A stretch of 64,000 nt of DNA. It comes from Halomarina pelagica. GTDB taxonomy: Archaea > Halobacteriota > Halobacteria > Halobacteriales > Haloarculaceae. The notes under the pieces are model-generated. The model saw only the letters and a program-made list of their open reading frames with translations, did not search any database and had not been told where the DNA came from. The stretch spans positions 930,001-994,000 of the forward strand of contig NZ_CP100454.1 of the NCBI RefSeq assembly GCF_024228315.1, written 5' to 3'. The position numbers were made by a program, and so were the translations under genes. Positions 1-64,000 of the stretch are shown here, one piece after another (the first letter of the stretch is position 1; every line of letters begins with the position of its first letter).

Positions 1-1
1 C

Positions 2-298
2 GTCCCCGTTCGGAAGGGCGGGAAGCTACCGCTCCGCGACGACGAGGTGCTCCGGCGCGAGGTGACGGACTACTCCGGGGAGGGGAAGACGCTCGAACTC
101 GCCGTGGGCGCGCTCAACGGCGATGATCGGGTGCTCGTCGTCGACGACTGGATAGAGACCGGCGCGCAGATGCGCGCAGCGTGCGATCTCGTGGAGTCGG
201 CGGACGGCGAGATCGCGGGAGTCAGCGTCCTCCGCGCGCACCGCGACGAGCGGACGCGCGACCTCTTCGAACGGTACGACGTGTACTCGCTCGGCTGA
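2..298 (+). CDS. Phosphoribosyltransferase, C-terminal part (gene enters from the left edge)
   Basis: The last 98 residues of a type I phosphoribosyltransferase are visible; the start lies outside the window. The fragment opens with VPVRKGGKLP (residues 1-10), a loop typical of adenine-PRTase-like enzymes. It carries the PRPP-binding motif VLVVDDWIETGAQ at residues 44-56, with the paired acidic residues and the TG that hold the ribose phosphate. The family transfers a base onto PRPP in purine salvage or acts as a purine-type regulator, and substrate cannot be decided from this fragment. The stop is TGA at 296-298. The next gene is convergent and only 4 bases away. Confidence 0.8.
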   Translation, partial: VPVRKGGKLPLRDDEVLRREVTDYSGEGKTLELAVGALNGDDRVLVVDDWIETGAQMRAACDLVESADGEIAGVSVLRAHRDERTRDLFERYDVYSLG

Positions 299-302
299 AC
301 GG

Positions 303-1316
303 CTACGAGAACCGATCCAGCCCCGCCTGCTCGCGCCGCGCGCCAGCCGGGTCGCGCACCCACGGCGAGTGTTCGTCGCGGTGGGCGTCGAGGTCGACGT
401 TGGGGACCGCGACGCTCCCGGCCTCGCCGCTCCCGCCTTCGCCCTCGCCCTCCGCGCAGTCGCAGGGGTTCGACGGGCCGACGACGCGCCCCTCGCGGGC
501 GCAGTACGGGATCCCACCGACGCCCGCGATCGGTCGGTCCTCGACGTGCGGGCAATCGGGGAAGGTGACGCGCCAGCCCTTGCCGTAGGCGCGCTCGGCG
601 AGGCGGCGGCGCAGGCGAGCCTTCTCGGCGGCGCTGACGACGCGCACCCGCGTCCGGCTCGGGCGCTCTTCCAGCACGTCGATCCCGTCCTCGGAGGCGG
701 CGAGCGGCGTCGGCTCGCGCACCACCTCGTACGCGCCGGTCTCCCCATGGACCCGCCAGACGCCCACCGCCTCGGGGATGCGGTTGAGGTGCGCCCGCGT
801 CACGTAGGACTCGGTGGCGAGGACGATCTCGTCCACGACGGCGAGGCTCACGTCCTTCCGGAGTTGCGTCTCCAGGTCGCCGGGTCGCCCGAGGTCTGGC
901 TTGTTCTCGATCCCGACGAGGCGCGAGAACCAGTCGGGGTAGCGCGCGGTCTGTCTGACGTACGTGCGCCCCGAGCGCCGCTCGCGCTCGAAGAAGCCGA
1001 CCTCGCAGGCGCGCTCGACGGCGCTCCGCGCGCGGTCGGGGTGACAGTCGAAGCAGTCCTTCCAGTAGCGGGCGCGCCCGGTGCCGACGTCGGCCTCGAT
1101 GGCCGCGTCGGGGATGCGATCGGGCGTGATGCGCGTCCGGGCGTCGAACTCGGGGCCGGGTTCGACGAGCAGCGCGTCGAGCACGCGCCGGCCGCGCGTG
1201 CTCGTCCCGAGCTGTCGGCTGACGAGGTGCCCCCCGCTCTCCAGGCGGGCGCACAGCGCCATCTCGAACGCGAACTCGCGCACGGTCGTCGTTGGACGAG
1301 CGACGAGAAAAGTCAC
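303..1316 (-). CDS. DUF5787-like haloarchaeal protein
   Basis: A 337-residue protein whose make-up matches a conserved haloarchaeal family I associate with DUF5787. The N-terminal half looks nuclease- or binding-domain-like: it has FEMALCARLESGG near the start, a CFDCHPDR motif, and a predicted alpha/beta core around IENKPDLGRPGDLETQLRKD, which resembles restriction-fold acidic/lysine motifs. The C-terminal part has several cysteines (DCPHV, PYC, PCDC) that could hold a metal. The first ATG is preceded by no good alternative, so the full length is kept. The function is unknown. The family name is from memory and is only moderately sure. Confidence 0.6.
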   Translation of the reverse strand: MTFLVARPTTTVREFAFEMALCARLESGGHLVSRQLGTSTRGRRVLDALLVEPGPEFDARTRITPDRIPDAAIEADVGTGRARYWKDCFDCHPDRARSAVERACEVGFFERERRSGRTYVRQTARYPDWFSRLVGIENKPDLGRPGDLETQLRKDVSLAVVDEIVLATESYVTRAHLNRIPEAVGVWRVHGETGAYEVVREPTPLAASEDGIDVLEERPSRTRVRVVSAAEKARLRRRLAERAYGKGWRVTFPDCPHVEDRPIAGVGGIPYCAREGRVVGPSNPCDCAEGEGEGGSGEAGSVAVPNVDLDAHRDEHSPWVRDPAGARREQAGLDRFS

Positions 1317-1418
1317 GCGGGCGCGGTGCTCGCGGTCGCTCTACCTACCGTCGGCGGTCGTCGCGACCGAACGTCGACGCTCGGGCCCCCCTCGACCGGG
1401 GGCGGCCGGCCGGCGGCG

Positions 1419-1541
1419 TCACTCCTCTCGCTCCTCCGTGACGGGGATCTCCCGGCCGTCGAGGTCGTCGCGCGACGAGCGACGGGTCAGCCCGGCCAGG
1501 TTCGTGACGAGCAGGTCGGGGAGGTGTCGCCAGCGTAGCAT
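1419..1541 (-). CDS. Small haloarchaeal protein, 40 residues
   Basis: A short reading frame from ATG at 1541 to TGA at 1419. It encodes 40 residues beginning MLRWRHLPDL and ending EIPVTEEREE. Acidic and basic residues are distributed as in a real haloarchaeal protein, with a leucine-rich front (possible amphipathic helix, residues 2-17) and a charged tail. It lies alone between two larger minus-strand genes. No family is recognised, and it could be a spurious frame. Confidence 0.35.
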   Translation of the reverse strand: MLRWRHLPDLLVTNLAGLTRRSSRDDLDGREIPVTEEREE

Positions 1542-1698
1542 GGCGCGAACGTCGGGGAGCGCCGGTAAAGGCGTTTCGTAGCCGTCTGACGGTCGTTCGA
1601 CGCGCGTCAGCCGTCGACTCGCCCGCGGCGCGCTACCGTGAGCGGTGCGCGCGGGAGACCCGCGCGCAGGGCGGTCGTCCGCACGTGGGCCCCCTATC

Positions 1699-2373
1699 CT
1701 ACGCGGGGGGTTTCCTGCTCGCGGGTGCCTCCGAGGAGGCGTCGCCCGCGACCACGGTCTGGACGTACTCGATCCCCGTGCCGTACGCCCCGCTGTGCTC
1801 CTTGACGACGTCGAGCGTCGCGGCGTACGTCTCCTCGCGCGCCCAGTCGCGCTGGAACTCGAGGAGGACCTGCTGCCAGGTGACCGGGACGACGCCCGCC
1901 TGGATCATGCGTTCGACCGCCATCTCGTGGGCCTCTTTCGTGGTTCCGCCACACGCGTCGGTGACGACGTACACGTCGTAGCCGTCCGCCAGCGCGTCGA
2001 GCGCCGGGTAGCAGACGCACACCTCGGTCCACAGCCCCGCCAGCACGAGCTTCCGTCGACCGGTGGCGGTCACGGCGGCGACGAAGGCCTCGTCCTCCCA
2101 GGGGTTCATCGTCGTCCGCTCGATCGGCTCGGCGTCGGGAGCGGCGGCCGACAGCTCCGGCCAGAGGTCGCCGCTGTACGCCGGGTTGATCGACGTGAGG
2201 ACGACGGGCACCTCGAACGCGCGCGCCGCCTTCGCGAGCGCGATCGTGTTGTTCTTCAGCGTCTGCCCGTCGATCGAGCCGATCCCGAACACCATCAGGG
2301 GCTGATGGTCGACGAACGCGACGGTGCAGTTGTCGGGGGCGAGGAGTTCGAGCCTCGTGTCGAGTGACGACAT
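1699..2373 (-). CDS. Isochorismatase-like (YcaC-type) cysteine hydrolase
   Basis: 224 residues from the ATG at 2373. Upstream in-frame codons extend into GC-rich non-family sequence, so the MSSLDTRLEL start is preferred. The fold is the isochorismatase-like Rossmann-type hydrolase. FVDHQPLMVFG supplies the nucleophile-activating aspartate (D22), and GLWTEVCVCYPALDAL supplies the catalytic cysteine (C119) in the usual TEVC motif. Close relatives are YcaC-type proteins of unsettled substrate; the wider family hydrolyses small amides, nicotinamide or isochorismate. It is divergent from eif2g and probably a single-gene unit. Confidence 0.8.
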   Translation of the reverse strand: MSSLDTRLELLAPDNCTVAFVDHQPLMVFGIGSIDGQTLKNNTIALAKAARAFEVPVVLTSINPAYSGDLWPELSAAAPDAEPIERTTMNPWEDEAFVAAVTATGRRKLVLAGLWTEVCVCYPALDALADGYDVYVVTDACGGTTKEAHEMAVERMIQAGVVPVTWQQVLLEFQRDWAREETYAATLDVVKEHSGAYGTGIEYVQTVVAGDASSEAPASRKPPA

Positions 2374-2608
2374 AGCACGTACCCGTACGCCCCCCGAACG
2401 CATAACGAAGTCGACAGTTCGGTCCGCGCGCCGACCGGTCTCGGAACGGGGCGGACGGGCGTGGGTGGCGTCGGCGGCCGGATTCACGTCCTGCCGCCCG
2501 TCGCTCTGTGGACGCGTTTCCGTCGTTCGCGCGGCGGCGATGGGTTCGGAGTCGGCGTTCGACCGGGTCGGGAGGAGGGCGAGCGAGCGAGGCGCGGTGA
2601 ACCGCCAA

Positions 2609-2617
2609 GGTTAAATC
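2609..2617 (+). promoter_or_regulatory. TATA-type promoter of eif2g
   Basis: GGTTAAATC lies about 31-39 bases before the eif2g ATG. It has the AT-rich core and position expected of a haloarchaeal TATA box. Transcription would start about 10 bases before the start codon, giving a nearly leaderless mRNA. The assignment is by inspection only. Confidence 0.45.
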
Positions 2618-2647
2618 CGCGACGCGGCGATATCACGCTATTACTTC

Positions 2648-3877
2648 ATGACAGGGAACCACCGTCAACCGGAGGTGAATATCGGACTCGTCGGCCACGT
2701 CGACCACGGCAAGACGACGCTGGTCCAGGCGCTCAGCGGCGAGTGGACCGATCAGCACTCCGAGGAGATGAAGCGGGGTATCTCCATCCGTCTCGGCTAC
2801 GCCGACGCGACGTTCCGGCAGTGCCCTGGCATGGACGCGCCGGAGTGCTACACCGTCGAGGAGACGTGTCCCGACGGGTCAGAGAGTGAGGTGCTCCGGA
2901 CCGTCTCGTTCGTGGACGCCCCAGGACACGAGACGCTGATGGCGACGATGCTCTCGGGCGCGGCGATGATGGACGGTGCCGTCCTGCTCGTCGCGGCGAA
3001 CGAACCCGTCCCGCAGGCCCAGACCGCGGAGCACCTGATGGCGCTCGACATCATCGGCATCGAGAACATCGTCATCGCGCAGAACAAGGTCGACCTCGTG
3101 AACGCCGATCGCGCCCGCGAGAACTACCGGGAGATCGAGGACTTCGTCGAGGGGACCGTCGCGGAGGACGCGCCGGTCGTCCCGATCTCGGCCCAGCAGG
3201 AGGTCAACATGGACCTCCTCATCCAGGCGATCGAGGAGTCCATCCCGACGCCCGAGCGCGACCCCGACGCCGACGCGCGCATGCAGGTCGCGCGCAGCTT
3301 CGACGTCAACCGGCCGGGCACCACCTTCGACGGGCTGATGGGCGGCGTCCTCGGGGGGAGCCTCACGCAGGGTCGCCTGCGCGTCGGCGACGAACTCGAG
3401 ATCCGCCCCGGCCGACGGGTCGAGGAGGGCGGACAGGCGGAGTACCTGCCCGTCTCCACCTCGGTTCGGTCGCTCCAGGCGGGCGGCGAGATCGTCGACG
3501 AGGTCTCGCCCGGCGGCCTCCTCGGCGTCGGCACCGGGCTCGACCCCTCGCTGACGAAGGGCGACTCGCTGGCCGGACAGGTCGCCGGACCGCCCGGCAG
3601 CCTGCCGCCGACGTGGCACCAGTTCACGATGGAGGTCGAACTGCTCGACCGGCTCGTCGGCAGCGAGGACGACATCGAGCCGATCAACACGGGTGAGCCG
3701 CTCATGCTCACCGTCGGCACGGCGACGACGGTGGGCGCGGTCACGAGCGCCCGCGACGACGAGTGCGAGGTGAAGCTGAAGCGCCCCGTCTGCGCCGAAC
3801 CCGGGGCGATCATCGCGATCAACCGGCGCGTCGGCACGCGCTGGCGGCTCATCGGAATCGGGACGCTCGCCGAGTGA
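2648..3877 (+). CDS. eif2g: Translation initiation factor aIF2, gamma subunit
   Basis: A 409-residue GTPase that carries initiator Met-tRNA to the small ribosomal subunit as part of the aIF2 alpha-beta-gamma complex. The G1 loop is GHVDHGKT at residues 16-23, switch I includes [11 protein letters not shown]3 is DAPGHE and G4 is NKVD. A knuckle region contains C59, C67 and C74. Beta-barrel domains II and III follow (from about residue 205). Length matches the family. It heads a cluster with the PIN, rpo7 and spt4 genes downstream, with gaps of 2 to 24 bases, suggesting co-transcription. Confidence 0.97.
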
Positions 3878-3901
3878 GCGCGAGCGTCGAGTGAACGCCG
3901 A

Positions 3902-4264
3902 ATGAGAGTCGCCATGGACACCAGCGCGCTGATGATGCCGGTCGAGTGCGGCGTCCGCGTCTTCGACGAACTCGACCGCCTCCTCGGGGAGTACGAGTGT
4001 ATCGTCCCCCGTGCGGTGCTCCTGGAACTCGAGGGACTCGCGCGAGGGAGCGGGACGGAGGCGACCGCCGCCGCCGTCGGCCGCGACCTCGCCGAACGCT
4101 GTACGACGGTCGGAACGGACGCGACGTACGCGGACGACGCGCTCGTCGAACTCGCCGAGCTCGGGGCGTGCGACTACGTGGTCACGAACGATCGGCCCCT
4201 GCGTGACCGCCTCTCCGTCGGAGTAATCGGTATAAGGGGGCGAAACAAACTCGCAATCCACTGA
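3902..4264 (+). CDS. PIN-domain protein, Fcf1/VapC9-like
   Basis: A 120-residue single PIN domain found in many archaea between aIF2-gamma and RNA polymerase subunit Rpo7. Likely metal-binding acids are D6 (MRVAMDTSAL), E42/E44 (VLLELEGL), D78/D79 (YADDAL) and D97 (VTNDRP). The conserved placement with translation genes, and relatedness to eukaryotic Fcf1/Utp24 nucleases, suggest RNA processing rather than a mobile toxin; that is inference. No antitoxin gene is adjacent. It ends 2 bases before rpo7. Confidence 0.8.
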   Translation: MRVAMDTSALMMPVECGVRVFDELDRLLGEYECIVPRAVLLELEGLARGSGTEATAAAVGRDLAERCTTVGTDATYADDALVELAELGACDYVVTNDRPLRDRLSVGVIGIRGRNKLAIH

Positions 4265-4266
4265 AC

Positions 4267-4830
4267 ATGTACAAGAGGGTCAGACTACGCGACACGGTCG
4301 AGGTGCCCCCGCGGTTCCTCGACGACGTCTCAGAACAGCTGGTCAAGGAACTACTGCAGGACAAACTCGAGGGGCGGATGGACGAGGAGGTCGGCTCCGT
4401 CGTGAGCGTCGTCGAGGTCGTCGACATCGGCGAAGGGACCGTCCTCCCGAACCGCCCCGGCGTCTACTACGAGGCGGAGTTCTACGCGGTCACGTTCGAC
4501 CCGCAGATGCAGGAGGTCATCGACGGCGAGGTCGTCGAGGTGGTCAACTTCGGCGCGTTCGTCGGGATCGGTCCCGTCGACGGCCTGCTGCACGTCTCTC
4601 AGATCTCCGACGAGTACCTCGCGTTCGACGAGGAGGGCCAGCAGCTCGCCTCACGGGAGTCGAACCAGGCGCTCGGGGTCGGCGATGCCGTCCGCGCGCG
4701 CATCGTCACCAAGAGCATCGACGAGCGCAACCCGCGGGACTCGAAGATCGGCCTGACCGCGAAGCAGCCCGGCCTCGGAAAGCACGGCTGGCTCCGCGAG
4801 AAACACGAGCAGGCCGCGGCGGGTGAGTGA
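4267..4830 (+). CDS. rpoE1: DNA-directed RNA polymerase subunit Rpo7 (RpoE')
   Basis: 187 residues. The N-terminal Rpo7 domain (1 to about 80) starts MYKRVRLRDTVEVPP. An S1-type RNA-binding barrel from about residue 84 contains VVNFGAFVGIGPVDGLLHVS. In archaea Rpo7 pairs with Rpo4 to form the stalk that binds nascent RNA and helps open promoters. The start at 4267 is 2 bases after the PIN gene stop, and spt4 begins 2 bases after this stop, which fits a tight operon. Confidence 0.95.
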   Translation: MYKRVRLRDTVEVPPRFLDDVSEQLVKELLQDKLEGRMDEEVGSVVSVVEVVDIGEGTVLPNRPGVYYEAEFYAVTFDPQMQEVIDGEVVEVVNFGAFVGIGPVDGLLHVSQISDEYLAFDEEGQQLASRESNQALGVGDAVRARIVTKSIDERNPRDSKIGLTAKQPGLGKHGWLREKHEQAAAGE

Positions 4831-4832
4831 GC

Positions 4833-5030
4833 ATGGCGAAGCGACTCGTCTGTCGCGAGTGCCACCGCGTCCAGGACGCCGGCGAGGAGCAGTCCTGCGT
4901 CGTCTGCGGCTCGACCTCCCTCTCCGAGGACTGGGCGGGATACGTCATCATCGCCCACCCGGAGAAGAGCGAGATCGCCCGGGAGATGGACGTGGCGGAA
5001 CCGGGCGCGTACGCGCTGAAGGTGCGCTGA
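4833..5030 (+). CDS. spt4: Transcription elongation factor Spt4 (RpoE'')
   Basis: 65 residues with a four-cysteine zinc site: C7, C10, C22 and C25 in the pattern CREC-x11-CVVC. Spt4 pairs with Spt5/NusG and increases RNA polymerase processivity. ATG 4833 is chosen over GTG 4827, because family members start MAKRLVCR and 4833 sits directly after the rpo7 stop. The C-terminal beta strands (YVIIAHPEKSEIA) are the usual Spt5-binding face. Confidence 0.93.
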   Translation: MAKRLVCRECHRVQDAGEEQSCVVCGSTSLSEDWAGYVIIAHPEKSEIAREMDVAEPGAYALKVR

Positions 5031-5037
5031 ACGGGCG

Positions 5038-5565
5038 ATGCTCCGCCTCCCCGACGCGCTGCGCGCCGACCTGAAGGACCCCGTCGGGCCGATCTACACC
5101 GATCCGTCGACCCTCCTCGCCGACGCGGGCGACGGGCCGTTGATCGCCGTCGGCGACGTCGTCACCGAGCACCTGCTCCGCGAGACGGTGCCGGACGTGG
5201 CGCTCGTGGACGGACAGACGAAGCGCACGCCACTCGACGAGCGCGTGGACCTCTCGCCGTTCGACCGCGAGGTGCGCGTCGAGAACCCCGCGGCGACCCT
5301 CTCGCGGGACCTGCTCGTCGCGCTCCGGGAGGGGCTCGCGGGCGGGGAGACCGTCGCCGTCGTCGTCGACGGCGAGGAGGACCTCGCCGCCGTCCCCGCC
5401 ATCGCCGTCGCCCCCCTCGGCGCGACCGTCGTCTACGGCCAGCCCGACGAGGGGATGGTCCTCGTCGTCGTGGACGAGACGGTCCGCGCCGACATGCGGG
5501 AGTTCCTCGGACGGATGGAGGGGGACGTCGTCGCGGCGGAGGCGGCGCTCGGGTTCGAGTCGTAG
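5038..5565 (+). CDS. GTP-dependent dephospho-CoA kinase (DUF359 family)
   Basis: 175 residues, the full family length. The family phosphorylates dephospho-CoA with GTP, the last step of archaeal coenzyme A synthesis. Diagnostic motifs are VGDVVTEHLL (residues 38-47), DGQTKR (58-63) and GQPDEG (134-139). It follows spt4 by 7 bases, the usual haloarchaeal order. Its last 17 codons lie inside a 58-bp sequence that is repeated 1.4 kb downstream, so the 3' end is one boundary of an inserted segment. Confidence 0.88.
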   Translation: MLRLPDALRADLKDPVGPIYTDPSTLLADAGDGPLIAVGDVVTEHLLRETVPDVALVDGQTKRTPLDERVDLSPFDREVRVENPAATLSRDLLVALREGLAGGETVAVVVDGEEDLAAVPAIAVAPLGATVVYGQPDEGMVLVVVDETVRADMREFLGRMEGDVVAAEAALGFES

Positions 5566-5570
5566 TTCGC
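5513..5570 (+). repeat. 58-bp direct repeat, left copy (3' end of the dephospho-CoA kinase gene)
   Basis: Bases 5513-5570 cover the last 17 codons of the kinase gene, its TAG stop and 5 bases beyond. They recur at 6922-6979 with one difference (G against A in the GGCGGCGCTC stretch). The sequence diverges at once outside both ends of the pair. A repeat that rebuilds the end of a housekeeping gene is the pattern left by site-specific integration. Confidence 0.85.
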
Positions 5571-5758
5571 ACCGACGACGCCCGCCAGCGCTGGTCTCGG
5601 TGCATCGTCGCTGTCGAGCCGAAGCCGACGGCGCGCCCAACTAGTTTCGTGACCACGCGCGGTAAGGTGACGAACGCTCCGAGTAGGGGGACGAGAAACC
5701 GATTTTCAGCATACGAGAGGGAGGACTCGGACCGAGAAGAGGGGAGTACCGGACGAAA

Positions 5759-6145
5759 TTAGACGACAGGTTCGACGACGACGTGGTCGTGCTTGAGGCG
5801 AGGAGCTTTCGCCCGACCCTCCTCTACGTACTCGACGACGTCGATGCTGGCGAGCTTCCGGAGATCACGGCTGACCACGCCTTTGTCGTAGCCCAGTTCG
5901 TCGGCGAGCGCGCGAACGGAGCGCGGTTCGTGTTCCTTCAGGTAGTCGAGGATCTCCAGGCGCCGTTCGTGGAAGACACTCTCGGCTCGTTCACGAGCGA
6001 GCACGAGCGTGTCAGGGAACCCGTGCTGAGTCAGCGCCTCCGAGAAGGAACTCCGGAAGTCCAGACGGGGATCCACTTCGGCCTCCTCGAACTCGAACTC
6101 GTTCGGGTCGGGGATCGGGGAGTGCCGGTCCTCGAATTCGGGCAT
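5759..6145 (-). CDS. Winged-helix DNA-binding protein (HVO_A0114/MarR-like)
   Basis: 128 residues. The N-terminal half is acidic (FEFEEAEVDPRLDF). The C-terminal half is a winged helix: LEILDYLKEHEPRSVRALAD, recognition helix GYDKGVVSRDLRKLAS, then a wing with VVEYVEEGRAKAP. Haloarchaeal proteins of this type usually sit beside a small partner gene and resemble antitoxin or autorepressor components. A perfect inverted repeat over its own ribosome-binding region (6157-6172) supports self-repression. The partner is probably the divergent gene at 6468. Confidence 0.75.
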   Translation of the reverse strand: MPEFEDRHSPIPDPNEFEFEEAEVDPRLDFRSSFSEALTQHGFPDTLVLARERAESVFHERRLEILDYLKEHEPRSVRALADELGYDKGVVSRDLRKLASIDVVEYVEEGRAKAPRLKHDHVVVEPVV

Positions 6146-6156
6146 TATTCTGTCCT

Positions 6157-6172
6157 CCTAACCGTTGTTAGG
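6157..6172. promoter_or_regulatory. Inverted repeat overlapping the RBS: probable autoregulatory operator
   Basis: CCTAAC at 6157-6162 and GTTAGG at 6167-6172 form a perfect 6-bp dyad with a 4-base spacer. The dyad ends 11 bases before the regulator ATG at 6145 and merges with its GGAGG ribosome-binding site. A repressor bound here would block its own expression. The DNA upstream is AT-rich and holds the promoters of both divergent genes. Confidence 0.5.
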
Positions 6173-6467
6173 GATGCAACATAGAAAAGCCTTCGGAAGC
6201 TCGGATACTCGATGATCCGGTCCCTGTGCAGAGGAACGTATCGTACAGAAAATGTTAACTTTCGCCATTACTTGACAATAAACGAGATAGCATCCATCAC
6301 GCTTCGCCGAAATTTGAACCTCTCGCCGGGAACGGTCTCCAAGTCGTGAGCCACCGTCCAGAGGGCGCACCGAACTGGTCGTGGCGGCGTAGCAACGGTG
6401 GTGACTCCGACGGTGTACAGACGATGAACGTACCTGGCACGCCCCGAACACGTACTCGAAATCTGTA

Positions 6468-6824
6468 ATGTATAGTTTCGAATCGATCGACCTCGGTACG
6501 TACCGTGGTGACGACTACTTCTTGCTGGGCTTCGTCGAGCCCGAACCGTTCGAGGGCGAAGACTACGACCCCGACGAAGACGCGGAAAACTACGGTGTCA
6601 CGTTGGTGCGAGAGGGGACGTACCCTCTCGAGGAGAACGTCGAGATCGTCCGTATGGACACCGCGCACGGACGACCGCACATGGATCTGGTCTATCTCCC
6701 GGACGACGCCGACGAGGATCGAAAGGTCTGGCTCGAGGACGGGTACACGTACGAACGGATGAAGCGATACCTCCTGGTGCACTGGGAGACGTTCGCTGAT
6801 CGCTACATCCGGTACAACGAGTAG
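6468..6824 (+). CDS. Small acidic haloarchaeal protein, possible partner of the divergent regulator
   Basis: 118 residues beginning MYSFESIDLGTYRGDDYFLL. It is strongly acidic (EPFEGEDYDPDEDAENYGVT) with a conserved-looking core VEIVRMDTAHGRPHMDLVYLP and a basic-aromatic C-terminal helix. I recognise it only as a conserved haloarchaeal type that accompanies HVO_A0114-like regulators, and I give it no family number. Compact size, divergent pairing with a self-regulating winged-helix protein, and placement between direct repeats would fit a toxin-antitoxin-like pair. That role is inference. Confidence 0.6.
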   Translation: MYSFESIDLGTYRGDDYFLLGFVEPEPFEGEDYDPDEDAENYGVTLVREGTYPLEENVEIVRMDTAHGRPHMDLVYLPDDADEDRKVWLEDGYTYERMKRYLLVHWETFADRYIRYNE

Positions 6825-6921
6825 CAGTTCGGGTCGGAAAGATGGGTGTCCGGAGTGCCAACTACGCCGATGCGAAGGGTTCCGAGTCCTCGTGCGCGTC
6901 AGCCCGATCTCGACCTCGCGA

Positions 6922-6979
6922 GGATGGAGGGGGACGTCGTCGCGGCGGAGGCGGCACTCGGGTTCGAGTCGTAGTTCGC
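6922..6979 (+). repeat. 58-bp direct repeat, right copy (detached kinase gene 3' end)
   Basis: This is a second copy of the last codons and stop of the dephospho-CoA kinase gene. It has 57 of 58 bases identical to 5513-5570 and no coding sequence in front of it. It closes the inserted module. Bases 6980-7140 beyond it hold no gene but contain AT-rich promoter-like DNA for the next gene. Confidence 0.85.
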
Positions 6980-7140
6980 GGGAACAGCGGAGGCCGCACG
7001 CGACCTCGTTTCGTAAACAGCGTTACTGTCATCAGCGCAGTACGCTTTTCTATCAGCTATCCCTAATCGCGGGAACGGCGTTCGCCGTCGTCCGCCCGGG
7101 GGCGGTGATCCGGGGGGACACGGTGGCAGCCGCGCTCATC

Positions 7141-7650
7141 ATGGACGAACTCACCGACCCCGAGACGCTGCGCGAACGTGACGACGCCGAGTTCATCGAT
7201 GCCCCCCCGGAAGCGCACCAGGGGCACTTCGAGGTGTACGAGCCCATCGCGGGGATGGCCATCTCGGGCGTCACCGACGCCGACGGTCGACTCCTCCTGC
7301 TCCGGCAGGAGGACGAGCGAATTCCGGTTCTGCCGTACGGTCAGGTGTCTCTCGACGGCGACTGGGTGACGGCCGCCCGCGAAGCGGTGGCCGTCACGAC
7401 CGGCGTCGCGGTTACCATCGACGGGGTGGTCCGGGTCCGCCGCGCCGCCTACCGCTCCGAGACGGGTGCGGAGACGACCGGCTACGACGTGGTGTTTTCG
7501 GCCACGCCGGTGGGCGACCTCGACCTCTCGGATGCGACGGGGTTGAGCTGTCGCCACGAGTGGAGCGCTACGTGGAACGCCCCCGACGCGATCGAGCTTC
7601 CCGACGACGAGGACAACGACGTGGTGAGCGATATTCGGTCGTTCCTCTGA
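7141..7650 (+). CDS. Nudix-fold protein with a degenerate Nudix box
   Basis: 169 residues from the ATG at 7141. The middle resembles a Nudix domain: EPIAGMAISGVTDADGRLLL, then VLPYGQVSLDGDW leading into AREAVAVTTGV (residues 79-89). That segment aligns with the Nudix box, but the paired glutamates of REUXEEXGU are replaced by VT, so classical metal-dependent hydrolysis is doubtful. A C-terminal strand region (HEWSATWNAPDAIELP) follows. It lies between the repeat-bounded module and rps24e, so it may belong to the same accessory insertion. Confidence 0.6.
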   Translation: MDELTDPETLRERDDAEFIDAPPEAHQGHFEVYEPIAGMAISGVTDADGRLLLLRQEDERIPVLPYGQVSLDGDWVTAAREAVAVTTGVAVTIDGVVRVRRAAYRSETGAETTGYDVVFSATPVGDLDLSDATGLSCRHEWSATWNAPDAIELPDDEDNDVVSDIRSFL

Positions 7651-7765
7651 GCCTCCCTGTTCCGCCCGTTCTGTCCCGTCTCGTCCTGTCTCCTCCGATG
7701 TATCCCGTCCCGGCGCGCCGTTTCACGGCCGCCGGGGCTCGTATTCCCACCGACTGACGGCTTCG

Positions 7766-7776
7766 AAATCCTTTTA
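7766..7776 (+). promoter_or_regulatory. Promoter region of the rps24e operon
   Basis: AATCCTTTTAG lies about 35-45 bases before the rps24e start and is the only AT-rich stretch in the interval. It is a plausible TATA element that gives this operon its own promoter, separate from the eif2g cluster. Confidence 0.35.
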
Positions 7777-7808
7777 GCCGGCTCGGGAGGAAATACGGGC
7801 AACGAACC

Positions 7809-8129
7809 ATGGACATCGAAATCATCGAGGAGGAGGCGAACCCGATGCTGCACCGCTCGGACGTGCGCTTCGTGGTCGTCCACGACGAGGCGACCCCCTC
7901 CCGTCTCTCCGTCCGCGACAGTCTCGCCGCGAAGTTGAACAAGGACGCGGACGAGGTCGTCATCCACGAACTCGACACGAAGTACGGCATGCGAAAGACC
8001 CTCGGGTACGCGAAGGCCTACGAGACGCCCGACGACGCCCGCGACGTGGAGCAGGCGTACATGCTCGACCGCAACAAGATCGGCGCGGACGAGGAGGGCG
8101 ACGCCGAAGCGGAGGCGGAGGAGGCGTAG
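7809..8129 (+). CDS. rps24e: 30S ribosomal protein S24e
   Basis: 106 residues with the family start MDIEIIEEEANPMLHRSDV and the core TPSRLSVRDSLAAKLNKD, followed by VIHELDTKYGMRKTLGYAKAY. It is a small-subunit protein shared with eukaryotes. An acidic tail (residues 92-106) is a halophilic feature. Its stop is directly followed by the S27ae start, so the two are translated as one operon. Confidence 0.95.
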   Translation: MDIEIIEEEANPMLHRSDVRFVVVHDEATPSRLSVRDSLAAKLNKDADEVVIHELDTKYGMRKTLGYAKAYETPDDARDVEQAYMLDRNKIGADEEGDAEAEAEEA

Positions 8130-8264
8130 ATGCCCCGCCACGAGTACTACGGCGAGGACGGAACGGCAGAGAAGGAACAGTGCCCCCGCTGCGGGGACAC
8201 CTTCCTCGCCGAGCACGAGGACCGCAAGCACTGCGGCAAGTGCGGCTACACCGAGTGGCTGTAA
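8130..8264 (+). CDS. rps27ae: 30S ribosomal protein S27ae
   Basis: 44 residues beginning [11 protein letters not shown]. It has a zinc ribbon formed by CPRCG and CGKCGYTEW, which are the family's four cysteines. The start codon abuts the S24e stop with no gap. The protein sits on the small subunit near the decoding head. kae1-bud32 begins 6 bases downstream, as in other haloarchaea. Confidence 0.93.
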
Positions 8265-8270
8265 GCTGAC

Positions 8271-9878
8271 GTGCGGGTCCTCGGCATCGAAGGGACGGCC
8301 TGGGCGGCGTCCGCAGCCGTCCACGACGCCGACTCGGACGAGACCGCGATTTTCACCGACGCCTACCAGCCCGAGAGCGGCGGCATCCATCCGCGCGAGG
8401 CCGCAGAGCACATGCGCGGGGCCATCCCGCAGGTGGTCCGGGAGGCGCTCGACCACGCGGCTGCCGAGGTCGATGGCGAGGCCGGAGGTGACGCCGCCCC
8501 GTCGATCGACGCCGTCGCCTTCTCGCGCGGTCCCGGGCTCGGTCCCTGCCTCCGGATCGTCGGCACCGCCGCGCGGGCCGTCGCGGGCACGCTCGACGTG
8601 CCCCTCGTCGGCGTCAACCACATGCTCGCGCACCTGGAGATCGGTCGCCACCGGGCGGGCTTCGACTCGCCGGTCTGCCTGAACGCCAGCGGCGCGAACG
8701 CGCACCTGCTCGGCTTTCACGACGGTCGCTATCGCGTGCTCGGGGAGACGATGGACACGGGCGTCGGCAACGCCATCGACAAGTTCACCCGCCACGTCGG
8801 CTGGTCGCACCCCGGCGGGCCGAAGGTCGAGGCCGCCGCGAAGAAGGGAGAGTACGTCGACCTCCCGTACGTCGTGAAGGGGATGGACTTCTCCTTCTCG
8901 GGGATCACGAGCGCGGCGAAGGAGGCGTACGACGACGGCACGGCCGTCGAGGACGTCTGCTTCTCGCTGCAGGAGCACGTCTTCGCGATGCTCACCGAGG
9001 TCGCGGAGCGCGCGCTCTCGCTCACGGGCAACGACGAACTCGTCCTCGGCGGCGGGGTCGGGCAGAACGCCCGCCTGCGGGGGATGCTCGGCGAGATGTG
9101 CGCCCAGCGCGGCGCGCGCTTTCACGCCCCGGAACCGCGCTTCCTCCGGGACAACGCGGGGATGATCGCCGTCCTGGGCGCGAAGATGGCCGCCGCGGGC
9201 GATACGATCCCCATCGAGGAGTCCCGCGTGCGCCCGAACTTCCGCCCGGACGAGGTGCCCGTCACCTGGCGCGCCGGCGAGGACGTCGCCCGCGCCGAGG
9301 ACCCGACGGACGCCGGAACGCAGCGGGGCGCGGAGGCGACCGTCGCGGTCTCCGACGCCGTCGTGAAGCGCCGCGAGCCGAAGGCCTACCGTCACCCGGA
9401 CCTCGACGCGCGCCTCCGTCGGGAACGCACCCGGGGCGAGGCGCGCCTGCTCAACGACGCGCGTCGGCTGGGCGTTCCGACGCCGGTCGTCCGCGACGTC
9501 GACCAGCGCGAGGCGACGCTCGCGATGGAGCGCGTCGGCGACTGCGACCTGCGCGACCGACTCACCGAGGCGCACGTCCGGGCGGTGGGTCGCCACCTCG
9601 CCACCCTGCACGGCGCGGGCGTCGTCCACGGCGACCCCACGACGCGGAACGTCCGCGTGGACGGTCGGACGTGGCTCATCGACTTCGGCCTCGGCTACCA
9701 CTCCGCGCACGTCGAGGACTTCGCGATGGACCTCCACGTCTTCGAGGGGTCGCTCGCGGGCACCGCGGACGGTCCCGGTCCGCTGCTCGACGCGTTCGAG
9801 TCCGCCTACCGCGAGGCGGGCGACCCCGCGGTGATCGAGCAGTTGCGTGAGGTCGAGGGGCGCGGGCGGTATCAGTAG
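8271..9878 (+). CDS. Kae1-Bud32 fusion: tRNA t6A synthesis ATPase with linked kinase
   Basis: 535 residues with a GTG start. Residues 1 to about 325 are Kae1/TsaD: SRGPGLGPCLRIVGTAAR, metal histidines H117 and H121 (NHMLAHLE) and ATP-binding VLGGGVGQNARLRGML. After a linker (about 326-350) comes Bud32, with VKRREPKAYRHPDLD, VVHGDPTTRNVRV and the DFG-like WLIDFGLGYHS. Both are KEOPS subunits making the universal t6A37 tRNA modification, and Bud32 regulates Kae1. The fusion is known in several euryarchaea. The gene belongs to the rps24e operon. Confidence 0.94.
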   Translation: MRVLGIEGTAWAASAAVHDADSDETAIFTDAYQPESGGIHPREAAEHMRGAIPQVVREALDHAAAEVDGEAGGDAAPSIDAVAFSRGPGLGPCLRIVGTAARAVAGTLDVPLVGVNHMLAHLEIGRHRAGFDSPVCLNASGANAHLLGFHDGRYRVLGETMDTGVGNAIDKFTRHVGWSHPGGPKVEAAAKKGEYVDLPYVVKGMDFSFSGITSAAKEAYDDGTAVEDVCFSLQEHVFAMLTEVAERALSLTGNDELVLGGGVGQNARLRGMLGEMCAQRGARFHAPEPRFLRDNAGMIAVLGAKMAAAGDTIPIEESRVRPNFRPDEVPVTWRAGEDVARAEDPTDAGTQRGAEATVAVSDAVVKRREPKAYRHPDLDARLRRERTRGEARLLNDARRLGVPTPVVRDVDQREATLAMERVGDCDLRDRLTEAHVRAVGRHLATLHGAGVVHGDPTTRNVRVDGRTWLIDFGLGYHSAHVEDFAMDLHVFEGSLAGTADGPGPLLDAFESAYREAGDPAVIEQLREVEGRGRYQ

Positions 9879-9955
9879 CGCGGCCGGTCCCCGTCGGTCG
9901 CGACAGCGCGATGGCGGTGGCAAACGACTTAGTGCCCGCGACCGTATCGTGTGCC

Positions 9956-10225
9956 ATGGCAGACAGACCACAGTCCGGCGAACTGTTCGGCGTCCCGTAC
10001 AACTTCGAACGACCGAGCCTCGGTCGGATGCTCTCCGCGTACTGGCGGCCCGACGAGGGGATGCTGGTCGAGAAGCCGTTCGGCATCGGCTACACGCTCA
10101 ACCTCGCCAACTGGCGGTCGTGGGTCGTCCTCGCCATCGCGGGCGCGCTGCTCTACCAGGAGCGAAGCGGGACGGAGGGCGACGAGTTCGCGGAGGACGA
10201 ACCCGTCGAGGTCATCGTCGACTGA
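9956..10225 (+). CDS. DUF5808-like small membrane-associated protein
   Basis: 89 residues from the ATG at 9956; the upstream GTG/ATG extension reads through promoter DNA. It begins MADRPQSGELFGVPYNFERP, where the GELFGVPYNFE motif is what I associate with DUF5808. A hydrophobic stretch WVVLAIAGALLY near residue 58 could be one membrane helix, followed by an acidic tail. The function is unknown. Confidence 0.7.
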   Translation: MADRPQSGELFGVPYNFERPSLGRMLSAYWRPDEGMLVEKPFGIGYTLNLANWRSWVVLAIAGALLYQERSGTEGDEFAEDEPVEVIVD

Positions 10226-10270
10226 CGCGCCGATCGACGCCTCTTTTCGCCCTCCGGGCGCACCCCCGGT

Positions 10271-10924
10271 ATGCTCAGCTACGTCACGACCAACGAGGGG
10301 AAGGTGCGCGAGGCGCGCGAGTACCTCGACGCGGTCGAACCGGTCGAGTTCGACTACACGGAGATCCAGGCCGACGAACTCGGCCCGATCGCGGCCCGCG
10401 GCGCGCGCGAGGCACACGCGCACGTCGGCGGTCCCGTCATCGTGGACGACGCCGGGCTGTTCGTCGAGGGGCTCGGCGGCTTCCCCGGGCCGTACTCCGC
10501 CTACGTCGAGGAGACGCTGGGGGTCGAGCGCGTCGGCGAACTCGCTCGACGGGCCGGGGCGACGCGGGCGTACTTCCGCTGCGTCATCGCCTACTGCGAC
10601 GGGGAACCGTTCGAGGCGACCCCCGAGCCGATCGACTACGGCGACCGCCGCGGTCACGACCTCGCGGCCGACGAGCGCGCCACCGCGACGACCGACGACG
10701 CCGTCCTGACGGGCGACCTCCCCGTCCGCCTGTTCGAGGGGGCGGTCCCCGGCCGCATCGTCGAACCGCGCGGCGACGGCGGCTTCGGCTACGACCCCAT
10801 CTTCGAGCACGACGGGAGAACCCTCGCCGAGATGACGACCGTCGAGAAGAACGCCGTCTCCCACCGCGGGCGGGCGTTGGCGAAGTTCGGGGAGTGGTAC
10901 CGGGAACGGAGCGAAGCGGAGTGA
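10271..10924 (+). CDS. XTP/dITP diphosphatase (RdgB/HAM1 family)
   Basis: 217 residues. This enzyme hydrolyses non-canonical purine triphosphates (ITP, XTP, dITP) to monophosphates to keep them out of nucleic acids. Motifs include the substrate-entry TTNEGKVREA at residues 6-15, VDDAGLFVEGLGGFPGPYSA, GGFGYDPIFEHDGRTLAEM and VSHRGRALAKF. It is slightly longer than the bacterial enzyme because of an acidic insertion (about residues 128-150), common in halophiles. It is a probable single-gene unit. Confidence 0.92.
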   Translation: MLSYVTTNEGKVREAREYLDAVEPVEFDYTEIQADELGPIAARGAREAHAHVGGPVIVDDAGLFVEGLGGFPGPYSAYVEETLGVERVGELARRAGATRAYFRCVIAYCDGEPFEATPEPIDYGDRRGHDLAADERATATTDDAVLTGDLPVRLFEGAVPGRIVEPRGDGGFGYDPIFEHDGRTLAEMTTVEKNAVSHRGRALAKFGEWYRERSEAE

Positions 10925-11062
10925 TCGGTATCTCGATGGACGAGCGTGAGCGAGTCCATCGGCGGTTCGCTGAGCGGTAGCGAAGCGAACGGCGTGAGCG
11001 AGCGGTATCAGACGAGTCACAGCCCACGGGGCGAGCGTTCAACGAAGCCGTGACTACAGCCA

Positions 11063-11098
11063 CTCTATCGTCGTTATCCGCCTCTACCGACGATAGAG
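11063..11098. repeat. Perfect 11-bp inverted repeat, 14-base loop
   Basis: CTCTATCGTCG (11063-11073) pairs with CGACGATAGAG (11088-11098). It is followed within 4 bases by the promoter-like ATAATGATTTTAACGG. It could be an operator or an RNA hairpin. Confidence 0.7.
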
Positions 11099-11185
11099 GA
11101 TAATGATTTTAACGGTGGACGACGTACGACCCAGTGACACCCCCGCCTCAAGCGCTCGGGTGGTGCTCAAGAGAAATAGAGATTC

Positions 11186-11221
11186 GACGCGGTCAGGGCG
11201 TCCAACCCTACTGACCGCGTC
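11186..11221. repeat. Perfect 11-bp inverted repeat, 14-base loop, same geometry as the previous one
   Basis: GACGCGGTCAG (11186-11196) pairs with CTGACCGCGTC (11211-11221). Arm length and loop length equal those of the dyad at 11063-11098 although the arm sequences differ, as if shape is conserved rather than sequence. Confidence 0.7.
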
Positions 11222-11349
11222 CCGGGTCTTCTGTCGACCACACGACTCCGAGAGCAATCAGGAGGTACCCTCCTGGTTGTCCGGCAGCAGCGAGCGTCGC
11301 GCCCGCCATGATGAGTGCGGTTGACGTGTCTCTCTTCGACACGCGTTTT

Positions 11350-11373
11350 CGTCCTGGGTTTGCTCCCAGGACG
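11350..11373. repeat. 9-bp inverted repeat, 6-base loop
   Basis: CGTCCTGGG (11350-11358) pairs with CCCAGGACG (11365-11373) around TTTGCT. A T-run (TTTTC) precedes it on the plus strand, so it could end a minus-strand transcript only weakly. Confidence 0.6.
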
Positions 11374-11527
11374 GTCACGGATTCCGGACGTGGATACAAA
11401 AACACGAACGGTTCTGTTGGCCGTCGCCAGTACATCCCTCGATCCGCTCGGGGCGAACGGGGTGGATCCGACTCCCTCACCTGTCGGACCGACACGTCCT
11501 TTCCCCGCCTGCCCTTCCCCGCTCACG

Positions 11528-12004
11528 ATGCGAGTCCGTCCCGCGACCCCCGACGACGCGCCCGCGATCCTCGACCTCCACGTCGCGTCCATCCGGGCGT
11601 TCGGCCCGGCGGCCTACGACGAGCGGCAGGTCGAGGCGTGGGCGACGACGGACGGCCCGCCCGACTACCCGATCGGCGAACCGGGACAGTACCTCGTCGT
11701 CGCGGAGCGCGAGGGGGAACTCGCCGGGTTCGGCCACCTGCACGTTCCCGAGGCGGAGGTGCGGGCCGTCTACGTGCACCCCGGACACGCCCGCCGGGGC
11801 GTCGGGTCGGCGCTCCTGGGCCGCCTGGAGGCCGAGGCGCGGGGGCGGGGGATCGACGAACTCTCGCTCTCGGCGTCGCGCAACGCCGTCCCCTTCTACG
11901 AGGCGCTGGGCTGGGAGCGCGTCCGCGAGGCGAGCCACGAGACGAGCGGCGGCGTCGTCCTCCCGGTGGTCGTCATGCGGCGGTCGCTCGACGGCGAGGT
12001 GTGA
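11528..12004 (+). CDS. GNAT-family N-acetyltransferase
   Basis: 158 residues from the ATG at 11528. The start is chosen because MRVRPATPDDAPAILDLHV is the usual GNAT opening, and the upstream in-frame extension lies in hairpin-rich DNA. The acetyl-CoA motif is VRAVYVHPGHARRGVGSALL, followed by SLSASRNAVPFYEALGWERV, the typical C-terminal helix and strand. The substrate is unknown. The last residues approach a convergent PIN-like gene. Confidence 0.87.
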   Translation: MRVRPATPDDAPAILDLHVASIRAFGPAAYDERQVEAWATTDGPPDYPIGEPGQYLVVAEREGELAGFGHLHVPEAEVRAVYVHPGHARRGVGSALLGRLEAEARGRGIDELSLSASRNAVPFYEALGWERVREASHETSGGVVLPVVVMRRSLDGEV

Positions 12005-12029
12005 ACGTGAGCGGCGAACCAGATCGGGG

Positions 12030-12503
12030 CTAGTCGCGCGGGTCGCGGTCCGGCCCCGGGTACGGCTCCTCGAACGCCACCTCGTACATCGTCTCGGGGT
12101 CGAACAGCAGCGCGAACGCCCGCGGGTGCTTGACGCTCGTCTCCACACGCGCCCGGATCGCGGTGCCCGCCTTCGCCCCGCCGAGTCGCTCGTCGAACGA
12201 GAGCACGTGCGCCGCCTCGCCGCGGTAGGCGGAGGCGAGCGCGGGGTGGTCCTCGGGGGGGTGTTCGACCGGGACGCGCAGCGCGTCGATCCGCTCGCGC
12301 CAGTCGCGCGCGAGGTCGGCGTCCGCGAGGCGGGCGATCACCGCCTCGGCGTCGTCGAGCAGGGGGTCGCTGGCGACGAGGTCGACCCACGAGTGCGCCC
12401 GGATCAGGTCGAGCGCGTCGCGCGCCGGCCCGCCGACGAGCAGGTCCGCCGCGAGCACGTCCGCGTCCGCGACGACGCGGACGGCGCGCTCACTCGCGTT
12501 CAT
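12030..12503 (-). CDS. PIN-like nuclease-fold protein
   Basis: 157 residues. VRVVADADVLAADLLVGGPAR near the N-terminus matches the first PIN strand with its paired aspartates. LVASDPLLDDAEAVI and a later HPALASAYRGEAAHVLSFDERLGG carry further acids in PIN-like spacing. The family is conserved in haloarchaea without known function. Its ATG overlaps the stop of a 56-residue gene by 4 bases (ATGA at 12500-12503), so the two are translationally coupled. Confidence 0.65.
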   Translation of the reverse strand: MNASERAVRVVADADVLAADLLVGGPARDALDLIRAHSWVDLVASDPLLDDAEAVIARLADADLARDWRERIDALRVPVEHPPEDHPALASAYRGEAAHVLSFDERLGGAKAGTAIRARVETSVKHPRAFALLFDPETMYEVAFEEPYPGPDRDPRD

Positions 12504-12670
12504 CGTCGTTCCCCGGGGTCGGGGTCGCCCCGGCGGTCCCCGCTGTCCCGATCCCCCTCCCGCCGTCCTGACCGTCCCCCCTTTCGGCGCTCCGTGAGGA
12601 CGCGCTGCACGTCGTCGAGCGACGCCTCGAGTGCGGCGGCGCGCTCGAACAGTCGATCCCAGGTGTCCAT
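12500..12670 (-). CDS. 56-residue protein coupled to the PIN-like gene
   Basis: It starts at ATG 12670 and reads MDTWDRLFERAAALEASLDD, a predicted amphipathic helix (about residues 2-28). A disordered Arg/Gly/Asp tail ending PGERR follows. The TGA stop shares bases with the PIN-like ATG. Size, order and coupling resemble an antitoxin placed ahead of its PIN toxin, but no known DNA-binding fold is visible and the tail is basic. Function unknown. Confidence 0.55.
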   Translation of the reverse strand: MDTWDRLFERAAALEASLDDVQRVLTERRKGGRSGRREGDRDSGDRRGDPDPGERR

Positions 12671-12725
12671 GTGCGGAGGTGGCCGGCGCGGGGAAAAGAC
12701 CCTGCGGTGTCGGGGTGGGAGTGGG

Positions 12726-13832
12726 TCAGCCGGCGCGCTCCGCCGGGGCTACGAGGTCGAGGCGGCGGAGGGCGTGCCAGGCGAGCAGGCCGCCGACGAA
12801 CGCCAGCCCGACGTTCGTCAGCGCGCCCGCGACGCCGACCGCGACGGCGAGCGCGGATCGGTCGGCGAGCGCGACCCGGCCGAGCTGGAGGGCGACGACG
12901 CCGAGCACCGCGCCGAGCAGCGCCAGCGGGAACGCCGTCCAGAGGCCGGCGACGAGCGCGGCGGCGAGGTAGAGCCCGCCGAGGACGACGTTCGCGCCGC
13001 CGGTGCGCGCGCCGAAGGCGTACTTCCCCGCGAGGCCGCCGCTCCCGTGGCACATCGGCAGGCCGCCGAACGGGACCGAGAGGAGCGTCATCGCGCCCAT
13101 GTTCGTCGCGAGGTCGTCGGAGGGAACGTCCGCGTCGAAGAGGTCGGAGAACAGGAGCGAGGTGGCGACGGCGGCGTTCCCGACCGTCATGGCGAGCTGC
13201 GCGGCGGTCCCGCCCAGTGCGGCCGTCGTCAGGTTCGGGACGCCACCGGGGAAGAGCGCGAGCGCCGGGAGGGTCGGCTCGGGGACGCCGTCGACGCCGA
13301 CGGCGAGCGCGACGCCCGCGCCGAGCAGCGCGAGTGCCGCCGCCCGCGGCGCGACGAGCGAGACGGCCGCCGCGAGGAGGACGCCCCCGAGCGCGAGCGT
13401 CGGCTCGGCGAGCGCGAGGTCGAACGCCCGCTCGATCAGGAGGAGCGCCACGGCGAGCTGGACGCCGCGGACGACCGGCTCGCCGACGAATCGCTCGACG
13501 CGGCCGAGCGCCCCGGTCGCCCCGGCGGCCAGGAGGAGGACGCCCGCGAGCAGGCCGGCGGCGAGGAACTCGCCGTACGTCAGCGCGCCCGCGATCGCCA
13601 GCCCTGCGAGCGCCTTCATCGGCTCGACGGACATCGGCAGGCCGTAACGAACGCCCCAGACGACCTGGAAGACGCCGAAGGCGACCAGCACGTGGGGGAG
13701 CGAGGCGGGCGTCAGCGCGCACAGCGTGACGACGATCGGGAGGACGGTAACCGAATCACCCAACGCGCCGGTGACCTCGTGAAGCGCCAACTCGACGCCG
13801 CGGTCCGATCCGTACTCGTCGAAAACGGCCAT
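12726..13832 (-). CDS. MOT1-type molybdate/sulfate permease
   Basis: 368 residues, almost wholly hydrophobic with about ten membrane helices. The MOT1 signatures are present: VWGVRYGLPMSVEPMKALA in the first half and the near-invariant LPMCHGSGGLAGKYAFGART in the second. Characterised relatives import molybdate with high affinity. ATG 13832 is preferred to the preceding TTG. The neighbouring tungstate/molybdate ABC genes on the same strand (28-bp gap to the ATPase gene) and a divergent ModE-like gene support oxyanion uptake. Confidence 0.85.
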   Translation of the reverse strand: MAVFDEYGSDRGVELALHEVTGALGDSVTVLPIVVTLCALTPASLPHVLVAFGVFQVVWGVRYGLPMSVEPMKALAGLAIAGALTYGEFLAAGLLAGVLLLAAGATGALGRVERFVGEPVVRGVQLAVALLLIERAFDLALAEPTLALGGVLLAAAVSLVAPRAAALALLGAGVALAVGVDGVPEPTLPALALFPGGVPNLTTAALGGTAAQLAMTVGNAAVATSLLFSDLFDADVPSDDLATNMGAMTLLSVPFGGLPMCHGSGGLAGKYAFGARTGGANVVLGGLYLAAALVAGLWTAFPLALLGAVLGVVALQLGRVALADRSALAVAVGVAGALTNVGLAFVGGLLAWHALRRLDLVAPAERAG

Positions 13833-13859
13833 CAAGTGGCGGTATGGACCCTCGACGTA

Positions 13860-14864
13860 TCACTGTTGTCGGTAATCACGGCCGCTATCGCGAGCGCGGG
13901 CGAGTAACCGATCGTCGTTACCCTCGCCGAACGGGACGCGGTGTTCCGCCGGGAAGGAGACGCCGACGGTGCTCCCCGTCGTCGGGGGGTCGGTCGCGTA
14001 GGCGGTGACCGGCGTCCCGTCGAGGTCGAGCGAGATTCGGGTCGAGCCGCCCTCGTCGACGGCGCGCGTGACCCGGGCGCGGCCGGCGTCCGCCGCGCCG
14101 TCGAGTCGGACGTGTTCGGGGCGGATGGCGAACTCGTCGCAGTCGAGGTCGGGCGCGAGCGCGCCGGGGAGGCAGTTCGCCCCCGTGAACCGGGCGACGA
14201 AGGGGTCACGCGGACGTTCGAACACCGCCTCGGGCGTGTCGACCTGGAGCACGTTCCCGTCCGCCATGACGGCTACGCGATCCGCGAGCGCCCGCGCCGT
14301 CGTCCGGTCGTGGGTCACGTGGAGGGCGGTGACGTCGGCGAGCACGTCGGCGAGGTCGTCGCGGAGGCGCTCGCGGGTCGGCGCGTCGAGCGCCGAGAGC
14401 GGTTCGTCGAGCAGGAGCACCTCGGGTCGGACGGCGAGCGCCCGGGCGAGCGCGACGCGCTGTGACTCCCCGCCCGAGAGCGTCTCCGGGGTTCGGTCGA
14501 CGAGGTGCGACACGCCGAGGCGGGCGAGCAGTTCGTCGGGGTCGCGCGGGTCGTCGCGGTAGCGCGCGCCGAACGCGACGTTCTCGCGGACGGTCATGTG
14601 GGGGAACAGCGCGTAGTCCTGGAAGACGAAGCCGAACTCCCGTCGCTCGGGCGGCGCGTCGATCACGTCGCGGCCGTCGAGTTCGACGCGCCCCGTCGCC
14701 GGGTGGAAGCCGGCGACGAGTTCGAGCAGGAGCGTCTTTCCGCTCCCGCTCGGGCCGAGGACGACCAGCGTCTCGCCCGTCTCGACGGTGAGCGCCGCGT
14801 CGACGGCGAACGGTTCCGCGCCGGGAGCGGTGAAGGTCGCCGCCACGTCGAACGCGAGCGTCAC
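13860..14864 (-). CDS. Tungstate/molybdate ABC transporter, ATP-binding protein
   Basis: 334 residues from GTG 14864, whose first bases overlap the permease stop (GTGA). Walker A is GPSGSGKT (37-44), followed by the Q-loop FGFVFQDYALFPHM, signature LSGGESQRVALARAL, Walker B LLLDEPLSALD and an H-loop. The last about 100 residues form a TOBE-like domain (FAIRPEHVRLDG), which in this family can bind the oxyanion and modulate transport. It energises the permease encoded next to it. Confidence 0.9.
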   Translation of the reverse strand: MTLAFDVAATFTAPGAEPFAVDAALTVETGETLVVLGPSGSGKTLLLELVAGFHPATGRVELDGRDVIDAPPERREFGFVFQDYALFPHMTVRENVAFGARYRDDPRDPDELLARLGVSHLVDRTPETLSGGESQRVALARALAVRPEVLLLDEPLSALDAPTRERLRDDLADVLADVTALHVTHDRTTARALADRVAVMADGNVLQVDTPEAVFERPRDPFVARFTGANCLPGALAPDLDCDEFAIRPEHVRLDGAADAGRARVTRAVDEGGSTRISLDLDGTPVTAYATDPPTTGSTVGVSFPAEHRVPFGEGNDDRLLARARDSGRDYRQQ

Positions 14865-15985
14865 CGTATCACCCCCGCGGTGGACGCGTCGTACGCGAGC
14901 CAGCGCACGAGCAGGAAGATGCCGAGGCTCATCGACAGCAGGACGAAGGCGACGGCGCTGCTCTCGGCGAGCGACCCCGCAGTGAACGTGTTGAAGATGA
15001 ACACCGGAGCGTGCTGGCCGGTGACCACCTCGCCCGCGGGGGGGTAGAAGAACGAGACGTTGTAGGCGACGACGGCGACGGCCCCGAACTCGGAGACGGC
15101 GCGCGCCCAGGCCAGCACGCCGCCGGTGAGGACGCCGCGGGCGGCGAGCGGGAGGCTGACCCGTCGGAACGCCTCGAACTGGCTCGCCCCGTGGACGCGC
15201 GCGGCGCGCTCGACGTCGCGCTCGACGTCCTCGAACGCCTCGCGGGCGACGTTCACGGCGAACGGGGCGCTGACGAACGCCATCGCGAGCACCATCCCGA
15301 CCGTCGTCCCGAGGACGCCCAGTTCGGGAAACGCCGCCCCCCGGCCGAAGCCGAACAGGATGAGGAGCCCCGCGACCGAGTGCGGGACGACCAGCGGCAG
15401 GTCGACCAGCCCCTCGACGAGCGGCCGACCGGGGAACCCCCGCGCCAGCAGGTAGGCGAGCGGGACGCCGAAGACGAGCGTGAACAGCGTCGCGAGCAGC
15501 GGTCCGTAGACCGTGAGGTAGAGCATCCGGTGGACCTCCGGCGAGCGGAGCGCCTCGGAGACGAGACCGGGGTCCTGCCGGGCGACGAACAGCGCCAGCG
15601 GGAGCGCGAGCGCGACGAGCAGGACCGACCCCATCGTCGCCGCGGCGACCCCGGCCCAGCGCCGTTCCGTGGTGCCGACCACGAGCGTGAAGATCACCGG
15701 CCCGACGACGAGGATCCAGTAGCTCTCGAGCGCCCACCCGATAGCGCCGACGACGCCGGTGGCGACCGCGGCCGCCGCGACCCCTCTGAGGCCACCGCCG
15801 GTCGCCCCGGCGATGGCGGCGGCGCTGCCCATCGCGAACAGGGCGTACAGCGTCGGCTGCTCCGCGACGTAGGCGGCGGCGAACGCGATCACCTGGACGG
15901 TCAGGACGGCGAGCACGGCGGACCCGCGACCGAGGTGGCCCGATCCGGTCGCGATCGACCGCCCGACGCGCGTGGAGGTACTCAT
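14861..15985 (-). CDS. Tungstate/molybdate ABC transporter, permease with extra N-terminal membrane domain
   Basis: 374 residues, well above the roughly 230-270 usual for this subunit. The C-terminal 240 residues are the standard BPD permease, with the EAA loop SQFEAFRRVSLPLAARGVLTG. Residues 1 to about 115 add about four hydrophobic segments (AVLAVLTVQVIAFAAAYVAE and others) not found in the core family. ATG 15985 is the only good start. It overlaps the ATPase gene by 4 bases and follows the binding-protein gene, so the order is binding protein, permease, ATPase. Confidence 0.88.
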   Translation of the reverse strand: MSTSTRVGRSIATGSGHLGRGSAVLAVLTVQVIAFAAAYVAEQPTLYALFAMGSAAAIAGATGGGLRGVAAAAVATGVVGAIGWALESYWILVVGPVIFTLVVGTTERRWAGVAAATMGSVLLVALALPLALFVARQDPGLVSEALRSPEVHRMLYLTVYGPLLATLFTLVFGVPLAYLLARGFPGRPLVEGLVDLPLVVPHSVAGLLILFGFGRGAAFPELGVLGTTVGMVLAMAFVSAPFAVNVAREAFEDVERDVERAARVHGASQFEAFRRVSLPLAARGVLTGGVLAWARAVSEFGAVAVVAYNVSFFYPPAGEVVTGQHAPVFIFNTFTAGSLAESSAVAFVLLSMSLGIFLLVRWLAYDASTAGVIR

Positions 15986-16027
15986 CCGACGGTGGTATCG
16001 TTCATCTCGGTGGTGATAGTTCTCGCG

Positions 16028-17146
16028 TTACAGTTCGAGCGGGCCGAGCGACTCCTTCGCCTCGGCGTGGCTCATCACTCGCTCGGGGACGTTCGACTCG
16101 GCGCTCTTCGGGACGACCGCGGGCGACGTGGGGTCGAACCCGGAGTTCCTCAGGATCTCCTGTCCCGGTTCGGTGACCATGTACTCGACCCACTTCGCCC
16201 CGAGGTCGGGTGCCTGGGCCACGCTCGGGACGGTGATGCCGTAGGCGATCGGCGCGCCGGTGTAGGTCGTCCCGCCCGCCTCGACGGTCGCCTTCGCGTA
16301 GTGGTCGGCGTACGTCGCGGTCGCCTTCGAGAGGTCGACCGACGGCTGGAGGTCGACCGTGTTCAGGTCGTGGGTCGCCTCGACGGAGGTATACTCCCAC
16401 GCGTAGTCGAGTTTCCCCGCCTCGAGCTGTCCGATCAGCTCCGTCTCCGTCCCGGCGGGGATCGCGGCCTTCTCGATCAGCTCCTTCGAAGTCGCCTCGT
16501 CGTACAGCGTCTCCCCCTGGAACGGGATCGCCCCGAGCTGCATCGCCATGACCGACCGGTAGCCGTTCGGGTCGACCGCGGGGTCGCTGTGCGCGAACCG
16601 GACGTCGTCGCGCAGGAGGACCTCCCACCAGTTCTCGCTCGACACCTCGTCGGCACCGACCGAGTCGTCGGTGTAGGCGATCGTCATCGAGTTGGTCGCG
16701 AAGACGGCGTACCAGTCGGCGAACTTCGGCAGCATCATGTCGCGGATAAGCCGGAAGTCGGAGACGCCGAGCACGTCGGCTTTCCGCCCCTGCTCGGTGA
16801 TCTTCTTGGTCGAGCCGACCGATCCCTTCGCCTCGCGGTTGACCTGCACGCCGTACTTCTCCTCGAACTTCGGCTCGGCGGCCGAGAACGGCGGCGCGAG
16901 GCTCCCCGCGTGGAAGACCGTCAGCGAATCTGCCCCGGATCCGCCGCCGTCGCCGTCGCCGGCGTCGTTCGTCCCGTTCGTACCGTTCGACCCGTCGTCA
17001 GCCCCGTCCGAGGCGTTCCCGCCGGGGGACTCGCCGCCGAGACCGGTACAGCCGGCGAGACCGACCGCCGCGGCCGCGCCGACTCCCGCGAGCACCCGCC
17101 GCCGCGTCGTCGACCGCTTCCCTGCCGATGACCGTTCTTCCGCCAT
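16028..17146 (-). CDS. Tungstate/molybdate ABC transporter, substrate-binding lipoprotein
   Basis: 372 residues from ATG 17146. A twin-arginine run (TTRRRVLAG) and a lipobox LAGC with C33 show Tat export and lipid anchoring. A Gly/Asn/Asp linker (about 38-75) leads to the binding domain. That domain starts LTVFHAGSLAPPF, the hallmark of WtpA/TupA-like proteins, and ends with TYTGAPIAYGITVP and a final TSPAVV. It delivers tungstate or molybdate to the permease. Its promoter faces the divergent ModE-like gene across an 81-base gap holding a ModE-like operator. Confidence 0.9.
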   Translation of the reverse strand: MAEERSSAGKRSTTRRRVLAGVGAAAAVGLAGCTGLGGESPGGNASDGADDGSNGTNGTNDAGDGDGGGSGADSLTVFHAGSLAPPFSAAEPKFEEKYGVQVNREAKGSVGSTKKITEQGRKADVLGVSDFRLIRDMMLPKFADWYAVFATNSMTIAYTDDSVGADEVSSENWWEVLLRDDVRFAHSDPAVDPNGYRSVMAMQLGAIPFQGETLYDEATSKELIEKAAIPAGTETELIGQLEAGKLDYAWEYTSVEATHDLNTVDLQPSVDLSKATATYADHYAKATVEAGGTTYTGAPIAYGITVPSVAQAPDLGAKWVEYMVTEPGQEILRNSGFDPTSPAVVPKSAESNVPERVMSHAEAKESLGPLEL

Positions 17147-17157
17147 GGATACAACGG

Positions 17158-17181
17158 CGTTGTCTCGTATCCGATATAACG
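17158..17181. promoter_or_regulatory. Probable ModE operator
   Basis: CGTTGT at 17158-17163 and ATATAACG at 17174-17181 are the ends of a 24-bp imperfect dyad. Bacterial ModE sites are 24-bp dyads of the form CGTTATAT...ATATAACG (recalled, E. coli modA). The right half is exact and the left half matches 6 of 8. A smaller dyad ACAAC/GTTGT (17151-17163) overlaps it. It lies 12 bases before the binding-protein ATG and 47 before the ModE-like ATG, able to control both. Confidence 0.6.
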
Positions 17182-17227
17182 GTTTCCCCGTCGGCGCGCT
17201 TTTAATGGCAGCTCGCGCAGTCGGGGT

Positions 17228-17926
17228 ATGGATCCGGGGTTCGACGCGCGCCTGCGCGAGGGGGATGTCGCCTTCGACGCGCGGGACGCGACGCTGTTGC
17301 GGGCCATCGACGAGGCGGGGTCGCTCAACGCCGCCGCGTCGACGCTGGGACGATCGTACGCGCGGGCCCACGCCCGACTGACGGACCTCGAGGCGGCATT
17401 CGGACCGCTCGTCGAGCGGCAGCGTGGCGGTTCCGGCGGCGGCGGGAGCCGCCTCACCGACGACGCGAAGCGGCTGCTCGCCCGCTTCGACCGCCTCCGG
17501 AGCGCCGTCTCCGGTACCGTCGAGGCCGAGGAGACCGTCGTCGCCGGACGGATCGTCGACCGCGAGGGGGAACTCGCGACGGTCGAGACCGCCGCCGGAT
17601 CGCTCCGCGCGCTCGCGCCCGCCGACGCCGACGCCGTGCAGGTCGGCGTGCGCGCGGACGCCGTGACCCTCCACCCGTCGGAGGGCGCACCCCGGACCGG
17701 GGCGACGAGCGCCAGGAACCGCCTGCGGGGGACGGTCGAGGCGGTCGATCGCGGGGTGGCCGTCGCGCGGATCGCGGTCGACGTCGGGACGGACGCGCCG
17801 CTCGTCGCCCTCGTCACCGTCGACAGCGTGGAGCGCCTCGGTCTCGCGCCGGGAGCCACCGTGGTCGCGACGTTCAAGGCGACCGCCACCCGGGCCGTTC
17901 CCGCCCCGGATGCGTCGGGGGACTGA
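17228..17926 (+). CDS. ModE-like molybdate/tungstate-responsive regulator
   Basis: 232 residues. Residues 15-95 are a LysR-type winged helix as in ModE: ATLLRAIDEAGSLNAAASTL and SYARAHARLTDLEAAFG. A glycine-rich loop (GGSGGGGS) and a helix follow. From about residue 98 there are two Mop/TOBE-like barrels (AGRIVDREGELATV and NRLRGTVEAVDRGVAVARIA), the oxyanion sensor. When loaded with molybdate or tungstate, ModE proteins typically repress uptake genes. It is divergent from the transporter operon and next to a dyad that fits its site. Confidence 0.88.
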   Translation: MDPGFDARLREGDVAFDARDATLLRAIDEAGSLNAAASTLGRSYARAHARLTDLEAAFGPLVERQRGGSGGGGSRLTDDAKRLLARFDRLRSAVSGTVEAEETVVAGRIVDREGELATVETAAGSLRALAPADADAVQVGVRADAVTLHPSEGAPRTGATSARNRLRGTVEAVDRGVAVARIAVDVGTDAPLVALVTVDSVERLGLAPGATVVATFKATATRAVPAPDASGD

Positions 17927-18471
17927 CCGCCGCTCGTCGGCGGAACGTTCCCCTCGTCGAGCGCGCCGGTTCGTCCGAGCGGCGTCGCCAGCGGGACACC
18001 CGTGCCTTCCGGGGGCCGTACTGTGGACGGAGGCGATACGTGCTGTCGGTCGAGCCGTCGCGAGGCGTCTCGACCGCCGGGTCGACTCGCTCGAAACCGA
18101 GACGGTCGACGCGGTCGGCGTCAGCCCGTCACACGTCCGTCTGACGCGGATTTAAGTCACGATGGGAAGATGGATCCGATGGGCGCGCGCTGCGGTCTCG
18201 TCCCCATCCTCCCCACCGCGCGCCCGGCTTTTCACCGGCAACGAGCGGCGACCCTCGGCCTCCCGTCTTTCCGTCTTTCCGTCTCTCGTCTCTCGTCTTC
18301 CGTCTCTCGTCTTCCACCGATCGCTCGACGAGCCGTCGGCCTTCGACCGTCGGCTCGATCGTCGACCAGTCATAGGAAGTATCGTAGCCAGCCGGAGGCA
18401 CGGTGAGCCCCGGCTAGCCGAGGGGATCGATGCTCACGGAGAGAATCGATGACGTACGACGATACTCCCTC
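17927..18471. other. 545-bp convergent intergenic region, no gene seen
   Basis: It lies between the ends of the ModE-like and TrkA genes. The only notable content is a pyrimidine-rich run at 18262-18314 built of CGTCTTTC/CGTCTCT units. Short frames on both strands lack credible starts or protein-like composition. Confidence 0.5.
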
Positions 18472-19143
18472 TCAGTTCGTCGCGACGGCCTCGCCGGCGA
18501 GTCGGGCGCGGATCTCCCCGACCAGTTCCGGCTCGGCGATGAACGCGAGTTCGTCGCCCTCCCGGATCTCCGTCTGGGGGAGCGGGATCGTCATCGGCTC
18601 GTTCGAGCGGCCGTGGGCGTAGACGAGCGCCCCGCCGGGCAGGTCGACCTCGACGACGCGCTGGCCGACCACGTCGGAGTCGGGGCCGACGACGACGCTC
18701 ACGGCGGACAGTCCGGCGGTGAGCGGGCCGAGCGCCTCGAAGTCGCCGCCGAGGAGCGCCGTCTTCGCGCCCGCCGCCCCGAGGCGCTCCGGGTAGATGA
18801 CCTCGTCCACCTCCGCGGCGTACTTCTCGTAGATGTCGGCGTGGTAGTCGTCGTCGATGCGCATCACGGTTCGGCAGTCGAAGGCGTCGCCGATGACGCA
18901 CGCGCCGAGGTTGACGCCCAGGTCGCCCGTGAGCCCCGCCAGCGCGTCGGCGTCCTCGACGCCCGCCTCCACCAGCACCGACTCCTCGTCGCCGTCGCCC
19001 TCGTAGGACTCGAACCCCGCCCGGCGCGCCCGCTCTACCTTCTCGGGATCGATGTCGACGACCGCGACCTCGTGGCCCTCGGATTGCAGGATGTCCGCGG
19101 TGCGAATGCCGACGCGGCCGTAACCCACGATAACGAACTTCAT
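18472..19143 (-). CDS. TrkA-type potassium uptake/channel regulatory protein
   Basis: 223 residues. The N-terminal NAD-binding RCK domain has VIVGYGRVGIRTADIL with GxGxxG at 7-12, and the acidic strand end VVDIDPEKVE. About residues 145-223 form a TrkA_C domain (GPDSDVVGQRVVEVDLPGG ... LAFIAEPELVGEIR) that binds ligands such as nucleotides. Such proteins gate Trk-type potassium transporters or channels, central to a salt-in lifestyle. No transporter gene is adjacent. Confidence 0.87.
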   Translation of the reverse strand: MKFVIVGYGRVGIRTADILQSEGHEVAVVDIDPEKVERARRAGFESYEGDGDEESVLVEAGVEDADALAGLTGDLGVNLGACVIGDAFDCRTVMRIDDDYHADIYEKYAAEVDEVIYPERLGAAGAKTALLGGDFEALGPLTAGLSAVSVVVGPDSDVVGQRVVEVDLPGGALVYAHGRSNEPMTIPLPQTEIREGDELAFIAEPELVGEIRARLAGEAVATN

Positions 19144-19203
19144 GGCTACTCAATGTCGCACCTGCGATAAAAATGATACCCCGCTCACCGGGTGGCGGGG
19201 CGG

Positions 19204-19587
19204 TTAGTCGTCCGAGTCGTCGCCATCGGAGTCGTCGCTATCGGAGTCGTCGTCTGAATCGTCGCCGTCGGTGTCGTCGCTATCGTCGTCGTCGGAGTCG
19301 TCCCCGTCGGAGTCGTCGCTGTCAGAATCGTCTGAATCAGTGTCGTCTCCGTCGCTATCGTCTCCGTCGCTATCGTCGCTGTCGGAGTCATCCGAATCGG
19401 AGTCGTCTCCGTCCGAGTCATCCGTGTCGGAGTCGCCGTCCGAATCGTCGTCGGAGTCGTAATCGTCGGCGTCGTCGCCGACGTAGTCGTTCACGTTCGC
19501 CGTGCTCGCGCCTGCCGTGGCGGTGACCGCTCCCGCGGTGAGCAGCACCAGCACCAGGCCGGCGGCGAGTAGCTTGGTCGCTCGCAT
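19204..19587 (-). CDS. Exported Ser/Asp-repeat protein
   Basis: 127 residues. A clear signal peptide (MRATKLLAAGLVLVLLTAGA, cleavage near residue 25) is followed by a short linker and then about 85 residues made almost only of D, S, G and a few T. The units are SDDSDGDD and variants running to the end. Nothing resembles a folded domain or a C-terminal anchor. The tail would carry extreme negative charge, so ion binding, hydration or a surface spacer are possible. The repeats are also repeats in DNA and may vary in number. Confidence 0.75.
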   Translation of the reverse strand: MRATKLLAAGLVLVLLTAGAVTATAGASTANVNDYVGDDADDYDSDDDSDGDSDTDDSDGDDSDSDDSDSDDSDGDDSDGDDTDSDDSDSDDSDGDDSDDDDSDDTDGDDSDDDSDSDDSDGDDSDD

Positions 19588-19648
19588 GGTGCGGCTTCGA
19601 CTGGGGGTGGCGGGGTAATCAAGCCGGGCGACGCTGACCCCGGATACG

Positions 19649-19688
19649 GCCGAATTCAGCCGAATTAGCCCGAATTAAGCCGAACCGT
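19649..19688. repeat. Four 10-bp tandem repeats between divergent genes
   Basis: Units GCCGAATTCA, GCCGAATTAG, CCCGAATTAA and GCCGAACCGT follow without gaps. The 10-bp period places each on the same face of the helix. The array lies 62 bases before the SD-repeat gene start and 82 before the start at 19770, so it may be a regulatory array. Confidence 0.6.
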
Positions 19689-19734
19689 CCCCCTCGTAAG
19701 CACGCCTTGTGCTCGGCGAACGGCGATCGATAGG

Positions 19735-19747
19735 AGGAACTTTATTT
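19735..19747 (+). promoter_or_regulatory. TATA-type promoter of the 19770 gene
   Basis: GGAACTTTATTTC lies 23-35 bases before the ATG, with the AT-rich core expected of an archaeal TATA element. This predicts a transcript with little or no leader. Confidence 0.45.
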
Positions 19748-19769
19748 CTCGTTAACACACGTATCGACA

Positions 19770-20912
19770 ATGCGGGCGTGGAACCTGCTGCGAGTGGCGA
19801 CGGTCGTCTGCCTCGTCGGGGCGATCGTGCCGGGCACCGTCGCGCTCGCCGAGCGACCGGGATCGGAGGAAGCGACCTTCGGGATCGCACAGCCGATCGA
19901 ACCGGACGACGTCCTCCTCCGCGTCGACGTGGCGCGGAACGGGACCGCCTACTGGGTCCTCGAGTACCGGACGCGCCTCGACGAACCGAACGTGACCGAG
20001 GCGTTCGCCGGACTCCGCGAGGACGTTCGCGCCCACCCGGACCGCTACAGCGACCGGTTCGCGAGGCGAATGCGCGACACCGTCGCGACCGCCGAGGCGG
20101 CGACCGGCCGCGAGATGCGCCTCCGGAACGTGACGGTGTCCGCCGAGTCGAGGCCCCTCCCCCAGCGCTACGGCGTCATGGTCTACTCCTTCGAGTGGCG
20201 CGGGTTCGCCGCGCGCGAGGGCGAGCGCCTCCTCGTGGGCGACGCGCTGGCGGGACTGTTCCTCGACGAGCAGACGCAACTGGTCGTCGGCTGGCCCGAG
20301 GGATACGTCCCGGCGAGGGTCGATCCGCCGCCCGACGAGCGGGGCAACGCGACCGCGACGTGGAACGGGCCGGCGGAGTTCGGTGCGGGCGGTCCGACGC
20401 TCGCGCTCGCTCCGGCGAGCGGAGCGCCGCCGCTCGCGCCCGTCGCGCTCGCCGCCGGGGCCGTCGTCGCACTCGCCGCCGGCGGTCTCCTCTACCTCGC
20501 TCGCGGTCGCGCGCTTAGGCCCCTCGCCGACCCGAGCGGCGCGCCCGCCGGAGCGACGGCGAGCGACGCCACCGGTGGCGGGCCGGAGGCGGGGACCGAC
20601 GCCCCCGCTACCGACGCCCCCGCTACCGACCCCCCCGTTACCGACGCCACCCCTTCGGACGCCGCCCCCGACGACGGCCCGAACGTCCCTCCCGAACTAC
20701 TGAGCAACGAGGAGCGCGTGCTCCGGGCGCTCGAACGGAGCGGCGGTCGGATGCGCCAGCAGGAACTCGTCGCGGAACTCGACTGGACGGAGGCGAAGAC
20801 CAGCCAAGTCGTCGGTCGCCTTCGTGACGCGGACGAGATCGAGAGCTTCCGTCTCGGTCGTGAGAACGTCCTGTCGCTCCCGGACGAGGTGGCCGGGGGT
20901 GAGCGCCGATGA
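19770..20912 (+). CDS. Membrane-anchored winged-helix regulator
   Basis: 380 residues. It has an N-terminal signal segment (LLRVATVVCLVGAIVPGTVA), then an extracellular domain of about 180 residues (DDVLLRVDVARNGTAYWVLEYRTRL) with several N-glycosylation sequons. A membrane helix follows (VALAAGAVVALAAGGLLYLA), a long Ala/Pro/Thr/Asp linker with repeated PATDAPATD units, and a cytoplasmic winged helix (SNEERVLRALERSGGRMRQQ, KTSQVVGRLRDADEIES). Haloarchaea have many such proteins (DUF7345/DUF7343-type, names from memory). It probably links an outside signal to transcription. It overlaps the next gene by 4 bases. Confidence 0.8.
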   Translation: MRAWNLLRVATVVCLVGAIVPGTVALAERPGSEEATFGIAQPIEPDDVLLRVDVARNGTAYWVLEYRTRLDEPNVTEAFAGLREDVRAHPDRYSDRFARRMRDTVATAEAATGREMRLRNVTVSAESRPLPQRYGVMVYSFEWRGFAAREGERLLVGDALAGLFLDEQTQLVVGWPEGYVPARVDPPPDERGNATATWNGPAEFGAGGPTLALAPASGAPPLAPVALAAGAVVALAAGGLLYLARGRALRPLADPSGAPAGATASDATGGGPEAGTDAPATDAPATDPPVTDATPSDAAPDDGPNVPPELLSNEERVLRALERSGGRMRQQELVAELDWTEAKTSQVVGRLRDADEIESFRLGRENVLSLPDEVAGGERR

Positions 20913-21871
20913 CGCGTCGCTCGGGGGCGATCGTCGCGCTCGCGGCGGTGCTCGTGCTCGCCGCGGTCGCCGCCGGCGCGTCGCTCACCGCCAACGGGCC
21001 GAACGCCGGGGCCGCCGACCCGTCTCTCGCCCCCGGACAGCAGTTCGCGGGCGTCGTCGGCGTGCAGGACGCCGAGGTCGACGGCGCGCTCGCCGCTCGG
21101 GCGCTCGAGGCGCGGCTCGCCGATGCGCCCGACGACCGCGCGCGGGCGGCGATCGTCGCGTCGGCGGTCGCCGAGATCGACGCGGCGTTGACGTCCCTCG
21201 AACGGCAGCGGACCTCGTTCCGGGCGGCGCGCGCGAACGGCACGCTCCCCCCCGGCGCGTACCGCGCGCGGCTGGCCCGGATCGCCGCCGTCGCGACGGT
21301 GCTCGACCGGCGGGCGGCGACGCTCGAGGGGGCGATCGCGTCGCTCCCGCGGGGCGCGCTCGACGGCGCGAACGTGACTGCGGACGACGTCGCGTCGCTC
21401 CGCGCTCGCGCCGACGCGCTCCTCGACGCCGAGGTCCGCAGCGCCGCTCGCGCCGTCGCGGGCGACGACGTGGGCGCGCCCTTCGTGCCGACCGAACCGG
21501 AGGACGGCGCGGTGGACGGCGTGGGGGACGGCGACCCCGCCAGCGACGACGGCGGTGGCGGGAGCGACGGCGAGCGCCGGGACGGTACCGACGGTGGCGG
21601 CGACGGGGGGGACGACGCAGGACTGACGGACGGCGGCGACGGGTCGACCGGGGGGACCGACGGAGACGGTGACGACTCGGACGACGGGACCGGAGCGGGT
21701 GGCACCGACGGGAGCGACGGGACCGACTCGGACGACGGCGGCGACGCCGACGGGGCGGCCGGTGGGACCGACGGGGACGCGGACGGTCCGAACGACGGCG
21801 ACACGAGCGGCGGCACCGACGGGGACGGTGCCGTGGGCTCCGGCGACGCGGAGTCCGGTGACGGCGAGTGA
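20909..21871 (+). CDS. Exported protein with helical domain and Gly/Asp-rich tail (DUF7096-like)
   Basis: 320 residues, with ATGA overlap to the membrane regulator. A signal peptide (AIVALAAVLVLAAVAAGASL) precedes a helical region of about 150 residues (GVQDAEVDGALAARALEARL ... ERQRTSFRAARANGTLPPGAY). The tail from about residue 195 is low-complexity GTDGDGDD-type sequence to the end. The pair regulator plus helical secreted protein recurs in haloarchaea, and this one may be the sensing or structural partner. Function unknown. Confidence 0.7.
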   Translation: MTRRSGAIVALAAVLVLAAVAAGASLTANGPNAGAADPSLAPGQQFAGVVGVQDAEVDGALAARALEARLADAPDDRARAAIVASAVAEIDAALTSLERQRTSFRAARANGTLPPGAYRARLARIAAVATVLDRRAATLEGAIASLPRGALDGANVTADDVASLRARADALLDAEVRSAARAVAGDDVGAPFVPTEPEDGAVDGVGDGDPASDDGGGGSDGERRDGTDGGGDGGDDAGLTDGGDGSTGGTDGDGDDSDDGTGAGGTDGSDGTDSDDGGDADGAAGGTDGDADGPNDGDTSGGTDGDGAVGSGDAESGDGE

Positions 21872-22046
21872 TGGCGACTCCCGACCGCTCGCGCCGACGG
21901 CTCGCCGGTCGTGGGCGGCGATACGCGCCCTCCGGGTCGAGCGTCAGCACGGCTCGGGATCGAGCGTCGGTCACGAGGGTACACTGCTCGCGGATCGGTG
22001 CGGGCGGTCGACGCGCGGCGCGGCGTGTGTGGTTCGGGCGGGTCGG

Positions 22047-22244
22047 TCAGCGACCCCGCCGGGCGACCGTGGCGACCCAGAGGAGGATCGTCGCGGCGAT
22101 CACGACTCGTCCGAGGTCACCGTAGGCGTAGAACAGGAGCACCCCCACCAGGAGTCCCGTGAGGAGGGCCGTCGCCGTCCGAGTGCCGGTGTCGGGATCG
22201 AGTCGCGTTCTGAGTCGGGTGCGGAACGTCGACACGTCGCCCAC
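22047..22244 (-). CDS. Small two-helix membrane protein
   Basis: 65 residues from GTG 22244. It has a basic start (FRTRLRTRLDPDTGTRT), two hydrophobic stretches (ALLTGLLVGVLLFYAY and VVIAATILLWVATVA) separated by GDLG, and an Arg-rich end. No family is recognised. Bases 21872-22046 before it hold nothing evident. Confidence 0.55.
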   Translation of the reverse strand: MGDVSTFRTRLRTRLDPDTGTRTATALLTGLLVGVLLFYAYGDLGRVVIAATILLWVATVARRGR

Positions 22245-22296
22245 TGTCCTCGCGAGGAGATAAACGCTTCTACGGGGGCAACCGTGGCCGTCCCAC

Positions 22297-23403
22297 CTAC
22301 CGTCCGGCGTACTGCTTGCCGGTGCCGTCGAGGTCGCGCCCGCCGACCGACGAGCGGAGGCTGTCCATCCCGTCGTCGCGGTCGACGCCGAAGTTCGTGC
22401 GGTAGAGTTCCTCGACGCGTTCGACCTCCGCCGGGCTGAGCGGCGGCGTGTCGCTCGCGGCCGCCCACTCGTCGATGTCCGCCGCGGAGTGGAACGTCGG
22501 CGTCACCGTCGCCACCTCGTCGTGGCTGAGCAGCCACTGGATGGCCGCCTGGGCCATCGTCCGCTCACGGTCGCTCCCGCCGGTCGCTCCCTGCCGTCCG
22601 TTCGCTTCGCTCGCGGAGACCCCCTCCCGCTCGAGGAAGCGCAGCGTCTCCAGTTTCTCCCACCCGGTCTCGTACCACGCGTCCGGCCGGAACCCGCGGT
22701 GGTCGCCCTCCTCGAGTTCGGTCTCGGGGCGCACCTGCTCGTTCAGCAGCCCCGAGGAGTGGGGGACGCGGGCGATGACGCTCGTGTCGGCGTTCCGCTC
22801 GCGGATCGCGTCGATGACGTGCCGGCCGGGGATCTGCTCGAAGACGTTGAAGACGGTCTGGACGGCGTCGAAGCCGAGTTCGACGGCCCGCTCGTGCTCG
22901 GCCAGCCAGCCGATGGAGGGTCCCATCGCCCAGCCGAGCGCATCCACGCGCCCCTCCTCGCGGAGGTCGTCGAGCAGGTCCAGCACCTCCGGGGTCACCT
23001 CGTCGACGTTCGCGTTGTGCAACTGGAGGAGGTCGACGTACTCGACGCCGAGGCGGTCGAGGGACCGCTCGAACGCCTCGCGGAGGTACTCGGGGTCGGT
23101 CTCCTTCGGGAGTTCGCCGTGGCCCGCCTGGGGGTTGTCGTAGAAGTCGTAGCCGATCTTCGTCCCGATCGTGACCTCGTCTCTGACCTCGGCGAGCGCG
23201 TCCCCGATCAGTTCCTCGCTCCTGCCGTGGCCGTACACGTCGCCCGTGTCGAAGTAGGTGATGCCGGCGTCGAGGGCGTGCTGGATCATCTCGGCCGCCT
23301 CCGCCTCGGACCGGTCGCCCCACCAGTCGGTGCCGACGACCCACGCGCCGAAGCCGACCTCGCTGACCTCGACTCCGCTGTCGCCGAGCGTACGGTAGTG
23401 CAT
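22297..23403 (-). CDS. Aldo/keto reductase
   Basis: 368 residues from ATG 23403 (MHYRTLGDSGVEVSEVGFGA). The catalytic tetrad is visible as D52 and Y57 (FDTGDVYGHG), K82 (GTKIGYD) and H129 (LLQLHNAN), with the barrel strands in order. These NAD(P)H enzymes reduce aldehydes and ketones. The size and GWAMGPSIGWL/VQTVFNVFEQ motifs place it in the YghZ/perR-like subgroup of unknown physiological substrate. An extra segment (residues 262-276, SEANGRQGATGGSDR) is a loop insertion. Confidence 0.9.
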   Translation of the reverse strand: MHYRTLGDSGVEVSEVGFGAWVVGTDWWGDRSEAEAAEMIQHALDAGITYFDTGDVYGHGRSEELIGDALAEVRDEVTIGTKIGYDFYDNPQAGHGELPKETDPEYLREAFERSLDRLGVEYVDLLQLHNANVDEVTPEVLDLLDDLREEGRVDALGWAMGPSIGWLAEHERAVELGFDAVQTVFNVFEQIPGRHVIDAIRERNADTSVIARVPHSSGLLNEQVRPETELEEGDHRGFRPDAWYETGWEKLETLRFLEREGVSASEANGRQGATGGSDRERTMAQAAIQWLLSHDEVATVTPTFHSAADIDEWAAASDTPPLSPAEVERVEELYRTNFGVDRDDGMDSLRSSVGGRDLDGTGKQYAGR

Positions 23404-23567
23404 ACCGGAGGTAACGACCACTGGCACTTAGGGGGTGCGGTCCGTCCCACTCGCCGGGAGTCGGGCGAGCGTGGGCGAGTGTGACGACGCCTCCGAGCGC
23501 CGTGCTCACGGGGGTCGAGCGGTGAGGCGGTCCGGAAGACCCTTTTCCGTCCCCGAGTATCCGGGGT

Positions 23568-23753
23568 ATGGACCAGTCGCTCCGGCTTCGAATCGACGTG
23601 CTCATCGCGCTCACCGTCGCGATCCTCGGCTTCGAGCTGACGGAGATGCTCTTCGACGGGAGCCTGGAGAGCCTGCTGGCGGTCGCGTTCTTCACGATCG
23701 TGGTCACGCTCGTCGTCGTCTACGCGCTCAGGACGCTCGACGGCTACCGGTGA
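23568..23753 (+). CDS. Small two-helix membrane protein
   Basis: 61 residues beginning MDQSLRLRIDVLIALTVAIL. Two membrane helices (VLIALTVAILGFEL and LAVAFFTIVVTLVVVYAL) are joined by an acidic turn. A TATA-like CCTTTTCC lies 25-30 bases upstream. No family is recognised, but the composition and promoter are convincing. Confidence 0.6.
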   Translation: MDQSLRLRIDVLIALTVAILGFELTEMLFDGSLESLLAVAFFTIVVTLVVVYALRTLDGYR

Positions 23754-23827
23754 GCCGCCGGGACGGCCTCGAGTGCCGTTCCGCCGGAACGGAAATCCCT
23801 ATGGCCGAACAGGAGTAAGGGCGGGGC

Positions 23828-24733
23828 ATGACGAAGCGCCACGTTTCGCTTCCGGCGGACGCCGAGGAGGGGTTGCAGGCGTTCCTCGACGAAGTAGACG
23901 ATCGGCTGTCGGGCCCGGAGGACACCTGCGAGGTCGTCCGCGACGTGCTCGTGGACCTCTACGGGGACCGCGAGGCGTGGGAACGGTGGCGGGCGGGAGG
24001 GGACGTCTCGCCCGCCGAGCGCGTCCGCCTCCAGGGGTACGACCCGTGCAACTCGACGCTCGAGTCGGAGTACTACGCCGAGAAGGACGAGGAACGGTTC
24101 CGCCGCTCGAAGCACCTCCAGTGGCTCTGGCGACAGTTCGACGCCACGCCGATGGCGGACAACGTCGAGTTCGCGCTGCGCTTCCGGTCGATGCTCGCGA
24201 ACCACCTCTTCGAGGAGGCCGGCGAGAACCTCCGCATCTTCAAGGGCGTCACCTTCTCCTACGGCCACAACATCTCCGTCGGGGACAACACCGTCATCCA
24301 CGACGACGTCCACCTCGACGACCGCGGGAAGCTGACGATCGGCGACCGCGTCTCCATCTCCGACGACGCCCACGTCTACAGCCACGACCACGACGTGATC
24401 GACCAGACCGAGGTGCACAACTTCCACACGATCGTCGAGGACGACGCGCGCATCACCTACGACTCGATGATCCGCGCCGGGGTGCGCGTGGGCGAGAACA
24501 GCATCGTCGGGGCGAAGAGCATCGTCCAGCGGGACGTCCCCGCCCACCACGTCGTCGCCGGGACGCCCGCGAAGTCGATCGCCGTCAAACCGGGATACGA
24601 GAGCGTGGCGGAACCGATCGACGCGGAGGGCATCGACAACCGCGCCGGGCGCGAGATCCCCTACGAACTCCCGGACGACATCGACGTCTTCGACGAGTTC
24701 GGGCGGGATCTCGCGCCGCCGGACGCCGAATGA
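23828..24733 (+). CDS. Left-handed beta-helix (hexapeptide) acyltransferase
   Basis: 301 residues. The N-terminal 110 residues are helical (HVSLPADAEEGLQAFLDEV ... HLQWLWRQFDATPMAD). Residues about 125-255 hold hexapeptide repeats with I/V every six residues, e.g. ISVGDNTVIHDDVHLDD and IRAGVRVGENSIVGAKSIV. They end in the classic cap VPAHHVVAGTPAKSI. H135 and the SHDHD loop resemble maltose/galactoside O-acetyltransferases. It probably acetylates a sugar or surface glycan; the substrate is unknown. Confidence 0.87.
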   Translation: MTKRHVSLPADAEEGLQAFLDEVDDRLSGPEDTCEVVRDVLVDLYGDREAWERWRAGGDVSPAERVRLQGYDPCNSTLESEYYAEKDEERFRRSKHLQWLWRQFDATPMADNVEFALRFRSMLANHLFEEAGENLRIFKGVTFSYGHNISVGDNTVIHDDVHLDDRGKLTIGDRVSISDDAHVYSHDHDVIDQTEVHNFHTIVEDDARITYDSMIRAGVRVGENSIVGAKSIVQRDVPAHHVVAGTPAKSIAVKPGYESVAEPIDAEGIDNRAGREIPYELPDDIDVFDEFGRDLAPPDAE

Positions 24734-24776
24734 GCGCGAGCGCGGCCACCCGTCCGCGTCCGTCCCCCGAACGCCC

Positions 24777-25889
24777 ATGAATCGGCGGCGCTACCTCGGC
24801 GCGACGGCGGGCGTCGTCGCCGGGTTCGCGGGGTGTCTCGACGCGCTCGACGGGCCGGGGGACGGCTCGGACGGCGGCGACGGGGGCGAGGAGGGACCGT
24901 CCGTCGCGGTCGGCGACCAGCGGGTGGTGGCCGACACCGTCGCCACCGGACTCGAGGTCCCCTGGGGCGTCGCGTACCGCGACGGCGTCCTCCACCTCAC
25001 CGAGCGACCGGGGCGAGTCGTCCGGATCGCCGACGGGGGACGTGAGGTCGTCGCCGACCTCGCCGATAGCACCGCGGCCGAGGGCGAGGGCGGCCTGCTG
25101 GGACTCGTGTTCCGTTCCGACGATCCCGACGCCGCCGTCGCCTACCAGACGTACGACGACGGGGGGCTGAAGAACCGAATCCTCGCGCTCGACGCGGCAG
25201 ACGGGTGGTCGTTCGAGTCGCTGTTCGACGGCATCCCCGGCGCGTTCGTCCACGACGGCGGGAGACTGCTCGTCCGCGACGGGAGCCTCTACGCCACGAC
25301 AGGCGACGCCACCGACGAGGCGGCCGCCCAGGACCCAGAGGTCCTCAACGGGAAGGTGCTCCGTCTCACGCACGCGGGCGAGCCACACCCGGACAACCCC
25401 TTCGGCAACGCGGTGTTCACCTACGGGCACCGTAACCCGCAGGGGCTGGCGGTGCTGGACGGCGCGCTCTACTCGACGGAGCACGGGCCGGACACGGACG
25501 ACGAGATCAACCGCCTCGAAGCGGGCGGCAACTACGGCTGGCCGGCGGTGATGGGGCCGAGCGACTCCCCCGAGTTCGTCGACCCGCTCGCGAGCTACAC
25601 GCCGACGATCGCCCCGGGCGGAGCCACGGTCTACCCCGACGACGGCCCGATCGAGGCGTGGCGCGGCGACCTGCTCTTCGGCACGCTCGCGGGCCAGCAC
25701 CTCCACCGGGCCCGGATCCGGGGCGGCGAGGTCGTCGGGAACGAGCGCCTCTTCGAGGGGACGTTCGGCCGCCTCCGCACCACCTTCGTCGGGACCGACG
25801 GCCACCTCCACGTCGTGACCAGCAACCGCGACGGCCGGGGCGACCCGCGGGAGGGCGACGACCGCGTCCTGCGCCTCCGACCCGCATGA
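24777..25889 (+). CDS. PQQ-type sugar dehydrogenase lipoprotein
   Basis: 370 residues. A twin-arginine/lipobox leader (MNRRRYLGA ... GFAGC, lipid-bearing C20) is followed by a Gly/Asp linker and a six-bladed soluble-glucose-dehydrogenase-like propeller. Motifs include GLEVPWGVAYRDGVLHLTER, GEGGLLGLVFRSD, LNGKVLRLTHAGE, YGHRNPQGLAV, STEHGPDTDDEINRLEAGGN and NYGWP. The family oxidises aldose sugars with PQQ or is an uncharacterised homologue. Whether this host makes PQQ is not shown here. It overlaps the next gene by 4 bases. Confidence 0.88.
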   Translation: MNRRRYLGATAGVVAGFAGCLDALDGPGDGSDGGDGGEEGPSVAVGDQRVVADTVATGLEVPWGVAYRDGVLHLTERPGRVVRIADGGREVVADLADSTAAEGEGGLLGLVFRSDDPDAAVAYQTYDDGGLKNRILALDAADGWSFESLFDGIPGAFVHDGGRLLVRDGSLYATTGDATDEAAAQDPEVLNGKVLRLTHAGEPHPDNPFGNAVFTYGHRNPQGLAVLDGALYSTEHGPDTDDEINRLEAGGNYGWPAVMGPSDSPEFVDPLASYTPTIAPGGATVYPDDGPIEAWRGDLLFGTLAGQHLHRARIRGGEVVGNERLFEGTFGRLRTTFVGTDGHLHVVTSNRDGRGDPREGDDRVLRLRPA

Positions 25890-26623
25890 GCCCGAGTTCC
25901 CGCGGAACGGGGCCGCGCGCCGTCGCGATCAACGTCGCGGCGAACACGAACCTGCCGGGCGTTCGCGGCCCCGTCCACCCCGACGGGAGGTTCGAGTACG
26001 TCCCCATCCCGGAGCGGAAGCCGACGCGCGAGCGCGTCCCGACGTACGCCGACCTCGACCTCGAGACCGAGATACCCGAGGCGGAGCGCGAGTCCCCCGT
26101 CCACTTCGATCCGGAGTTCCCGGAGGCCGGCGGCGAGCGCTACACCTACGGCGACGAGCACGGCGTGAAGGCGCGGCCGCTCTCGGAACTCGAGCGGGGC
26201 GACCACCTGCTGTTCTACGCGACGCTCTCGCAGGTGGGCGAGCCCGCGCCCTGGCAGGCCCCCGAGTGGGGCGCGTACCTGATCGGCGCGTTCCGCCTCG
26301 CGCGCGACGCCGTGACCGGCGAGGCGTACCGCGACCTCCCGCCGGAGGAGCGCGCGCCGTTCCGGAACAACGCGCACGTGAAGCGGGCGGACTTCGACGC
26401 GCGGGTGCTCGTCCTCGGGGACCCCGACGGGTCGCGCCTGCTCGACCGGGCGGTCCCGCTCTCCGGGCGCGAGGGGGGCACGGCCGCGAATCGGATCGTC
26501 ACCGACCTCTCTGCGGACTCGGGGCGCGGACCGTGGTGGCGACGGCCGCTGCGGTTCGACGCCGAGGCGACCGAGGAGCTACTGGCCGTCATCGACGGAC
26601 ACGCCGTCGAGCGGTGCTTCTGA
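25886..26623 (+). CDS. Nmad3-like putative nucleotide-modification-associated protein
   Basis: 245 residues from ATG 25886, sharing ATGA with the upstream stop. It begins with AVAINVAANTNLPGVRGPV, then HPDGRFEYVPIPERKPTRER and VHFDPEFPEAGGERYTYGD. This layout (small N-terminal strand, PDG-x-x-x-x-PIPE, HFDPEF) resembles the Nmad3 family, predicted to act with modified DNA bases. I assign the family from memory with moderate doubt. A later GDHLLFYATLSQVG and PFRNNAHVKR are the other conserved-looking parts. Confidence 0.45.
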   Translation: MSPSSRGTGPRAVAINVAANTNLPGVRGPVHPDGRFEYVPIPERKPTRERVPTYADLDLETEIPEAERESPVHFDPEFPEAGGERYTYGDEHGVKARPLSELERGDHLLFYATLSQVGEPAPWQAPEWGAYLIGAFRLARDAVTGEAYRDLPPEERAPFRNNAHVKRADFDARVLVLGDPDGSRLLDRAVPLSGREGGTAANRIVTDLSADSGRGPWWRRPLRFDAEATEELLAVIDGHAVERCF

Positions 26624-26696
26624 CGCCGCCGGGGCCCACTCACCGGACGCGGTACGCCCCCGCGCCGGTTTTGTCCGCCGGGCGCGTACCCCGGAC

Positions 26697-27056
26697 ATGG
26701 ACGTCGTCTCGCTGGCCGAGAAGTTCGACCGCATCGAGGAGTACTGGTCGCCCGCGATCGTGGGCGAACTGAACGGCCAGCACGTGAAGCTGGCGAAGCT
26801 GCGCGGCGAGTTCGACTGGCACCACCACGCCGTCGACGAACTCTTCCTCGTGATCGACGGCGACCTGACGATCAAGTTCCGCGACGAACCGGACGCCGCG
26901 CTCTCCGCGGGTGAGTTCCTCGTCGTCCCCGCCGGCGTCGATCACCGACCGGTCGCGGAGGACGAGGTCCGCGTCCTGCTGTTCGAGCCGGCCGGGACGC
27001 GAAACACGGGCAACGTCGAGTCCGAGCGGACGGTCGAGTCGCCCGACCGGCTGTAG
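26697..27056 (+). CDS. Cupin-domain protein
   Basis: 119 residues, a single small cupin. Metal ligands are apparent as H42-H43-H44 and E48 (WHHHAVDELFLVIDGDL), with H83 in VPAGVDHRP. The substrate is unknown, and relatives are often enzymes or sensors of small organic acids. It ends 3 bases before nadE and may share its transcript. Confidence 0.87.
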   Translation: MDVVSLAEKFDRIEEYWSPAIVGELNGQHVKLAKLRGEFDWHHHAVDELFLVIDGDLTIKFRDEPDAALSAGEFLVVPAGVDHRPVAEDEVRVLLFEPAGTRNTGNVESERTVESPDRL

Positions 27057-27059
27057 CCG

Positions 27060-28796
27060 ATGGCCCGATCGCTCCGCGTCGCGCTCGCCCAGCTGAACGT
27101 CACCGTCGGCGACGTCGCGGGGAACGCCGACCTCGTCGAGGCCGCCCACGAGCGCGCGCGGGCGGCCGACGCCGACCTCGTCGTCTGCTCCGAGCTGGCG
27201 CTCCTCGGGTATCCGCCGCGCGACCTCCTGTCGCGCGAGGCCGCCGTCGAGCGCCAGCTCGACGCGCTCGATCGGGTCGCCGCGGCGACCGCCGACGGCC
27301 CGGCGCTCGTGGTGGGGATCGCCGACCCGGTGTCGCCGCCGGGGCGCGCGCTGGCGAACGCCGCGGCCGTCTGTCGCGACGGCGAGGTGGTCGCCCGCGT
27401 CGCCAAGCGCCTCCTCCCGACCTACGACGTGTTCGACGAGGACCGCTACTTCGAACCGGGCGCGGGGGCCGAACCGGTCGAGGTGGCGGGCGTCGACGTC
27501 GGCGCGAGCGTCTGCGAGGACGCGTGGAACCTCCCCGACCTCTGGTCGCACCCGCGGTACGACGCGGACCCGCTCGGGGACCTCGCGTCGGCGGGCGCGG
27601 ACCTCCTCGTGAACGTCTCCGGCAGCCCGTTCCACCTCGGCAAGGGGCGATTTCGGGAGGAGTTGATGGGCCGACACGCCGCCGAACACGGCCGCTGGCT
27701 GGCGTTCGTGAACCAGGTCGGCGGGAACGACGAACTCGTCTTCGACGGCGGATCGTTCGTGGTCGGTCCCGACGGCGGGGTGGCCTGCCGCTGCGCGGCG
27801 TTCGAGGAGGACCTGCGCGTCTGCGACGTGCCGGTCGGGGGCGGCCCGTTCGAGGGCGAGCGCGACTGCGCGCCCCGGATCTCGGACCGCGCCGAGCAGG
27901 CCCGTCGGGCAATCGCCCTCGGCGTCCGTGACTACGTCCGGAAGTCGGGCTTCGAGGACGTCGTGCTCGGTCTCTCCGGTGGGATCGACTCGTCGGTCGC
28001 GGCCTGTCTCGCCGCCGAGGCGCTGGGGGCGGAGCACGTCCTCGGGGTCGCCATGCCCGCGCGGTACACGAGCGACGCGAGCACCGAGGACGCCCGCGCC
28101 GTCGCCGACGCGCTCGGCATCGACTTCCAGGTGCTCCCCATCGACGACACGTTCGGCGCGTTCCTCGATCACCTCGCGCCCCCGTTCGAGGGGGAGGAGT
28201 CGACGGAGCCGATGCCGGGGACGGTCGAGGAGAACGTTCAGGCGCGCATCCGCGGCACGACGCTGATGGCGCTCGCGAACGCGTTCGACCGCCTCGTGCT
28301 CACGCCGGACAACAAGAGCGAGGCCGCCGTCGGCTACTGCACCCTCTACGGCGACACGGTCGGAGCGCTCGCCCCCCTGGGTGACTGCCGGAAGGGCCTC
28401 GTCTACGACCTCGCCGATCGCATCAACGCCGACGTCGAACCCCCCGGTGCGGCGAGCGCGCCCATCCCCCGCCGCGTCGTCGAGCGGCCCCCCAGCGCCG
28501 AACTGCGCCCCGACCAGCGCGACGAGGACGATCTGCCGCCGTACGCCGCGCTCGACCCGATCGTGGAGGGGTACGTCGAGGAGGGGGCCTCGGCCCGCGA
28601 CCTCGTCGACGAGGGTCACGATCCGGCGACCGTCGAGCGCGTCCTCCGGATGCTCCACCGCGCCGAGTACAAGCGCTGGCAGGTGCCGCCGATCGTTCGC
28701 CTGACGCCGCAGGCGTTCGGCATCGGGTGGCGCTACCCGCTGGCCGCGCGGTACGAGGCGCTGTGGGACGTGGGCGATGAACGATCGACGGGGTGA
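27060..28796 (+). CDS. nadE: Glutamine-dependent NAD synthase
   Basis: 578 residues in two domains. Residues 1 to about 270 are a nitrilase-fold glutaminase with catalytic E45 (SELALLGYPPRDLL), K116 (AKRLLPTYDVFDEDRYF) and C152 (SVCEDAW). Residues about 285-578 are the NAD synthase with PP-loop SGGIDS (306-311) and LTPDNKSEAAVGYCTLYGD. It converts deamido-NAD, ATP and glutamine to NAD. A second, ammonia-dependent NAD synthase lies at 31189, so the window encodes both nitrogen-source types. Confidence 0.94.
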   Translation: MARSLRVALAQLNVTVGDVAGNADLVEAAHERARAADADLVVCSELALLGYPPRDLLSREAAVERQLDALDRVAAATADGPALVVGIADPVSPPGRALANAAAVCRDGEVVARVAKRLLPTYDVFDEDRYFEPGAGAEPVEVAGVDVGASVCEDAWNLPDLWSHPRYDADPLGDLASAGADLLVNVSGSPFHLGKGRFREELMGRHAAEHGRWLAFVNQVGGNDELVFDGGSFVVGPDGGVACRCAAFEEDLRVCDVPVGGGPFEGERDCAPRISDRAEQARRAIALGVRDYVRKSGFEDVVLGLSGGIDSSVAACLAAEALGAEHVLGVAMPARYTSDASTEDARAVADALGIDFQVLPIDDTFGAFLDHLAPPFEGEESTEPMPGTVEENVQARIRGTTLMALANAFDRLVLTPDNKSEAAVGYCTLYGDTVGALAPLGDCRKGLVYDLADRINADVEPPGAASAPIPRRVVERPPSAELRPDQRDEDDLPPYAALDPIVEGYVEEGASARDLVDEGHDPATVERVLRMLHRAEYKRWQVPPIVRLTPQAFGIGWRYPLAARYEALWDVGDERSTG

Positions 28797-28911
28797 CCGA
28801 AAAAGGGGGATCGTAGCCGTTCGAGTTCGTTCGATCGCGTCGGTTCGGATCCGTCGGACCCACTATCTCTCGCGGCGAACGAACGTGAGCCGCGTGTATC
28901 GTGGACCGCGG

Positions 28912-28953
28912 CGGATTCGAATCGGAGAGCGGTGCGAGCGTGGTTCGAATCCG
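28912..28953. repeat. 10-bp inverted repeat between convergent genes
   Basis: CGGATTCGAA (28912-28921) pairs with TTCGAATCCG (28944-28953) around a 22-base loop. It lies between the nadE stop and the end of the Tat protein gene, so it may separate the two transcripts. Confidence 0.5.
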
Positions 28954-28997
28954 TTCGGACCCGTCCGGACCGCTCGGACTGGGCCGTCCCACCGAGG

Positions 28998-29873
28998 TCA
29001 GTTCACGCCCGGATTGGCGCTGGCGGACGTGCTCGAGGCGGCGCGCTCGTTCTCCGCCGTCACGGTGAAGGACGTCGTCGAGACGCTGACGGCCGGGTTG
29101 TTCGGCGCGACGTCGCGGAGGCGCTCGTAGGTGTAGCCCGCCTCGCCGCTGTATGCGGGGTACTCCGCCTGCATGACGGTCTCCGAGTCCGCGTTCAGGA
29201 GCGCCGTCGTCAGGCGGAGGTAGATCTTCGTCGCGTTGCTGCCGCCGTCGGTCGGCGCGTCGAGCGCCGACGTGTCGCCGATGACGCCGTAGTTACCGTT
29301 GGCGTAGCTCCCGGCGTCGCCGCCGAGGCTCGCGCCCGTGTAGTGCGCCTCGTCCGGGTAGTCCGACGCCGCGTCGTAGTACGTACTCAGTCCGTCCCTG
29401 TACAGCACGATCTTCGGCGGGACCGTCCGACTCCCGTCGCTCGGATCGACGACGTCGCCGTTCGCGTTGATCTCGTAGAAGTCCGAGTTCGCCGTGAGGA
29501 GGTGGGTCCGTCCGCGCTTCGGATAGCGGTCGGTCGTTCCGTGGGTGGCCGTCCCCTCGGGGTCGCTCGCGTCGGTGAACAGCCAGGGAGTCTCGCGGTA
29601 GACGGGGGTGTAGCCCCGCCCCTCAATACCGGCTTCGAGGACGTACCGGATCTTGAGCGGCGGTTCGTCGAAGTTCTTCCACCTCGTGAAGACGCGCGGG
29701 GCGACGTACACTTCGGAGACGTCGCCGTCGTCGCTCTTCACGACGCCCGGGTTGGCGGCGCTGAAGTCGCTCGACATGGCGGTCGCGTTGTCAGCGGTCA
29801 GTGCGATGCCTGCGGCACCCGCGGCGGTCGCGGAGCCGAGGCCGACTAGCATCCTGCGTCGATTGATGTCCAT
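28998..29873 (-). CDS. Tat-exported haloarchaeal protein of unknown function
   Basis: 291 residues. The twin-arginine signal INRRRMLVGLGSATAAGAAG is followed by a cleavage region near ATAMS. The mature part is beta-rich with Asn/Thr/Ser and several Tyr: VYVAPRVFTRWKNFDEPPLK, EAGIEGRGYTPVYRETPWLF, YERLRDVAPNNPAVSVSTTS. It ends in a Ser/Ala/Asn tail without an anchor. No family is recognised; the style is of a surface or pilus-like protein. It is a single-gene unit. Confidence 0.65.
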   Translation of the reverse strand: MDINRRRMLVGLGSATAAGAAGIALTADNATAMSSDFSAANPGVVKSDDGDVSEVYVAPRVFTRWKNFDEPPLKIRYVLEAGIEGRGYTPVYRETPWLFTDASDPEGTATHGTTDRYPKRGRTHLLTANSDFYEINANGDVVDPSDGSRTVPPKIVLYRDGLSTYYDAASDYPDEAHYTGASLGGDAGSYANGNYGVIGDTSALDAPTDGGSNATKIYLRLTTALLNADSETVMQAEYPAYSGEAGYTYERLRDVAPNNPAVSVSTTSFTVTAENERAASSTSASANPGVN

Positions 29874-30229
29874 TGGTGTACCTGTCGTGTCGCTCGGACG
29901 CCGGACCTGCGCTCGGTACGCGCGGAACGCGCGGGTCGAATCGGCCGATCTCGGGACGACTCGGAGCGATCCCGACGCGTTCGACGTCGGGCGTCGAGAG
30001 ACACGTCTCGACCTCTCGGAGACACCGGTTAGTTAGGAACTATTTCTTTTTCGTCCACTCGGGCGGAAAATTCACAACAGGACGTAATACTCGATTTCGT
30101 TTCCGTATGGCGGTCATATTCGGCCGAAGACGGCCCATCGTTCCGGGGGACGCTATCACGAAACGCGCCGACCGGCGGTCCCCCGCGCTCGTCGACGAGC
30201 GCGACGAGTTGCGGCCGACGGGCGGGTCG
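29874..30229. other. 356-bp upstream region, no gene seen
   Basis: It contains the promoter region of the Tat protein gene (minus strand) and an AT-rich patch at 30040-30075 (CTATTTCTTTTTCG). No credible coding frame was found on either strand. Confidence 0.4.
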
Positions 30230-30394
30230 TCACCCGAGGCTGTCCCAGTGCAGGGGCTCGAAGTCCTCGCCACCGCAGCGACACCGCCGGTTCCTCGTCA
30301 TGGGAGCGAGCGTTCCGTCCACGCGCCTCCGGACCACCCGGGGACGCTCACACCGCGTGCAACGCGCCAGCGTCGTCTGATCGGTGAAGCGCAT
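30230..30394 (-). CDS. Small zinc-finger-like protein, 54 residues
   Basis: It reads from ATG 30394 to TGA 30230: MRFTDQTTLARCTRCERPRV ... RCRCGGEDFEPLHWDSLG. Four cysteines are placed as two knuckles (C12/C15 and C38/C40), typical of tiny haloarchaeal zinc-binding proteins. Composition and the Trp/Leu-rich end look protein-like. No family is recognised. Confidence 0.6.
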   Translation of the reverse strand: MRFTDQTTLARCTRCERPRVVRRRVDGTLAPMTRNRRCRCGGEDFEPLHWDSLG

Positions 30395-30586
30395 CGTCGG
30401 GACGTGAGGGATCCGTCGGGGTAAACTCTCGGCATCGATACGTGCCTCATCCCTCCCTAGGATACTGATTCCGCTCTCCGAGACGATCTACACCCGTACT
30501 CTACGCATCGGGTCACCGGACGCACAGACCCCCGTCGGCTCCCCGTCGGCCGCGCTCCGGAGGGGTCGCGAGTCGAGTCGAGAAGC

Positions 30587-30607
30587 GCGCCGTCCGGGAA
30601 TCGACCC
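30587..30607 (-). repeat. Partial tRNA-Gly 3' end, copy 1
   Basis: GCGCCGTCCGGGAAT plus CGACCC repeats the T-arm and acceptor 3' strand of the tRNA-Gly at 30825 with small changes. No anticodon or D arm follows. The downstream flank resembles that of copy 2 and of the true tRNA. Confidence 0.7.
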
Positions 30608-30693
30608 GATGGCGACTCCTCGCTGCTGCTCGGACTCGCGTGGTTCCATTTCCATCGTGGCGATGGCGTCTCTCACTGACGTTCGAGACAGTC

Positions 30694-30718
30694 ATGCGCC
30701 GTCCGGGAATTGACCCGG
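30694..30718 (-). repeat. Partial tRNA-Gly 3' end, copy 2
   Basis: It matches 25 of the 26 bases at 30824-30849 (one A missing), i.e. acceptor 3' strand and T-arm, and then diverges. Its flank (30620-30693) is recognisably similar to the flank of the true tRNA (30755-30823), so the repeated unit is the tRNA end plus its downstream DNA. Confidence 0.75.
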
Positions 30719-30824
30719 AGTGAGACGTTCCTGCTCGCTCCCTCGGGTCGCTGCGCGGGCTGCGACTCACAGGGTTCAGTTCCCTCTGTTTCGCATTTAC
30801 GGCTCACGATTTGTTCGCCAAAAA

Positions 30825-30895
30825 TGCGCCGTCCGGGAATTGAACCCGGGCTATTGGCTTGGGAAGCCAATGTCCTACCACTGGACCAACGGCGC
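30825..30895 (-). tRNA. tRNA-Gly (anticodon CCC)
   Basis: 71 nt on the minus strand. The acceptor pairs GCGCCGT with ACGGCGC, with discriminator A. The anticodon stem TTGGC/GCCAA holds the loop TTCCCAA, giving CCC. The T arm contains GGTTCAATTCC. CCA is not encoded. TTTTT directly follows the 3' end and would terminate transcription. Two decayed copies of its 3' end lie downstream. Confidence 0.95.
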
Positions 30896-30938
30896 TCCCT
30901 TCGGTCGCGCCGAGATTCGCAGTTCCTTCGAAACTGCT

Positions 30939-31012
30939 CACCAACGGCGCTCGCTCGTTTCACTCGCTCGCCCCGAGCCTTACCTCGCTTCGCTCGGTAA
31001 GACAACGGCGCT
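30939..31012 (-). repeat. Two copies of the tRNA-Gly 5' acceptor segment upstream of the gene
   Basis: CACCAACGGCGC at 30939-30950 and GACAACGGCGCT at 31001-31012 repeat the 5' end of tRNA-Gly (GGACCAACGGCGCTC at 30883-30897 on the plus strand). They lie in DNA otherwise made of GAGCGAAGCGAG-like repeats. Short fragments like these may be remnants of tandem duplication. Confidence 0.45.
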
Positions 31013-31188
31013 CGTTCGCGTTCCATCCTTTTCCACGCCACCACTTGAACTAATCGGTAGCGAGGAACCGCTTCGGGGGCGGGCGAGCGATCACGCCCGG
31101 CGTAGGTCCGGATCACGAACGCGGACGAACGTCCAGAAATTCCCCGACGGAGGGCAGGTATTTGTCATCGGGGGCCCAGTGTCACCGC

Positions 31189-32046
31189 ATGAGCGACGCT
31201 CAGTCGTACGTGATCGAGGACCTCCCCATCGAACTGCGGCTGTCGGACGACGAACTGGCGGCCCACCGCGCACACATCACGACGTTCATCGCCGACCTCG
31301 TGGAGCGAGCGGGTGCGAACGGCGCGGTGCTCGGCCTCTCGGGCGGGATCGACAGCACGCTCACGGCGTACCTGGCGGTCGAGGCGCTGGGCGAGGGGGG
31401 CGTCTACGGTCTCGTCCTCCCGAGCGACGTCAACACCGACGAGAACATGAGCGACGCCGAGCGCGTCGCCGAGACGCTGGGCATCGAGTACGACGTCGTC
31501 GAGATCGACCCCATCGTCGAGGCGTTCTTCGAGGCCTACCCGGAGGAGGGGATCGACCGCCGCATCGAGACCGATCCCCTCCGCACCGCGGCGGGGAACG
31601 TCCGCGTCCGCACGCGGGGGGTGCTCAACTACTTCGTCGCCAACGTGAAGGGACGGCTCGTCCTCGGGACGGGCAACCGTAGCGAGGCGCTGACGGGCTA
31701 CTTCACCAAGTACGGCGATCAGGCGGTCGACTGTAACCCGATCGGAAACCTCTACAAGCTACAGATACGCCAGCTCGCAGCCCACGTCGGCGTCCCCGAG
31801 GACCTCGTCGAGAAGCCGCCGAGCGCGGAGATGTGGGAGGGACAGACCGACGAGGCGGAGATGGGCCTCACCTACGATCTGCTCGACGCGGTCCTCGCGC
31901 TCCACGTCGACGGGCCGCTCTCGAAGCGCGCCACCGCGGAGACGCTCGGGGTGGCCGAGTCGGCGGTCGAGCGCGTCGAGGGGCTGTACGCGGGAAGCGA
32001 GCACAAGCGCCACATGCCGCCCGCACCCGCACCGCTCGACCTGTAG
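31189..32046 (+). CDS. nadE: Ammonia-dependent NAD synthase
   Basis: 285 residues from ATG 31189 (MSDAQSYVIEDLPIELRLSD). The PP-loop is SGGIDS at 51-56, followed by VLPSDVNTDENMSDAERVAE, LVLGTGNRSEALTGYFTKYGD and KPPSAEMWEGQTDEAEMG. No glutaminase domain is present, so free ammonia is the expected nitrogen donor for converting deamido-NAD to NAD. The C-terminal SEHKRHMPPAP is the usual synthase end. It is monocistronic. Confidence 0.92.
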   Translation: MSDAQSYVIEDLPIELRLSDDELAAHRAHITTFIADLVERAGANGAVLGLSGGIDSTLTAYLAVEALGEGGVYGLVLPSDVNTDENMSDAERVAETLGIEYDVVEIDPIVEAFFEAYPEEGIDRRIETDPLRTAAGNVRVRTRGVLNYFVANVKGRLVLGTGNRSEALTGYFTKYGDQAVDCNPIGNLYKLQIRQLAAHVGVPEDLVEKPPSAEMWEGQTDEAEMGLTYDLLDAVLALHVDGPLSKRATAETLGVAESAVERVEGLYAGSEHKRHMPPAPAPLDL

Positions 32047-32162
32047 TGGCGATTGCGGGTCTCGACGGAACCAGGCGTCCGCCGTACCCCCGTCCTATCC
32101 CGTTGCCCCCCGTCCCACCGCTCGTTCGTCCCGGCTTCTGCTCGTTCACCCCTGCTTCTCGC

Positions 32163-32978
32163 TCACCTGCCGCCCGTCCCGCGCCCGAGTGCCTCCGCGT
32201 GGTCGGCGACCAGCCGCGCGAAGGCCTCGGCCTCGCGTGCCTCCTGCGCGTTCCGTGCTTCGCGTGCCTCCTCCCCGCGTCCGCTTCCCCCGTCGAGGGT
32301 CTCCGATCCCCCGCGCATCAGGGCTTTGAGTTCGCGCAGGGCGGCGGGGTCGTTGTCGGCGACCTCGCGCGCGACGGCGAAGGGGTCATCGCGGACGCGG
32401 GAGACGAGCCCCGTCCGGAGCGCCTCCTCGGCGTCGAGCGTGCGACCTGAGAGAGCGACGTCGAGGGCGTCTCCCTCCCCGAGGACGCGCCGGAGGCGGT
32501 GCGTACCGCCCCACGCGCCGAACAGCCCGAAGGTGACGCCCGTCTCGGCGAAGGTCGCGTCGGGTGTGGCGACCCGGAGGTCGCAGGCGAGCGCGAGTTC
32601 GACGCCCCCGCCGCGGGCCGCGCCGTCGATCCCGGCGACGACGACCGCCGGTGAGTCCTCGATGGCGCGGGCGACGCGCTGGCCCCGGCGGGCGAAATCG
32701 GCGGCCGCGTCCGAGTTCGCGTTTGTGTTCTCGTTCGCGTTCGCGTCCGTCGTGTCCGCCGCGTCAGTCGCGCTCTCGCGTGCGACCGCCGCGACGACGT
32801 CGAGATCCGCGCCGGCGCAGAACGCCGCCCCCGCCCCGTGGAGGTAGACGACGGGCGTGGGGGGGTCGGCGACCGCCTCGGCGAGCGCGTCGAGGCCGTC
32901 GACGGTGAGGGCGTTTCGCCGCTCGGGGCGGTCGAGCGTCACCGTCCGAATCCGGTCCGAGTCGCGTGTCCGTATCAC
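32163..32978 (-). CDS. Enoyl-CoA hydratase/isomerase family protein
   Basis: 271 residues with the crotonase fold. RTVTLDRPERRNALTVDGLD opens it, GAGAAFCAGADLD forms the first oxyanion segment and GIDGAARGGGVELALACDLR the second. FAETGVTFGLFGAWGGTHRL carries a catalytic-position acid. Residues 71-92 are an Asp/Asn/Ala insertion (TDANANENTNANSD) that looks like expanded codon repeats in an exposed loop. It probably hydrates or isomerises acyl-CoAs in fatty or aromatic acid breakdown; the substrate is unknown. Confidence 0.87.
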   Translation of the reverse strand: MIRTRDSDRIRTVTLDRPERRNALTVDGLDALAEAVADPPTPVVYLHGAGAAFCAGADLDVVAAVARESATDAADTTDANANENTNANSDAAADFARRGQRVARAIEDSPAVVVAGIDGAARGGGVELALACDLRVATPDATFAETGVTFGLFGAWGGTHRLRRVLGEGDALDVALSGRTLDAEEALRTGLVSRVRDDPFAVAREVADNDPAALRELKALMRGGSETLDGGSGRGEEAREARNAQEAREAEAFARLVADHAEALGRGTGGR

Positions 32979-33038
32979 GGTCGTGGCAGGTGTGACGTTT
33001 CCAAAGGTCTTTGCCCGTCCCAGGGCTAGCCGCTTTCA

Positions 33039-33656
33039 ATGGAGGAAGCCGACGCCGTCCGGCGGGCCGCCCGGGCGTCCGTTGACGACATCGAGCCCCC
33101 CGCACTCCACGACGAACTGCGGTCGTTCATCGACGAGGGATCGATGGTCCCGGGCGTCCTCGCCGTACTCACGGCGCGGGCCTGCGCGGCCGATCCCGCC
33201 GAGGGCGTCCTCGAGCGCGCCGCGGGCGTGCAGCTCATCTACGACGGCCTCCGGCTCACGCGGCGGCTCACCCGCGAGGAGCCGTGGCGGACGGGCGACG
33301 CCGACGCGGACGCCGGCGACATGCACGTCCTCGCGGCGGACGTGCTCGTCGCCCGCGGGTTCTACCTCCTCGCCCGCACCGAGGCCGCCGGGGCGGCGGT
33401 CGAGGTGGTCCGGGCGTTCGGCCGCGATCAGACCGACGGCGGGACGGCCGACGCGCTCGAAGCCGACGTACTCGACCTCGCCGTCGTCGCCGGGGCGACC
33501 GCCGGCGGCGTCGATCCCACCGGGGAACTCCGCGCCGTCGCCTCCGACTTCGTTCGGGGGCACGGCCCGGGGTTCCCCCCGGCCGACTCGCTCGCGTCGG
33601 CGGACGCCTACGACACCCTCGTCCGATCCGTCGACGGCGCAGTCGCCGACCACTGA
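33039..33656 (+). CDS. All-helical haloarchaeal protein of unknown function
   Basis: 205 residues, Ala/Asp-rich and predicted all-alpha. MHVLAADVLVARGFYLLART and the following helices recall the helical bundle of isoprenyl diphosphate synthases, but the aspartate-rich DDxxD motif is not clear, so no activity is claimed. The position next to a tRNA-Thr gene is conserved in my recollection of haloarchaeal genomes. The start is the first ATG after a TATA-poor leader. Confidence 0.6.
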   Translation: MEEADAVRRAARASVDDIEPPALHDELRSFIDEGSMVPGVLAVLTARACAADPAEGVLERAAGVQLIYDGLRLTRRLTREEPWRTGDADADAGDMHVLAADVLVARGFYLLARTEAAGAAVEVVRAFGRDQTDGGTADALEADVLDLAVVAGATAGGVDPTGELRAVASDFVRGHGPGFPPADSLASADAYDTLVRSVDGAVADH

Positions 33657-33704
33657 ATCGAAACGCCTAAAGTCGATTCGCGGCTGGTACAGAATGCGCA
33701 CCCT

Positions 33705-33776
33705 GCCTGGGTAGCTTAGAGGTAAAGCGCGTCCTTGGTAAGGACGAGAGCCCGGGTTCAAATCCCGGCCTAGGCT
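33705..33776 (+). tRNA. tRNA-Thr (anticodon GGT)
   Basis: 72 nt. The acceptor pairs GCCTGGG with CCTAGGC (one G-T pair), with discriminator T. The anticodon stem CGTCC/GGACG holds TTGGTAA, giving GGT. The T arm is CCCGGGTTCAAATCCCGG. CCA is not encoded. A T-rich sequence (TTCGTTTTCC) follows and may terminate transcription. No partial copies lie around it, unlike the other two tRNAs here. Confidence 0.95.
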
Positions 33777-33971
33777 TCGTTTTCCACCGCCGTTTTACTC
33801 GTTCTCAAACGAGCGTTTCCCGTTCTATCCATCCCGTCCGAGAGCCACGCTAGCATCCTCGTCTCTCGCTCTCCACCCCACAAACCACAGCGACAAGCAC
33901 GCTCACCAATCAAACCGACCCCTATGCAACCGATCCCCGTGCTACCCTCTCTCACTTATACGCGTGGGGGT

Positions 33972-34033
33972 GGACTAATGCGCCGGAAGGGGACTAAAGA
34001 ATATTATCATTATAAATCATAACAGTTTTTATC
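33972..34033 (+). promoter_or_regulatory. Promoter and direct repeats of aceA
   Basis: GGACTAA occurs at 33972-33978 and 33991-33997, 19 bp apart. Next comes a very AT-rich stretch with TATTATCATTATAAATC (34003-34019) and GTTTTTATCC (34025-34034). Either AT patch could be the TATA box, giving a leader of about 60-75 nt. The direct repeats sit where an activator or repressor would control glyoxylate-bypass expression. Confidence 0.5.
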
Positions 34034-34063
34034 CGACATGTGCCAGAGACGGGTGCGAAGTGC

Positions 34064-34096
34064 GCGGGGGTCACCCCCGCCGACCCGGACGGGTCG
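34064..34096 (+). promoter_or_regulatory. Two adjacent hairpins in the aceA leader
   Basis: GCGGGGG (34064-34070) pairs with CCCCCGC (34074-34080), and CGACCC (34081-34086) pairs with GGGTCG (34091-34096). They stand back to back and end 17 bases before the aceA ATG at 34114. Such a structured leader is unusual for haloarchaea, where many mRNAs are leaderless, and may affect translation. Confidence 0.5.
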
Positions 34097-34113
34097 AAAA
34101 TCAAACCCCAACA

Positions 34114-35181
34114 ATGACAAACGACAACGGCACGGACAAGGTTGCGAGTCGCGTTCGGAGTACCGAGACGGGGATCCGCGAGATCGACAACGAGGCGGGC
34201 CGGGAGTTCCGCGAGCTACTCGACTCCCAGCAGTACGTCTTCGCGCCCGGACTGTATCACGCCCTCGACGCCCGACTGTCGGAGATGGCCGGTCACGACG
34301 CGGTCTACATGAGCGGCTACTCGACGGTCCTCGGGCAGTTCGGCTTCCCGGACCTCGAGATGGTGACGATGACGGAGATGGTCGAGAACGCGAAGCGGAT
34401 CGTGGAGGCGACCAACCTCCCGGTCGTCGCCGACTGCGACACCGGGTACGGCGGCATCCACAACGTGCGACGCGCCGTCCGCGAGTACGAGAAGGCGGGC
34501 GTCGCGGCCGTCCACATCGAGGACCAGACCTCGCCGAAGCGCTGCGGCCACATCGCGGGCAAGCAGATCGTCCCCCGCGAGGAGGCCCGCGCCCGCTTCG
34601 AGGCCGCGGTGGACGCGAAGCAGAGCGAGGACACGGTCATCATCGCCCGCACGGACGCCTACGGCTCCGCCAACGGCGACTGGGAGGAGCACCTGGAGCG
34701 CGGGCGCATCTACGCGGACGCCGGCGTCGACCTCGTCTGGCCGGAGATGCCCGACCCCTCCCGGGAGGACGCGGTCGAGTACGCCGAGACCATCCACGAG
34801 ACCCACCCCGACCTGAAGCTGGCGTTCAACTACTCCTCCTCGTTCGCGTGGTCCGAGGAGGAGGACCCGCTCACGTTCGCGGAGCTGGGTGACCTCGGCT
34901 ACAAGTACGTCTTCATCACCCTGTTCGCGCTCCACTCGGGCGCGCACGCGGTCTACGAGGACCTCAAGAACCTCTCGGAGAACGCGGAGGAGGGGCAGTT
35001 CGACCTCGAAGGCCGGTACCTCGGCCACGAGACCGAGAGCCACCACCAGCTCTCGTTCGTCCCGCGTTACCAGGACATCGAGGCGCAGTTCGACCCCGAG
35101 GCCCAGGAGCGCATGCAGCGGTCCGCCGGGTTCAAGGAGGAGGAGTCGGACCCCATCTCCTCGTCGACGGACGACGACTGA
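34114..35181 (+). CDS. aceA: Isocitrate lyase
   Basis: 355 residues from ATG 34114; a longer in-frame start would run through the leader hairpins. It splits isocitrate into glyoxylate and succinate, the first step of the glyoxylate bypass. The active-site cysteine is C144 in [10 protein letters not shown]. Metal and substrate motifs [17 protein letters not shown]-type [11 protein letters not shown] and [11 protein letters not shown] are present. It is followed by the malate synthase gene (84-base gap), forming a bypass pair for growth on acetate or fatty acids. Confidence 0.94.
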
Positions 35182-35223
35182 GCGCGCTCGCGGAACGACT
35201 GACTCGAGAAACGAGTCAGCGAT

Positions 35224-35256
35224 CCTACATAGAATTTAATCGAGTACCCTACATAG
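35224..35256 (+). promoter_or_regulatory. Promoter of aceB flanked by direct repeats
   Basis: CCTACATAG occurs at 35224-35232 and 35248-35256, 24 bp apart. The TATA-like GAATTTAATC lies between them, only 10 bases before the aceB ATG at the right end. Perfect repeats on both sides of a TATA box suggest a regulator that blocks or assists TBP. The spacing is close to the ATG, so a further upstream start is also possible. Confidence 0.5.
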
Positions 35257-35265
35257 CAGACCATC

Positions 35266-36567
35266 ATGGCTGAACGCAAACACGACAGGAAGTTCGTCCG
35301 GACGTTCTTCACCACGCCGACGGCGGTCGAAGGCGAGGAGGACTCCGCCAAGATGCTCCGGGGAGCCATCGGGCTCCGCGGGATGAAAGCACCGGACGTC
35401 TGGGTCCCGGACAACGAGGACGCGACGGCCCCCTCGATGCGCGATGAGGGCGCGGAGAACATCGTCGAGGTCGTCGCCGAGAACGGCGCGGACTTCCCCG
35501 GCGAGATCCACCCGCGCGTCGTCTGGCACCGGGACAGCCCCGCGACCCGCTACCAGGGCTTCCAGCACATACTGCAGATCGCCGACCCCGAGCGGGGCGC
35601 GATCGAGCACATCGACGGCTTCGTCATCCCCGAGGTCGGCGACATCGACGACTGGAAGAAGGCCGACGAGTTCATCACCATCGTCGAGAACGAACACGGC
35701 CTCGAGGAGGGGAGCATCGCCATGTCCGTCATCATCGAGAGCGGGCAGGCCGAGCTAGCGATGGGCCAACTCCGCGAGGAGATGGGCAAGCCCACGAACA
35801 ACCTCGAACGCCTGTTCCTCCTCGTGGACGGCGAGGTGGACTACACGAAGGACATGCGCGCGATCACGCCCACGGGCGAGTTGCCCCCGTGGCCCGAACT
35901 CCGCCACAACACCTCCCGGGGGGCGAGCGCCGCCGGACTCATCGCGGTCGACGGCCCGTACGACGACATCCGCGACGTCGAGGGCTACCACGAGCGCATG
36001 ACCGAGAACCAGGCGAAGGGGATGCTCGGCATCTGGTCGCTGACGCCCGGGCAGGTCGTCGAGGCCAACCAGTCGCCGCTCCCGCCGGAGACCGGCAGCT
36101 GGCTCCTCGACGCCGGCGGTCGCAAGGTCGAACTCGACTCGGAGGACGGCGTCGAAATCTACGACGGCGACCGCCTGTCGCTGGAGGAGACCGGCGACGG
36201 GTACGTCCTCCGCGTCGGCGGCGACGAACTGGAACTGGACGAGGACGAACTCCGCGAGGAGTTGCTCGACATGACGGAGTACGTCCCGAGCATGGACGAC
36301 ATCGTCGACTCCATGGAGGAGTTCGAGGCGGCCAAGGAGGCCGGCAGGGGTGCCATCGCGATCACCCAGTCGGCGACGCTTCGGATCGACGGCGTCGAGA
36401 TCGACGTCAGCAAGGATCGGATGTGGGACGAGGCCACCTACCAGGCGGCGATGACCCCCATCGCCCTGTTCAAGGACGTCTACCGGAACCGTCCAGACCA
36501 GCACGACGAACTGGCGGAGATGTACAGCGAGGACGTCGTGGAGCGCGCGATGGACGTCGGGGCCTGA
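35266..36567 (+). CDS. aceB: Malate synthase, haloarchaeal type
   Basis: 433 residues, the short haloarchaeal class of malate synthase rather than the 720-residue type G. It condenses glyoxylate with acetyl-CoA to malate. Visible core elements are APDVWVPDNEDATAPSMRDE, HPRVVWHRDSPATRYQGFQH and MSVIIESGQAELAMGQLREE (acid-lined active site), with RLFLLVDGEVDYTKDMRAI. It directly follows aceA, and the two together bypass the decarboxylating steps of the TCA cycle. Confidence 0.9.
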   Translation: MAERKHDRKFVRTFFTTPTAVEGEEDSAKMLRGAIGLRGMKAPDVWVPDNEDATAPSMRDEGAENIVEVVAENGADFPGEIHPRVVWHRDSPATRYQGFQHILQIADPERGAIEHIDGFVIPEVGDIDDWKKADEFITIVENEHGLEEGSIAMSVIIESGQAELAMGQLREEMGKPTNNLERLFLLVDGEVDYTKDMRAITPTGELPPWPELRHNTSRGASAAGLIAVDGPYDDIRDVEGYHERMTENQAKGMLGIWSLTPGQVVEANQSPLPPETGSWLLDAGGRKVELDSEDGVEIYDGDRLSLEETGDGYVLRVGGDELELDEDELREELLDMTEYVPSMDDIVDSMEEFEAAKEAGRGAIAITQSATLRIDGVEIDVSKDRMWDEATYQAAMTPIALFKDVYRNRPDQHDELAEMYSEDVVERAMDVGA

Positions 36568-36640
36568 TCGACGGCAGGAGAGCCGTCGTCGCCCGACCGG
36601 AGCGCGGCGATCGCCGTCCCGCCACCCGTCTCCTCTCCGA

Positions 36641-36760
36641 CGAACCTTTTTGTGCGAGAACGGGACCAGCGTCGGCATGCCCTGAGAGTCGCCGCGAGGT
36701 GCGCGCCGGTCGATCCCCGACCGGGCTGCGGTTGCGCGACGCGCCGCCTCGCGTACTCGT
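36641..36760 (+). ncRNA. Candidate structured RNA, copy A
   Basis: It shares with copy B (45521-45620) the block CGAGAACGGGACCAG (36655-36669), an exact 13-base gap, TGAGAGTCG (36683-36691), a stem, and the apical segment CTGCGGTTGCGCGACGC (36726-36742). The stem here is CGCGAGG (36693-36699) with CCTCGCG (36747-36753). In B it is CGCGGGG with CCCCGCG, so an A-T pair is exchanged for G-C, a compensatory change. A has an extra hairpin CCGGTCG/CGACCGG (36706-36724). A T-rich CCTTTTTG sits at the position of B's TATA box. No protein frame is plausible. Confidence 0.55.
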
Positions 36761-36853
36761 GGACGCGTTCGCACCGACGCGTCCGCCCCCGTCGCCTGTT
36801 CGCAAAGAACGAGTCCGCACCGCGGGACCGAGAGATAGCGTACGCTTCGCCGC

Positions 36854-39118
36854 TCAGCGGTCGTTCTCGCGCTCCTGGGCGTCCACCACCGCCACCCCCG
36901 CCAGGTTGACGATGTCCTTGACCTCGTCACCGCGCTGGAGGACGTGGACGGGCCGGTCCATCCCCACCAGCATCGGCCCGATCGCCTCCGCCCCGCCCAG
37001 CCGCTGGAGGAGCTTGTAGGCGATGTTGCCGGCCTCCAGATTCGGGAAGACGAGGACGTTGGCGGGTTCGTCGAGGTCGGAGAAGCTGTAGGTGCCGGTG
37101 AGCATCTCCTCGACGACCGCCGTGTCCGCCTGCATCTCCCCGTCCACCGGAAAGTCGACGTCGGGATCGGAGCGGAGCATCCGCGCCGCCTGGCGCGGCT
37201 TGGCGGTGCCCTCGTTTCTGACGGAGCCGAAGTCGGAGTACGAGAGGAACGCCACCCGGGGATCGACGTTGAACCGGCGGGCGAGTTCCGCGGTGTGGCT
37301 CGCGATCTCCGCCAGCACCTCCTCGTCCGGCGCGAGGTTCACCGTCGCGTCGGCGCAGAAGACGACGCGGTTCTTGAAGGTGAGCATGTAGACGCCGGCG
37401 GCGTAGTTCGCGTCCGCCGCCGTCCCGATCACCTGTAGCGGCGGGCGCAGCGCCGACGGGTAGTGGTGCATCAGGCCGGTGAGCATCGCGTCGGCGTCGC
37501 CCATCTCCACCATCACGCTCCCCAGGTAGTTGCCGTCCTCGATGAGTTCCCCGGCCTCGCGGCGGGTGACGCCCTTGCGCCGGCGCAGTTCGTGGAGCCG
37601 GTCGGCGTACGCCTCGAGACCGTCCTCCTCCGGATCGACGATCTCCGGCTCGAAGTCCAGCCCGAGCGAGTCGGCGGTCCGACGGATCGTCTCGCGACTG
37701 CCGATGAGCACCGGGTGGGCGACGCCCTGTTCGACGATCTGGTAGGCCGCGCGGATCATCTTCTCGTCGTCGCCCTCCGCGAGCACGAGCCGTTTGGGGT
37801 CGCTCTTGGCCTTGTTGAGGACGACGCGCATCATCTCGCGGGACTTCCCGAGGCGCGCCTCCAGACGTTCCACGTAGGCGTCCGTCTCGAGTTCGCCGCG
37901 CGCCGCGCCGCTGTCCATCGCGGCTCGCGCGACCGCGGGCGCGACCTCGAAGAGGACGCGGGGGTCGAGGGGTTTGGGGATGATGTACTCGGGGCCGTAC
38001 TGCAGGGGCTGGTCGCCGTAGGCCTTCACCACCGCGTCCGGCACGTCCTGTCGTGCGAGCCGTGCGAGTGCCTCCGCCGCGGCGACTTTCATGGCTTCGT
38101 TGATTTCGGTGGCGCGGACGTCGAGCGCGCCGCGGAAGATGAAGGGGAACCCGAGGACGTTGTTGACCTGGTTCGGGTAGTCAGAGCGCCCCGTCGCCAT
38201 GATCACCGTGTCATCGCGCGCCTCCTTGGCGTCGTGGTAGCTGATCTCGGGGTCCGGGTTCGCCATGGCGAAGATGATGGGATCGTCGGCCATCGAGCGG
38301 ACCATCCCCTGATCGACGATCCCGCCGGCCGACAGGCCGACGAACACGTCCGCGCCCGCCATCGCGTCCGCCAGGTCACCCTCCGGCACGTCCCGCGCGA
38401 ACTCCTGTTTGAACTCGTTGACGTCGCCCGCCTCGGCGCGTCCGGTCGTGATGATGCCCGAGGAGTCGCACATGGTGATGCGCTCCCGGTCGGCACCGAG
38501 CGAGACGTAGAAGCGGGCGGTGGCGATGGCGCTCGCGCCCGCCCCGGAGAAGACGATGTCGAGGTCGTCGAGGGGTTTGCCGGCGATGTCGGCGGCGTTG
38601 AGCAGCGCCGCCCCGGAGATGATGGCGGTGCCGTGCTGATCGTCGTGGAAGACCGGAATGGACATCTCCTCGCGGAGGCGCTCTTCGATCTCGAAGCACT
38701 CCGGCGCCTTGATGTCCTCCAGGTTGATCCCCCCGAACGTCGGCTCCATCGCCGTCACCGTCTGGATGATGTCTTCGGGGTCCGTCCGGTCCAGTTCGAT
38801 ATCGAAGACGTCGATGTCGGCGAAGCGCTTGAACAGCACGCCCTTGCCCTCCATCACCGGCTTCGACGCCTGCGCCCCGATGTCACCCAGACCAAGGACG
38901 GCAGAGCCGTTCGAGACGACGCCCACCAGATTGCCCTTGGCGGTGTAGGCGTACGCCTCGTCGGGATCGTCGGCAATTTCGAGACAGGGGGCGGCGACGC
39001 CCGGCGAGTACGCAAGCGAGAGGTCGCGTTGCGTGTTCGTCGGCTTCGTCGTCGAAATCTCGATCTTTCCCGGCGGCTCGCGTCGGTGGTAGTCGAGTGA
39101 GTCCTCCTCGATGCCCAT
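36854..39118 (-). CDS. maeB: Malic enzyme with phosphotransacetylase-like domain
   Basis: 754 residues from ATG 39118 ([20 protein letters not shown]). Residues 1 to about 425 are the malic enzyme: [35 protein letters not shown] and [20 protein letters not shown], a Rossmann [12 protein letters not shown] and [14 protein letters not shown]. The C-terminal 320 residues resemble phosphate acetyltransferase ([20 protein letters not shown]) but in this family are usually regulatory. It decarboxylates malate to pyruvate with NAD(P), balancing the glyoxylate bypass genes beside it. Confidence 0.94.
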
Positions 39119-39282
39119 AGGGAGTACCCCGTACAGCGTCGGTAAAAAGATACCCACGAATTCGACGGGCGTGAGGGGTCATGACGTCGGACCGAGAGCT
39201 TCGCCGACGCGCAGTCGGGTGCCGGGTATCGACCGCGGACGTATAGCCGACAGTATAAGTCCTCCCGGCCCCGAGTCGGCGT

Positions 39283-40101
39283 ATGGGTCACCGCTTTCGC
39301 ACCCTCGTCGGGGCTTCGGCGGGGCTGACGTTCCTGCTCGTCCTGCTCGGGGTCTACACGGCGGCGGCCGGCGCGGGGTTGACCTGCAACGCCCGCTGGC
39401 CGCTGTGTGACGGCGCGGTCTTCGGACTGTTCCCCGCCAACTGGGCCAGTTTCGTCGAGTGGTTCCACCGCCTCGTCGCCATGGTCACCGGCTTCGTCAT
39501 CCTCGGGACGACGATCTCGGCGTGGCGGTCGGGCGTCGAGCGGCGCGTTCGGTACGCGCTGGCGCTCGCGACGCTCGTCCTCCCGTCGCAGATCGTCCTC
39601 GGCGCGCTCACCGTCACGCGATACGAACTGCTCATCCTCACGGCGCACTTCGTCACCGCGATGGCCATCTTCACGGGCGTCGTCCTCGCGGCGCTGTGGA
39701 CGTTCGACGGGGGCCGGGATCGCGCCGGGAGGGCCGCGCTCGCCGCCGTCGTCGCGCTTCCCGTGGTCGCGGCGCTGACGCCGCGACTCCTCGTCGACTA
39801 CGTCCCGGCGGCGCAGGTCGCGTACTACGCCGTCGGTCTCGCGGGCTACGCCGCGCTCCTCGGAACGACCACGTGGGCCGACGACGCGACGCCGGCGCTC
39901 GCCCGCGGCGCGACGACGCTCGCGGCGGCCATCCTCTTCGTGCTCCTCGTCGTCGGGCGGCAGGTGTTCGGGGATCGAGGGCAACTGCTGGTCCTCGCCG
40001 GCACCGTCTTCGCGTTCACCCTCGCCGGCGTGGCGCTCTGGCTGACCTCGCGGGCCGCGAGCGTCGACGCGCCCTCCGGCGGACTCCCCGGCGGCGACTG
40101 A
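39283..40101 (+). CDS. ctaA: Heme A synthase (CtaA/COX15 family)
   Basis: 272 residues with about eight membrane helices in two similar four-helix halves. VYTAAAGAGLTCNARWPLCD, VEWFHRLVAMVTGF and LTAHFVTAMAI carry the heme-ligand histidine positions of the N-terminal half, and the C-terminal half is less rich in histidine. The enzyme oxidises heme O to heme A for terminal oxidases in the membrane. A CxxxxxxC pair (C35/C42 area, TCNARWPLC) matches the family. It is divergent from maeB. Confidence 0.9.
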   Translation: MGHRFRTLVGASAGLTFLLVLLGVYTAAAGAGLTCNARWPLCDGAVFGLFPANWASFVEWFHRLVAMVTGFVILGTTISAWRSGVERRVRYALALATLVLPSQIVLGALTVTRYELLILTAHFVTAMAIFTGVVLAALWTFDGGRDRAGRAALAAVVALPVVAALTPRLLVDYVPAAQVAYYAVGLAGYAALLGTTTWADDATPALARGATTLAAAILFVLLVVGRQVFGDRGQLLVLAGTVFAFTLAGVALWLTSRAASVDAPSGGLPGGD

Positions 40102-40135
40102 GGGACGCACCGTCGATTCGTCGATCGAAAAGTTC

Positions 40136-40147
40136 GGTTTCGAAACC
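40136..40147. promoter_or_regulatory. 12-bp perfect palindrome upstream of the amino-acid ABC operon
   Basis: GGTTTCGAAACC lies about 50 bases before a TATA-like AGCTTTATTTTC (40193-40204) and 81 before the first gene of the operon. The position and perfect symmetry suit an operator for the transporter genes. Confidence 0.4.
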
Positions 40148-40227
40148 TGTTTCCACGACTGAACGGGGCGGACGAGCGTGGATTCAAGTGAGTAGCTTTA
40201 TTTTCGCCAATCCCCTCCTCCGCTAAC

Positions 40228-41091
40228 ATGAGTGACGGAAGATCTCTCGGGCGGAGAGCATATCTGAAAGCGGTCGGTGCCGGGTCGGCAGTCGCGCTCG
40301 CGGGCTGTCTCACCGGCGGCGGTGGCGGCGACGGCGGCGGTGGAAACGGAACCGGAAACGGATCGGGTAACGACACCGGTAACGCGACGGACGGCGGCGG
40401 TGGCGGCGGGGAGATCGTCGCCGGTACGGCCCCGGGCTTCCCCCCGTTCGAGATCATGAAGGGCGGCGAGCTGACCGGGTTCGACATCGAACTGCTGGAG
40501 GCCGTCGTCGCGGAGACGAACTACGAACTCACCGGGTGGAAGACGTTCGACTTCAAGTCGCTCATCCCGGCGCTCAACGACGGTGCCATCGACGTCATCG
40601 CGGCCGCGATGACGATCAACGAGGAGCGAAAGCAGTCCATCGCGTTCACGAACCCCTACTACGAGGCCGACCAGTCGATCCTCGTGGCGAAGGGCAGTGA
40701 CTTCTCGCCCTCGAAGCTCGGCGACCTCTCGGGCCACCCGATCGGGGCGCAGAAGGGGACCACCGGTGAGCAGATCATCAAGGATCAGCTCATTAAGCCG
40801 GGGAAGCTCGACCCGTCGAACTACAAGGCGTACGATAACTACGTCCTCGCGGTGACGGACCTGGAGAACGGCAACATCGACGCCGTCGTCCTCGACAAGC
40901 CCGTCGCCCAGACGTTCCAGCAGCAGCGCGACGTGAAGATCGCGTTCACGTACAAGACGGGCGAGGTGTACGGCTTCGGCGCGCGCAAGGACGCCGACCC
41001 GCTCGTTCAGGCGCTCAACCAGGGGCTGAAGGCGGTCAAGGAGAACGGGACCTACGAGGAACTGCGGAACAAGTGGTTCAGCGAGGCGTAA
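40228..41091 (+). CDS. Polar amino-acid ABC transporter, substrate-binding lipoprotein
   Basis: 287 residues. A twin-arginine leader (SLGRRAYLKAVG) and lipobox LAGC (C27) are followed by a Gly/Asn linker and a family-3 solute-binding domain: GTAPGFPPFEIMKGGELTGF, DIELLEAVVAETNYEL and AAAMTINEERKQSIAFTNPY. GAQKGTTGEQIIKDQLIKPG and YGFGARKDADPLVQALNQGL complete it. It captures a polar amino acid such as glutamine or arginine; specificity is not evident. It is the first gene of a four-gene operon. Confidence 0.9.
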   Translation: MSDGRSLGRRAYLKAVGAGSAVALAGCLTGGGGGDGGGGNGTGNGSGNDTGNATDGGGGGGEIVAGTAPGFPPFEIMKGGELTGFDIELLEAVVAETNYELTGWKTFDFKSLIPALNDGAIDVIAAAMTINEERKQSIAFTNPYYEADQSILVAKGSDFSPSKLGDLSGHPIGAQKGTTGEQIIKDQLIKPGKLDPSNYKAYDNYVLAVTDLENGNIDAVVLDKPVAQTFQQQRDVKIAFTYKTGEVYGFGARKDADPLVQALNQGLKAVKENGTYEELRNKWFSEA

Positions 41092-41094
41092 GCG

Positions 41095-41868
41095 ATGGAT
41101 CCGTCGCCCTGGCTGGTACCGCTGCAGGGACCGTGGGCCGACCTGCTCCCGACGCAGGCCGAGGACTGGGAGTTCATCCTCGCTAACGTCTGGTACCTCT
41201 TTGCGGGCCTCGTCGTGACGATCATGCTCACGGTCACGAGCCTCCTGCTCGGCTTCCTCGCCGGCTTCCCCGCCGGAGCCATCGAGGTGTACGGTCGCGG
41301 ACCGCTCCGGAGCGCGATCCGCGCTGCGGGCGTCGCGCTCCGGGGGACGCCGATCCTCGTCATCCTCGTCATCGTGTTCTTCGTGGTACCGATCCCGTTT
41401 CCGAAGTCCGACGTCACGATCCCGACGCCGTGGATGCCGGTGACGTTCAACCAGGGGGCGTTCGCCGCCGCGACGCTCGGTCTCGGTCTGCGGAGCGCGG
41501 CCTACCAGTCGCAGACCTTCCGCGGGGCGCTCCAGAGCGTCAGCGAGGGCCAGATGGAGGCCGCCCGGTCGATCGGGCTGTCGAAACTGGAGGCGATCCG
41601 GTTCGTCATCACGCCGCAGGCCCTCAGGCGATCGATCCCGGGCTTCCAGAACGAGTTCACCATCGTGCTGAAGGACACGAGCATCGCCATCGTCATCGGG
41701 GTGGCGGACCTGTTCTTCCGCGGAAACGCCATCTTCATCCAGCAGACCACGGCGACGCTCGAACTGTTCCTGTTCATCAGCCTCATCTACTTCGTGTTGA
41801 CGTTCGTCACGAACCGCTCGCTCGACTACCTCGGACGGTACTACGCGATCCCCGGAGGAAACTCGTGA
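41095..41868 (+). CDS. Polar amino-acid ABC transporter, permease 1
   Basis: 257 residues of HisM/GlnP type with about five membrane helices. Motifs include YLFAGLVVTIMLTVTSLLLG, ALRGTPILVILVIVFFVVPI and the ATPase-contacting loop EAARSIGLSKLEAIRFVITP. It ends in GTGA shared with the ATPase gene. Two different permease genes occur in the operon, so the channel is probably a heterodimer. Confidence 0.9.
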   Translation: MDPSPWLVPLQGPWADLLPTQAEDWEFILANVWYLFAGLVVTIMLTVTSLLLGFLAGFPAGAIEVYGRGPLRSAIRAAGVALRGTPILVILVIVFFVVPIPFPKSDVTIPTPWMPVTFNQGAFAAATLGLGLRSAAYQSQTFRGALQSVSEGQMEAARSIGLSKLEAIRFVITPQALRRSIPGFQNEFTIVLKDTSIAIVIGVADLFFRGNAIFIQQTTATLELFLFISLIYFVLTFVTNRSLDYLGRYYAIPGGNS

Positions 41869-42617
41869 GTCAGAACCCACTACTGCGCGTCGAGAACCTG
41901 CAGAAGTCGTACGGAGCGGAGGAGGTACTCAAGGACGTCAGCTTCGACATCGAGCGGCGCGACGTCGAGGTCATCATCGGCCCCAGCGGGAGCGGAAAGA
42001 GCACGCTCTTGCGCTGCGTGAACCGCCTCACCGAGTTCCAGGGCGGCGACGTCTACCTGGACGGGCAGTCGATCCTCGACATGGACGTGAACGACCTCCG
42101 CCGGCGCGTCGGGATGGTCTTCCAGGACATCAACCTCTTCGCGCACCTCACCGCCCGCGAGAACGTCTCGCTCGGCCCGCGTCGCGTCCTCGGCGTGGGT
42201 CGCGAGGAGGCGAACGCAACGGCTGACCGCTACCTCGCGCAGGTCGGGCTCTCGGACCAGGCCGACTCGTACCCGGCGGAACTCTCCGGCGGGCAGAAAC
42301 AGCGCGTCGGCATCGCCCGCGCGCTGGCGATGGATCCCGAACTCCTCCTGTTCGACGAGCCGACGAGCGCGCTCGACCCCGAACTCGTCGGCGAGGTGCT
42401 CGAGGTGATGCGCGACCTCGCCGAGGAGGGGATGACGATGCTCGTGGTCACCCACGAGATGGGGTTCGCCCGCCGGGCGGCCACGAACCTCATGTTCCTC
42501 GACGACGGGTACGTCGTCGAGCGCGGCCCGCCCGCCCAGTTGTTCGAGGCCCCCGAGCGCGACCGGACCGCCGAGTTCCTCCGGCGGTTGACGGCCCTCG
42601 AAGAGGGACCCGCATGA
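41865..42617 (+). CDS. Polar amino-acid ABC transporter, ATP-binding protein
   Basis: 250 residues from GTG 41865, overlapping the upstream permease by 4 bases. Walker A is GPSGSGKST, the Q-loop is GMVFQDINLFAHLTA, the signature is LSGGQKQRVGIARAL, Walker B is LLLFDEPTSALDPE and the H-loop is LVVTHEMGFARR. This is the GlnQ/ArtP class. It overlaps permease 2 by ATGA. Confidence 0.93.
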   Translation: MSQNPLLRVENLQKSYGAEEVLKDVSFDIERRDVEVIIGPSGSGKSTLLRCVNRLTEFQGGDVYLDGQSILDMDVNDLRRRVGMVFQDINLFAHLTARENVSLGPRRVLGVGREEANATADRYLAQVGLSDQADSYPAELSGGQKQRVGIARALAMDPELLLFDEPTSALDPELVGEVLEVMRDLAEEGMTMLVVTHEMGFARRAATNLMFLDDGYVVERGPPAQLFEAPERDRTAEFLRRLTALEEGPA

Positions 42618-43594
42618 GCGGCGTGGGCGGGGAGACCGTCACGCGGACGCGGGTCGGTCTCCCCTCCTGGCAGCGGATCGGCACGGCCGTCGGCGCGCTG
42701 TTCTGGGGGTGGCTGATCGTCCGCTGGATCGCGCTGTGGGCTGGCTACAGCCGGCCGTTCCTCCCGAGCGCGCCGTTCGTGCGCGCCGAGGAGGGGTTAC
42801 ACATCGACGCCGAGGTCATCGGATCGACGGGCGGACCGCTCGCGATCCCCGCGGACGTCGTCGCTGGCCTCCTGTCGTGGCTCGGCGACGTCGCCGGGTT
42901 CGTCGCCATCGCGGCCACGAGCCTGCCGGACCTGGCGGCCGGGGCGTGGCTGACCGTCGTCCTCACCGTCGCGAGCATCCTGCTCGGACTCCCCATCGCC
43001 GTCGCGCTGAGCGTCGCACGCATCTACGGCGGACCGGTCTCGCGCTCCCTGTCGCTCGGCTACATCGAACTCATCCGGGGGACGCCGCTGCTCGCTCAGC
43101 TGTTCGTCATCTACTACGGGCTGAATCTCTCGGCGTACTTCCAGACGTTCACCGCCGGTCCGCTCCCCGCCGCCGCCGTGTGGGTGGCCGTCGTCGGCTT
43201 CACGATCAACAGCGCGGCGTACCAGGCGGAGTACATCCGCGCGGCCGTCGAGTCCGTCGACGCCGGGCAGTTGACCGCCGCACGCGCCGTCGGCCTGTCG
43301 AAGCTGGACGGCATCCGCTACGTCGTCCTGCCCCAGGGCCTGCGCTACGCCATCCCGGGGTGGACGAACGAACTCGTCTACCTCATCAAGTACTCCTCGC
43401 TGGCGACGTTCATCGTCGTCCCCGAGCTGTTCACCAGGGCCGACGACATCGCCAGCGAGACGTTCCAGTACCAGGACGTCTTCCTGCTCGTCGCGCTGTT
43501 CTATCTCGCGCTGGTGCTCTCGGCGACGGTGTTCATGGACCGCGTCGAGCAGGCGGTGGCGATCCCCGGCGTGGGCGTTCGCGGCGGCCGCTGA
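42614..43594 (+). CDS. Polar amino-acid ABC transporter, permease 2
   Basis: 326 residues, longer than permease 1 because of an N-terminal region with an extra membrane helix and outer loop (IVRWIALWAGYSRPFLPSAP). The core has GAWLTVVLTVASILLGLPIA, LGYIELIRGTPLLAQLFVIY and the loop AARAVGLSKLDGIRYVVLPQ. It completes the binding protein, permease, ATPase, permease operon. Confidence 0.9.
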   Translation: MSGVGGETVTRTRVGLPSWQRIGTAVGALFWGWLIVRWIALWAGYSRPFLPSAPFVRAEEGLHIDAEVIGSTGGPLAIPADVVAGLLSWLGDVAGFVAIAATSLPDLAAGAWLTVVLTVASILLGLPIAVALSVARIYGGPVSRSLSLGYIELIRGTPLLAQLFVIYYGLNLSAYFQTFTAGPLPAAAVWVAVVGFTINSAAYQAEYIRAAVESVDAGQLTAARAVGLSKLDGIRYVVLPQGLRYAIPGWTNELVYLIKYSSLATFIVVPELFTRADDIASETFQYQDVFLLVALFYLALVLSATVFMDRVEQAVAIPGVGVRGGR

Positions 43595-43643
43595 GCGGCT
43601 CCGACGCCGAACGGTTTTTATCCACCCCCTCCGACGACGGTCC

Positions 43644-45317
43644 ATGGCACTCGAGAGCATCGACGCCGGCGTCTGGTCGCTCGTCCCGGCGCTGGTCGCC
43701 ATCAGTCTGGCGTGGTACACCCGCGATGCCCTCATCGGGCTGTTCCTGGGCGTGGCGAGCGCCGGCGTCGTCTACGGCGCGTTCGTCCCGAAGACGGTGG
43801 GCGTTCCCGCGGGGGTCCAGACGGGGCCGGTCGGGATCGCGCTGGGGGCGCTCTTCGGACTGAAGACCGTTCCCCAGCTCGTGGCGACGGCCCCGCTGTT
43901 CAGCGACGCGTGGTACGTCGAGAACGTCCTGATCGCGATCTTCGCCATCGGCGGCCTGATCGGATTGATGATCCGCGCGGGGGCGATCCAGGGGGTGCTG
44001 GAGGCGCTCGCCGCGCGGGCCGACTCGCCCGCCGACGCCGAGAAGGCCGCCTTCCTCGCCGGGATCGCCGTCCACATCGACGACTACTTCAACTGCCTCG
44101 TGGTCGGCTCGATGATGCGCCCGCTGACCGATCGCTACGACGTCTCGCGGGCAAAACTCGCCTACTACGTCGACTCGGCGGGGAGCCCCGCCGCCCGCCT
44201 CGCGTTCTACTCGACGTGGGGGGCGGCGATGATCGGCTTCATCGGCGCGGGACTGGTCGAGGCGCAGAAACAGGGCACCCTCCCCGGATCGATGGGGAGC
44301 TACGTCGAGGGGACCGGTGAATCCGCTTCGGCGGTCACCCGGGAGATCTGGCCGCTCTTCTTCAACACGCTCTTCACGGGTTTCTACTCGTGGATCGCGC
44401 TCGCCATCGCGGCACTGGTCGCCTGGCAGGTGTTCCCGAACCTGCGGGAGATGCACAGCGAGGAGCGACGCGCCCGGAACGGCGGGGGCGTCGTCGGCGA
44501 GGACCACGACCCGATGATCAGCGAGGAGATGGCCGCCTACGACATGTACGAGGGTGCGACGCCCGACTGGCGCAACTTCGCGTTCCCGATCCTCGTGATG
44601 ATCGCCGTCGGGCTCGGGGCGATGTTCTGGCGGGCGAATCCCGTGATCAGCGCCCCCCAGATGACACTCGCCGCCTCGCTCGCCGGGTACGAACTGTGGC
44701 TCCCGGCCGGCGGGAAGTGGTCGTTCGACATCGGCGGCGTCCACCTCGGCCTCGCCGCCACGGCCGCGATGATCGTCGCGTTCGTCGCGTACCGCCTCCA
44801 GGGGAACATCCCCTCTAACGACGACGCGACCGACGCGCTCATGCGGGGCTTCAAGGGGATCTTCCTCGCGGCGGTCATCCTCATGCTCGCGAGTTCGATC
44901 CAGAACGCCGTCACCACGCTCGGCATCTCGAACTTCGTCACCGACTGGTTCCGCGGCGTCCCGGCGTGGATCGTCCCCGTGAGCGTCTTCCTCGTCACCA
45001 GCTTCGTCAGCTTCTCCGACGGCAGTTCGTGGTCGACCTACGGCATCATGTTCCCCATCGCCATCCCCATCGCGTTCGCGAGCGGCGCGAACCTGCCGCT
45101 CGTGCTCGGGGCGGTCTTCTCGGGGGGCATCTTCGGCGACCACTCCTCGCCTATCTCCGACACCACGGTGCTCGCCTCCTCGACCAGCGGCAGCGACCAC
45201 ATGGTCCACGTCCGCACGCAGATCCCCTACGCGCTCGTCTCCGCGGGGATCGCCGCCCTCCTGTTTCTCCTGTTCGGGCTGCTGTTGCCCGAGGGGTTCC
45301 GGGTCATTCCCTACTAG
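43644..45317 (+). CDS. Na+/H+ antiporter, NhaC family
   Basis: 557 residues with about twelve or more membrane helices. Family features are WSLVPALVAISLAWYTRDAL, FLAGIAVHIDDYFNCLVVGS, GSPAARLAFYSTWGAAM, SFSDGSSWSTYGIMFPIAIP and FGDHSSPISDTTVLASSTSG, the last with the ion-site acid and hydroxyl residues. It exports sodium in exchange for protons or transports a related pair. A TATA box GGTTTTTATCC (43609-43619) lies 25 bases upstream, and a strong hairpin follows the stop. Confidence 0.92.
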   Translation: MALESIDAGVWSLVPALVAISLAWYTRDALIGLFLGVASAGVVYGAFVPKTVGVPAGVQTGPVGIALGALFGLKTVPQLVATAPLFSDAWYVENVLIAIFAIGGLIGLMIRAGAIQGVLEALAARADSPADAEKAAFLAGIAVHIDDYFNCLVVGSMMRPLTDRYDVSRAKLAYYVDSAGSPAARLAFYSTWGAAMIGFIGAGLVEAQKQGTLPGSMGSYVEGTGESASAVTREIWPLFFNTLFTGFYSWIALAIAALVAWQVFPNLREMHSEERRARNGGGVVGEDHDPMISEEMAAYDMYEGATPDWRNFAFPILVMIAVGLGAMFWRANPVISAPQMTLAASLAGYELWLPAGGKWSFDIGGVHLGLAATAAMIVAFVAYRLQGNIPSNDDATDALMRGFKGIFLAAVILMLASSIQNAVTTLGISNFVTDWFRGVPAWIVPVSVFLVTSFVSFSDGSSWSTYGIMFPIAIPIAFASGANLPLVLGAVFSGGIFGDHSSPISDTTVLASSTSGSDHMVHVRTQIPYALVSAGIAALLFLLFGLLLPEGFRVIPY

Positions 45318-45323
45318 ACCACC

Positions 45324-45363
45324 TTTTGCCGCGCGGGCGGCCGAAGGCCGCCCGCTGGCAAAA
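45324..45363. terminator. Long bidirectional terminator-like hairpin
   Basis: TTTTGCC (45324-45330) pairs with GGCAAAA (45357-45363), and inside it GCGGGCGGCC (45333-45342) pairs with GGCCGCCCGC (45346-45355) around GAA. The T-run on one side and A-run on the other make it work in either direction. It starts 7 bases after the antiporter stop. Confidence 0.65.
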
Positions 45364-45475
45364 TCTGGACCAAAACCCTTCCTCACCCCCTCAGTCGCTG
45401 CGCTCCTTCGGGGGTTCGTCGGTCCGCTCGCTCGGCTTCGCCTCACTCGCGGGTGCCGCGCTGGTGCCAGCGGTG
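45354..45475. repeat. Intergenic repeat element, copy R1
   Basis: It runs from GCTGGCAAAATCTGGACC through CCTCACCCCCTCAGTCGCTG to CTGGTGCCAGC. It matches R2 (45684-45805) in order and spacing over about 120 bp at roughly three quarters identity by eye. The ends GCTGG/CCAGC are inverted. No protein frame is credible. Confidence 0.6.
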
Positions 45476-45520
45476 ACCCTCTAAGTGCGTTCGGATCGCT
45501 CGGGCTGTCCGCCCGCGCCG

Positions 45521-45620
45521 TAGCTTTATATCCGAGAACGGGACCAGACCCCGTATGATGTGAGAGTCGTCGCGGGGCGCTCTGCGGTTGCGCGACGCCA
45601 CGCCCCGCGAACCCGATCTC
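45521..45620 (+). ncRNA. Candidate structured RNA, copy B
   Basis: A TATA box CTTTATAT (45524-45531) precedes CGAGAACGGGACCAG (45533-45547), a 13-base gap, TGAGAGTCG (45561-45569), the perfect stem CGCGGGGCG/CGCCCCGCG (45571-45579 with 45601-45609) and apical CTGCGGTTGCGCGACGCC (45582-45599). GAGA-TCG (45562-45569, one G bulged) can also pair with CGATCTC (45614-45620), closing an outer stem. TATA position predicts a start near 45555, just before the structure. All spacings equal those of copy A at 36641. Function unknown. Confidence 0.6.
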
Positions 45621-45683
45621 GCCCGCGGCGTCGCCTGCACGCCCACGGTTTACTGCGCTCACTCGTCGCTGCGCGCCTCGTTC

Positions 45684-45805
45684 GCTGGTAAAACCTGGAT
45701 CAAAACCGCGCCTCACCCCCTCAGTCGCTTCGCTCCTTCGAGGGTTCGGCGCGTCCGCTCGCTCGCCAGCGTCGCTGGCTCGCTCGCGGTACGACGCACC
45801 AGCAA
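45684..45805. repeat. Intergenic repeat element, copy R2
   Basis: GCTGGTAAAACCTGGATC, then CCTCACCCCCTCAGTCGCTT and TCCGCTCGCTCG, ending in GCACCAGC. It parallels R1 across its length, in the same orientation, with the candidate RNA between the two copies. Confidence 0.6.
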
Positions 45806-45919
45806 CCGGTACAGAGCGTCCGGATGCGGATACGCCGGTCGTCGGACTGCGGTCGAACGATCGGGGGCGGTCGTCGCTCGTGCGCAGCGCGACTCCGGCG
45901 TCGCTACCCGGACCCGGAG

Positions 45920-47413
45920 TCAGAAGAAGTCGTTCAGGCCGGACTGCTGGTCGCCCGCGTCGGCGTCAGCGTCGTCCTCCGACTCGTCCCCTCCGCCGCC
46001 GGACGGCGCTTGCCCGTCCCCGTCGGCCTCGACCGGTTCGTCCTCGTCGGCCTCGCTCTCGTCCCCCCCTTCCTCGCTCTCGCCTTCTCCCTCGTCGGGG
46101 GCGCTCGCCCGTCCGCCCTCGAACGCGCCGCCGGAGTGCTCCACGGCGGCGCGCTCGCGACGCTCCTCGGCCTCCTCGACGATCGACTTGACCTTCTTCG
46201 TGTCCTTGCCGCTGCCGGTGATGAACGCGACGTGTTCGGGTTCGAGGTCGTAGTGGGCGACCATCTCGACGGTGAGTTCGCGGTTCTTGCAGTGGTGGGT
46301 CATCGCCGCGAGGTAGGGCAGGACCTCGCGGCGGGCCGTCGAGATGCTCATGCCGCCCGCCTCGGCGACGTGTCGGGCGACGTAGTCGCGCTTGTCGCGG
46401 TTGGCCCGCGAGCGCCCGAGCTTCGACCAGTAGCTCGGCGGGCCGTAGCGCGTCCAGCCGCCCTTCGGCTCGGCGCGGGCGGCGGCGACGCCGGCGGTCA
46501 TGTTGTCGCTCGCGTAGCGCCAGAACGAGTAGTTCTGCGTGGCGCGCACCCGGCCGAGCCAGCGGTCCGCCGCCGCGAGCGCGCCGTAGGCGTCCGCGAG
46601 TTCCGCCCCGTGATAGTCCTTCGGGACGTTGTCCTCGATCCAGTTGATCGCGTCGTCGGGCGTCTCGTCCACGTCGTAGGAGAACTTCAACGCCCCCTCG
46701 GCGTCCTCCTCCTTGAACACGGCGTCGAGCAGGTCGAAGATGCCCTCCGTGCGGTCGCGCGAGCCGGTCACCACGTCCTCGCGGGTGAGCCGCTCGGCGG
46801 ACTCGGCGAGCGCCTGCAGGTCGTTGATCGCCCCGCGGAGGTCGCCGCTGTTGGCCTCGGCGATGGCATCGAGCGCGTCCTCGTCGTACTCGACGCCCTC
46901 GCGGCGACAGACGTCGCGCAGCACGGGGACGATCGACCGCGCGGAGACGTCGCGGAACTCGATCGTCTCGCACGCGCGCCGGAGCGCCTGGGACATGTCG
47001 TAGAACTCGTTGGCGATGAGCACGACCGGTTGCTCGGCCTCCTTGACGAGCGTCGTGACGGCGCGCGCGCCGCCCCGGTCCGCGTTCCCGTGGATGTTGT
47101 CCGCCTCGTCGAGAACGACCAGCTGGCGGCCGCTTCCGGTGAGCGACTGGTTCATCGCCGCGCCGCCCGCGTAGCGCTCGATGGCGTCCCTCGTGCGCTG
47201 GTCCGAGGCGTTGAGTTCGATGGTCGCCCAGCCCATGTCGTTCGCCAGCGCGTGCGCCGCCGAGGTCTTCCCGACGCCCGGCGACCCGTGGACGATGACC
47301 GCCTCCCGGTGGTCGTCCCACGTCTCCGCCCACTCCCGCAGCGCGTCGCGGGCCTTGTTGTTCCCGCGCACCTCCGCGAGCGTCGAAGGGCGGTACTTCT
47401 CCGTCCAATCCAT
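45920..47413 (-). CDS. rfcL: Replication factor C, large subunit
   Basis: 497 residues. It is the large subunit of the clamp loader that opens PCNA at primer ends. The AAA+ core has MDWTEKYRPSTLAEVRGN, Walker A VHGSPGVGKTSAAHA, Walker B VVLDEADNIHG and sensor-type FRDVSARSIVPVLRD. A helical collar follows, then a long Glu/Asp-rich tail (about 420-488). The last residues QSGLNDFF (490-497) form a PCNA-interacting QxxLxxFF box. Length and layout match haloarchaeal RfcL. Confidence 0.95.
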   Translation of the reverse strand: MDWTEKYRPSTLAEVRGNNKARDALREWAETWDDHREAVIVHGSPGVGKTSAAHALANDMGWATIELNASDQRTRDAIERYAGGAAMNQSLTGSGRQLVVLDEADNIHGNADRGGARAVTTLVKEAEQPVVLIANEFYDMSQALRRACETIEFRDVSARSIVPVLRDVCRREGVEYDEDALDAIAEANSGDLRGAINDLQALAESAERLTREDVVTGSRDRTEGIFDLLDAVFKEEDAEGALKFSYDVDETPDDAINWIEDNVPKDYHGAELADAYGALAAADRWLGRVRATQNYSFWRYASDNMTAGVAAARAEPKGGWTRYGPPSYWSKLGRSRANRDKRDYVARHVAEAGGMSISTARREVLPYLAAMTHHCKNRELTVEMVAHYDLEPEHVAFITGSGKDTKKVKSIVEEAEERRERAAVEHSGGAFEGGRASAPDEGEGESEEGGDESEADEDEPVEADGDGQAPSGGGGDESEDDADADAGDQQSGLNDFF

Positions 47414-47434
47414 TACTCGAACAGAGGCGAGTGC

Positions 47435-47457
47435 CGCGTTTAGTGGTTGCGGACCGT
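47435..47457. repeat. 23-bp repeat at the vapC 3' end
   Basis: CGCGTTTAGTGGTTGCGG plus ACCGT recurs at 48266-48288 with two changes, 831 bp away on the far side of vapBC. The vapC stop codon overlaps its right edge. Confidence 0.65.
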
Positions 47458-47831
47458 TATTCCTCGGCCACAGTCGTCAGGTCGAGGCGGGGAGTGAACC
47501 CCTCGTACGCGCCGTCGCTGGAGACGATGGTGTCGCCGTCCGACTCGACGAGGTGGAGCGCGTCGAAGGGCGTGACCCCGCGGTCCTCAACGTACGTTGC
47601 CGCCGCAACGACCGTATCAACGTCGCCGCGAACCTCCACGAGATGGGCAGCGTTGGTGACGACCCGTTCGGTGTCCCTGTCCTCCCGATACGCGACCAAG
47701 AGCAGTTCGATGAGCGTGAACTGCGATGTCCACAGCTCGTCACGATAGTTTCGATACACCGTCTCAGCAGCCTCGCCGAGCCAGTCTTCGTCTTTGATGA
47801 GGGCGAGGAGGAAATCGGTTTCCGCGTACAT
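47457..47831 (-). CDS. vapC: VapC-type PIN toxin
   Basis: 124 residues, a PIN ribonuclease. Likely metal acids are D6 (MYAETDFLLALIKDEDW), E42 (FTLIELLLVAYRED), D90 (TPFDALHLVESDGD) and D106 (SSDGAYEGF). VapC toxins cut tRNA, rRNA or mRNA. It follows the AbrB-type gene with stop and start adjacent (TGA, ATG). A decayed second vapC 3' end lies 0.8 kb away. Confidence 0.88.
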   Translation of the reverse strand: MYAETDFLLALIKDEDWLGEAAETVYRNYRDELWTSQFTLIELLLVAYREDRDTERVVTNAAHLVEVRGDVDTVVAAATYVEDRGVTPFDALHLVESDGDTIVSSDGAYEGFTPRLDLTTVAEE

Positions 47832-48062
47832 TCAGCGTCCGGCCTCGTCCAGCGCCGCCTCTCGTGCCCCCTCACGGAGTTCCTCGGCCGTCTTCTCCAC
47901 GTCCGCGAACTCGTCTCGGAGCGCGTCGAGCGGGTTTTCCGCGACCGGGATTAGCTTGATTCCGTCGTGAATCTGGACGATGTGGTAGCGGTCCCCGTAC
48001 CGCTCTCGCACCTCCTTCGGTAGCGTCAGGCGGCCCCGATCGTCGAGCGTCGCATCGGACAT
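47832..48062 (-). CDS. vapB: VapB-type AbrB/SpoVT antitoxin
   Basis: 76 residues. The swapped-hairpin AbrB motif is ATLDDRGRLTLPKEVRERYG followed by YHIVQIHDGIKLIPV, with a C-terminal helix (ALRDEFADVEKTAEELREGA) that would bind and neutralise VapC. Antitoxin first, toxin second with no gap is the standard order. The complex usually represses its own promoter. Confidence 0.88.
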   Translation of the reverse strand: MSDATLDDRGRLTLPKEVRERYGDRYHIVQIHDGIKLIPVAENPLDALRDEFADVEKTAEELREGAREAALDEAGR

Positions 48063-48265
48063 ACGCGAACGTACGGTGGGTAGAAATAAGAACGTTCCCC
48101 GCTTCCACGCACGTACCCATCAAGTAGTTTCCTCAGGCGCAGTTGGTCCATCGCGTCGTGAGTGAACCAGTTATTGAACAGTGCATTTGGGTCGTTACAC
48201 ACGATGTACACACGATTTTGCTAACGTCTCGGTCCAGTCTACCATTACCGGAGGGAGGTGCGAGG

Positions 48266-48288
48266 CGCGTTTAGTGGTCGCGGAGCGT
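48266..48288. repeat. 23-bp repeat inside the vapC remnant
   Basis: CGCGTTTAGTGGTCGCGG plus AGCGT matches 47435-47457 except at two bases. Here it overlaps the end of the decayed vapC frame. Confidence 0.6.
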
Positions 48289-48375
48289 CACCCCTCGAAC
48301 GCCGTCTTCGAGTCGAATCGGAGCGCGGACGTCCGCCGTCCCGTCGCTAAATGCGACGGTCTCTCCGTCCGACCC
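48271..48375 (-). pseudogene. Decayed C-terminus of a second vapC
   Basis: The minus-strand frame 48375-48271 reads GSDGETVAFSDGTADVRAPI, then RLEDGVRGVTLRDH and a stop. It aligns with the intact VapC end ESDGDTIVSSDGAYEGFTPR, LDLTTVAEE, including both SDG motifs. No start, catalytic N-terminus or antitoxin precedes it. The rest of 48063-48593 holds nothing else recognisable. It suggests an older vapC copy or a partial duplication. Confidence 0.55.
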
Positions 48376-48553
48376 ACGAGACGTACACGTCGAGCGGAAG
48401 CGCCGGACCGTTTCGCGCGTGGCCCCATCACCCATTCGAAAAATTACCATTCAGCGGGAATAAGTAATCATACCCTATACGTTCTGGGTTGAGACAATCG
48501 AGAATATGACGGGTTATTCAAACAACTATAATACGGATGACTGCCTGGCTGAC

Positions 48554-48586
48554 ATCACGCACGTGATAGCCATTATCACGCACTGA
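48554..48586 (+). promoter_or_regulatory. Three ATCACG half-sites before the 48594 gene
   Basis: ATCACG (48554) and CGTGAT (48562-48567) form a palindrome with a 2-base spacer. A further ATCACGCAC begins at 48575, 21 bp (two helical turns) from the first. The array ends about 10 bases before the ATG, so binding by the encoded winged-helix protein could silence its own gene. Confidence 0.5.
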
Positions 48587-48593
48587 ACGGGGC

Positions 48594-49517
48594 ATGAGTA
48601 ATTCACCGCACTCTCCAGGTACCGGACGCACGACGACGCCGTCGCCCATGCCGCGGGCGATGATACACCAGCAGATTCTGGACGCCGCCCGATCGCGTCC
48701 GGACGCGTCGATGGAGGAACTCGCGGCCGACGTGAGCGGTGCGTCGACGACCCTCGTCGAGCACGTCCTCGAGGAGTACGGCGATCCGGCGGAGCCACTC
48801 GCGGACGGCGAGAGCGACGACGAACTCGACGATGTGACGGACGACAGATACGATCCAGAGACAGATCACCCAGACGTTACCATGAGCAAGCCCGACGTTC
48901 GATCCACCGCTGACCCGGTGTCCGACCTCACACGCTTGAGCGAGAAACAGCGGGCGACCCTTCGCGCGATCTACGAGCACCCCGACGCGACCCAGCGAGA
49001 CCTCGCGGAGATGCTCGACGTGAGTCGAACGACGGTCAACCAGCGCGTCAACTCGATCGACGGGTTCGAGTGGGACAGCCGACGGACGTTCGTCGGGAGG
49101 ATATTCGACAACGGAGCGACGACCACCGAATCCGACGACCGCGCCGAGTCCGCTGAACCCACCGAATCCGACGAGTCCGTTGGATCCGACGAGCCCGACG
49201 AATCGGACGGATCACCCGACTCCGTAACCGCCGGAACCACGCGAGGGGACGGACCGACCGACTCCACCGACGCCGAGGCACTCGACGCGTCGCCCCTCGC
49301 GGAAGAACTCAGCGAGCAGGTCGAGGAACTCTCCCAGCGGGTGGCGGCACTCGAGGATCGACTCGCGGAACTGTCCGCCCCGCCTCGGTCCGCGTTCGCC
49401 GATCCGGCGCTCGTTCACAAGGTCGTACACGCCTGTATGACTTCCGAGCACGTCTCCGAGGACGAGGAGCTACGGATCATAGAGGAGGTGCTCGCCCCCC
49501 GCGGCGCTTCCGATTGA
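48594..49517 (+). CDS. Winged-helix DNA-binding protein with acidic linker and coiled coil
   Basis: 307 residues. An N-terminal helical segment (MIHQQILDAARSRPDASMEE ... STTLVEHVLEEYGDPAE) may be a first helix-turn-helix. Residues about 115-165 are a clear winged helix (LSEKQRATLRAIYEHPDATQ, AEMLDVSRTTVNQRVNSIDG). A long Asp/Glu/Ser linker leads to a coiled coil (ALAEELSEQVEELSQRVAAL type) and a C-terminal helix VHKVVHACMTSEHVSEDEEL. It looks like a dimeric transcription factor. No neighbour identifies its regulon. Confidence 0.75.
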   Translation: MSNSPHSPGTGRTTTPSPMPRAMIHQQILDAARSRPDASMEELAADVSGASTTLVEHVLEEYGDPAEPLADGESDDELDDVTDDRYDPETDHPDVTMSKPDVRSTADPVSDLTRLSEKQRATLRAIYEHPDATQRDLAEMLDVSRTTVNQRVNSIDGFEWDSRRTFVGRIFDNGATTTESDDRAESAEPTESDESVGSDEPDESDGSPDSVTAGTTRGDGPTDSTDAEALDASPLAEELSEQVEELSQRVAALEDRLAELSAPPRSAFADPALVHKVVHACMTSEHVSEDEELRIIEEVLAPRGASD

Positions 49518-49611
49518 CGAACCGCTTCCCGGATTCGCCGATTCTCCGATTCTGGGAACGTACTCCGGAAGCTATACCCCCACAGTCGCTACTCCCGTTC
49601 GTACAGTTACT

Positions 49612-50322
49612 ATGACGTCCGACACACCACTTCGCCGCCGTCGGTTCCTCGCGCTCGCGGGGATCGCGGCGGCTACCGGACTCGCCGGATGCACGACCTC
49701 GAACGCGGACGACCAGCCCGGCGGAAACGAGTCGGGGTCGAACGCGTCCGGCGACGGAAACGACAGTCACGCGGGGAACGAGAGTCACGACGACGACCAC
49801 GCGGGGAACGACAGCCACGACGGCAGCCACGAGGAGAACGAGAGTCACGACGACGGCCACGAACACGGGCACGGGGGAGCGGTCGGCGAGCCGGTCGACC
49901 TCGCCGAGGTCGGCATGGCGTCGACGAGCGACGGCCAGCACTTCGAACCGCACGTCGTCTGGGTGAACAGGGGAGGAACGGTCCGCTGGACCAACGAGAG
50001 CGGCGCGCACTCGACGACCGCGTACCACCCGGACAACGACAAGCCCCGCCTCGTCCCCGAGGGGGCGCAGTCCTGGGACAGCGGCGTCCTGACGGAGGCC
50101 GGCGCGGAGTTCGAACACACCTTCGCGACCGAGGGCGTCTACCACTACTACTGCACGCCCCACGAGTCGCTGGGGATGATCGGGAGCGTCATCGTCGGCA
50201 AGCCCGACCCGCACGACCAGCCGGCGCTCGGGGAGCCGCCGGCGGAGCTGTCCGCGACGGCCCGAAAGAAGATCAAGGAGCTGAATGCGACGTGTAACGA
50301 GGCGCTCGGCCACACGCACTGA
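49612..50322 (+). CDS. Halocyanin-like blue copper lipoprotein
   Basis: 236 residues. Tat/lipobox leader (LRRRRFLALAG ... GLAGC, C27), then a His/Asp/Asn/Gly-rich linker (about 45-90, repeats like NDSHDGSHEE). A plastocyanin-type domain follows with type-1 copper ligands H133 (GAHSTT), C181, H184 and M189 (YCTPHESLGM). It carries electrons outside the membrane. The histidine-rich linker could itself hold metal. Two further copper-linked genes follow. Confidence 0.9.
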   Translation: MTSDTPLRRRRFLALAGIAAATGLAGCTTSNADDQPGGNESGSNASGDGNDSHAGNESHDDDHAGNDSHDGSHEENESHDDGHEHGHGGAVGEPVDLAEVGMASTSDGQHFEPHVVWVNRGGTVRWTNESGAHSTTAYHPDNDKPRLVPEGAQSWDSGVLTEAGAEFEHTFATEGVYHYYCTPHESLGMIGSVIVGKPDPHDQPALGEPPAELSATARKKIKELNATCNEALGHTH

Positions 50323-50480
50323 CCGACGCCGGGAACGGATCCGATCTGGATCGGTCCGGCCGTTCCGAACTAGTTCAATTCTCTGTACGGGTGCCTTTGC
50401 ACGAGATGACTGTCTCGGCGTCTGTAACGGCGGATCAGGTTTATTCGCTCGGAGGGCGTCAGTACGCAACAGGTGTAATA

Positions 50481-50837
50481 ATGGCTACTACGCGCACGAC
50501 TGACGGGTTGCTTCGGATCGTCGTGATCGTCCTGGCCGTCGTCGTCCTGTTCCCGTTGCTGACGATGGCGTTCGCCATGCCGATGATGGGGATGATGGGG
50601 TGGTGGTGGGGCGGTCGCACGTTCGGCGGCCTCTCCCCGATGTGGGGTATCGGCATGATGTTGATCTGGTTGTTGCTCCTGCTGGGCATCGGCTACGTCG
50701 TCTACCGCGGCCTCGCCGGCGGCGTCGACACCGACGCCGACCCCGCCCTGGCGGAACTCCGGTTGGCGTACGCCCGCGGCGACCTCACCGAGGAGGAGTT
50801 CGAACAGCGCCGCGCGAGACTCGAACGTGGAGAGTGA
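50481..50837 (+). CDS. SHOCT-domain membrane protein
   Basis: 118 residues from ATG 50481. Two membrane helices (GLLRIVVIVLAVVVLFPLLT and IGMMLIWLLLLLGIGYVVYR) flank a Met/Trp-rich loop (MPMMGMMGWWWGG). A C-terminal SHOCT motif (LRLAYARGDLTEEEFEQRRA) follows. The loop methionines could bind Cu(I). It overlaps the next gene by 11 bases and so is probably co-translated with it. Confidence 0.8.
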   Translation: MATTRTTDGLLRIVVIVLAVVVLFPLLTMAFAMPMMGMMGWWWGGRTFGGLSPMWGIGMMLIWLLLLLGIGYVVYRGLAGGVDTDADPALAELRLAYARGDLTEEEFEQRRARLERGE

Positions 50838-51429
50838 CCGGACGGTACCGTCGTCCCGTCGCGCGTTCCTGACGACGCTCGGGACCGTCGGGTTGGCGGG
50901 GTGTCTGGGGGGACTCCCCGGAGGCGGTGCGAGCGGCGTCACGCTCTACGTCGGCGCGTATCACTGGGGGTTCGTCGTGCTCGACGAGTCCGGCGAGGAA
51001 CTCGACCGGTCGGTCGTCGACTGGGGGACGCCCCTGTCGCTCGCGGCGTTCAACGCCGGCGCTGAACGGGCGGTGCGAGCGCTCCCGCGAGCCGTCCGCG
51101 AGGCGCTCCCCGACCACGAGGCCCTCGAAGGGAGAAACGAGGGGCGCGTTCCGCCGCCGCGGGACGGGACGTTGCACGAGCGACTCGAGGCGGCGAACGA
51201 GCGGTACCCCGACCACAGCCTGGCGGTGATGCCGTCCGGGGGAAACCACATGGGCGGGATGGGTGGCGGAATGATGATGCATCCCGTCGCGTTGCCCCGC
51301 GACGCCTCCTCCCCCACGGTCGTCCGCCTCTCGGCGTCACGGCGCGGCGACTTCACGCTCAGCTGTCGGACGTACTGCGGCTACGGCCACCCCTACATGG
51401 ACCTCGACGGGGCGATCGTCGTCCGGTGA
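50827..51429 (+). CDS. Exported lipoprotein with a CuA-like copper motif
   Basis: 200 residues from GTG 50827. Tat/lipobox leader (SSRRAFLTTLG ... GLAGC, C26). Near the N-terminus TLYVGAYHWGFVVLDE resembles the aromatic strand that opens cytochrome oxidase subunit II cupredoxin domains. The C-terminus has CRTYCGYGHPYM (C180, C184, H188, M191), the exact C-x3-C-x3-H-x2-M spacing of CuA sites. Between lies a helical insert and a Met/His run (NHMGGMGGGMMMHP). Without membrane helices or oxidase neighbours, it may be an electron carrier or copper chaperone. Confidence 0.7.
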   Translation: MESDRTVPSSRRAFLTTLGTVGLAGCLGGLPGGGASGVTLYVGAYHWGFVVLDESGEELDRSVVDWGTPLSLAAFNAGAERAVRALPRAVREALPDHEALEGRNEGRVPPPRDGTLHERLEAANERYPDHSLAVMPSGGNHMGGMGGGMMMHPVALPRDASSPTVVRLSASRRGDFTLSCRTYCGYGHPYMDLDGAIVVR

Positions 51430-51502
51430 CTCGGCGCGGCGTCCTTGCGACTCTGACTCACCCCCGAACAACGCTTTTCGTCCTCTCCGGTGACTCCCGG
51501 GT

Positions 51503-52088
51503 ATGTTCCCCGAGACGATCGAGACCGACCGCCTGCGCCTCGAACGGCTCACGATGGACCACCTCTTCGAGGTGTACGAGCACTCGAAGGTCGGCGCACC
51601 CCACGTCGACGAGATCACCCGGTACGTCACGTGGGACCCCCACCGATCGCCCGGCGAGACGCGAGCGTTCGTCCGGCGGATGACCGACGGGTGGGAGGAC
51701 GGCGAGGACGCCACGTACGTCGTCCGGACGGCGGCGGACGAGCCGCTGGCCGGCGAGTTCGGCGGGGTAACAGGGCTCCACGTCGACTGGGAGCGCCGCC
51801 GGGCCGGGCTCGGTCTCTGGCTCCGCAAGCCGCTCTGGGGTCGGGGGTACTCGGGCGAGCGCGCCGCCGCGCTGCTCGCCCTCGCGTTCGACCGGTTCGA
51901 CCTCGAACTCGTGTTCGTCGCGCACGCCGTCGAGAACGAGCGATCGCGCCGGGCGATCGAGCGGTACGTCGACCGTTTCGGCGGGCGAGGGGACGGTCAG
52001 AAACGCCCTCCGGTACGCCTCGGGCGAGGTGGTCGACGAGGCCCGGTACAGCGTCTCGCGCGGCGAGTACCGGAACGCCGTCGAGTGA
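51503..52088 (+). pseudogene. GNAT acetyltransferase gene (RimJ/RimL type) with a frameshift
   Basis: It opens MFPETIETDRLRLERLTMDH and keeps the acetyl-CoA motif region (LGLWLRKPLWGRGYSGERAA) and VFVAHAVENERSRRAIERYV in one frame. After FGGRG at about 51990 that frame runs into Arg-rich nonsense. In the next frame the expected end appears, VRNALRYASGEVVDEARYSV then SRGEYRNAVE and TGA at 52086. One extra G in the GGGG run near 51989-51992 explains it. It is either a true inactivation or a sequencing error. Confidence 0.75.
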
Positions 52089-52253
52089 GCCGGCCGGATC
52101 CCCGATTCCGCGCCGCGCCGTGCGCCCGTCAGCGCCTTACTTCCGGGGGCCCTCGGTCCGGTACGATGTCGAACCGCTCCGACGCGCGCGGCGGGGCGAC
52201 CGTCACGCTCCGCTTCCGGTCCTCACGGGCGCGCTCGGCGGACTGCTCGGCGC

Positions 52254-52766
52254 TCAGCTGTCGGGTTCGCCGAGGTCGTAGGCGACCATCTCCGCCCACG
52301 GCTCGAAGCCGTAGCCCTCGTAGAAGGCGTACGCGCGTTCGTTGTCGGGATCCACGTCGAGGACGACGCGCGACAGCGGCAGGTCCTGCGCGCTCGCGTG
52401 TGCGAGCGCCGCGTCCATCAGCGCCCCGGCGAGGTCCGATCCGCGGTACGCCGGGGCGAGGTAGAGTTCGTTGACGACCGCCGCGTCCCAGACGAGCGCG
52501 AGGTCCTCGGGCAGGAGAAAGAGGTAGCCGACGGGACCGCCGTCGTCGGCGACGAGGACGCAGCCGGGGTCGCGCGCGGCGCAGTCCGCCACCCAGTCGC
52601 GGTACCGCTCGCGGTAGGCGTCGGTGAGCTTCCCCTCGTACCGCGCCGCTTTCCCCTCGTCTTTCCCGCCGAGTTCGCGCTCGAAGGCCGCCTTCAGCTC
52701 CCAGAGCCCGGGCCAGTCCGCGTCCGGGTCGTACGGGCGCACGGTCACGTCCGCGTGTCGCTCCAT
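52254..52766 (-). CDS. GNAT-family N-acetyltransferase
   Basis: 170 residues. VRPYDPDADWPGLWELKAAF opens the domain. VVNELYLAPAYRGSDLAGAL is the acetyl-CoA-binding segment and NERAYAFYEGYGFEPWAEMV the C-terminal helix-strand. The substrate is unknown. It converges on the frameshifted GNAT gene, but the two are different subfamilies rather than recent duplicates. Confidence 0.86.
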   Translation of the reverse strand: MERHADVTVRPYDPDADWPGLWELKAAFERELGGKDEGKAARYEGKLTDAYRERYRDWVADCAARDPGCVLVADDGGPVGYLFLLPEDLALVWDAAVVNELYLAPAYRGSDLAGALMDAALAHASAQDLPLSRVVLDVDPDNERAYAFYEGYGFEPWAEMVAYDLGEPDS

Positions 52767-52803
52767 GGCGGGACGAGGGACGCCCCCGGTATAGCGCGTG
52801 CGG

Positions 52804-53541
52804 TCACTCCCCGGGCCGGTCGATCGAAGCGCGGTCCGCGTCGTACCGCCGCAGGAGCCGTCGGCCGACGGCGACGGCGGCGACGGCGACGAGCAGGAGG
52901 AGTCGCCCCCCGGTCTTCACGAGGGTGAACACCCGCTCTGCGTCCGGGGGCTCCGGACCGGGAGTCGGATCGACGGGGCTCCCGACGTGGACCTGCTCCG
53001 ACGAGCCGAACTGCCCCGCGTCGACGGCCCCTCCCTGCTCGCCGCCCGTCACGTAGATGGTTCCCCCGCCGAGGTCGACCCCGGGGTCGGCTCCGGCGAC
53101 CCGGACGTACGTCTGGCCGAAGCCGTCCTCCGTGGAGTAGACGAGTGCGCCGTCGAGGTCGTAGAACTGGTCGTGAATCGGGTAGAGGACGTTCGCGCCG
53201 CCGTTCGCGAGGTCGGGGGCGATCCCGGCGACGGCGTACGCGAACAGGCACGCCCACGCGACCTGCACGCCGTGGCCGCCGAAGCGCGAGACGACGTACC
53301 CGTCCTCCCGGAGGTGGGTGTCGACGACGAGCGCCGCCGCGAGCCCGAGCGGGATCACCAGCGTGTGCAACAGCGCGCGGTGTCCCCCGCGGCCGGGCAG
53401 GTAGAGGCTCGCGAACGCGTCGAGGTCGGGAAACGCCGTCGCGGCGGCCACGAGGAGCGCCGCTCGCCGCGTGAAGCGATCCCCCAGCAGGGCCGCCCCG
53501 AGCAGGAGTCCCAGCGCGACGTGCACGAGGAGCGAGGGCAT
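52804..53541 (-). CDS. DUF457/YdjM-like membrane protein (metal-dependent hydrolase type)
   Basis: 245 residues. MPSLLVHVALGLLLGAALLG, FPDLDAFASLYLPGRGGHRA and LLHTLVIPLGLAAALVV carry the H/D residues (PDLD, HR, HT) of the family annotated as membrane-bound metal-dependent hydrolase. A long non-membrane segment (about 120-215) and a final membrane helix (GGRLLLLVAVAAVAVG) follow. True activity of the family is unproven. Confidence 0.75.
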   Translation of the reverse strand: MPSLLVHVALGLLLGAALLGDRFTRRAALLVAAATAFPDLDAFASLYLPGRGGHRALLHTLVIPLGLAAALVVDTHLREDGYVVSRFGGHGVQVAWACLFAYAVAGIAPDLANGGANVLYPIHDQFYDLDGALVYSTEDGFGQTYVRVAGADPGVDLGGGTIYVTGGEQGGAVDAGQFGSSEQVHVGSPVDPTPGPEPPDAERVFTLVKTGGRLLLLVAVAAVAVGRRLLRRYDADRASIDRPGE

Positions 53542-53717
53542 CGGTACCCCGCGTTCGACCGACGGTCGCTATTGCTATTTGTCGGTTATCCGTGAGTGAC
53601 CGGGTTTCAGAACCGTTTACCGTCGAACCGTTTACCGTCGGCTACACGCCCTCGAAGGACCGCGGGCCGGGTGACGAGAACCGTGAGACGGGGGCGGCCG
53701 ACGGCGTAACGGTCCCC

Positions 53718-54860
53718 CTAGAGTTCGTTCAGTTTGCGGAGCAACTGGCCGCGGTACTGCTCGTCGCGCTGCATCCCCTTCATCTCGATGACGTTGCGCT
53801 CGAGGCGGTCGAGCGCGACGCGGAAGGCCGACTCCGCGCCGTACCCCTCGCCCGATCCGGCGACCTGCCCGTGACTGGTCCGCAACCGGATCTGACACTG
53901 GATGAGGGGCGTCCCGCGGAGCTTCTCCTTGTGCTTGTGGAGTCGGACGTGCGCGTGCTGGACGGACATCCGCTGGTACTTCTCGACGACCTGCTCGATG
54001 CTCCGGCGGATGTCGTCGCGCGTGATCGTATCCAGCAGGTCGATGTTCGTGATCTGCACGTCCATGTGCTCCTCCTCGGTGTAGGTGAGCGCCCGCAGGA
54101 CGTCCGTCTTCGTGACGATGCCCGCGGGGAGGCTGTCGTCGTACTCGGGCGTCACGACGAGCCCCGAGTAGTCCATCTCGAACATCAGCTCGACCGCCTC
54201 GCGGACCGTGTCCTCGAGGTCGACGGTCGTGACGGGGTTCGCCATCACGTCGTAGACGGGGAGGTCGAGCACGCGCTCGATGTCGCCCGCGCGGTCGCCC
54301 TGCGTGGGCTTGTCCATGTTGCGGACGACCACGTCGACGATGTCGTGCGTGGTGAGCATCCCCGTCAGGCGGCCGTTCTCGTTGACGACCGGGAGTCGCG
54401 AGATACCGTTCTCCCGGAGGAGGTTGATCGCCCGACCGACGTGGGTGTCCTCGGTCACCGTGACGATGTCCTCGGTGAAGATCTGCTCGACCGTGAGGAC
54501 ATCGAGGTTCTCGATGACGGCCTCGAGGATCGCGTCCGCCGTGATGATGCCCCAGAGGTCGTCGCCCTCGAACACCGGGGCGATCTTCGTGTCCCCTTCT
54601 ATGAGCATACGCGCGACGTCGCGGAGATCCGCCGTCCGCTCCACCTTCGGCGCGGACTTCACCATCGCGGCGGCCTTCATGCCGTCTTCGATGTGCGACT
54701 GGAGCAGTTGCTGCTGGGTGATCACTCCCTGATAATCCCCGTCGTCGGTGACGATGACGCCCTTCGGGTTCTCGCGCTCGAATATCGAGCGAACCTTGGC
54801 GAGGCGCTTCTGCCCATCGACCTCGACGAACTCCTGGGTCGCGATGTCTGCGATGTCCAT
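53718..54860 (-). CDS. CBS-domain protein with C-terminal HPF/S30AE-like domain
   Basis: 380 residues from ATG 54860 (MDIADIATQEFVEVDGQKRL). Four CBS motifs are visible, e.g. PKGVIVTDDGDYQGVITQQQ, KIAPVFEGDDLWGIITADAI, ISRLPVVNENGRLTGMLTTH and YSGLVVTPEYDDSLPAGIV. Such tandems bind adenosyl nucleotides. About residues 280-380 (HAHVRLHKHKEKLRGTPLIQ, AFRVALDRLERNVIEMKGMQ) resemble the ribosome-hibernation factor fold. The combination suggests an energy- or nucleotide-sensing ribosome-associated factor; that is inference. Confidence 0.82.
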   Translation of the reverse strand: MDIADIATQEFVEVDGQKRLAKVRSIFERENPKGVIVTDDGDYQGVITQQQLLQSHIEDGMKAAAMVKSAPKVERTADLRDVARMLIEGDTKIAPVFEGDDLWGIITADAILEAVIENLDVLTVEQIFTEDIVTVTEDTHVGRAINLLRENGISRLPVVNENGRLTGMLTTHDIVDVVVRNMDKPTQGDRAGDIERVLDLPVYDVMANPVTTVDLEDTVREAVELMFEMDYSGLVVTPEYDDSLPAGIVTKTDVLRALTYTEEEHMDVQITNIDLLDTITRDDIRRSIEQVVEKYQRMSVQHAHVRLHKHKEKLRGTPLIQCQIRLRTSHGQVAGSGEGYGAESAFRVALDRLERNVIEMKGMQRDEQYRGQLLRKLNEL

Positions 54861-54969
54861 TGTTCTCTCCGTGTCGTACTTCCGCACCGGGCGTTATCAA
54901 GCTTGGCGCAGTTCTCGCCCGATGGTTCGCCGGGAGTAGAGATTTCTCTCCGGAGACCGTATCCCGACT

Positions 54970-55308
54970 ATGGTCGACCTCGCCGTCTTCGGGTCCTATA
55001 CCTATCTCGTGACGGAACTCCTGTGGGGCGTCGTCGCGCTCGCGCTGGTGCGCTACGCCGGCGCGTGGCGCGCGGCCGCGCGGACGACCCTCGTCCTCTA
55101 CCCCTTCGCCTACCTCTGGGACTGGTACACCCTGCGCGTGGGCGTGTTCGCCATCCCGCTCCGGACAGGCGTGGAGGTGCTCGGCATCCCCGTCGAGGAA
55201 CACGTCTTCATGCTGCTCGTGCCGACGATGGTCGTGGGGACCCACGAGAGCCTGCGGAAGGCGTTCGACGGCGACGCGGCCGACGAGCGGCCGAGCGCGG
55301 ACGGGTGA
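54970..55308 (+). CDS. Single lycopene-cyclase-type domain protein
   Basis: 112 residues with three membrane helices and the family signature IPVEEHVFMLLVPTMV. Heterodimeric and fused lycopene cyclases (CrtYc/CrtYd) contain two such domains; this protein has one. It could pair with another half, act as a homodimer, or serve another carotenoid step such as bacterioruberin synthesis. No carotenoid genes are nearby. Confidence 0.75.
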   Translation: MVDLAVFGSYTYLVTELLWGVVALALVRYAGAWRAAARTTLVLYPFAYLWDWYTLRVGVFAIPLRTGVEVLGIPVEEHVFMLLVPTMVVGTHESLRKAFDGDAADERPSADG

Positions 55309-55748
55309 CCGACCGGCTCGAGCGGATTCGGAGGGGTACACGGCACCGTCGCGTGCGGCGAGACGGGACGCGAGCGACCGACGCGAGACGGATCGCTCCA
55401 GAGGAATGGCCCCGACGACCGGGGGAGTGTGAACGATCCTCGTGGCACGCACCAGTCGACCCCCGGCCGCCGGAACGACGGATGCATCGGCTCGGGGCTC
55501 TCACCCCGCGTTCGTTTCCCACTCGACACGGTCGGGAAAACCGTCCGGCTAGCCACCTAACCGCTGTACCGGTCGGTCAGCCGTCACCGCCCTCGAACGG
55601 GTCCCCGCGGGCGTCGAGCCGTCGAGCCGTCGAGCCGGCCGCGAGAGACGCCCGCCGACACCGCCCCCTCCCGGCCGGCGAGGTCGCCGGGAGTTCAGCG
55701 CTGTTCGGCACGACCCGCTCCTCGGCACCGCGCGGCGCTACTCGGGTC
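55309..55748. other. 440-bp intergenic region, no gene seen
   Basis: It lies between convergent genes and is GC-rich, with short GTCGAGCCGTCGAGCCG repeats (55613-55640). Frames present lack credible starts or composition. Confidence 0.4.
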
Positions 55749-57659
55749 TCACGAGCCGTCCATGGAGCGGAGTTCCTCGGGGGTGACGGGCTCTCCGTCG
55801 AGTTCGATCGTGGCGGGGCCGTCGATCTCGAAGTCAGTGACGACGCCCGTGAACCGGTAGGCGTCCCCGCCGCCCGCGAGGACGCCGCGCGCGCTGCCGC
55901 CCTCGATCGCGTCCTCGGTCCCCCAGCGCGAGTCGAAGGTGAGGTGACCGCTGACGGTGAAGTGATACGGCGATACCTCGCCCGACTCGACGAGGAGGTA
56001 GTGCTTCTCGGCCGAATCCGAACCGTCGGACCCGTCGGAGGGGGGATCGTCGGATGCGGGCTCGTCGGGGGTGGAACCGTCGGAAGCAGAGCCGTCAGAG
56101 CCCTCGGAACCACCCATCGAGCGGAGTTCCTCGGGAGTGACGGGCTCTCCGTCGAGTTCGATCGTGGCGGGGCCGTCGATCTCGAAGTCAGTGACGACGC
56201 CCGTGAACCGGTAGGCGTCCGCACCCCCCGCGAGGACGCTACTGACGCTGTCGCCCTCGATCCCGTCCTCGGTCCCCCAGCGCGAGTCGAAGGTGAGGTC
56301 GCCGCTCACGGCGAACCTGTAGGGGGAGGTCTCCTTCGATTCGATGAGCAAGTGATGCTCCTCCGCCGTGCCGGGGTCCTCCGGGGTCTCCGGAGCGTCC
56401 GACGATCCGATCGCGAAGAGGTTACCGTGAGAGAGGGTCGTCCAGCCGAGGAGGCGCTCGTCGCGGACGGGTCGACCCTTCGAGTTGATGGCGTCCTGGT
56501 GCTGCTGGACGTACGTCGGCTCGTTCTTGATCTCGCTACCGCGCGACGTGATCACGTCGAGATACTCGGCCTCCTGCCAGCGCGAGTAGGCGAGTTCGTA
56601 CGCCGACGTCCCCTCCTCGCGCTCGCGGGCAGTGAACCCGTTTCCAGCGCCGTACTTCTCGTCGAAGCGGTCGGGGTTGAGGACGTACTCGACGTACCCG
56701 TCGAACATGCACTTGATCGCAGGCGTGCCGTACTTCTCGTAGCTGTAGAGGTCCTGGCCGTAGTGGCGACCCAGCTCCGCCATCGTGACGTACGCCTTCA
56801 GCGCGAACATCGAGTAGCCGAGGCCGTCGTAGCGCTCGATCTCGTTCGCGAGGAGGCCGTCCTCGCGGAGCTGTACGAAGCCGTCCGCGCGCACGTGCTC
56901 GAACGCCCGCTCGAGCGTGTGCGTGTCGCCGATGTACGCCGCGCCGGCGGCGCGACAGACCTCCCGCCAGATGAAGATGTTCTGGATCCACTCCGGCACG
57001 CCCGTCGGGAGCGTCTCGAGGAACGTCGCGGTCCACTGTTCGAGGTCGGCCTGTGAGCCGACGTCGGAGCCACTCCACGCCGGGTGGTCGCGGACGAGTT
57101 CCGCGCCGTACCACATCTTCGGGATGGTGATGTAGAGTTCGATGCCGTCGGTCACCTTCGGGCGCATCTTGGTCGCGGGGTCGAGAAACCAGTGGTCCAG
57201 AAGCTCGACGGCACGCGCGGCGTACCGATCTTCGCCGGTGAACTGGTAGGCGAGTCCGAGGTCGCGGATCCGGTCGCCCATCTCGATGGCGGCCGTGTAG
57301 TCCCCCCGCGTCCCCGACCCCGGCCCGCCGGTGTCGAAGGTGTGGCTGTTGTCGTTGTCGGTGACGCTGCGGGGCTCGGCCTCGAGCGAGGCGTTCACGT
57401 CCGCGATGAACTCCTCGTACGCGCTCGCCCACGGTTCCGCGCCGGCGTCGACCTGCCGTTTCACCCCGGCCAGTTCGTCCAGGTGCGCGAACAGCGCCGG
57501 CCGACTCTCGCCCGTCGGAAGGCCCGCCGTCGAGGCGGGCCGACCGACCGTGCCCGAGGTGGCCGCCGTGCCGACCGTCGCGCTCGCGGCGGCGGCAGCG
57601 ACCAGTTTCAGATACCCTCGGCGACTCTGGGACCCATAGACTTCGTCGATGTTATCCAT
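55749..57659 (-). CDS. Tat-exported alginate-lyase-family enzyme with twin C-terminal domains
   Basis: 636 residues. Twin-arginine signal (SQSRRGYLKLVAAAAASATV). Residues about 50-400 match the alginate lyase family: LAYQFTGEDRYAARAVELLD, HWFLDPATKMRPKV, WYGAELVRDHPAW and ERYDGLGYSMFALKAYVTMA. The C-terminus holds two near-identical domains of about 80 residues (HLLIESKETSPYRFAVSGDL ... FEIDGPATIELDGEPVTPEE) joined by a Ser/Asp/Gly/Pro linker. The domains probably bind polysaccharide or the cell surface. The substrate, presumably an acidic polysaccharide, is inferred from the family. Confidence 0.83.
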   Translation of the reverse strand: MDNIDEVYGSQSRRGYLKLVAAAAASATVGTAATSGTVGRPASTAGLPTGESRPALFAHLDELAGVKRQVDAGAEPWASAYEEFIADVNASLEAEPRSVTDNDNSHTFDTGGPGSGTRGDYTAAIEMGDRIRDLGLAYQFTGEDRYAARAVELLDHWFLDPATKMRPKVTDGIELYITIPKMWYGAELVRDHPAWSGSDVGSQADLEQWTATFLETLPTGVPEWIQNIFIWREVCRAAGAAYIGDTHTLERAFEHVRADGFVQLREDGLLANEIERYDGLGYSMFALKAYVTMAELGRHYGQDLYSYEKYGTPAIKCMFDGYVEYVLNPDRFDEKYGAGNGFTAREREEGTSAYELAYSRWQEAEYLDVITSRGSEIKNEPTYVQQHQDAINSKGRPVRDERLLGWTTLSHGNLFAIGSSDAPETPEDPGTAEEHHLLIESKETSPYRFAVSGDLTFDSRWGTEDGIEGDSVSSVLAGGADAYRFTGVVTDFEIDGPATIELDGEPVTPEELRSMGGSEGSDGSASDGSTPDEPASDDPPSDGSDGSDSAEKHYLLVESGEVSPYHFTVSGHLTFDSRWGTEDAIEGGSARGVLAGGGDAYRFTGVVTDFEIDGPATIELDGEPVTPEELRSMDGS

Positions 57660-57711
57660 CTACGAGTGTCACCTACGAGAAGGCCACTGTATTTCTTTCG
57701 GAGTATTAGAA

Positions 57712-57725
57712 ATAGAATTTTCTAT
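57712..57725. promoter_or_regulatory. AT-rich palindrome upstream of the lyase gene
   Basis: ATAGAATTTTCTAT is a perfect dyad 53 bases before the lyase ATG (57659), within an AT-rich promoter stretch (57690-57740). It could be the TATA region itself or an operator for substrate-dependent control. Confidence 0.45.
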
Positions 57726-58003
57726 GGAAGAAGATGGATTAACTGTACGAAAGTGGATGGATCGGTTTTCTTAAATGGACGATCCAACGCCGAACCCGGA
57801 ACTGTAATGGATTTCTCTCCGCCTGTCACTCTATTTTGATGCTTTTTCAACACGTGGTGGGGGTCGTCGGCTCGGGGATCCGACTCGTGGGAGCCCGGGC
57901 AGACCGCTCGGCCGAGAACCGAAGCGACGCCGGACGGTTCGTCTCCCCTCTCTCCGGTGCTCTCGACGGTTCGCTCCGCTCACCCTCGTTGCGTCACAGA
58001 GGA

Positions 58004-58024
58004 ATGGGTCGGGGCAGATTTGAA
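58004..58024 (-). repeat. Partial tRNA-Val 3' end
   Basis: TGGGTCGGGGCAGATTTGAAC differs at one base from the true tRNA-Val 3' part at 58149-58169 and then diverges before the anticodon arm. The 35-40 bases beyond the 3' end (57966-58003 against 58110-58148) are also recognisably similar, including GAGGAAT. It is a diverged tandem copy of the tRNA end plus its downstream DNA. The rest of 57726-58148 shows no gene. Confidence 0.75.
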
Positions 58025-58148
58025 CCTCACTCGGACGTGCTCGCTTCGGTGCGCGCGCTCTCCCTGGTTCAGATCCGCCCGCAACGTCCCGATCCTCCGC
58101 GATACGGGCTCCTCGCTCCGTTCGTCGCGTTGTACCGCGGAGGAATAG

Positions 58149-58223
58149 TGGGTTGGGGCAGATTTGAACTGCCGACCTCCTCCATGTCAAGGAGGTGTCA
58201 TAACCAGCCTAGACCACCAACCC
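58149..58223 (-). tRNA. tRNA-Val (anticodon GAC)
   Basis: 75 nt on the minus strand. The acceptor pairs GGGTTGG with CCAACCC, with discriminator A. The anticodon stem CCTCC/GGAGG holds TTGACAT, giving GAC. The T arm is GCAGTTCAAATCTGC. CCA is not encoded. A TATA-like AGTATCCTTATC lies about 25-40 bases upstream on the minus strand. Confidence 0.95.
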
Positions 58224-58401
58224 GCGCTTGCTCGCACTCTCCGATACCCGATAAGGATACTTGAACCTTTCCGAACAGCGCCGGGCGTGCCCGTCGTTCA
58301 CACGTTCGGACTGGTCGGTTCGCCGCCCTCCCGTCCGACACGTTCATTACGATGCACACATTTGTACGTCATAGTCCAATACCGATCATCGATACTCACC
58401 C

Positions 58402-59418
58402 ATGATAGATTACATCGAGCGCGTCACCGACGGCGCGGACCTGACGCAGGCGGAGGCACGGGAGGCGGCGAGCGCGATCTTCGAGGGGGCGACGGAGGCG
58501 CAGATCGGCGCGCTCCTCGCCGCGCTCCGGGCGAAGGGCGAGACGGAGGCCGAGATCGCGGGCTTCGCCCAGGGGATGCGCGACGCGGCGCGGACCATCG
58601 ACCCCGACCGCTCGCCGCTCGTCGACACCTGCGGCACCGGCGGCGACGACTACGACACGATCAACGTCTCGACGACCAGCGCCATCGTCGCCAGCGGGGC
58701 GGGCGTCCCGGTCGCGAAGCACGGCAACTACTCGGTCTCCTCCTCCTCGGGGAGCGCCGACGTGCTCACCGAGGTGGGCGTGCGGGTCGACGCTGAACCC
58801 GACGCCGTCGAGGCGGCCATCGAGGCCGACGGCATCGGGTTCATGCTCGCGCCCGTGTTCCACCCCGCGATGAAGGCCGTCATCGGTCCGCGGAAGGAAC
58901 TCGGGATGCGCACCGTCTTCAACGTCCTCGGGCCGCTGACCAACCCCGCGGGGGCGGACGCGCAGGTCGTCGGCGTCTACGATCCGGATCTCGTGCCCGT
59001 GCTCGCCCGCGCGCTCGCGAACCTCCCGGTCGAGCGCGCGCTCGTCGTCCACGGCGACGGCATGGACGAACTCTGCCTCCACGCTGCGTCGACGGTCGCC
59101 GAGGTGCGCGGCGACGGGATCGAGGAGTACGTGCTCGAACCCGCCGACGCGGGGCTGGATCGCGCGCCCGTCGAGGCGGTCGCCGGCGGGTCGCCCGCCG
59201 AGAACGCCGCCGACCTCCGGGGCATCGTCGGCGGGGAGGTCGAGGGTCCGAAGCGCGACGTCGTCCTCCTCAACGCGGGGGCGGCCGTCTACGTCGCGGG
59301 CGAGGCCGAGAGCGTCGCGGCGGGCGTCGAGCGCGCCCGCGAGGCCGTCGACTCGGGGGCGGCGGCCGAGAAACTCGCCGACCTCTGCGAGGGCGTCCCC
59401 GCCTCGCCCTCGCAATGA
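58402..59418 (+). CDS. trpD: Anthranilate phosphoribosyltransferase
   Basis: 338 residues. It joins anthranilate to PRPP in tryptophan synthesis. The PRPP site VDTCGTGGDDYDTINVST, VAKHGNYSVSSSSGSADVL and VFHPAMKAVIGPRKELGMRT are all present. It is the first gene of trpD-F-E-G, with coupled starts throughout (4-base overlap with trpF). Confidence 0.95.
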   Translation: MIDYIERVTDGADLTQAEAREAASAIFEGATEAQIGALLAALRAKGETEAEIAGFAQGMRDAARTIDPDRSPLVDTCGTGGDDYDTINVSTTSAIVASGAGVPVAKHGNYSVSSSSGSADVLTEVGVRVDAEPDAVEAAIEADGIGFMLAPVFHPAMKAVIGPRKELGMRTVFNVLGPLTNPAGADAQVVGVYDPDLVPVLARALANLPVERALVVHGDGMDELCLHAASTVAEVRGDGIEEYVLEPADAGLDRAPVEAVAGGSPAENAADLRGIVGGEVEGPKRDVVLLNAGAAVYVAGEAESVAAGVERAREAVDSGAAAEKLADLCEGVPASPSQ

Positions 59419-60041
59419 CGCGCGTGAAACTCTGCGGGCTCACGACCCGCCGCGACCGCGACGCCGCCGTCGACGCCGGTGCCGACGCCGTCGGCGTCAT
59501 CTCCGGCGTGTCCGTCGACACCCACCGCGAGGTCGACCCCGGGACGGCCGCCGATCTCGTCGCCGGGACGCCCGAGGGGGTGACGACGACGCTCGTGACG
59601 ATGCCCGACTCCCCCGGGGCGGCCGCCGATCTCGTCGAGCGCGTCCGCCCGGACGAGGTGCAGGTCCACGGGCTGTCCCCCGAGGACGTGGCCGCCATCG
59701 CCCGCGCGGTCGACGCGCCCGTCGTCGCCGCGGTCGGGGCCGACGATCCGGACGCGGCGGCCTACGCGCGCGCCGCGAGCGCGCTCCTGGTGGACACACC
59801 GTCCGCGGACGGGGGCGGCGGAACCGGCGAGACGCACGACTGGACGCGGACGCGGGCCGTCGTTGAGTCCGCCGACGTGCCCGTCGTCCTCGCGGGGGGA
59901 CTCACCCCCGAGAACGTCGCGGGGGCGGTCGAGACCGTCCGGCCGTTCGGGGTGGACGCGGCGAGCGGCGTCGAGCGCCCGAACGGCGAGAAGGACCACG
60001 GGGCGATGCGGGCATTCGTCGCCGCCGTGCGGGGGGCCTGA
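59415..60041 (+). CDS. trpF: Phosphoribosylanthranilate isomerase
   Basis: 208 residues from ATG 59415 inside the trpD stop. Catalytic cysteine in VKLCGLT and aspartate in VDAASGVERPNGEKDHGAM fit TrpF. The barrel elements VDAGADAVGVISGVSVDTH, VQVHGLSPEDVAAI and LAGGLTPENVAGAVE follow. trpE begins 1 base after its stop. Confidence 0.92.
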   Translation: MTRVKLCGLTTRRDRDAAVDAGADAVGVISGVSVDTHREVDPGTAADLVAGTPEGVTTTLVTMPDSPGAAADLVERVRPDEVQVHGLSPEDVAAIARAVDAPVVAAVGADDPDAAAYARAASALLVDTPSADGGGGTGETHDWTRTRAVVESADVPVVLAGGLTPENVAGAVETVRPFGVDAASGVERPNGEKDHGAMRAFVAAVRGA

Positions 60042-60042
60042 C

Positions 60043-61617
60043 GTGGTCGAACTCGACCGCTCGCGGGCGGCGTTCGCGGCTCTCGCAGAGGGGGACGAAC
60101 CGGTCGTCGTCCACGCGACCGCGACGCTCGACGTCGACCTCGACCCGCTGACCGCCTACGCGACGCTCCGCGAGGCGTCGACGCGGCCGTACTCGTTCCT
60201 GCTCGAGAGCGGCGAGAAGGTCGCCTCCCACGACCCCGACGGCGCGTTCGCGCCCGGCGGGACCGACCGCCACGCGCGCTACTCCTACGTCGGCGTCGAC
60301 CCCGCCGCCGTCGTCACCCTCGGTCCCGCCGGCGCGTCCGTCGAGACCTTCGATCCGCGATACGAGGGCGCGATCCGCCCCGCCGACGCCGAGGGCGACG
60401 TGCTGGACGAACTCCGCGCCTCGCTCCCGGCCGTCGAGCGCCGGGGATTCGACGACGCGGACCGCTTCGCGGGCGGGCTCGTCGGCTTCCTCGCCTACGA
60501 CGCCGTCTACGACCTCTGGCTGGACGAGGTGGGCGTCGAGCGCCCTGACTCGCCCGTCCCGGACGCGCAGTTCGTCCTGAGCGAGCGGACGCTCGCGTTC
60601 GATCACCGCGAGGGGACGTGCCGGCTCGTGTTCGCGCCGCTACTCCGACCCGACGACGACCCCGGGGCGGTGTACGACGACCTCGCCGCGTTCGCGGAAC
60701 GGACGCGCGCGGCGCTCGCGTCCGCCTCGCCGCCCGAACACGGTGGCTTCCGCCGCGCGGGGGAGCGTGCGGGTCCCCGCGAGGAGTACGAGGCGGCCGT
60801 CCGACGCGCGAAGGAGCACGTCCTCGACGGCGACATCTACCAGGGCGTCGTCTCCCGGTCGCGGGAGCTACGGGGCGAGGTCGACCCGCTCGGCCTCTAC
60901 GCCTCGCTGCGCGAGATCAACCCCTCGCCGTACATGTACGTCCTCGACTACGACGAGCGGACCCTCGTGGGCGCGAGCCCCGAGACGCTCGTCTCGGTCC
61001 GCGACGGGACCGTCACCGCCAACCCCATCGCCGGCACCTGCGCTCGCGGGGCGAGCCCCGTCGAGGACCGCCGCCTCGCGGGCGAACTGCTCGCAGACGG
61101 GAAGGAGCGCGCCGAGCACACGATGCTCGTCGACCTCGCGCGCAACGACGTGCGCCGGGTGAGCGAACCGGGGAGCGTGCGCGTCGAGGAGTTCATGAAC
61201 GTCCTCAAGTACAGCCACGTCCAGCACATCGAGTCGACCGTCACCGGACGACTCGCGGCGGACGCGGACGCGTTCGACGCGATGCGCGCGTCGTTCCCGG
61301 CCGGGACGCTCTCGGGCGCGCCGAAGGTGCGCGCGATGGAACTCATCGACGACCTCGAACGCACCCCCCGGGGCGTCTACGGCGGCGGCGTCGGCTACTT
61401 CTCGTGGGACGGGAACGCCGACGCGGCCATCGTCATCCGGTCGGCGCTGATCGAGCGCGACGGACCGCACGACCGCGTGGTCGTCCGCGCGGGCGCGGGG
61501 ATCGTCGCCGACAGCGACCCCGCCGCCGAGTTCGAGGAGACCGAGCGGAAGATGCGCGGCGTGATCGCCGCGCTGGAGGCCATCGAGCGACCGCCGGAGG
61601 TGGAGGGGGTCCGATGA
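60043..61617 (+). CDS. trpE: Anthranilate synthase component I
   Basis: 524 residues from GTG 60043, 1 base after trpF; earlier in-frame codons lie inside trpF. It forms anthranilate from chorismate using ammonia from TrpG. Core motifs are IYQGVVSRSRELRG, INPSPYMYVLDY, ASPETLVSV, NPIAGTCARG, ERAEHTMLVDLARNDV, FPAGTLSGAPKVRAMELIDD and RAGAGIVADSDPAAEFEE. An N-terminal segment PYSFLLESGEK is typical of the tryptophan-binding feedback site. Confidence 0.95.
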   Translation: MVELDRSRAAFAALAEGDEPVVVHATATLDVDLDPLTAYATLREASTRPYSFLLESGEKVASHDPDGAFAPGGTDRHARYSYVGVDPAAVVTLGPAGASVETFDPRYEGAIRPADAEGDVLDELRASLPAVERRGFDDADRFAGGLVGFLAYDAVYDLWLDEVGVERPDSPVPDAQFVLSERTLAFDHREGTCRLVFAPLLRPDDDPGAVYDDLAAFAERTRAALASASPPEHGGFRRAGERAGPREEYEAAVRRAKEHVLDGDIYQGVVSRSRELRGEVDPLGLYASLREINPSPYMYVLDYDERTLVGASPETLVSVRDGTVTANPIAGTCARGASPVEDRRLAGELLADGKERAEHTMLVDLARNDVRRVSEPGSVRVEEFMNVLKYSHVQHIESTVTGRLAADADAFDAMRASFPAGTLSGAPKVRAMELIDDLERTPRGVYGGGVGYFSWDGNADAAIVIRSALIERDGPHDRVVVRAGAGIVADSDPAAEFEETERKMRGVIAALEAIERPPEVEGVR

Positions 61618-62195
61618 CGCGCGTTCTCTTCGTCGACAACTTCGACTCGTTCACGTACAACCTCGTCGAGTACGTCAGCCAGCACGCGGAGACGCGGGTG
61701 GTGCGAAACACCGCCACGCTGGAGGAGGTCCGCGCGGCCGACCCCGACGCGATCGTCGTCAGCCCCGGCCCGGGTCACCCGGGCAACGAGCGCGACGTGG
61801 GCGTCACGCTCGACGTGCTGCGCGAGGTCAGCCCCGACGTGCCGACGCTCGGCGTCTGTCTCGGCCTGGAGGCGGCGGTCTACGCCTACGGCGGGACCGT
61901 CGGCCGCGCGCCGGAACCCGTCCACGGCAAGGCCTTCCCGGTGGATCACGACGGCGAGGGCGTCTTTACGGGGCTCCCGTCGCCGCTCCGCGGCGGGCGC
62001 TATCACTCGCTGGTCGCCACGGCGGTCCCCGACTGCTTCGCGGTGAGCGCGACGACGCGCGTCGGCGACGAGCGCCTCGTGATGGGCGTCCGCCACCGCG
62101 AGCACCCCATCGAGTGCGTCCAGTTCCACCCCGAGAGCGTCCTCACCGAGTCGGGCCACGCCCTCGTGCGGAACTTCGTCGAGGGCGCGACGTAG
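61614..62195 (+). CDS. trpG: Anthranilate synthase component II (glutamine amidotransferase)
   Basis: 193 residues from ATG 61614 overlapping the trpE stop. The glutaminase triad is C82 (GVCLGLEAAVY), H172 and E174 (QFHPESVLTESGH). The usual GHQ after the nucleophile is GLE here, a variation I believe is common in haloarchaea. VDNFDSFTYNLVEYV and VVSPGPGHPGNERDVG match the family. It supplies ammonia to TrpE. Confidence 0.95.
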   Translation: MTRVLFVDNFDSFTYNLVEYVSQHAETRVVRNTATLEEVRAADPDAIVVSPGPGHPGNERDVGVTLDVLREVSPDVPTLGVCLGLEAAVYAYGGTVGRAPEPVHGKAFPVDHDGEGVFTGLPSPLRGGRYHSLVATAVPDCFAVSATTRVGDERLVMGVRHREHPIECVQFHPESVLTESGHALVRNFVEGAT

Positions 62196-62217
62196 TAGGA
62201 GCGACGTAGTGGGTGCG

Positions 62218-62268
62218 GAGGATGCGACGGCGGCGAGGATGCGACGGCGACGAGGATGCGGCGGGGGT
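62218..62268. repeat. Three 17-bp tandem repeats after trpG
   Basis: GAGGATGCGACGGCGGC, GAGGATGCGACGGCGAC and the more diverged GAGGATGCGGCGGGGGT follow each other exactly. They lie between the convergent trpG and the 62316 gene and could be a variable-number repeat. Confidence 0.65.
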
Positions 62269-62315
62269 GGTGACGCGACGGGGACGGCGACGATTGGCGA
62301 CGGCGGCGACGGTAG

Positions 62316-62513
62316 CTACGGTACGATCGCCGGGACGACCAGGGGCGACGCGAACGCTTCGACGAGCCACAGACCGACGACGATCAGCGTCGCGACGACG
62401 GCGAGCTTCCACGCGACGCGCAGGAGTCGCCGGGCGATGAGAACGACCAGCCCCAGGCCGACGAGGGCCACGAGCGCGTCGACGGGGGCCGCCTGCAGGG
62501 GACTTCCGTCCAT
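62316..62513 (-). CDS. Small two-helix membrane protein
   Basis: 65 residues from ATG 62513 (MDGSPLQAAPVDALVALVGL). Two hydrophobic helices (DALVALVGLGLVVLIA and LAVVATLIVVGLWLVEAF) with a basic connector RRLLRVAWK. The short start is preferred because the upstream extension has no membrane or protein-like character. No family recognised. Confidence 0.6.
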   Translation of the reverse strand: MDGSPLQAAPVDALVALVGLGLVVLIARRLLRVAWKLAVVATLIVVGLWLVEAFASPLVVPAIVP

Positions 62514-62688
62514 GCACCGGTTCACCACGTCGAGGGAGTAAGTCGTGTCGATCGGCGTCGGTTTCGGGCGTCGTTCGTCGTCGCTCGCCCCCGTCGAACC
62601 CCCGATCGCTTCGAGTCGAACCCGATCTCTATCGCGCGGTTTTTCTGCGCAAGGCTCACTTTCACTGCGGTCCAAGTATCGTTATGAC

Positions 62689-62756
62689 TTCGGCGGTCGT
62701 CGGGTAGGGACGTCAAACGAGTACCGAGGTACGGCGCTCGCGAGTCGACCGCCGAA
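62689..62756. promoter_or_regulatory. Nested inverted repeats upstream of the ribonucleotide reductase gene
   Basis: TTCGGCGGTCG (62689-62699) pairs with CGACCGCCGAA (62746-62756), with GTAC-CGAG-GTAC (62721-62732) inside. The structure ends about 30 bases before a TATA-like GAATTAAACC (62790-62799) and about 130 before the ATG. It is therefore more likely an operator region than a leader RNA. Bases 62514-62688 show nothing else. Confidence 0.4.
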
Positions 62757-62884
62757 ACGTGACAGAAGTGAGACGGATCTCGACTCGAAGAATTAAACCC
62801 GCTCGGACAGAATCACAACTTCGCTATCAATGACCGGACACCACACACGAACCACGACGTCAGCGGTGACCCCTCGGAGGTACC

Positions 62885-64000
62885 ATGAGTAAGGTAGACC
62901 TCTCCGCGGACGAACTGACGCTCCCGATCAAGCGCACGACGGGCGCGACGCTCGAGGAGCGCATGACGGGCAACGCGTACGACAACATCCTCCCCGCGCG
63001 CTACCTGCGCAAGGACGCGGAGGGCAACCTCACGGAGACCCAGGAGGAACTCTTCGAGCGCGTCGCGAAGAACATCGCCCTCGCGGAGGCCGTCTTCGAG
63101 GCCGAGAAGCGCGACGTCGAGGTCACCGTCACGCCCGAGCAGCTCAAGCCCGGACACCCCCGCCGCGACGAACTCGCCGCGGAAGTGTTCGGCGCGGGCA
63201 CGACCGCGGACGACGACGCCGAGACCGCACTCTCGGTGTACAACGTCAACAAGTTCGCCTACGACACCGTCGTCCCCGAACTCCCCGACGAGATCCGCGA
63301 GCACGTCGAGGGGAAAGCGGCGGAGTTCGAGGAACTCATGTCGATGCTCTCGTTCGTCCCGAACTCGCCGACGCTGATGAACGCCGGCGACGAACTCCAG
63401 CAGCTCTCGGCGTGTTTTGTCAACTCCCCGGAGGATGACCTCACTGATATCCACGAAACTGCGAAGGAGGCCGCAGAGGTGTTTCAGAGCGGCGGCGGCC
63501 AAGGCTATGCCTTCTGGCGATTGCGCCCCTACGGCGACCCGGTCGGATCCACTGGGGGAATCGCCTCCGGGCCGATCACGTTCATGCGGACCTTCGATCA
63601 GATGTGCGAGACGATCGCACAGGGCGGCACCCGCCGCGGCGCGCAGATGGGCGTCATGCGCGTCAGCCACCCCGACGTGATCGAGTTCATCCACGCGAAG
63701 AACAAGGACGTCTCGCTGGCCCACTGCCTCCGGCTCAACGACCCCGACGACTACACCTACACCAGCTTCTCGGAGGCGCTCGAGGAGGCCCGCTCGCTCA
63801 TCGACGAGGACGGGCGCGTCCCCAAGCACCTCCGGAACGCCGTCGAGGGCCACCTCTCCAACTTCAACATCTCCGTCGGCGTCACCGACGGCTTCATGGA
63901 GGCGCTCTACGCCGGCGAGGAGTTCACGTTCACAAACCCCCGCACGGAGGAACCCCACGTCGCCACCCCCGAGACGAAGGAGATGTACGAGCGCTACGGG
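62885..64000 (+). CDS. Adenosylcobalamin-dependent ribonucleotide reductase, N-terminal part
   Basis: 372 residues are visible; the gene runs off the right edge. It starts MSKVDLSADELTLPIKRTTG after a GGAGGT ribosome-binding site. The reductase core begins with LPARYLRKDAEGNLTETQEE, then SFVPNSPTLMNAG, LSACFVNSPEDDL (first redox cysteine), FQSGGGQGYAFWRLRP, GPITFMRTFDQMCETIAQGG and TRRGAQMGVMRVSHPDVIEF. This layout is the class II, B12-using type common in haloarchaea. It makes deoxynucleotides for DNA synthesis. No intein is seen in the visible part. Confidence 0.9.
   Translation, partial: MSKVDLSADELTLPIKRTTGATLEERMTGNAYDNILPARYLRKDAEGNLTETQEELFERVAKNIALAEAVFEAEKRDVEVTVTPEQLKPGHPRRDELAAEVFGAGTTADDDAETALSVYNVNKFAYDTVVPELPDEIREHVEGKAAEFEELMSMLSFVPNSPTLMNAGDELQQLSACFVNSPEDDLTDIHETAKEAAEVFQSGGGQGYAFWRLRPYGDPVGSTGGIASGPITFMRTFDQMCETIAQGGTRRGAQMGVMRVSHPDVIEFIHAKNKDVSLAHCLRLNDPDDYTYTSFSEALEEARSLIDEDGRVPKHLRNAVEGHLSNFNISVGVTDGFMEALYAGEEFTFTNPRTEEPHVATPETKEMYERYG

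Follow-up and report, generated by a model that had tools for sequence, protein, structure and literature searches.

Toxin–Antitoxin Modules and Integrated Elements

TumE-TumA (DUF6516) is an experimentally validated, translation-targeting toxin–antitoxin superfamily, as shown by Durairaj et al. (2023, PMC10584680). A second point of reference is provided by the integrated elements of archaea, which insert at tRNA genes or in the 3′-distal regions of protein genes and rebuild the gene end on insertion: 14 of 68 thaumarchaeal integrated elements occupy 3′-distal regions of protein genes, and their att sites have a median length of 17 bp, while 29–69 bp is quoted for crenarchaeal ones (PMC6563490). 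A third is provided by the toxin–antitoxin gene cassettes of integrons, which are small units found beside unrelated genes and which lack a recombinase of their own.

The locus considered here lies in Halomarina pelagica (GCF_024228315.1, contig NZ_CP100454.1) and was analysed within a stretch of 64,000 nucleotides (positions 930,001–994,000 of the forward strand), which is termed the window and to which the coordinates below refer. It shares with the archaeal integrated elements a rebuilt gene 3′ end, direct repeats at its borders, and a single-copy empty site in relatives; it differs from them in being only 1.4 kb long, in containing a toxin–antitoxin-type pair alone, and in having no integrase. 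Its repeat of 58–66 bp is longer than most thaumarchaeal att sites but within the crenarchaeal range (PMC6563490). We put at roughly 60% the probability that the locus is a horizontally acquired toxin–antitoxin-type module, composed of an HVO_A0114-family antitoxin and autorepressor and a probable toxin, DUF7718, that entered by att-like integration at the 3′ end of a kinase gene.

The Duplicated Gene End

The target gene (5038–5565, plus strand, 175 aa) matches the GTP-dependent dephospho-CoA kinase family (DUF359; PF04019, E = 1.9e-35), and its top NCBIfam matches are models of the same kinase, all under their cut-offs. The last 17 codons of this gene, its stop codon, and the five bases beyond recur downstream on the same strand. 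The 58-bp duplication reported in the initial annotation is confirmed, with 57 of 58 bases identical between 5513–5570 and 6922–6979, and proves to be somewhat longer than stated: an ungapped extension relates 5505–5570 (copy 1, the intact kinase 3′ end and candidate attL) to 6914–6979 (copy 2, an orphan 3′ end and candidate attR) with 62 of 66 bases identical. The copies are spaced 1409 bp apart, and the repeat has an E-value of 6.7e-22 when the window is compared with itself by BLAST. They differ by one silent G to A change and by a block of three bases that reads GAC in the first copy and CGA in the second, such that CTCGGAC in the former corresponds to CTCGCGA in the latter. Homology does not extend significantly farther upstream of copy 2 (p = 0.145), and no inverted repeat was found at the borders of the inserted unit.

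There is no third copy in the genome, where a 101-bp probe matches these two sites alone. The initial annotation had also suggested looking for the same sequence at the ends of integrative elements or plasmids; a 23-base exact core has no match in viral contigs, and the plasmid collection contains no repeat-like DNA. The repeat includes a tRNA T-arm-like sequence, GGGTTCGAGTC, which is a weak lead since GGTTCRANYC is present about ten times in the window. Further strong direct repeats occur in the window at 55760–56014/56114–56368 (86%) and 45353–45452/45683–45789 (83%).

The Regulator and Its Partner

Between the copies lies the inserted unit (5571–6913; 1409 bp, or 1.41 kb, counting one repeat copy), in which two genes are recognised, neither of them a recombinase, in line with the earlier claim that no integrase is present. 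The description of these genes as a winged-helix gene and a divergent small acidic gene also holds. The former (5759–6145, minus strand) encodes a protein of 128 aa that belongs to the HVO_A0114 family (PF25212, 61.6 bits against a curated cut-off of 27.6) and has a predicted ArsR/SmtB-like fold (best Foldseek E = 8e-5). The latter (6468–6824, plus strand) encodes an acidic DUF7718 protein of 118 aa (PF24839, 34.8 bits against a cut-off of 25), which is presumed to be the toxin; all 28 of its aligned homologues match this family at the E-value used, and D64, H71, D73, and W106 are invariant in their alignment. Its AlphaFold model has a pLDDT of 92.9 but no confident structural match, and DUF7718 was not found in phage records.

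The regulator is presumed to act as both antitoxin and autorepressor. An operator-like inverted repeat, CCGTTGTTAGGGATGCAAC, is located directly upstream of its start (6162–6180), and comparison of ten intergenic regions revealed that the GTTG...CAAC core is kept in all ten divergent pairs. This conservation supports autoregulation and the initial description of the gene as self-regulated. The alignment of these ten regions also places a BRE/TATA-like element facing the DUF7718 gene (6246–6262, plus strand), which reads cGAAAnnTTTTAAGT in relatives and is weaker here. A 23-nt inverted match (78%) relates the regulator promoter (6168–6190) to the region upstream of the next gene beyond the unit (7044–7066); it may reflect a promoter or operator element common to both, or chance.

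Conservation of the pair extends across haloarchaea. Almost every DUF7718 locus of the window type has the two genes linked; they are divergent in close relatives and often co-directional in distant ones. The top homologues (84% and 79% protein identity) are in other families, and another (64%) is on a Halobacterium salinarum plasmid, where it is likewise divergent. When 11 divergent modules were compared, DNA homology almost always broke off near the outer stop codons, which indicates that what they share is the gene pair with the region between the genes, in otherwise unrelated surroundings. Upstream of DUF7718, a leader of about 120 nt that is strongly conserved and possibly structured is present in seven relatives (L237, L240, L242, L172, L238, L241, and L239) but not in the window or its two closest relatives; its support from covariation is thin (two pairs), and it has no Rfam match. 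Four DUF7718 modules (L252, L262, L207, and L216) are located at, or close to, the 3′ end of apparent methylase genes of the Eco57I/TaqI-like kind (type IIG or BREX-like), an identity confirmed by Pfam for L252 only; this placement may reflect a hot spot or a functional link.

The assignment of the pair to toxin–antitoxin systems is based on the company that the regulator family keeps. The regulator profile finds a neighbour in 30 of 30 TumE loci examined and in most window-type DUF7718 loci, and the TumE partners tested belong to the same family as the window regulator (PF25212). This association with TumE toxins makes it likely, by analogy, that the regulator and DUF7718 form a toxin–antitoxin-type module, in which DUF7718 probably occupies the place of TumE and works as TumE modules do. 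As in TumE-TumA, two genes make up a module of about 1 kb in which a small toxin-like protein stands beside a DNA-binding partner, this partner being, as in haloarchaeal TumE-TumA, of the HVO_A0114 winged-helix family; unlike TumE-TumA, the pair is divergent rather than an operon, and toxicity is presumed only. Moreover, none of the 28 DUF7718 homologues matches PF20126 (TumE/DUF6516), and the profile-to-profile comparison is weak (hhalign probability 11.8%), so DUF7718 is not classed as TumE.

The Empty Site in Relatives

No DNA resembling the cassette was found in the other seven genomes of the genus, from which the pair is absent. In the closest relative, Halomarina halobia, a single kinase end lies 137 bp ahead of rps24e without the cassette. 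The order kinase, a gene for a 169-aa protein, and rps24e is found in H. rubra, in H. oriensis, and in a third genome, again with one kinase end each and without the cassette. In the window, this 169-aa gene (7141–7650, plus strand; no Pfam or NCBIfam match) follows copy 2 and is regarded as the ancestral neighbour. When copy 1 is fused to the sequence that follows copy 2, the result aligns with the spacer between the kinase and the 169-aa gene of the three relatives, with GGAACAG soon after the stop codon and TTCTATCAG farther on, each of them kept in two of the three and showing one or two changes in the remaining genome. The sequence following copy 1, in contrast, fails to align with this spacer.

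The single copy in relatives and the match of the post-copy-2 sequence to their spacer show that the 1.41-kb segment is an insertion that is accompanied by duplication of the gene end, and the placement of its closest homologues in other families shows its foreign origin. The segment has a GC content of 0.594, compared to 0.742 for the kinase gene and 0.695 for the window. The empty site that the initial annotation proposed to look for is found, and the two observations that it named as fatal to its proposal were not made: the relatives lack the repeat along with the genes, and copy 2 is not part of a longer duplication.

Two statements about the surroundings need to be qualified. The kinase and rps24e were said to be normally continuous in haloarchaea; rps24e does lie within 250 bp of the kinase gene in 25 of 80 haloarchaeal loci, but larger gaps occur in 12, so this continuity is not universal, and in the remaining loci rps24e was not inside the fetched flank. 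The cassette was also said to split these two genes, and it does lie between them; however, the 169-aa gene also intervenes, both in the window and in three relatives from Halomarina, which means that the cassette is not the sole separator. This gene, which is absent from H. halobia and from G002/G003, is patchily distributed between the kinase gene and rps24e across the genus.

Recurrence of the Scar at Other Loci

The same type of scar recurs around related modules. Stretches of 12 kb around 80 DUF7718, 40 TumE, and 40 PIN (VapC) genes and 80 core kinase loci were surveyed for direct repeats flanking the central gene in a unit of at most 1.7 kb. A first repeat count was suggestive only (7/80 versus 11/284 at off-centre positions). 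In the survey, flanked loci numbered 6 of 40 for TumE, 4 of 80 for DUF7718, 1 of 40 for PIN, and none of 80 for the core kinase. With one near-duplicate locus dropped and the window case added, 10 of 121 TumE and DUF7718 modules are flanked, or 9 if the window, selected on account of its scar, is left out. When each locus is instead examined at a different position, about 2 are expected (p < 0.001), and the result was stable under nine settings. Flanking repeats are thus about five times commoner at these modules than at neighbouring positions, while PIN genes are near expectation. The scar is present in about 8% of modules and in none of the closest DUF7718 relatives.

In these cases, the flanking repeat (41 to 267 bp in the loci other than the window) is often the 3′ end of the adjacent protein gene on the upstream side, with the distal copy an orphan. 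At L327, the gene is archaeosortase/exosortase-like, and a second clean empty site exists: in G101, a congener, the gene end stands bare and leads into what comes after copy 2 at L327. At L201, an orphan 3′ end of an ArdC-like gene flanks the module, and at L249, which is a longer unit, as are some further cases, an orphan 3′ end of an epimerase gene does so; the epimerase copies are mosaic and do not cleanly indicate which of them is derived from the element. The orphan copies at other loci have only 52–91% protein identity, which suggests that some may be old segmental duplications.

Two further cases involve TumE. At L321 (5452–7057), a TumE pair lies between a complete tRNA-Gly gene and 44 bp that repeat the 3′ half of this tRNA with 100% identity, in a unit of 1535 bp where no integrase was recognised; judged by its sequence, this arrangement is the classical att picture. 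The other (L350) comes from the genome of the window itself (contig C1, about 1066600–1067900), where a TumE and HVO_A0114 pair occupies a duplicated STAND-NTPase gene end. A broken TumE fragment lies beyond the orphan STAND-NTPase copy (L350, 5194–5285), which is what successive insertions into a single site would be expected to leave. In H. halobia, the pair is missing from this site, and an 85% identical pair is found on a 130-kb contig. Elsewhere, at L206, L226, L245, and L262, tRNA genes occur close to DUF7718 genes and are accompanied by one or two orphan 3′ ends of tRNAs, resembling serial att sites. A literature search, with most subscription journals outside its scope, found no paper on DUF7718 and none on units that contain only toxin–antitoxin genes within duplicated protein-gene ends.

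Possible Mechanisms of Insertion

An important question is how the insertion occurred. A simple explanation is that a circle bearing the pair, along with a segment that matches the kinase 3′ end, underwent a single crossover with that gene end. The product would be an unbroken kinase gene ending in copy 1, followed by the module and then by copy 2 as an orphan 3′ end. The circle could have been a larger element, the rest of which was later deleted, with the pair being retained since its loss would be toxic. Alternatively, the pair could have moved as a circle with toxin–antitoxin genes only, relying on a recombinase, or on homologous recombination, provided in trans. The short distances from the genes to the repeats, which range from tens of bases to about 200 bases in several cases, slightly favour small units, although deletion combined with selection could look alike.

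The att-type integration proposed in the initial annotation is upheld in part, insofar as there is an insertion, a single-copy empty site, and a rebuilt 3′ end; no integrase-bearing element was found at this site. No other element was found within 5.5 kb of the kinase 3′ end in 80 loci, nor was a second element that bears this gene end. The idea that the target would be a protein gene fits the rebuilt end, and the thaumarchaeal elements provide a precedent for it. A comparable scar would also be expected from homologous recombination or from fill-in repair.

Two known classes of mobile DNA were considered and rejected. An insertion sequence or transposon does not fit a unit with no transposase, no inverted repeats at its borders, and a duplication of 58–66 bp here and 41–267 bp in other cases. 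An integron cassette, which like this unit is small, stands beside unrelated genes, and lacks a recombinase of its own, does not fit repeats that are, at different loci, the ends of different genes and mutually dissimilar by inspection; in contrast to integron cassettes, the repeat is a host gene end that differs from locus to locus, and no common attC-like repeat was seen at the loci compared.

Among the alternatives to att-type integration, the least unlikely, which we nevertheless consider improbable, is illegitimate capture of DNA as a break was repaired. The kinase 3′ end would have suffered a staggered double-strand break, both sides of which were filled in, with a plasmid fragment containing the pair ligated between the filled ends, giving a long repeat like a target-site duplication without the need for a recombinase or for a gene end carried by the incoming DNA. 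The lack of a recombinase and of terminal inverted repeats is consistent with this, as are the variable repeat lengths elsewhere and the presence in both copies of bases that are absent in H. halobia, which suggests that both copies could stem from the local gene. However, breaks should fall anywhere, whereas the repeats at L321, L327, L350, and the window end at or just past a gene 3′ end, and the tRNA repeat at L321 is a classical att site. The recurrence of the scar around one functional class of genes, together with this tRNA case, favours an att-type event over the chance repair of a break.

Another alternative, which is more doubtful still, is homologous transfer from a related donor in which the kinase gene was already followed by the pair. 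The fragment, circularised or concatemeric, would have entered by a single crossover through the gene end, making the duplication a product of ordinary homologous recombination. The presence in copy 2 of CCTCGCGA, as in H. halobia and unlike copy 1, suggests that copy 2 may come from another allele. Yet the pair was found beside this kinase gene in no other genome examined, and such a transfer merely shifts the question to the donor. Finally, a local tandem duplication of the kinase end, independent of the module and followed by insertion of the pair between the copies, would explain why these are local and near-identical, but it is very improbable, for it requires two events to have occurred independently at the same position, no relative examined has a bare 58–66 bp tandem duplication, and the association recurs.

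A generalisation of att-type integration, which is tentative at best, is that haloarchaeal TumE and DUF7718 pairs constitute minimal mobile cassettes of about 0.8–1.5 kb that contain toxin–antitoxin genes only, that enter the 3′ ends of arbitrary protein or tRNA genes through recombination supplied in trans, and that carry or duplicate the gene end.

Significance for Haloarchaeal Genomes

The locus links the barely described pair of DUF7718 and an HVO_A0114 regulator to toxin–antitoxin biology, and it belongs to a recurring scar in which the duplicated 3′ end of a protein gene surrounds a unit that consists of such a pair alone. If these pairs are relics held by addiction, they would mark integrated elements that have been lost and would show the effect of an addiction module on genome decay. 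If, instead, the pairs move alone, they would represent an archaeal, integron-like cassette system without a known recombinase.

Follow-up and report, generated by a model that had tools for sequence, protein, structure and literature searches.

A multicopy haloarchaeal family of predicted small RNAs with a start-X-stop mini-ORF and a covarying pseudoknot, behind a promoter type shared with apparent pilus and nuclease genes

Copies A and B, two related elements on the forward strand of a 64,000-nt stretch of the Halomarina pelagica genome (the window, whose positions are used below), belong, as judged from sequence and covariation, to a previously unnamed multicopy family of haloarchaeal small-RNA genes, with a predicted RNA of about 90-130 nt. 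The parts follow one order: BRE/TATA, a box CGSGRCCA, a predicted leaderless start codon, a free codon, a stop codon, about 7 nt and an H-type pseudoknot. From this layout we infer that ribosomes engage the 5′ end of the RNA and, from the genes behind the same promoter, that the RNA is the most numerous output of a DNA-uptake-like regulon. The family is a widespread archaeal one, and we know of no other case of a conserved two-codon ORF at a predicted transcript start followed at a nearly constant distance by a pseudoknot. As a natural minimal substrate it would make archaeal leaderless initiation and termination testable, and the RNA may help to control protein making while the pilus/DNA-handling programme is on.

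Results

An earlier note on this DNA had described a candidate structured RNA in two copies, at 36641-36760 and 45521-45620. Both copies are there and the structured-RNA family is upheld; the copy number is not, the genome holding 55 members at E ≤ 6e-12 with covariance model R1. The features of the two copies are as follows.

Copy A
36641-36653, + strand: BRE CGAACC (36641-36646) and TATA-like box TTTTTGT (36647-36653), from sequence and the promoter model
36661-36668, + strand: regulon box CGGGACCA, kept in elements and leaderless genes
36677-36685, + strand: predicted leaderless mini-ORF ATG CCC TGA, predicted +1 at 36677
36693-36701, + strand: P1 5′ strand CGCGAGGTG
36702-36735, + strand: loop 1, with an inserted hairpin and then GCGGTTGC
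36736-36742, + strand: pseudoknot S2 5′ strand GCGACGC
36745-36753, + strand: P1 3′ strand CGCCTCGCG
36761-36784, + strand: extra linker hairpin GGACGCG...CGCGTCC
36789-36803, + strand: S2 3′ strand CCGTCGC (6/7 pairs) and conserved tail CTGTTCGC

Copy B
45519-45530, + strand: BRE CGTAGC and TATA box TTTATA (45525-45530), from sequence and the promoter model
45539-45546, + strand: regulon box CGGGACCA
45555-45563, + strand: predicted leaderless mini-ORF ATG ATG TGA, predicted +1 at 45555
45571-45579, + strand: P1 5′ strand CGCGGGGCG
45580-45591, + strand: loop 1 with conserved GCGGTTGC
45592-45599, + strand: S2 5′ strand GCGACGCC
45601-45609, + strand: P1 3′ strand CGCCCCGCG
45627-45643, + strand: S2 3′ strand GGCGTCGC and conserved tail CTGCACGCC

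The resemblance of A and B is not chance. The shared 14-mer GAGAACGGGACCAG and 17-mer CTGCGGTTGCGCGACGC occur without mismatch only twice each in the window, once in either copy, and the stem change reported between them is compensatory, with 9 bp formed by CGCGAGGTG/CGCCTCGCG in A and 9 bp by CGCGGGGCG/CGCCCCGCG in B. The distance from TATA to ATG is indeed equal, at 30 nt (36647 to 36677 in A, 45525 to 45555 in B), the inserted hairpin of copy A is seen in its loop 1, and the transcript starts that had been predicted (45555 and about 36678) match the mini-ORF start codons. Promoter model R3 matches both copies (G000:C1:966640-966679, E 3.6e-7, at A; G000:C1:975517-975555, E 2.1e-8, at B). 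Model R1, in whose training set both copies stand, gives E 1.7e-30 for B and 2.8e-19 for A. Model R2, trained without either, gives 1.3e-7 for B and only 0.18 for A, because A has inserts; R2 contains no promoter, no mini-ORF and no S2 pairing, and its profile includes the sequences of the two S2 strands and of the tail. By folding energy alone nothing stands out (z from -0.02 to -2.28 over six stretches).

Rfam 15 gave no family above its gathering cut-off at A or B in the window, which agrees with the suggestion that the RNA belongs to no known family. A relaxed Rfam search of 36630-36820 and 45500-45660 returned only sR24, in B, at 14.4 bits against a cut-off of 36, and a C/D box sRNA was rejected, this sub-threshold match being the sole one and A having none. 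No H/ACA family matched in these Rfam searches.

The pseudoknot consists of P1 (9 bp) and S2 (7-8 bp), one strand of S2 lying in the P1 loop and the other before the tail CCUGUUCGCC. What had been taken for an apical strand, GCGAC, pairs with a downstream CGTCGC (A 36790-36795; B within 45627-45634). The GC stem of the earlier note stands, and its short apical GCG/CGC stem, which is not conserved in other genera, does not: this 3-bp stem of model R1 is kept in the 32 copies of alignment A1 and broken in some members from other genera, and was therefore dropped from the structure. The second pseudoknot strand, the start-X-stop mini-ORF, the copy number and the common regulon promoter had all been overlooked.

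Both helices covary strongly, measured against shuffles and slides, that is, against a non-phylogenetic background. Among 147 elements P1 is paired in 97.7% of 1323 cells, with 172 both-side changes against a shuffle maximum of 34. For S2, whose 3′ strand was located by the tail motif, independently of complementarity, seven pairs are formed in 97.2% of 1027 cells (18-61% when slid) and eight pairs in 92.2% of 1172 cells, with 141 both-side changes against a shuffle maximum of 67. By the tool's count over 67 diverse members, 15 of the 16 pairs have both-side changes. In alignment A2 P1 pairing is only 91.4%, because about ten rows are mis-registered at P1. In a second set of 59 R2 loci, where the S2 strand was placed by a scored anchor blind to complementarity, 48 form 7/7 S2 pairs, nine 6/7 and two 5/7; partners were swapped as the control, because R2 itself holds both S2 strand profiles and the tail, and 23% of the swapped partners form 7/7. 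Further homologues with covarying stems, in 147 and 59 elements, are therefore what the covariance-model search suggested earlier has returned, and these helices, the fixed BRE/TATA distance, the absence of a reading frame conserved past the mini-ORF and the lack of an Rfam match bear out the proposal of a structured-RNA family, previously undescribed and with a promoter of its own.

The 147 elements comprise 54 of the 55 own copies (without copy A) and 93 listed R1 matches from 65 other genomes, and are a non-random sample; the second set is the 70 R2 loci listed in a phylum-wide search minus 11 already known. Two of the 59 do not differ in their first 40 nt. Among sampled Halobacteriales genomes, 155/293 have an R1 match at E ≤ 1e-6 and 181/293 at E ≤ 0.01, although R1 covers the promoter as well as the RNA and two weak own matches (L199, E 2.3e-5; L200, E 0.007) are promoter-only, so that the RNA may be absent from the lowest-scoring of the 181 genomes. 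The phylum-wide search found a match in 39/392 genomes, every one of them the own genome or one assigned to the same family or order. In genomes other than the own one, copy numbers are at-least values, at most 13 candidates per genome having been scored; Halomarina halobia has 19 copies by exact pattern. Viral contigs gave two exact pattern matches, neither of them accompanied, in the stretch inspected, by a TATA box, regulon box or mini-ORF, and 14 non-haloarchaeal pattern loci, with no TATA box or GGGACCAG, were set aside as chance matches.

At the predicted 5′ end, 196/206 elements have an ATG or GTG start and 200/206 a stop at codon 3 (179 TGA, 12 TAA, 9 TAG). GUG is the start in 134 of the 147 elements, in which the middle codon takes 21 different forms. 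From the start codon to P1 there are 16 nt in 132/147 (a 7-nt spacer after the stop), and one element in which the stop is displaced one codon later (L237) also has 16 nt; in the second set the spacing is looser, with 16 nt in 32/50 and a range of 15-19 to the model's first base. The stop is missing in 3 of the 10 start-less elements vs 2 of the 196 with a start (Fisher p 8e-4). Copy A has ATG-CCC-TGA, all nine P1 pairs and six of seven S2 pairs. The promoter spacing agrees with a leaderless transcript, as predicted from sequence. Leaderless transcripts are reported to make up 72% of the protein-coding ones in Haloferax volcanii, in which GUG is a minority leaderless start (6-9%) tied to weak expression (PMC4983044).

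A promoter score of at least 12 was found in 52/59 R2 loci vs 0/59 control windows. The same promoter type fronts a conserved set of predicted leaderless genes across Halobacteriales: a type IV pilus ATPase with DUF7310, DUF7283, DUF7382, Pilin_N, NucS-like, Cas4-like and TctA-like genes. By domain matches, T2SSE ATPase, Pilin_N, NucS_N, a weak Cas4-like protein and an ssDNA-binding protein lie behind the box; the Cas4-like matches score below curated cut-offs, and the CinA and ssDNA-binding genes are not leaderless, the promoter match beginning 164 nt and 86 nt away from them. This promoter stands before the pilus/nuclease set also in genomes without the RNA, and, in the comparison of element and ATPase genome sets (181 and 196 genomes), elements occur without an ATPase match in 28 genomes (17 at E ≤ 1e-6). 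The label ‘DNA uptake’ rests on domain names. As the promoter box ties the RNA to the pilus/nuclease gene set, it may offer a handle on the question of regulated haloarchaeal DNA uptake.

Discussion

We propose that these are regulon-driven start-X-stop pseudoknot RNAs that park or recycle ribosomes, an explanation for and against which we hold the case to be evenly balanced. A putative regulator of the CGSGRCCA box would switch on an apparent pilus/DNA-uptake or DNA-exchange programme, many RNAs being made together. A ribosome would load at the 5′-terminal start codon, and the 16 single-stranded nt would just fill its mRNA channel, with the pseudoknot at the entry, the ribosome geometry here being that of toeprint distances. 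One codon on, the stop would occupy the A site while the pseudoknot blocks the way, and the RNA would therefore park or recycle ribosomes; the outcome could be either a translational brake or a ribosome-bound regulator, with no useful peptide. Since 10/206 elements are without a canonical start, such ribosome loading is either dispensable or restricted to some members. Also against the explanation are the predominance of GUG, the looser start-to-P1 spacing of the second set and the genomes that have elements and lack an ATPase match. We are doubtful of a wider version, in which ribosome-parking RNAs, as a new class of translational regulator, are the most numerous output of a haloarchaeal DNA-uptake/exchange programme under a dedicated box, and act as a growth or translation brake in a role like the bacterial K-state.

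It is possible, if on the unlikely side, that these are base-pairing or protein-binding sRNAs which act via the pseudoknot, the tail (CUGUUCGCC) and loop 1 (GCGGUUGY); both the tail and loop 1 contain nearly invariant stretches. RUG would then be a by-product of a promoter type that normally starts on start codons (the same promoter usually starts on ATG ahead of proteins), and the stop would be selected only to keep accidentally loaded ribosomes from unfolding the pseudoknot, as the looser constraint on the stop in elements without a start would suggest. However, a start codon without function should drift, whereas RUG is retained in 196/206; GUG, not AUG, predominates; and the 16 nt from start to P1 are kept more tightly than protection requires.

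We consider it improbable that the copies are repetitive or mobile DNA, or DNA-level elements such as MITE-like repeats, uptake sequences or decoy sites for the regulator. They are dispersed and multicopy, with expansions in certain genomes; other repeats flank many of the own copies, and one copy (L191) is truncated. Yet the own copies are diverged (RNA-core identity median 0.72, minimum 0.51, maximum 1.00) and have retained compensatory pairs, and where a neighbour gene is common between genomes it lies on the same side and strand in 68/106 locus pairs; common neighbours and divergence argue against recent mobility. Decoys, moreover, need neither an RNA fold nor a stop codon, and copy B found no match in the plasmid and phage collections.

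Cis-acting leader or terminator elements of adjacent genes are very unlikely. With a convergent right-hand gene the 3′ end of the element lies ≤40 nt from the gene end in 51/90 cases, but orientation is not fixed: by crude gene calls the 147 elements are 55 convergent, 35 and 29 tandem, 20 divergent and 8 unresolved. A leader-peptide attenuator or cis leader was rejected on the same crude calls, the right-hand neighbour being same-strand in only 49/147.

A small protein gene, or readthrough of the mini-ORF stop, is scarcely credible despite the start codon and a stop, 7 nt and pseudoknot that resemble viral readthrough signals (a layout with a spacer of about 8 nt), since the 11-14 nt of loop 1 shift any continuation between frames, stem changes are compensatory, 21/200 stops are TAA or TAG, and no frame is conserved past the mini-ORF (start-to-stem-end length mod 3 = 63/63/21), in line with the earlier view that no protein frame is plausible.

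The family and the proposed regulon have partial parallels in known systems. Retroviral readthrough pseudoknots of the MuLV gag-pol type have the same order of stop codon, short spacer and H-type pseudoknot, but the family has no conserved downstream frame, and its stop stands at the third codon of a transcript predicted to be leaderless. The bar minigenes of lambda are two-codon ORFs and, as here, consist of a start, one sense codon and a stop; our family differs in being predicted leaderless, in the conserved pseudoknot that follows and in a copy number that reaches dozens. Co-regulated pili and DNA-processing proteins are the point of likeness to bacterial competence regulons, although in the proposed haloarchaeal regulon the box is different and the RNA is the most numerous target. 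The same likeness and the same two differences hold for the Ups/Ced system of Sulfolobales, as far as the portion of the source used here describes it (PMC11868833). A further parallel is offered by some untranslated H. volcanii sRNAs that occupy ribosomes (PMC12482152), which are likewise haloarchaeal, short and structured, and for which the section of that report relied on here describes ribosome association and no detected protein product; the start-X-stop, the pseudoknot, the multicopy family and the common regulon box set ours apart from those sRNAs as there described.

Copies A and B belong to a large predicted RNA family

Two copies of an undescribed structured RNA had been proposed in the earlier note, and both lie in the window where it placed them, each of the two words that they share having exactly two perfect matches there:

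36641-36760, copy A, flanked by a convergent gene pair (HpcH/HpaI-like; malic enzyme/phosphate acetyltransferase)
45521-45620, copy B, flanked by a convergent gene pair (Na+/H+ antiporter family; RFC-like AAA protein)

In the 9-bp stem (P1) the compensatory change is real, as is the sequence inserted in copy A, both described in that note, and the TATA box does stand at one distance, 30 nt from the ATG in A and in B. As the note held, no protein frame is plausible, none running on through the stem when the elements are compared, and Rfam has no above-cut-off match at either copy; at relaxed limits the sole match was sR24 (14.4 bits, in B).

A pattern search revealed further copies in the Halomarina pelagica genome and, in a scan of named genomes whose pattern stayed near the Halomarina sequences, 19 in Halomarina halobia. 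The covariance-model search that had been suggested was made with a model including the promoter (R1, built from the 32 copies of alignment A1); it gave 55 solid copies in the own genome at E<=6e-12 and, across the Halobacteriales, matches at E<=0.01 in 181 of 293 genomes and 60 of 87 genera, the weakest of which may be promoter-only. At E<=1e-6, 155 of these genomes are matched. With a second model (R2), which contains no promoter, no mini-ORF and no pairing of the second helix described below, 39 of 392 genomes in a sample of the phylum matched, all 39 listed as the same order or closer.

A predicted pseudoknot

Structure was assessed in 147 elements from 66 genomes (54 of the 55 own copies and 93 others). 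P1 is paired in 97.7% of 1323 cells, with 172 both-side changes against at most 34 in shuffles, so that the stems do covary in homologues, as the note had anticipated. A second helix, S2, joins a strand within the loop of P1 (consensus GCGACGCC) to the one directly before the tail CCTGTTCGCC; its 3′ strand was placed via the tail motif without use of complementarity. Over seven S2 pairs, pairing is intact in 97.2% of 1027 cells (slid controls 18-61%); with an eighth, weak pair (83/145), 92.2% of 1172 cells are paired and both-side changes number 141, against a shuffle mean of 53 and maximum of 67. In 67 diverse members, both-side changes were counted by the tool in 15 of 16 pairs. The 59 new loci found by R2 keep all seven S2 pairs in 48 cases, six in nine and five in two, while swapping partners gives 7/7 in 23%.

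The order is P1 5′ strand, loop 1 (11-14 nt in 145/147, with conserved GCGGKNGY), S2 5′ strand, one nucleotide, P1 3′ strand, linker and S2 3′ strand, which makes the predicted fold an H-type pseudoknot. Hairpin inserts are tolerated in linker and loop, copy A being an example. Plain energy folding, a method that cannot model the knot, gave little signal.

A start-NNN-stop mini-ORF before the stem

Upstream of P1, at a near-fixed position, stands RTG-NNN-stop. In the 147 elements the start is GTG (134), ATG (10) or ATC (3), the stop TGA (136), TAA (9), TAG (1) or absent (1, L157), and P1 begins 16 nt from the start in 132, 15 in 2 and 17 in 13. The middle codon takes 21 different forms, and the encoded dipeptide is not conserved. 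R2 found its 59 loci without mini-ORF columns, and 50 of them carry RTG-NNN-stop (40 TGA, 8 TAG, 2 TAA), 15-19 nt from start to first model base (16 nt in 32). The remaining nine were read by eye: L237 has GTG GTC AAC TGA with P1 16 nt from the start; L236 has ATG and lacks the early stop; ATG/GTG is missing from the other seven, the codon-3 stop being kept in L208, L214, L246 and L256 and absent from L213, L250 and L254.

Together, 196 of 206 elements have the start and 200 the codon-3 stop (179 TGA, 12 TAA, 9 TAG), the stop being absent from 2/196 start-bearing and 3/10 startless elements (Fisher p 8e-4). At one syntenic locus in four genomes the stop is TGA (L143, L164), TAA (L161) or TAG (L170), and TGA to TAG requires two changes. 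This interchange of all three stops, and the dependence of stop on start, argue that the mini-ORF is translated. ATC replaces the start recurrently with the codon-3 stop kept (L085, L122, L196, L208, L214, L246).

The box probably marks an old regulon

The upstream part of the element looks like a haloarchaeal leaderless promoter (BRE and TATA; cf. PMC4983044) with an added box CG[GC]G[AG]CCA. In 140/147 elements the CCA of the box starts 11 or 12 nt upstream of the start codon, and promoter scores of at least 12 occur at 52/59 R2 loci and 0/59 control windows. In the own genome the exact pattern TTTAT-N7..10-CGGGACCA has 36 occurrences (reversed control 0), three sites lying outside elements when compared by eye with R1 matches. 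A promoter sequence model (R3) gave 68 matches at E<=0.003, by eye 54 elements and 14 others; these 14 and one at E 0.023 form the non-element set.

Genes behind the 15 non-element box promoters of the own genome
PLD-like protein; DUF3006 protein; DUF7382; HerA-like ATPase
DUF7283, then DUF7285, DUF7284, DUF7286
NucS_N protein; single-stranded-DNA-binding protein
weakly Cas4-like protein (match below curated cut-offs)
DUF7310; adjoining T2SSE pilus-type ATPase
small membrane protein; TctA; Pilin_N; short ORF; CinA

In 12 of the 15 the start codon lies at most 2 nt from the element RTG position, the exceptions being the short ORF and two genes further from the start of the match, the ssDNA-binding gene at 86 nt and CinA at 164 nt. 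Ahead of the ssDNA-binding gene, the leaderless start position behind its promoter (L276, G000:C1:1758837-1758875, minus strand) is taken by an ORF of 19 codons.

The NucS-like gene is present in 43 of 59 genomes; at 30 loci examined, an in-frame ATG follows the best box at the right spacing in 30/30, with a score of at least 12 in 29. For the pilus ATPase, 27 of 30 loci were examined (in the other three the match begins inside the protein), with an in-frame start in 24/27 and a score of at least 12 in 21/27. These loci include genomes without detected RNA. Reverse-strand controls gave 0/30 and 0/27, and other windows of the same loci 0/2299 (NucS) and 68/2399 (ATPase); the 68 may include boxes on neighbouring pilus genes. 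Six genomes without detected elements hold 18 R3 matches, in five of the six. Behind 17 of these matches an ORF is readable; 13 of the 17 have a BLASTP homologue (E<=2e-13) among the own regulon proteins, and the remaining four comprise two short ORFs, an RDD protein and a LURP-one-like protein.

Element and ATPase occur together in 153 genomes, element only in 28, ATPase only in 43 and neither in 69 (Fisher p 6e-16, uncorrected for phylogeny and incomplete genomes); with elements at E<=1e-6 the counts are 138, 17, 58 and 80. Conservation of the box also where no RNA was detected, together with this association, indicates that the box marks the promoters of an old regulon, of which the RNA is a frequent, not universal, member. 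In G005, which lacks an ATPase match at E<=1e-60, a regulon promoter (L358) precedes an ORF that matches the pilus ATPase in its N-terminal part (over 145 aa) and DUF5791 in the remainder.

How the RNA might act

We favour a reading in which the RNA, made in many copies upon switch-on of a pilus/DNA-handling programme, would take up a ribosome at the 5′ terminus and halt it against the pseudoknot. Ribosome toeprint distances are +15 to +17. The 16 single-stranded nt from start to stem approximate the span that a ribosome would cover when its P site holds the start codon, and once the stop reached the A site the stem would have to start opening; it is on this account that we favour a ribosome-stopping RNA. 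The main rival is a small RNA whose stop codon merely protects the fold. In H. volcanii, structured sRNAs occupy ribosomes and their protein is undetectable (PMC12482152). In the literature searched, titles and abstract openings describe neither the RNA, the box nor a haloarchaeal competence regulon, a weak negative as most subscription papers and all preprints fall outside that coverage.

Inheritance and placement of the copies

The largest contig, C1 (3.54 Mb), carries all 55 own copies and C2 (617 kb) carries none, a placement with a chance of about 6e-7 if elements spread by length over the genome. Their RNA cores have diverged (median identity 0.72, range 0.51-1.00), and in 68 of 106 cross-genome locus pairs with a common neighbour gene, the side and strand of that gene agree (L092, L093, L120 and L184, from four genomes and two families, exemplify this), so that many of the copies are probably ancient and have been inherited at their present sites. 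Neighbour genes are of mixed orientation, and the elements therefore look like free-standing units.

One own copy (L191, G000:C1:1994378-1994505) is truncated, keeping promoter, mini-ORF and P1 5′ strand, with an intact element following about 280 nt downstream. Weak extra matches to the RNA part (R2, E 0.001-0.12; G000:C1 444344, 761539, 1994957, 2601335, 2855706 and 3352951) lie within about 120-480 nt of full elements and are possibly decayed neighbours. Palindromic intergenic repeats, TTTTGCyGCG-stem-CTGGCAAAA, stand on both sides of copy B (window about 45324-45363 and 45648-45693) and border many other own copies; they are a repeat family distinct from the elements.
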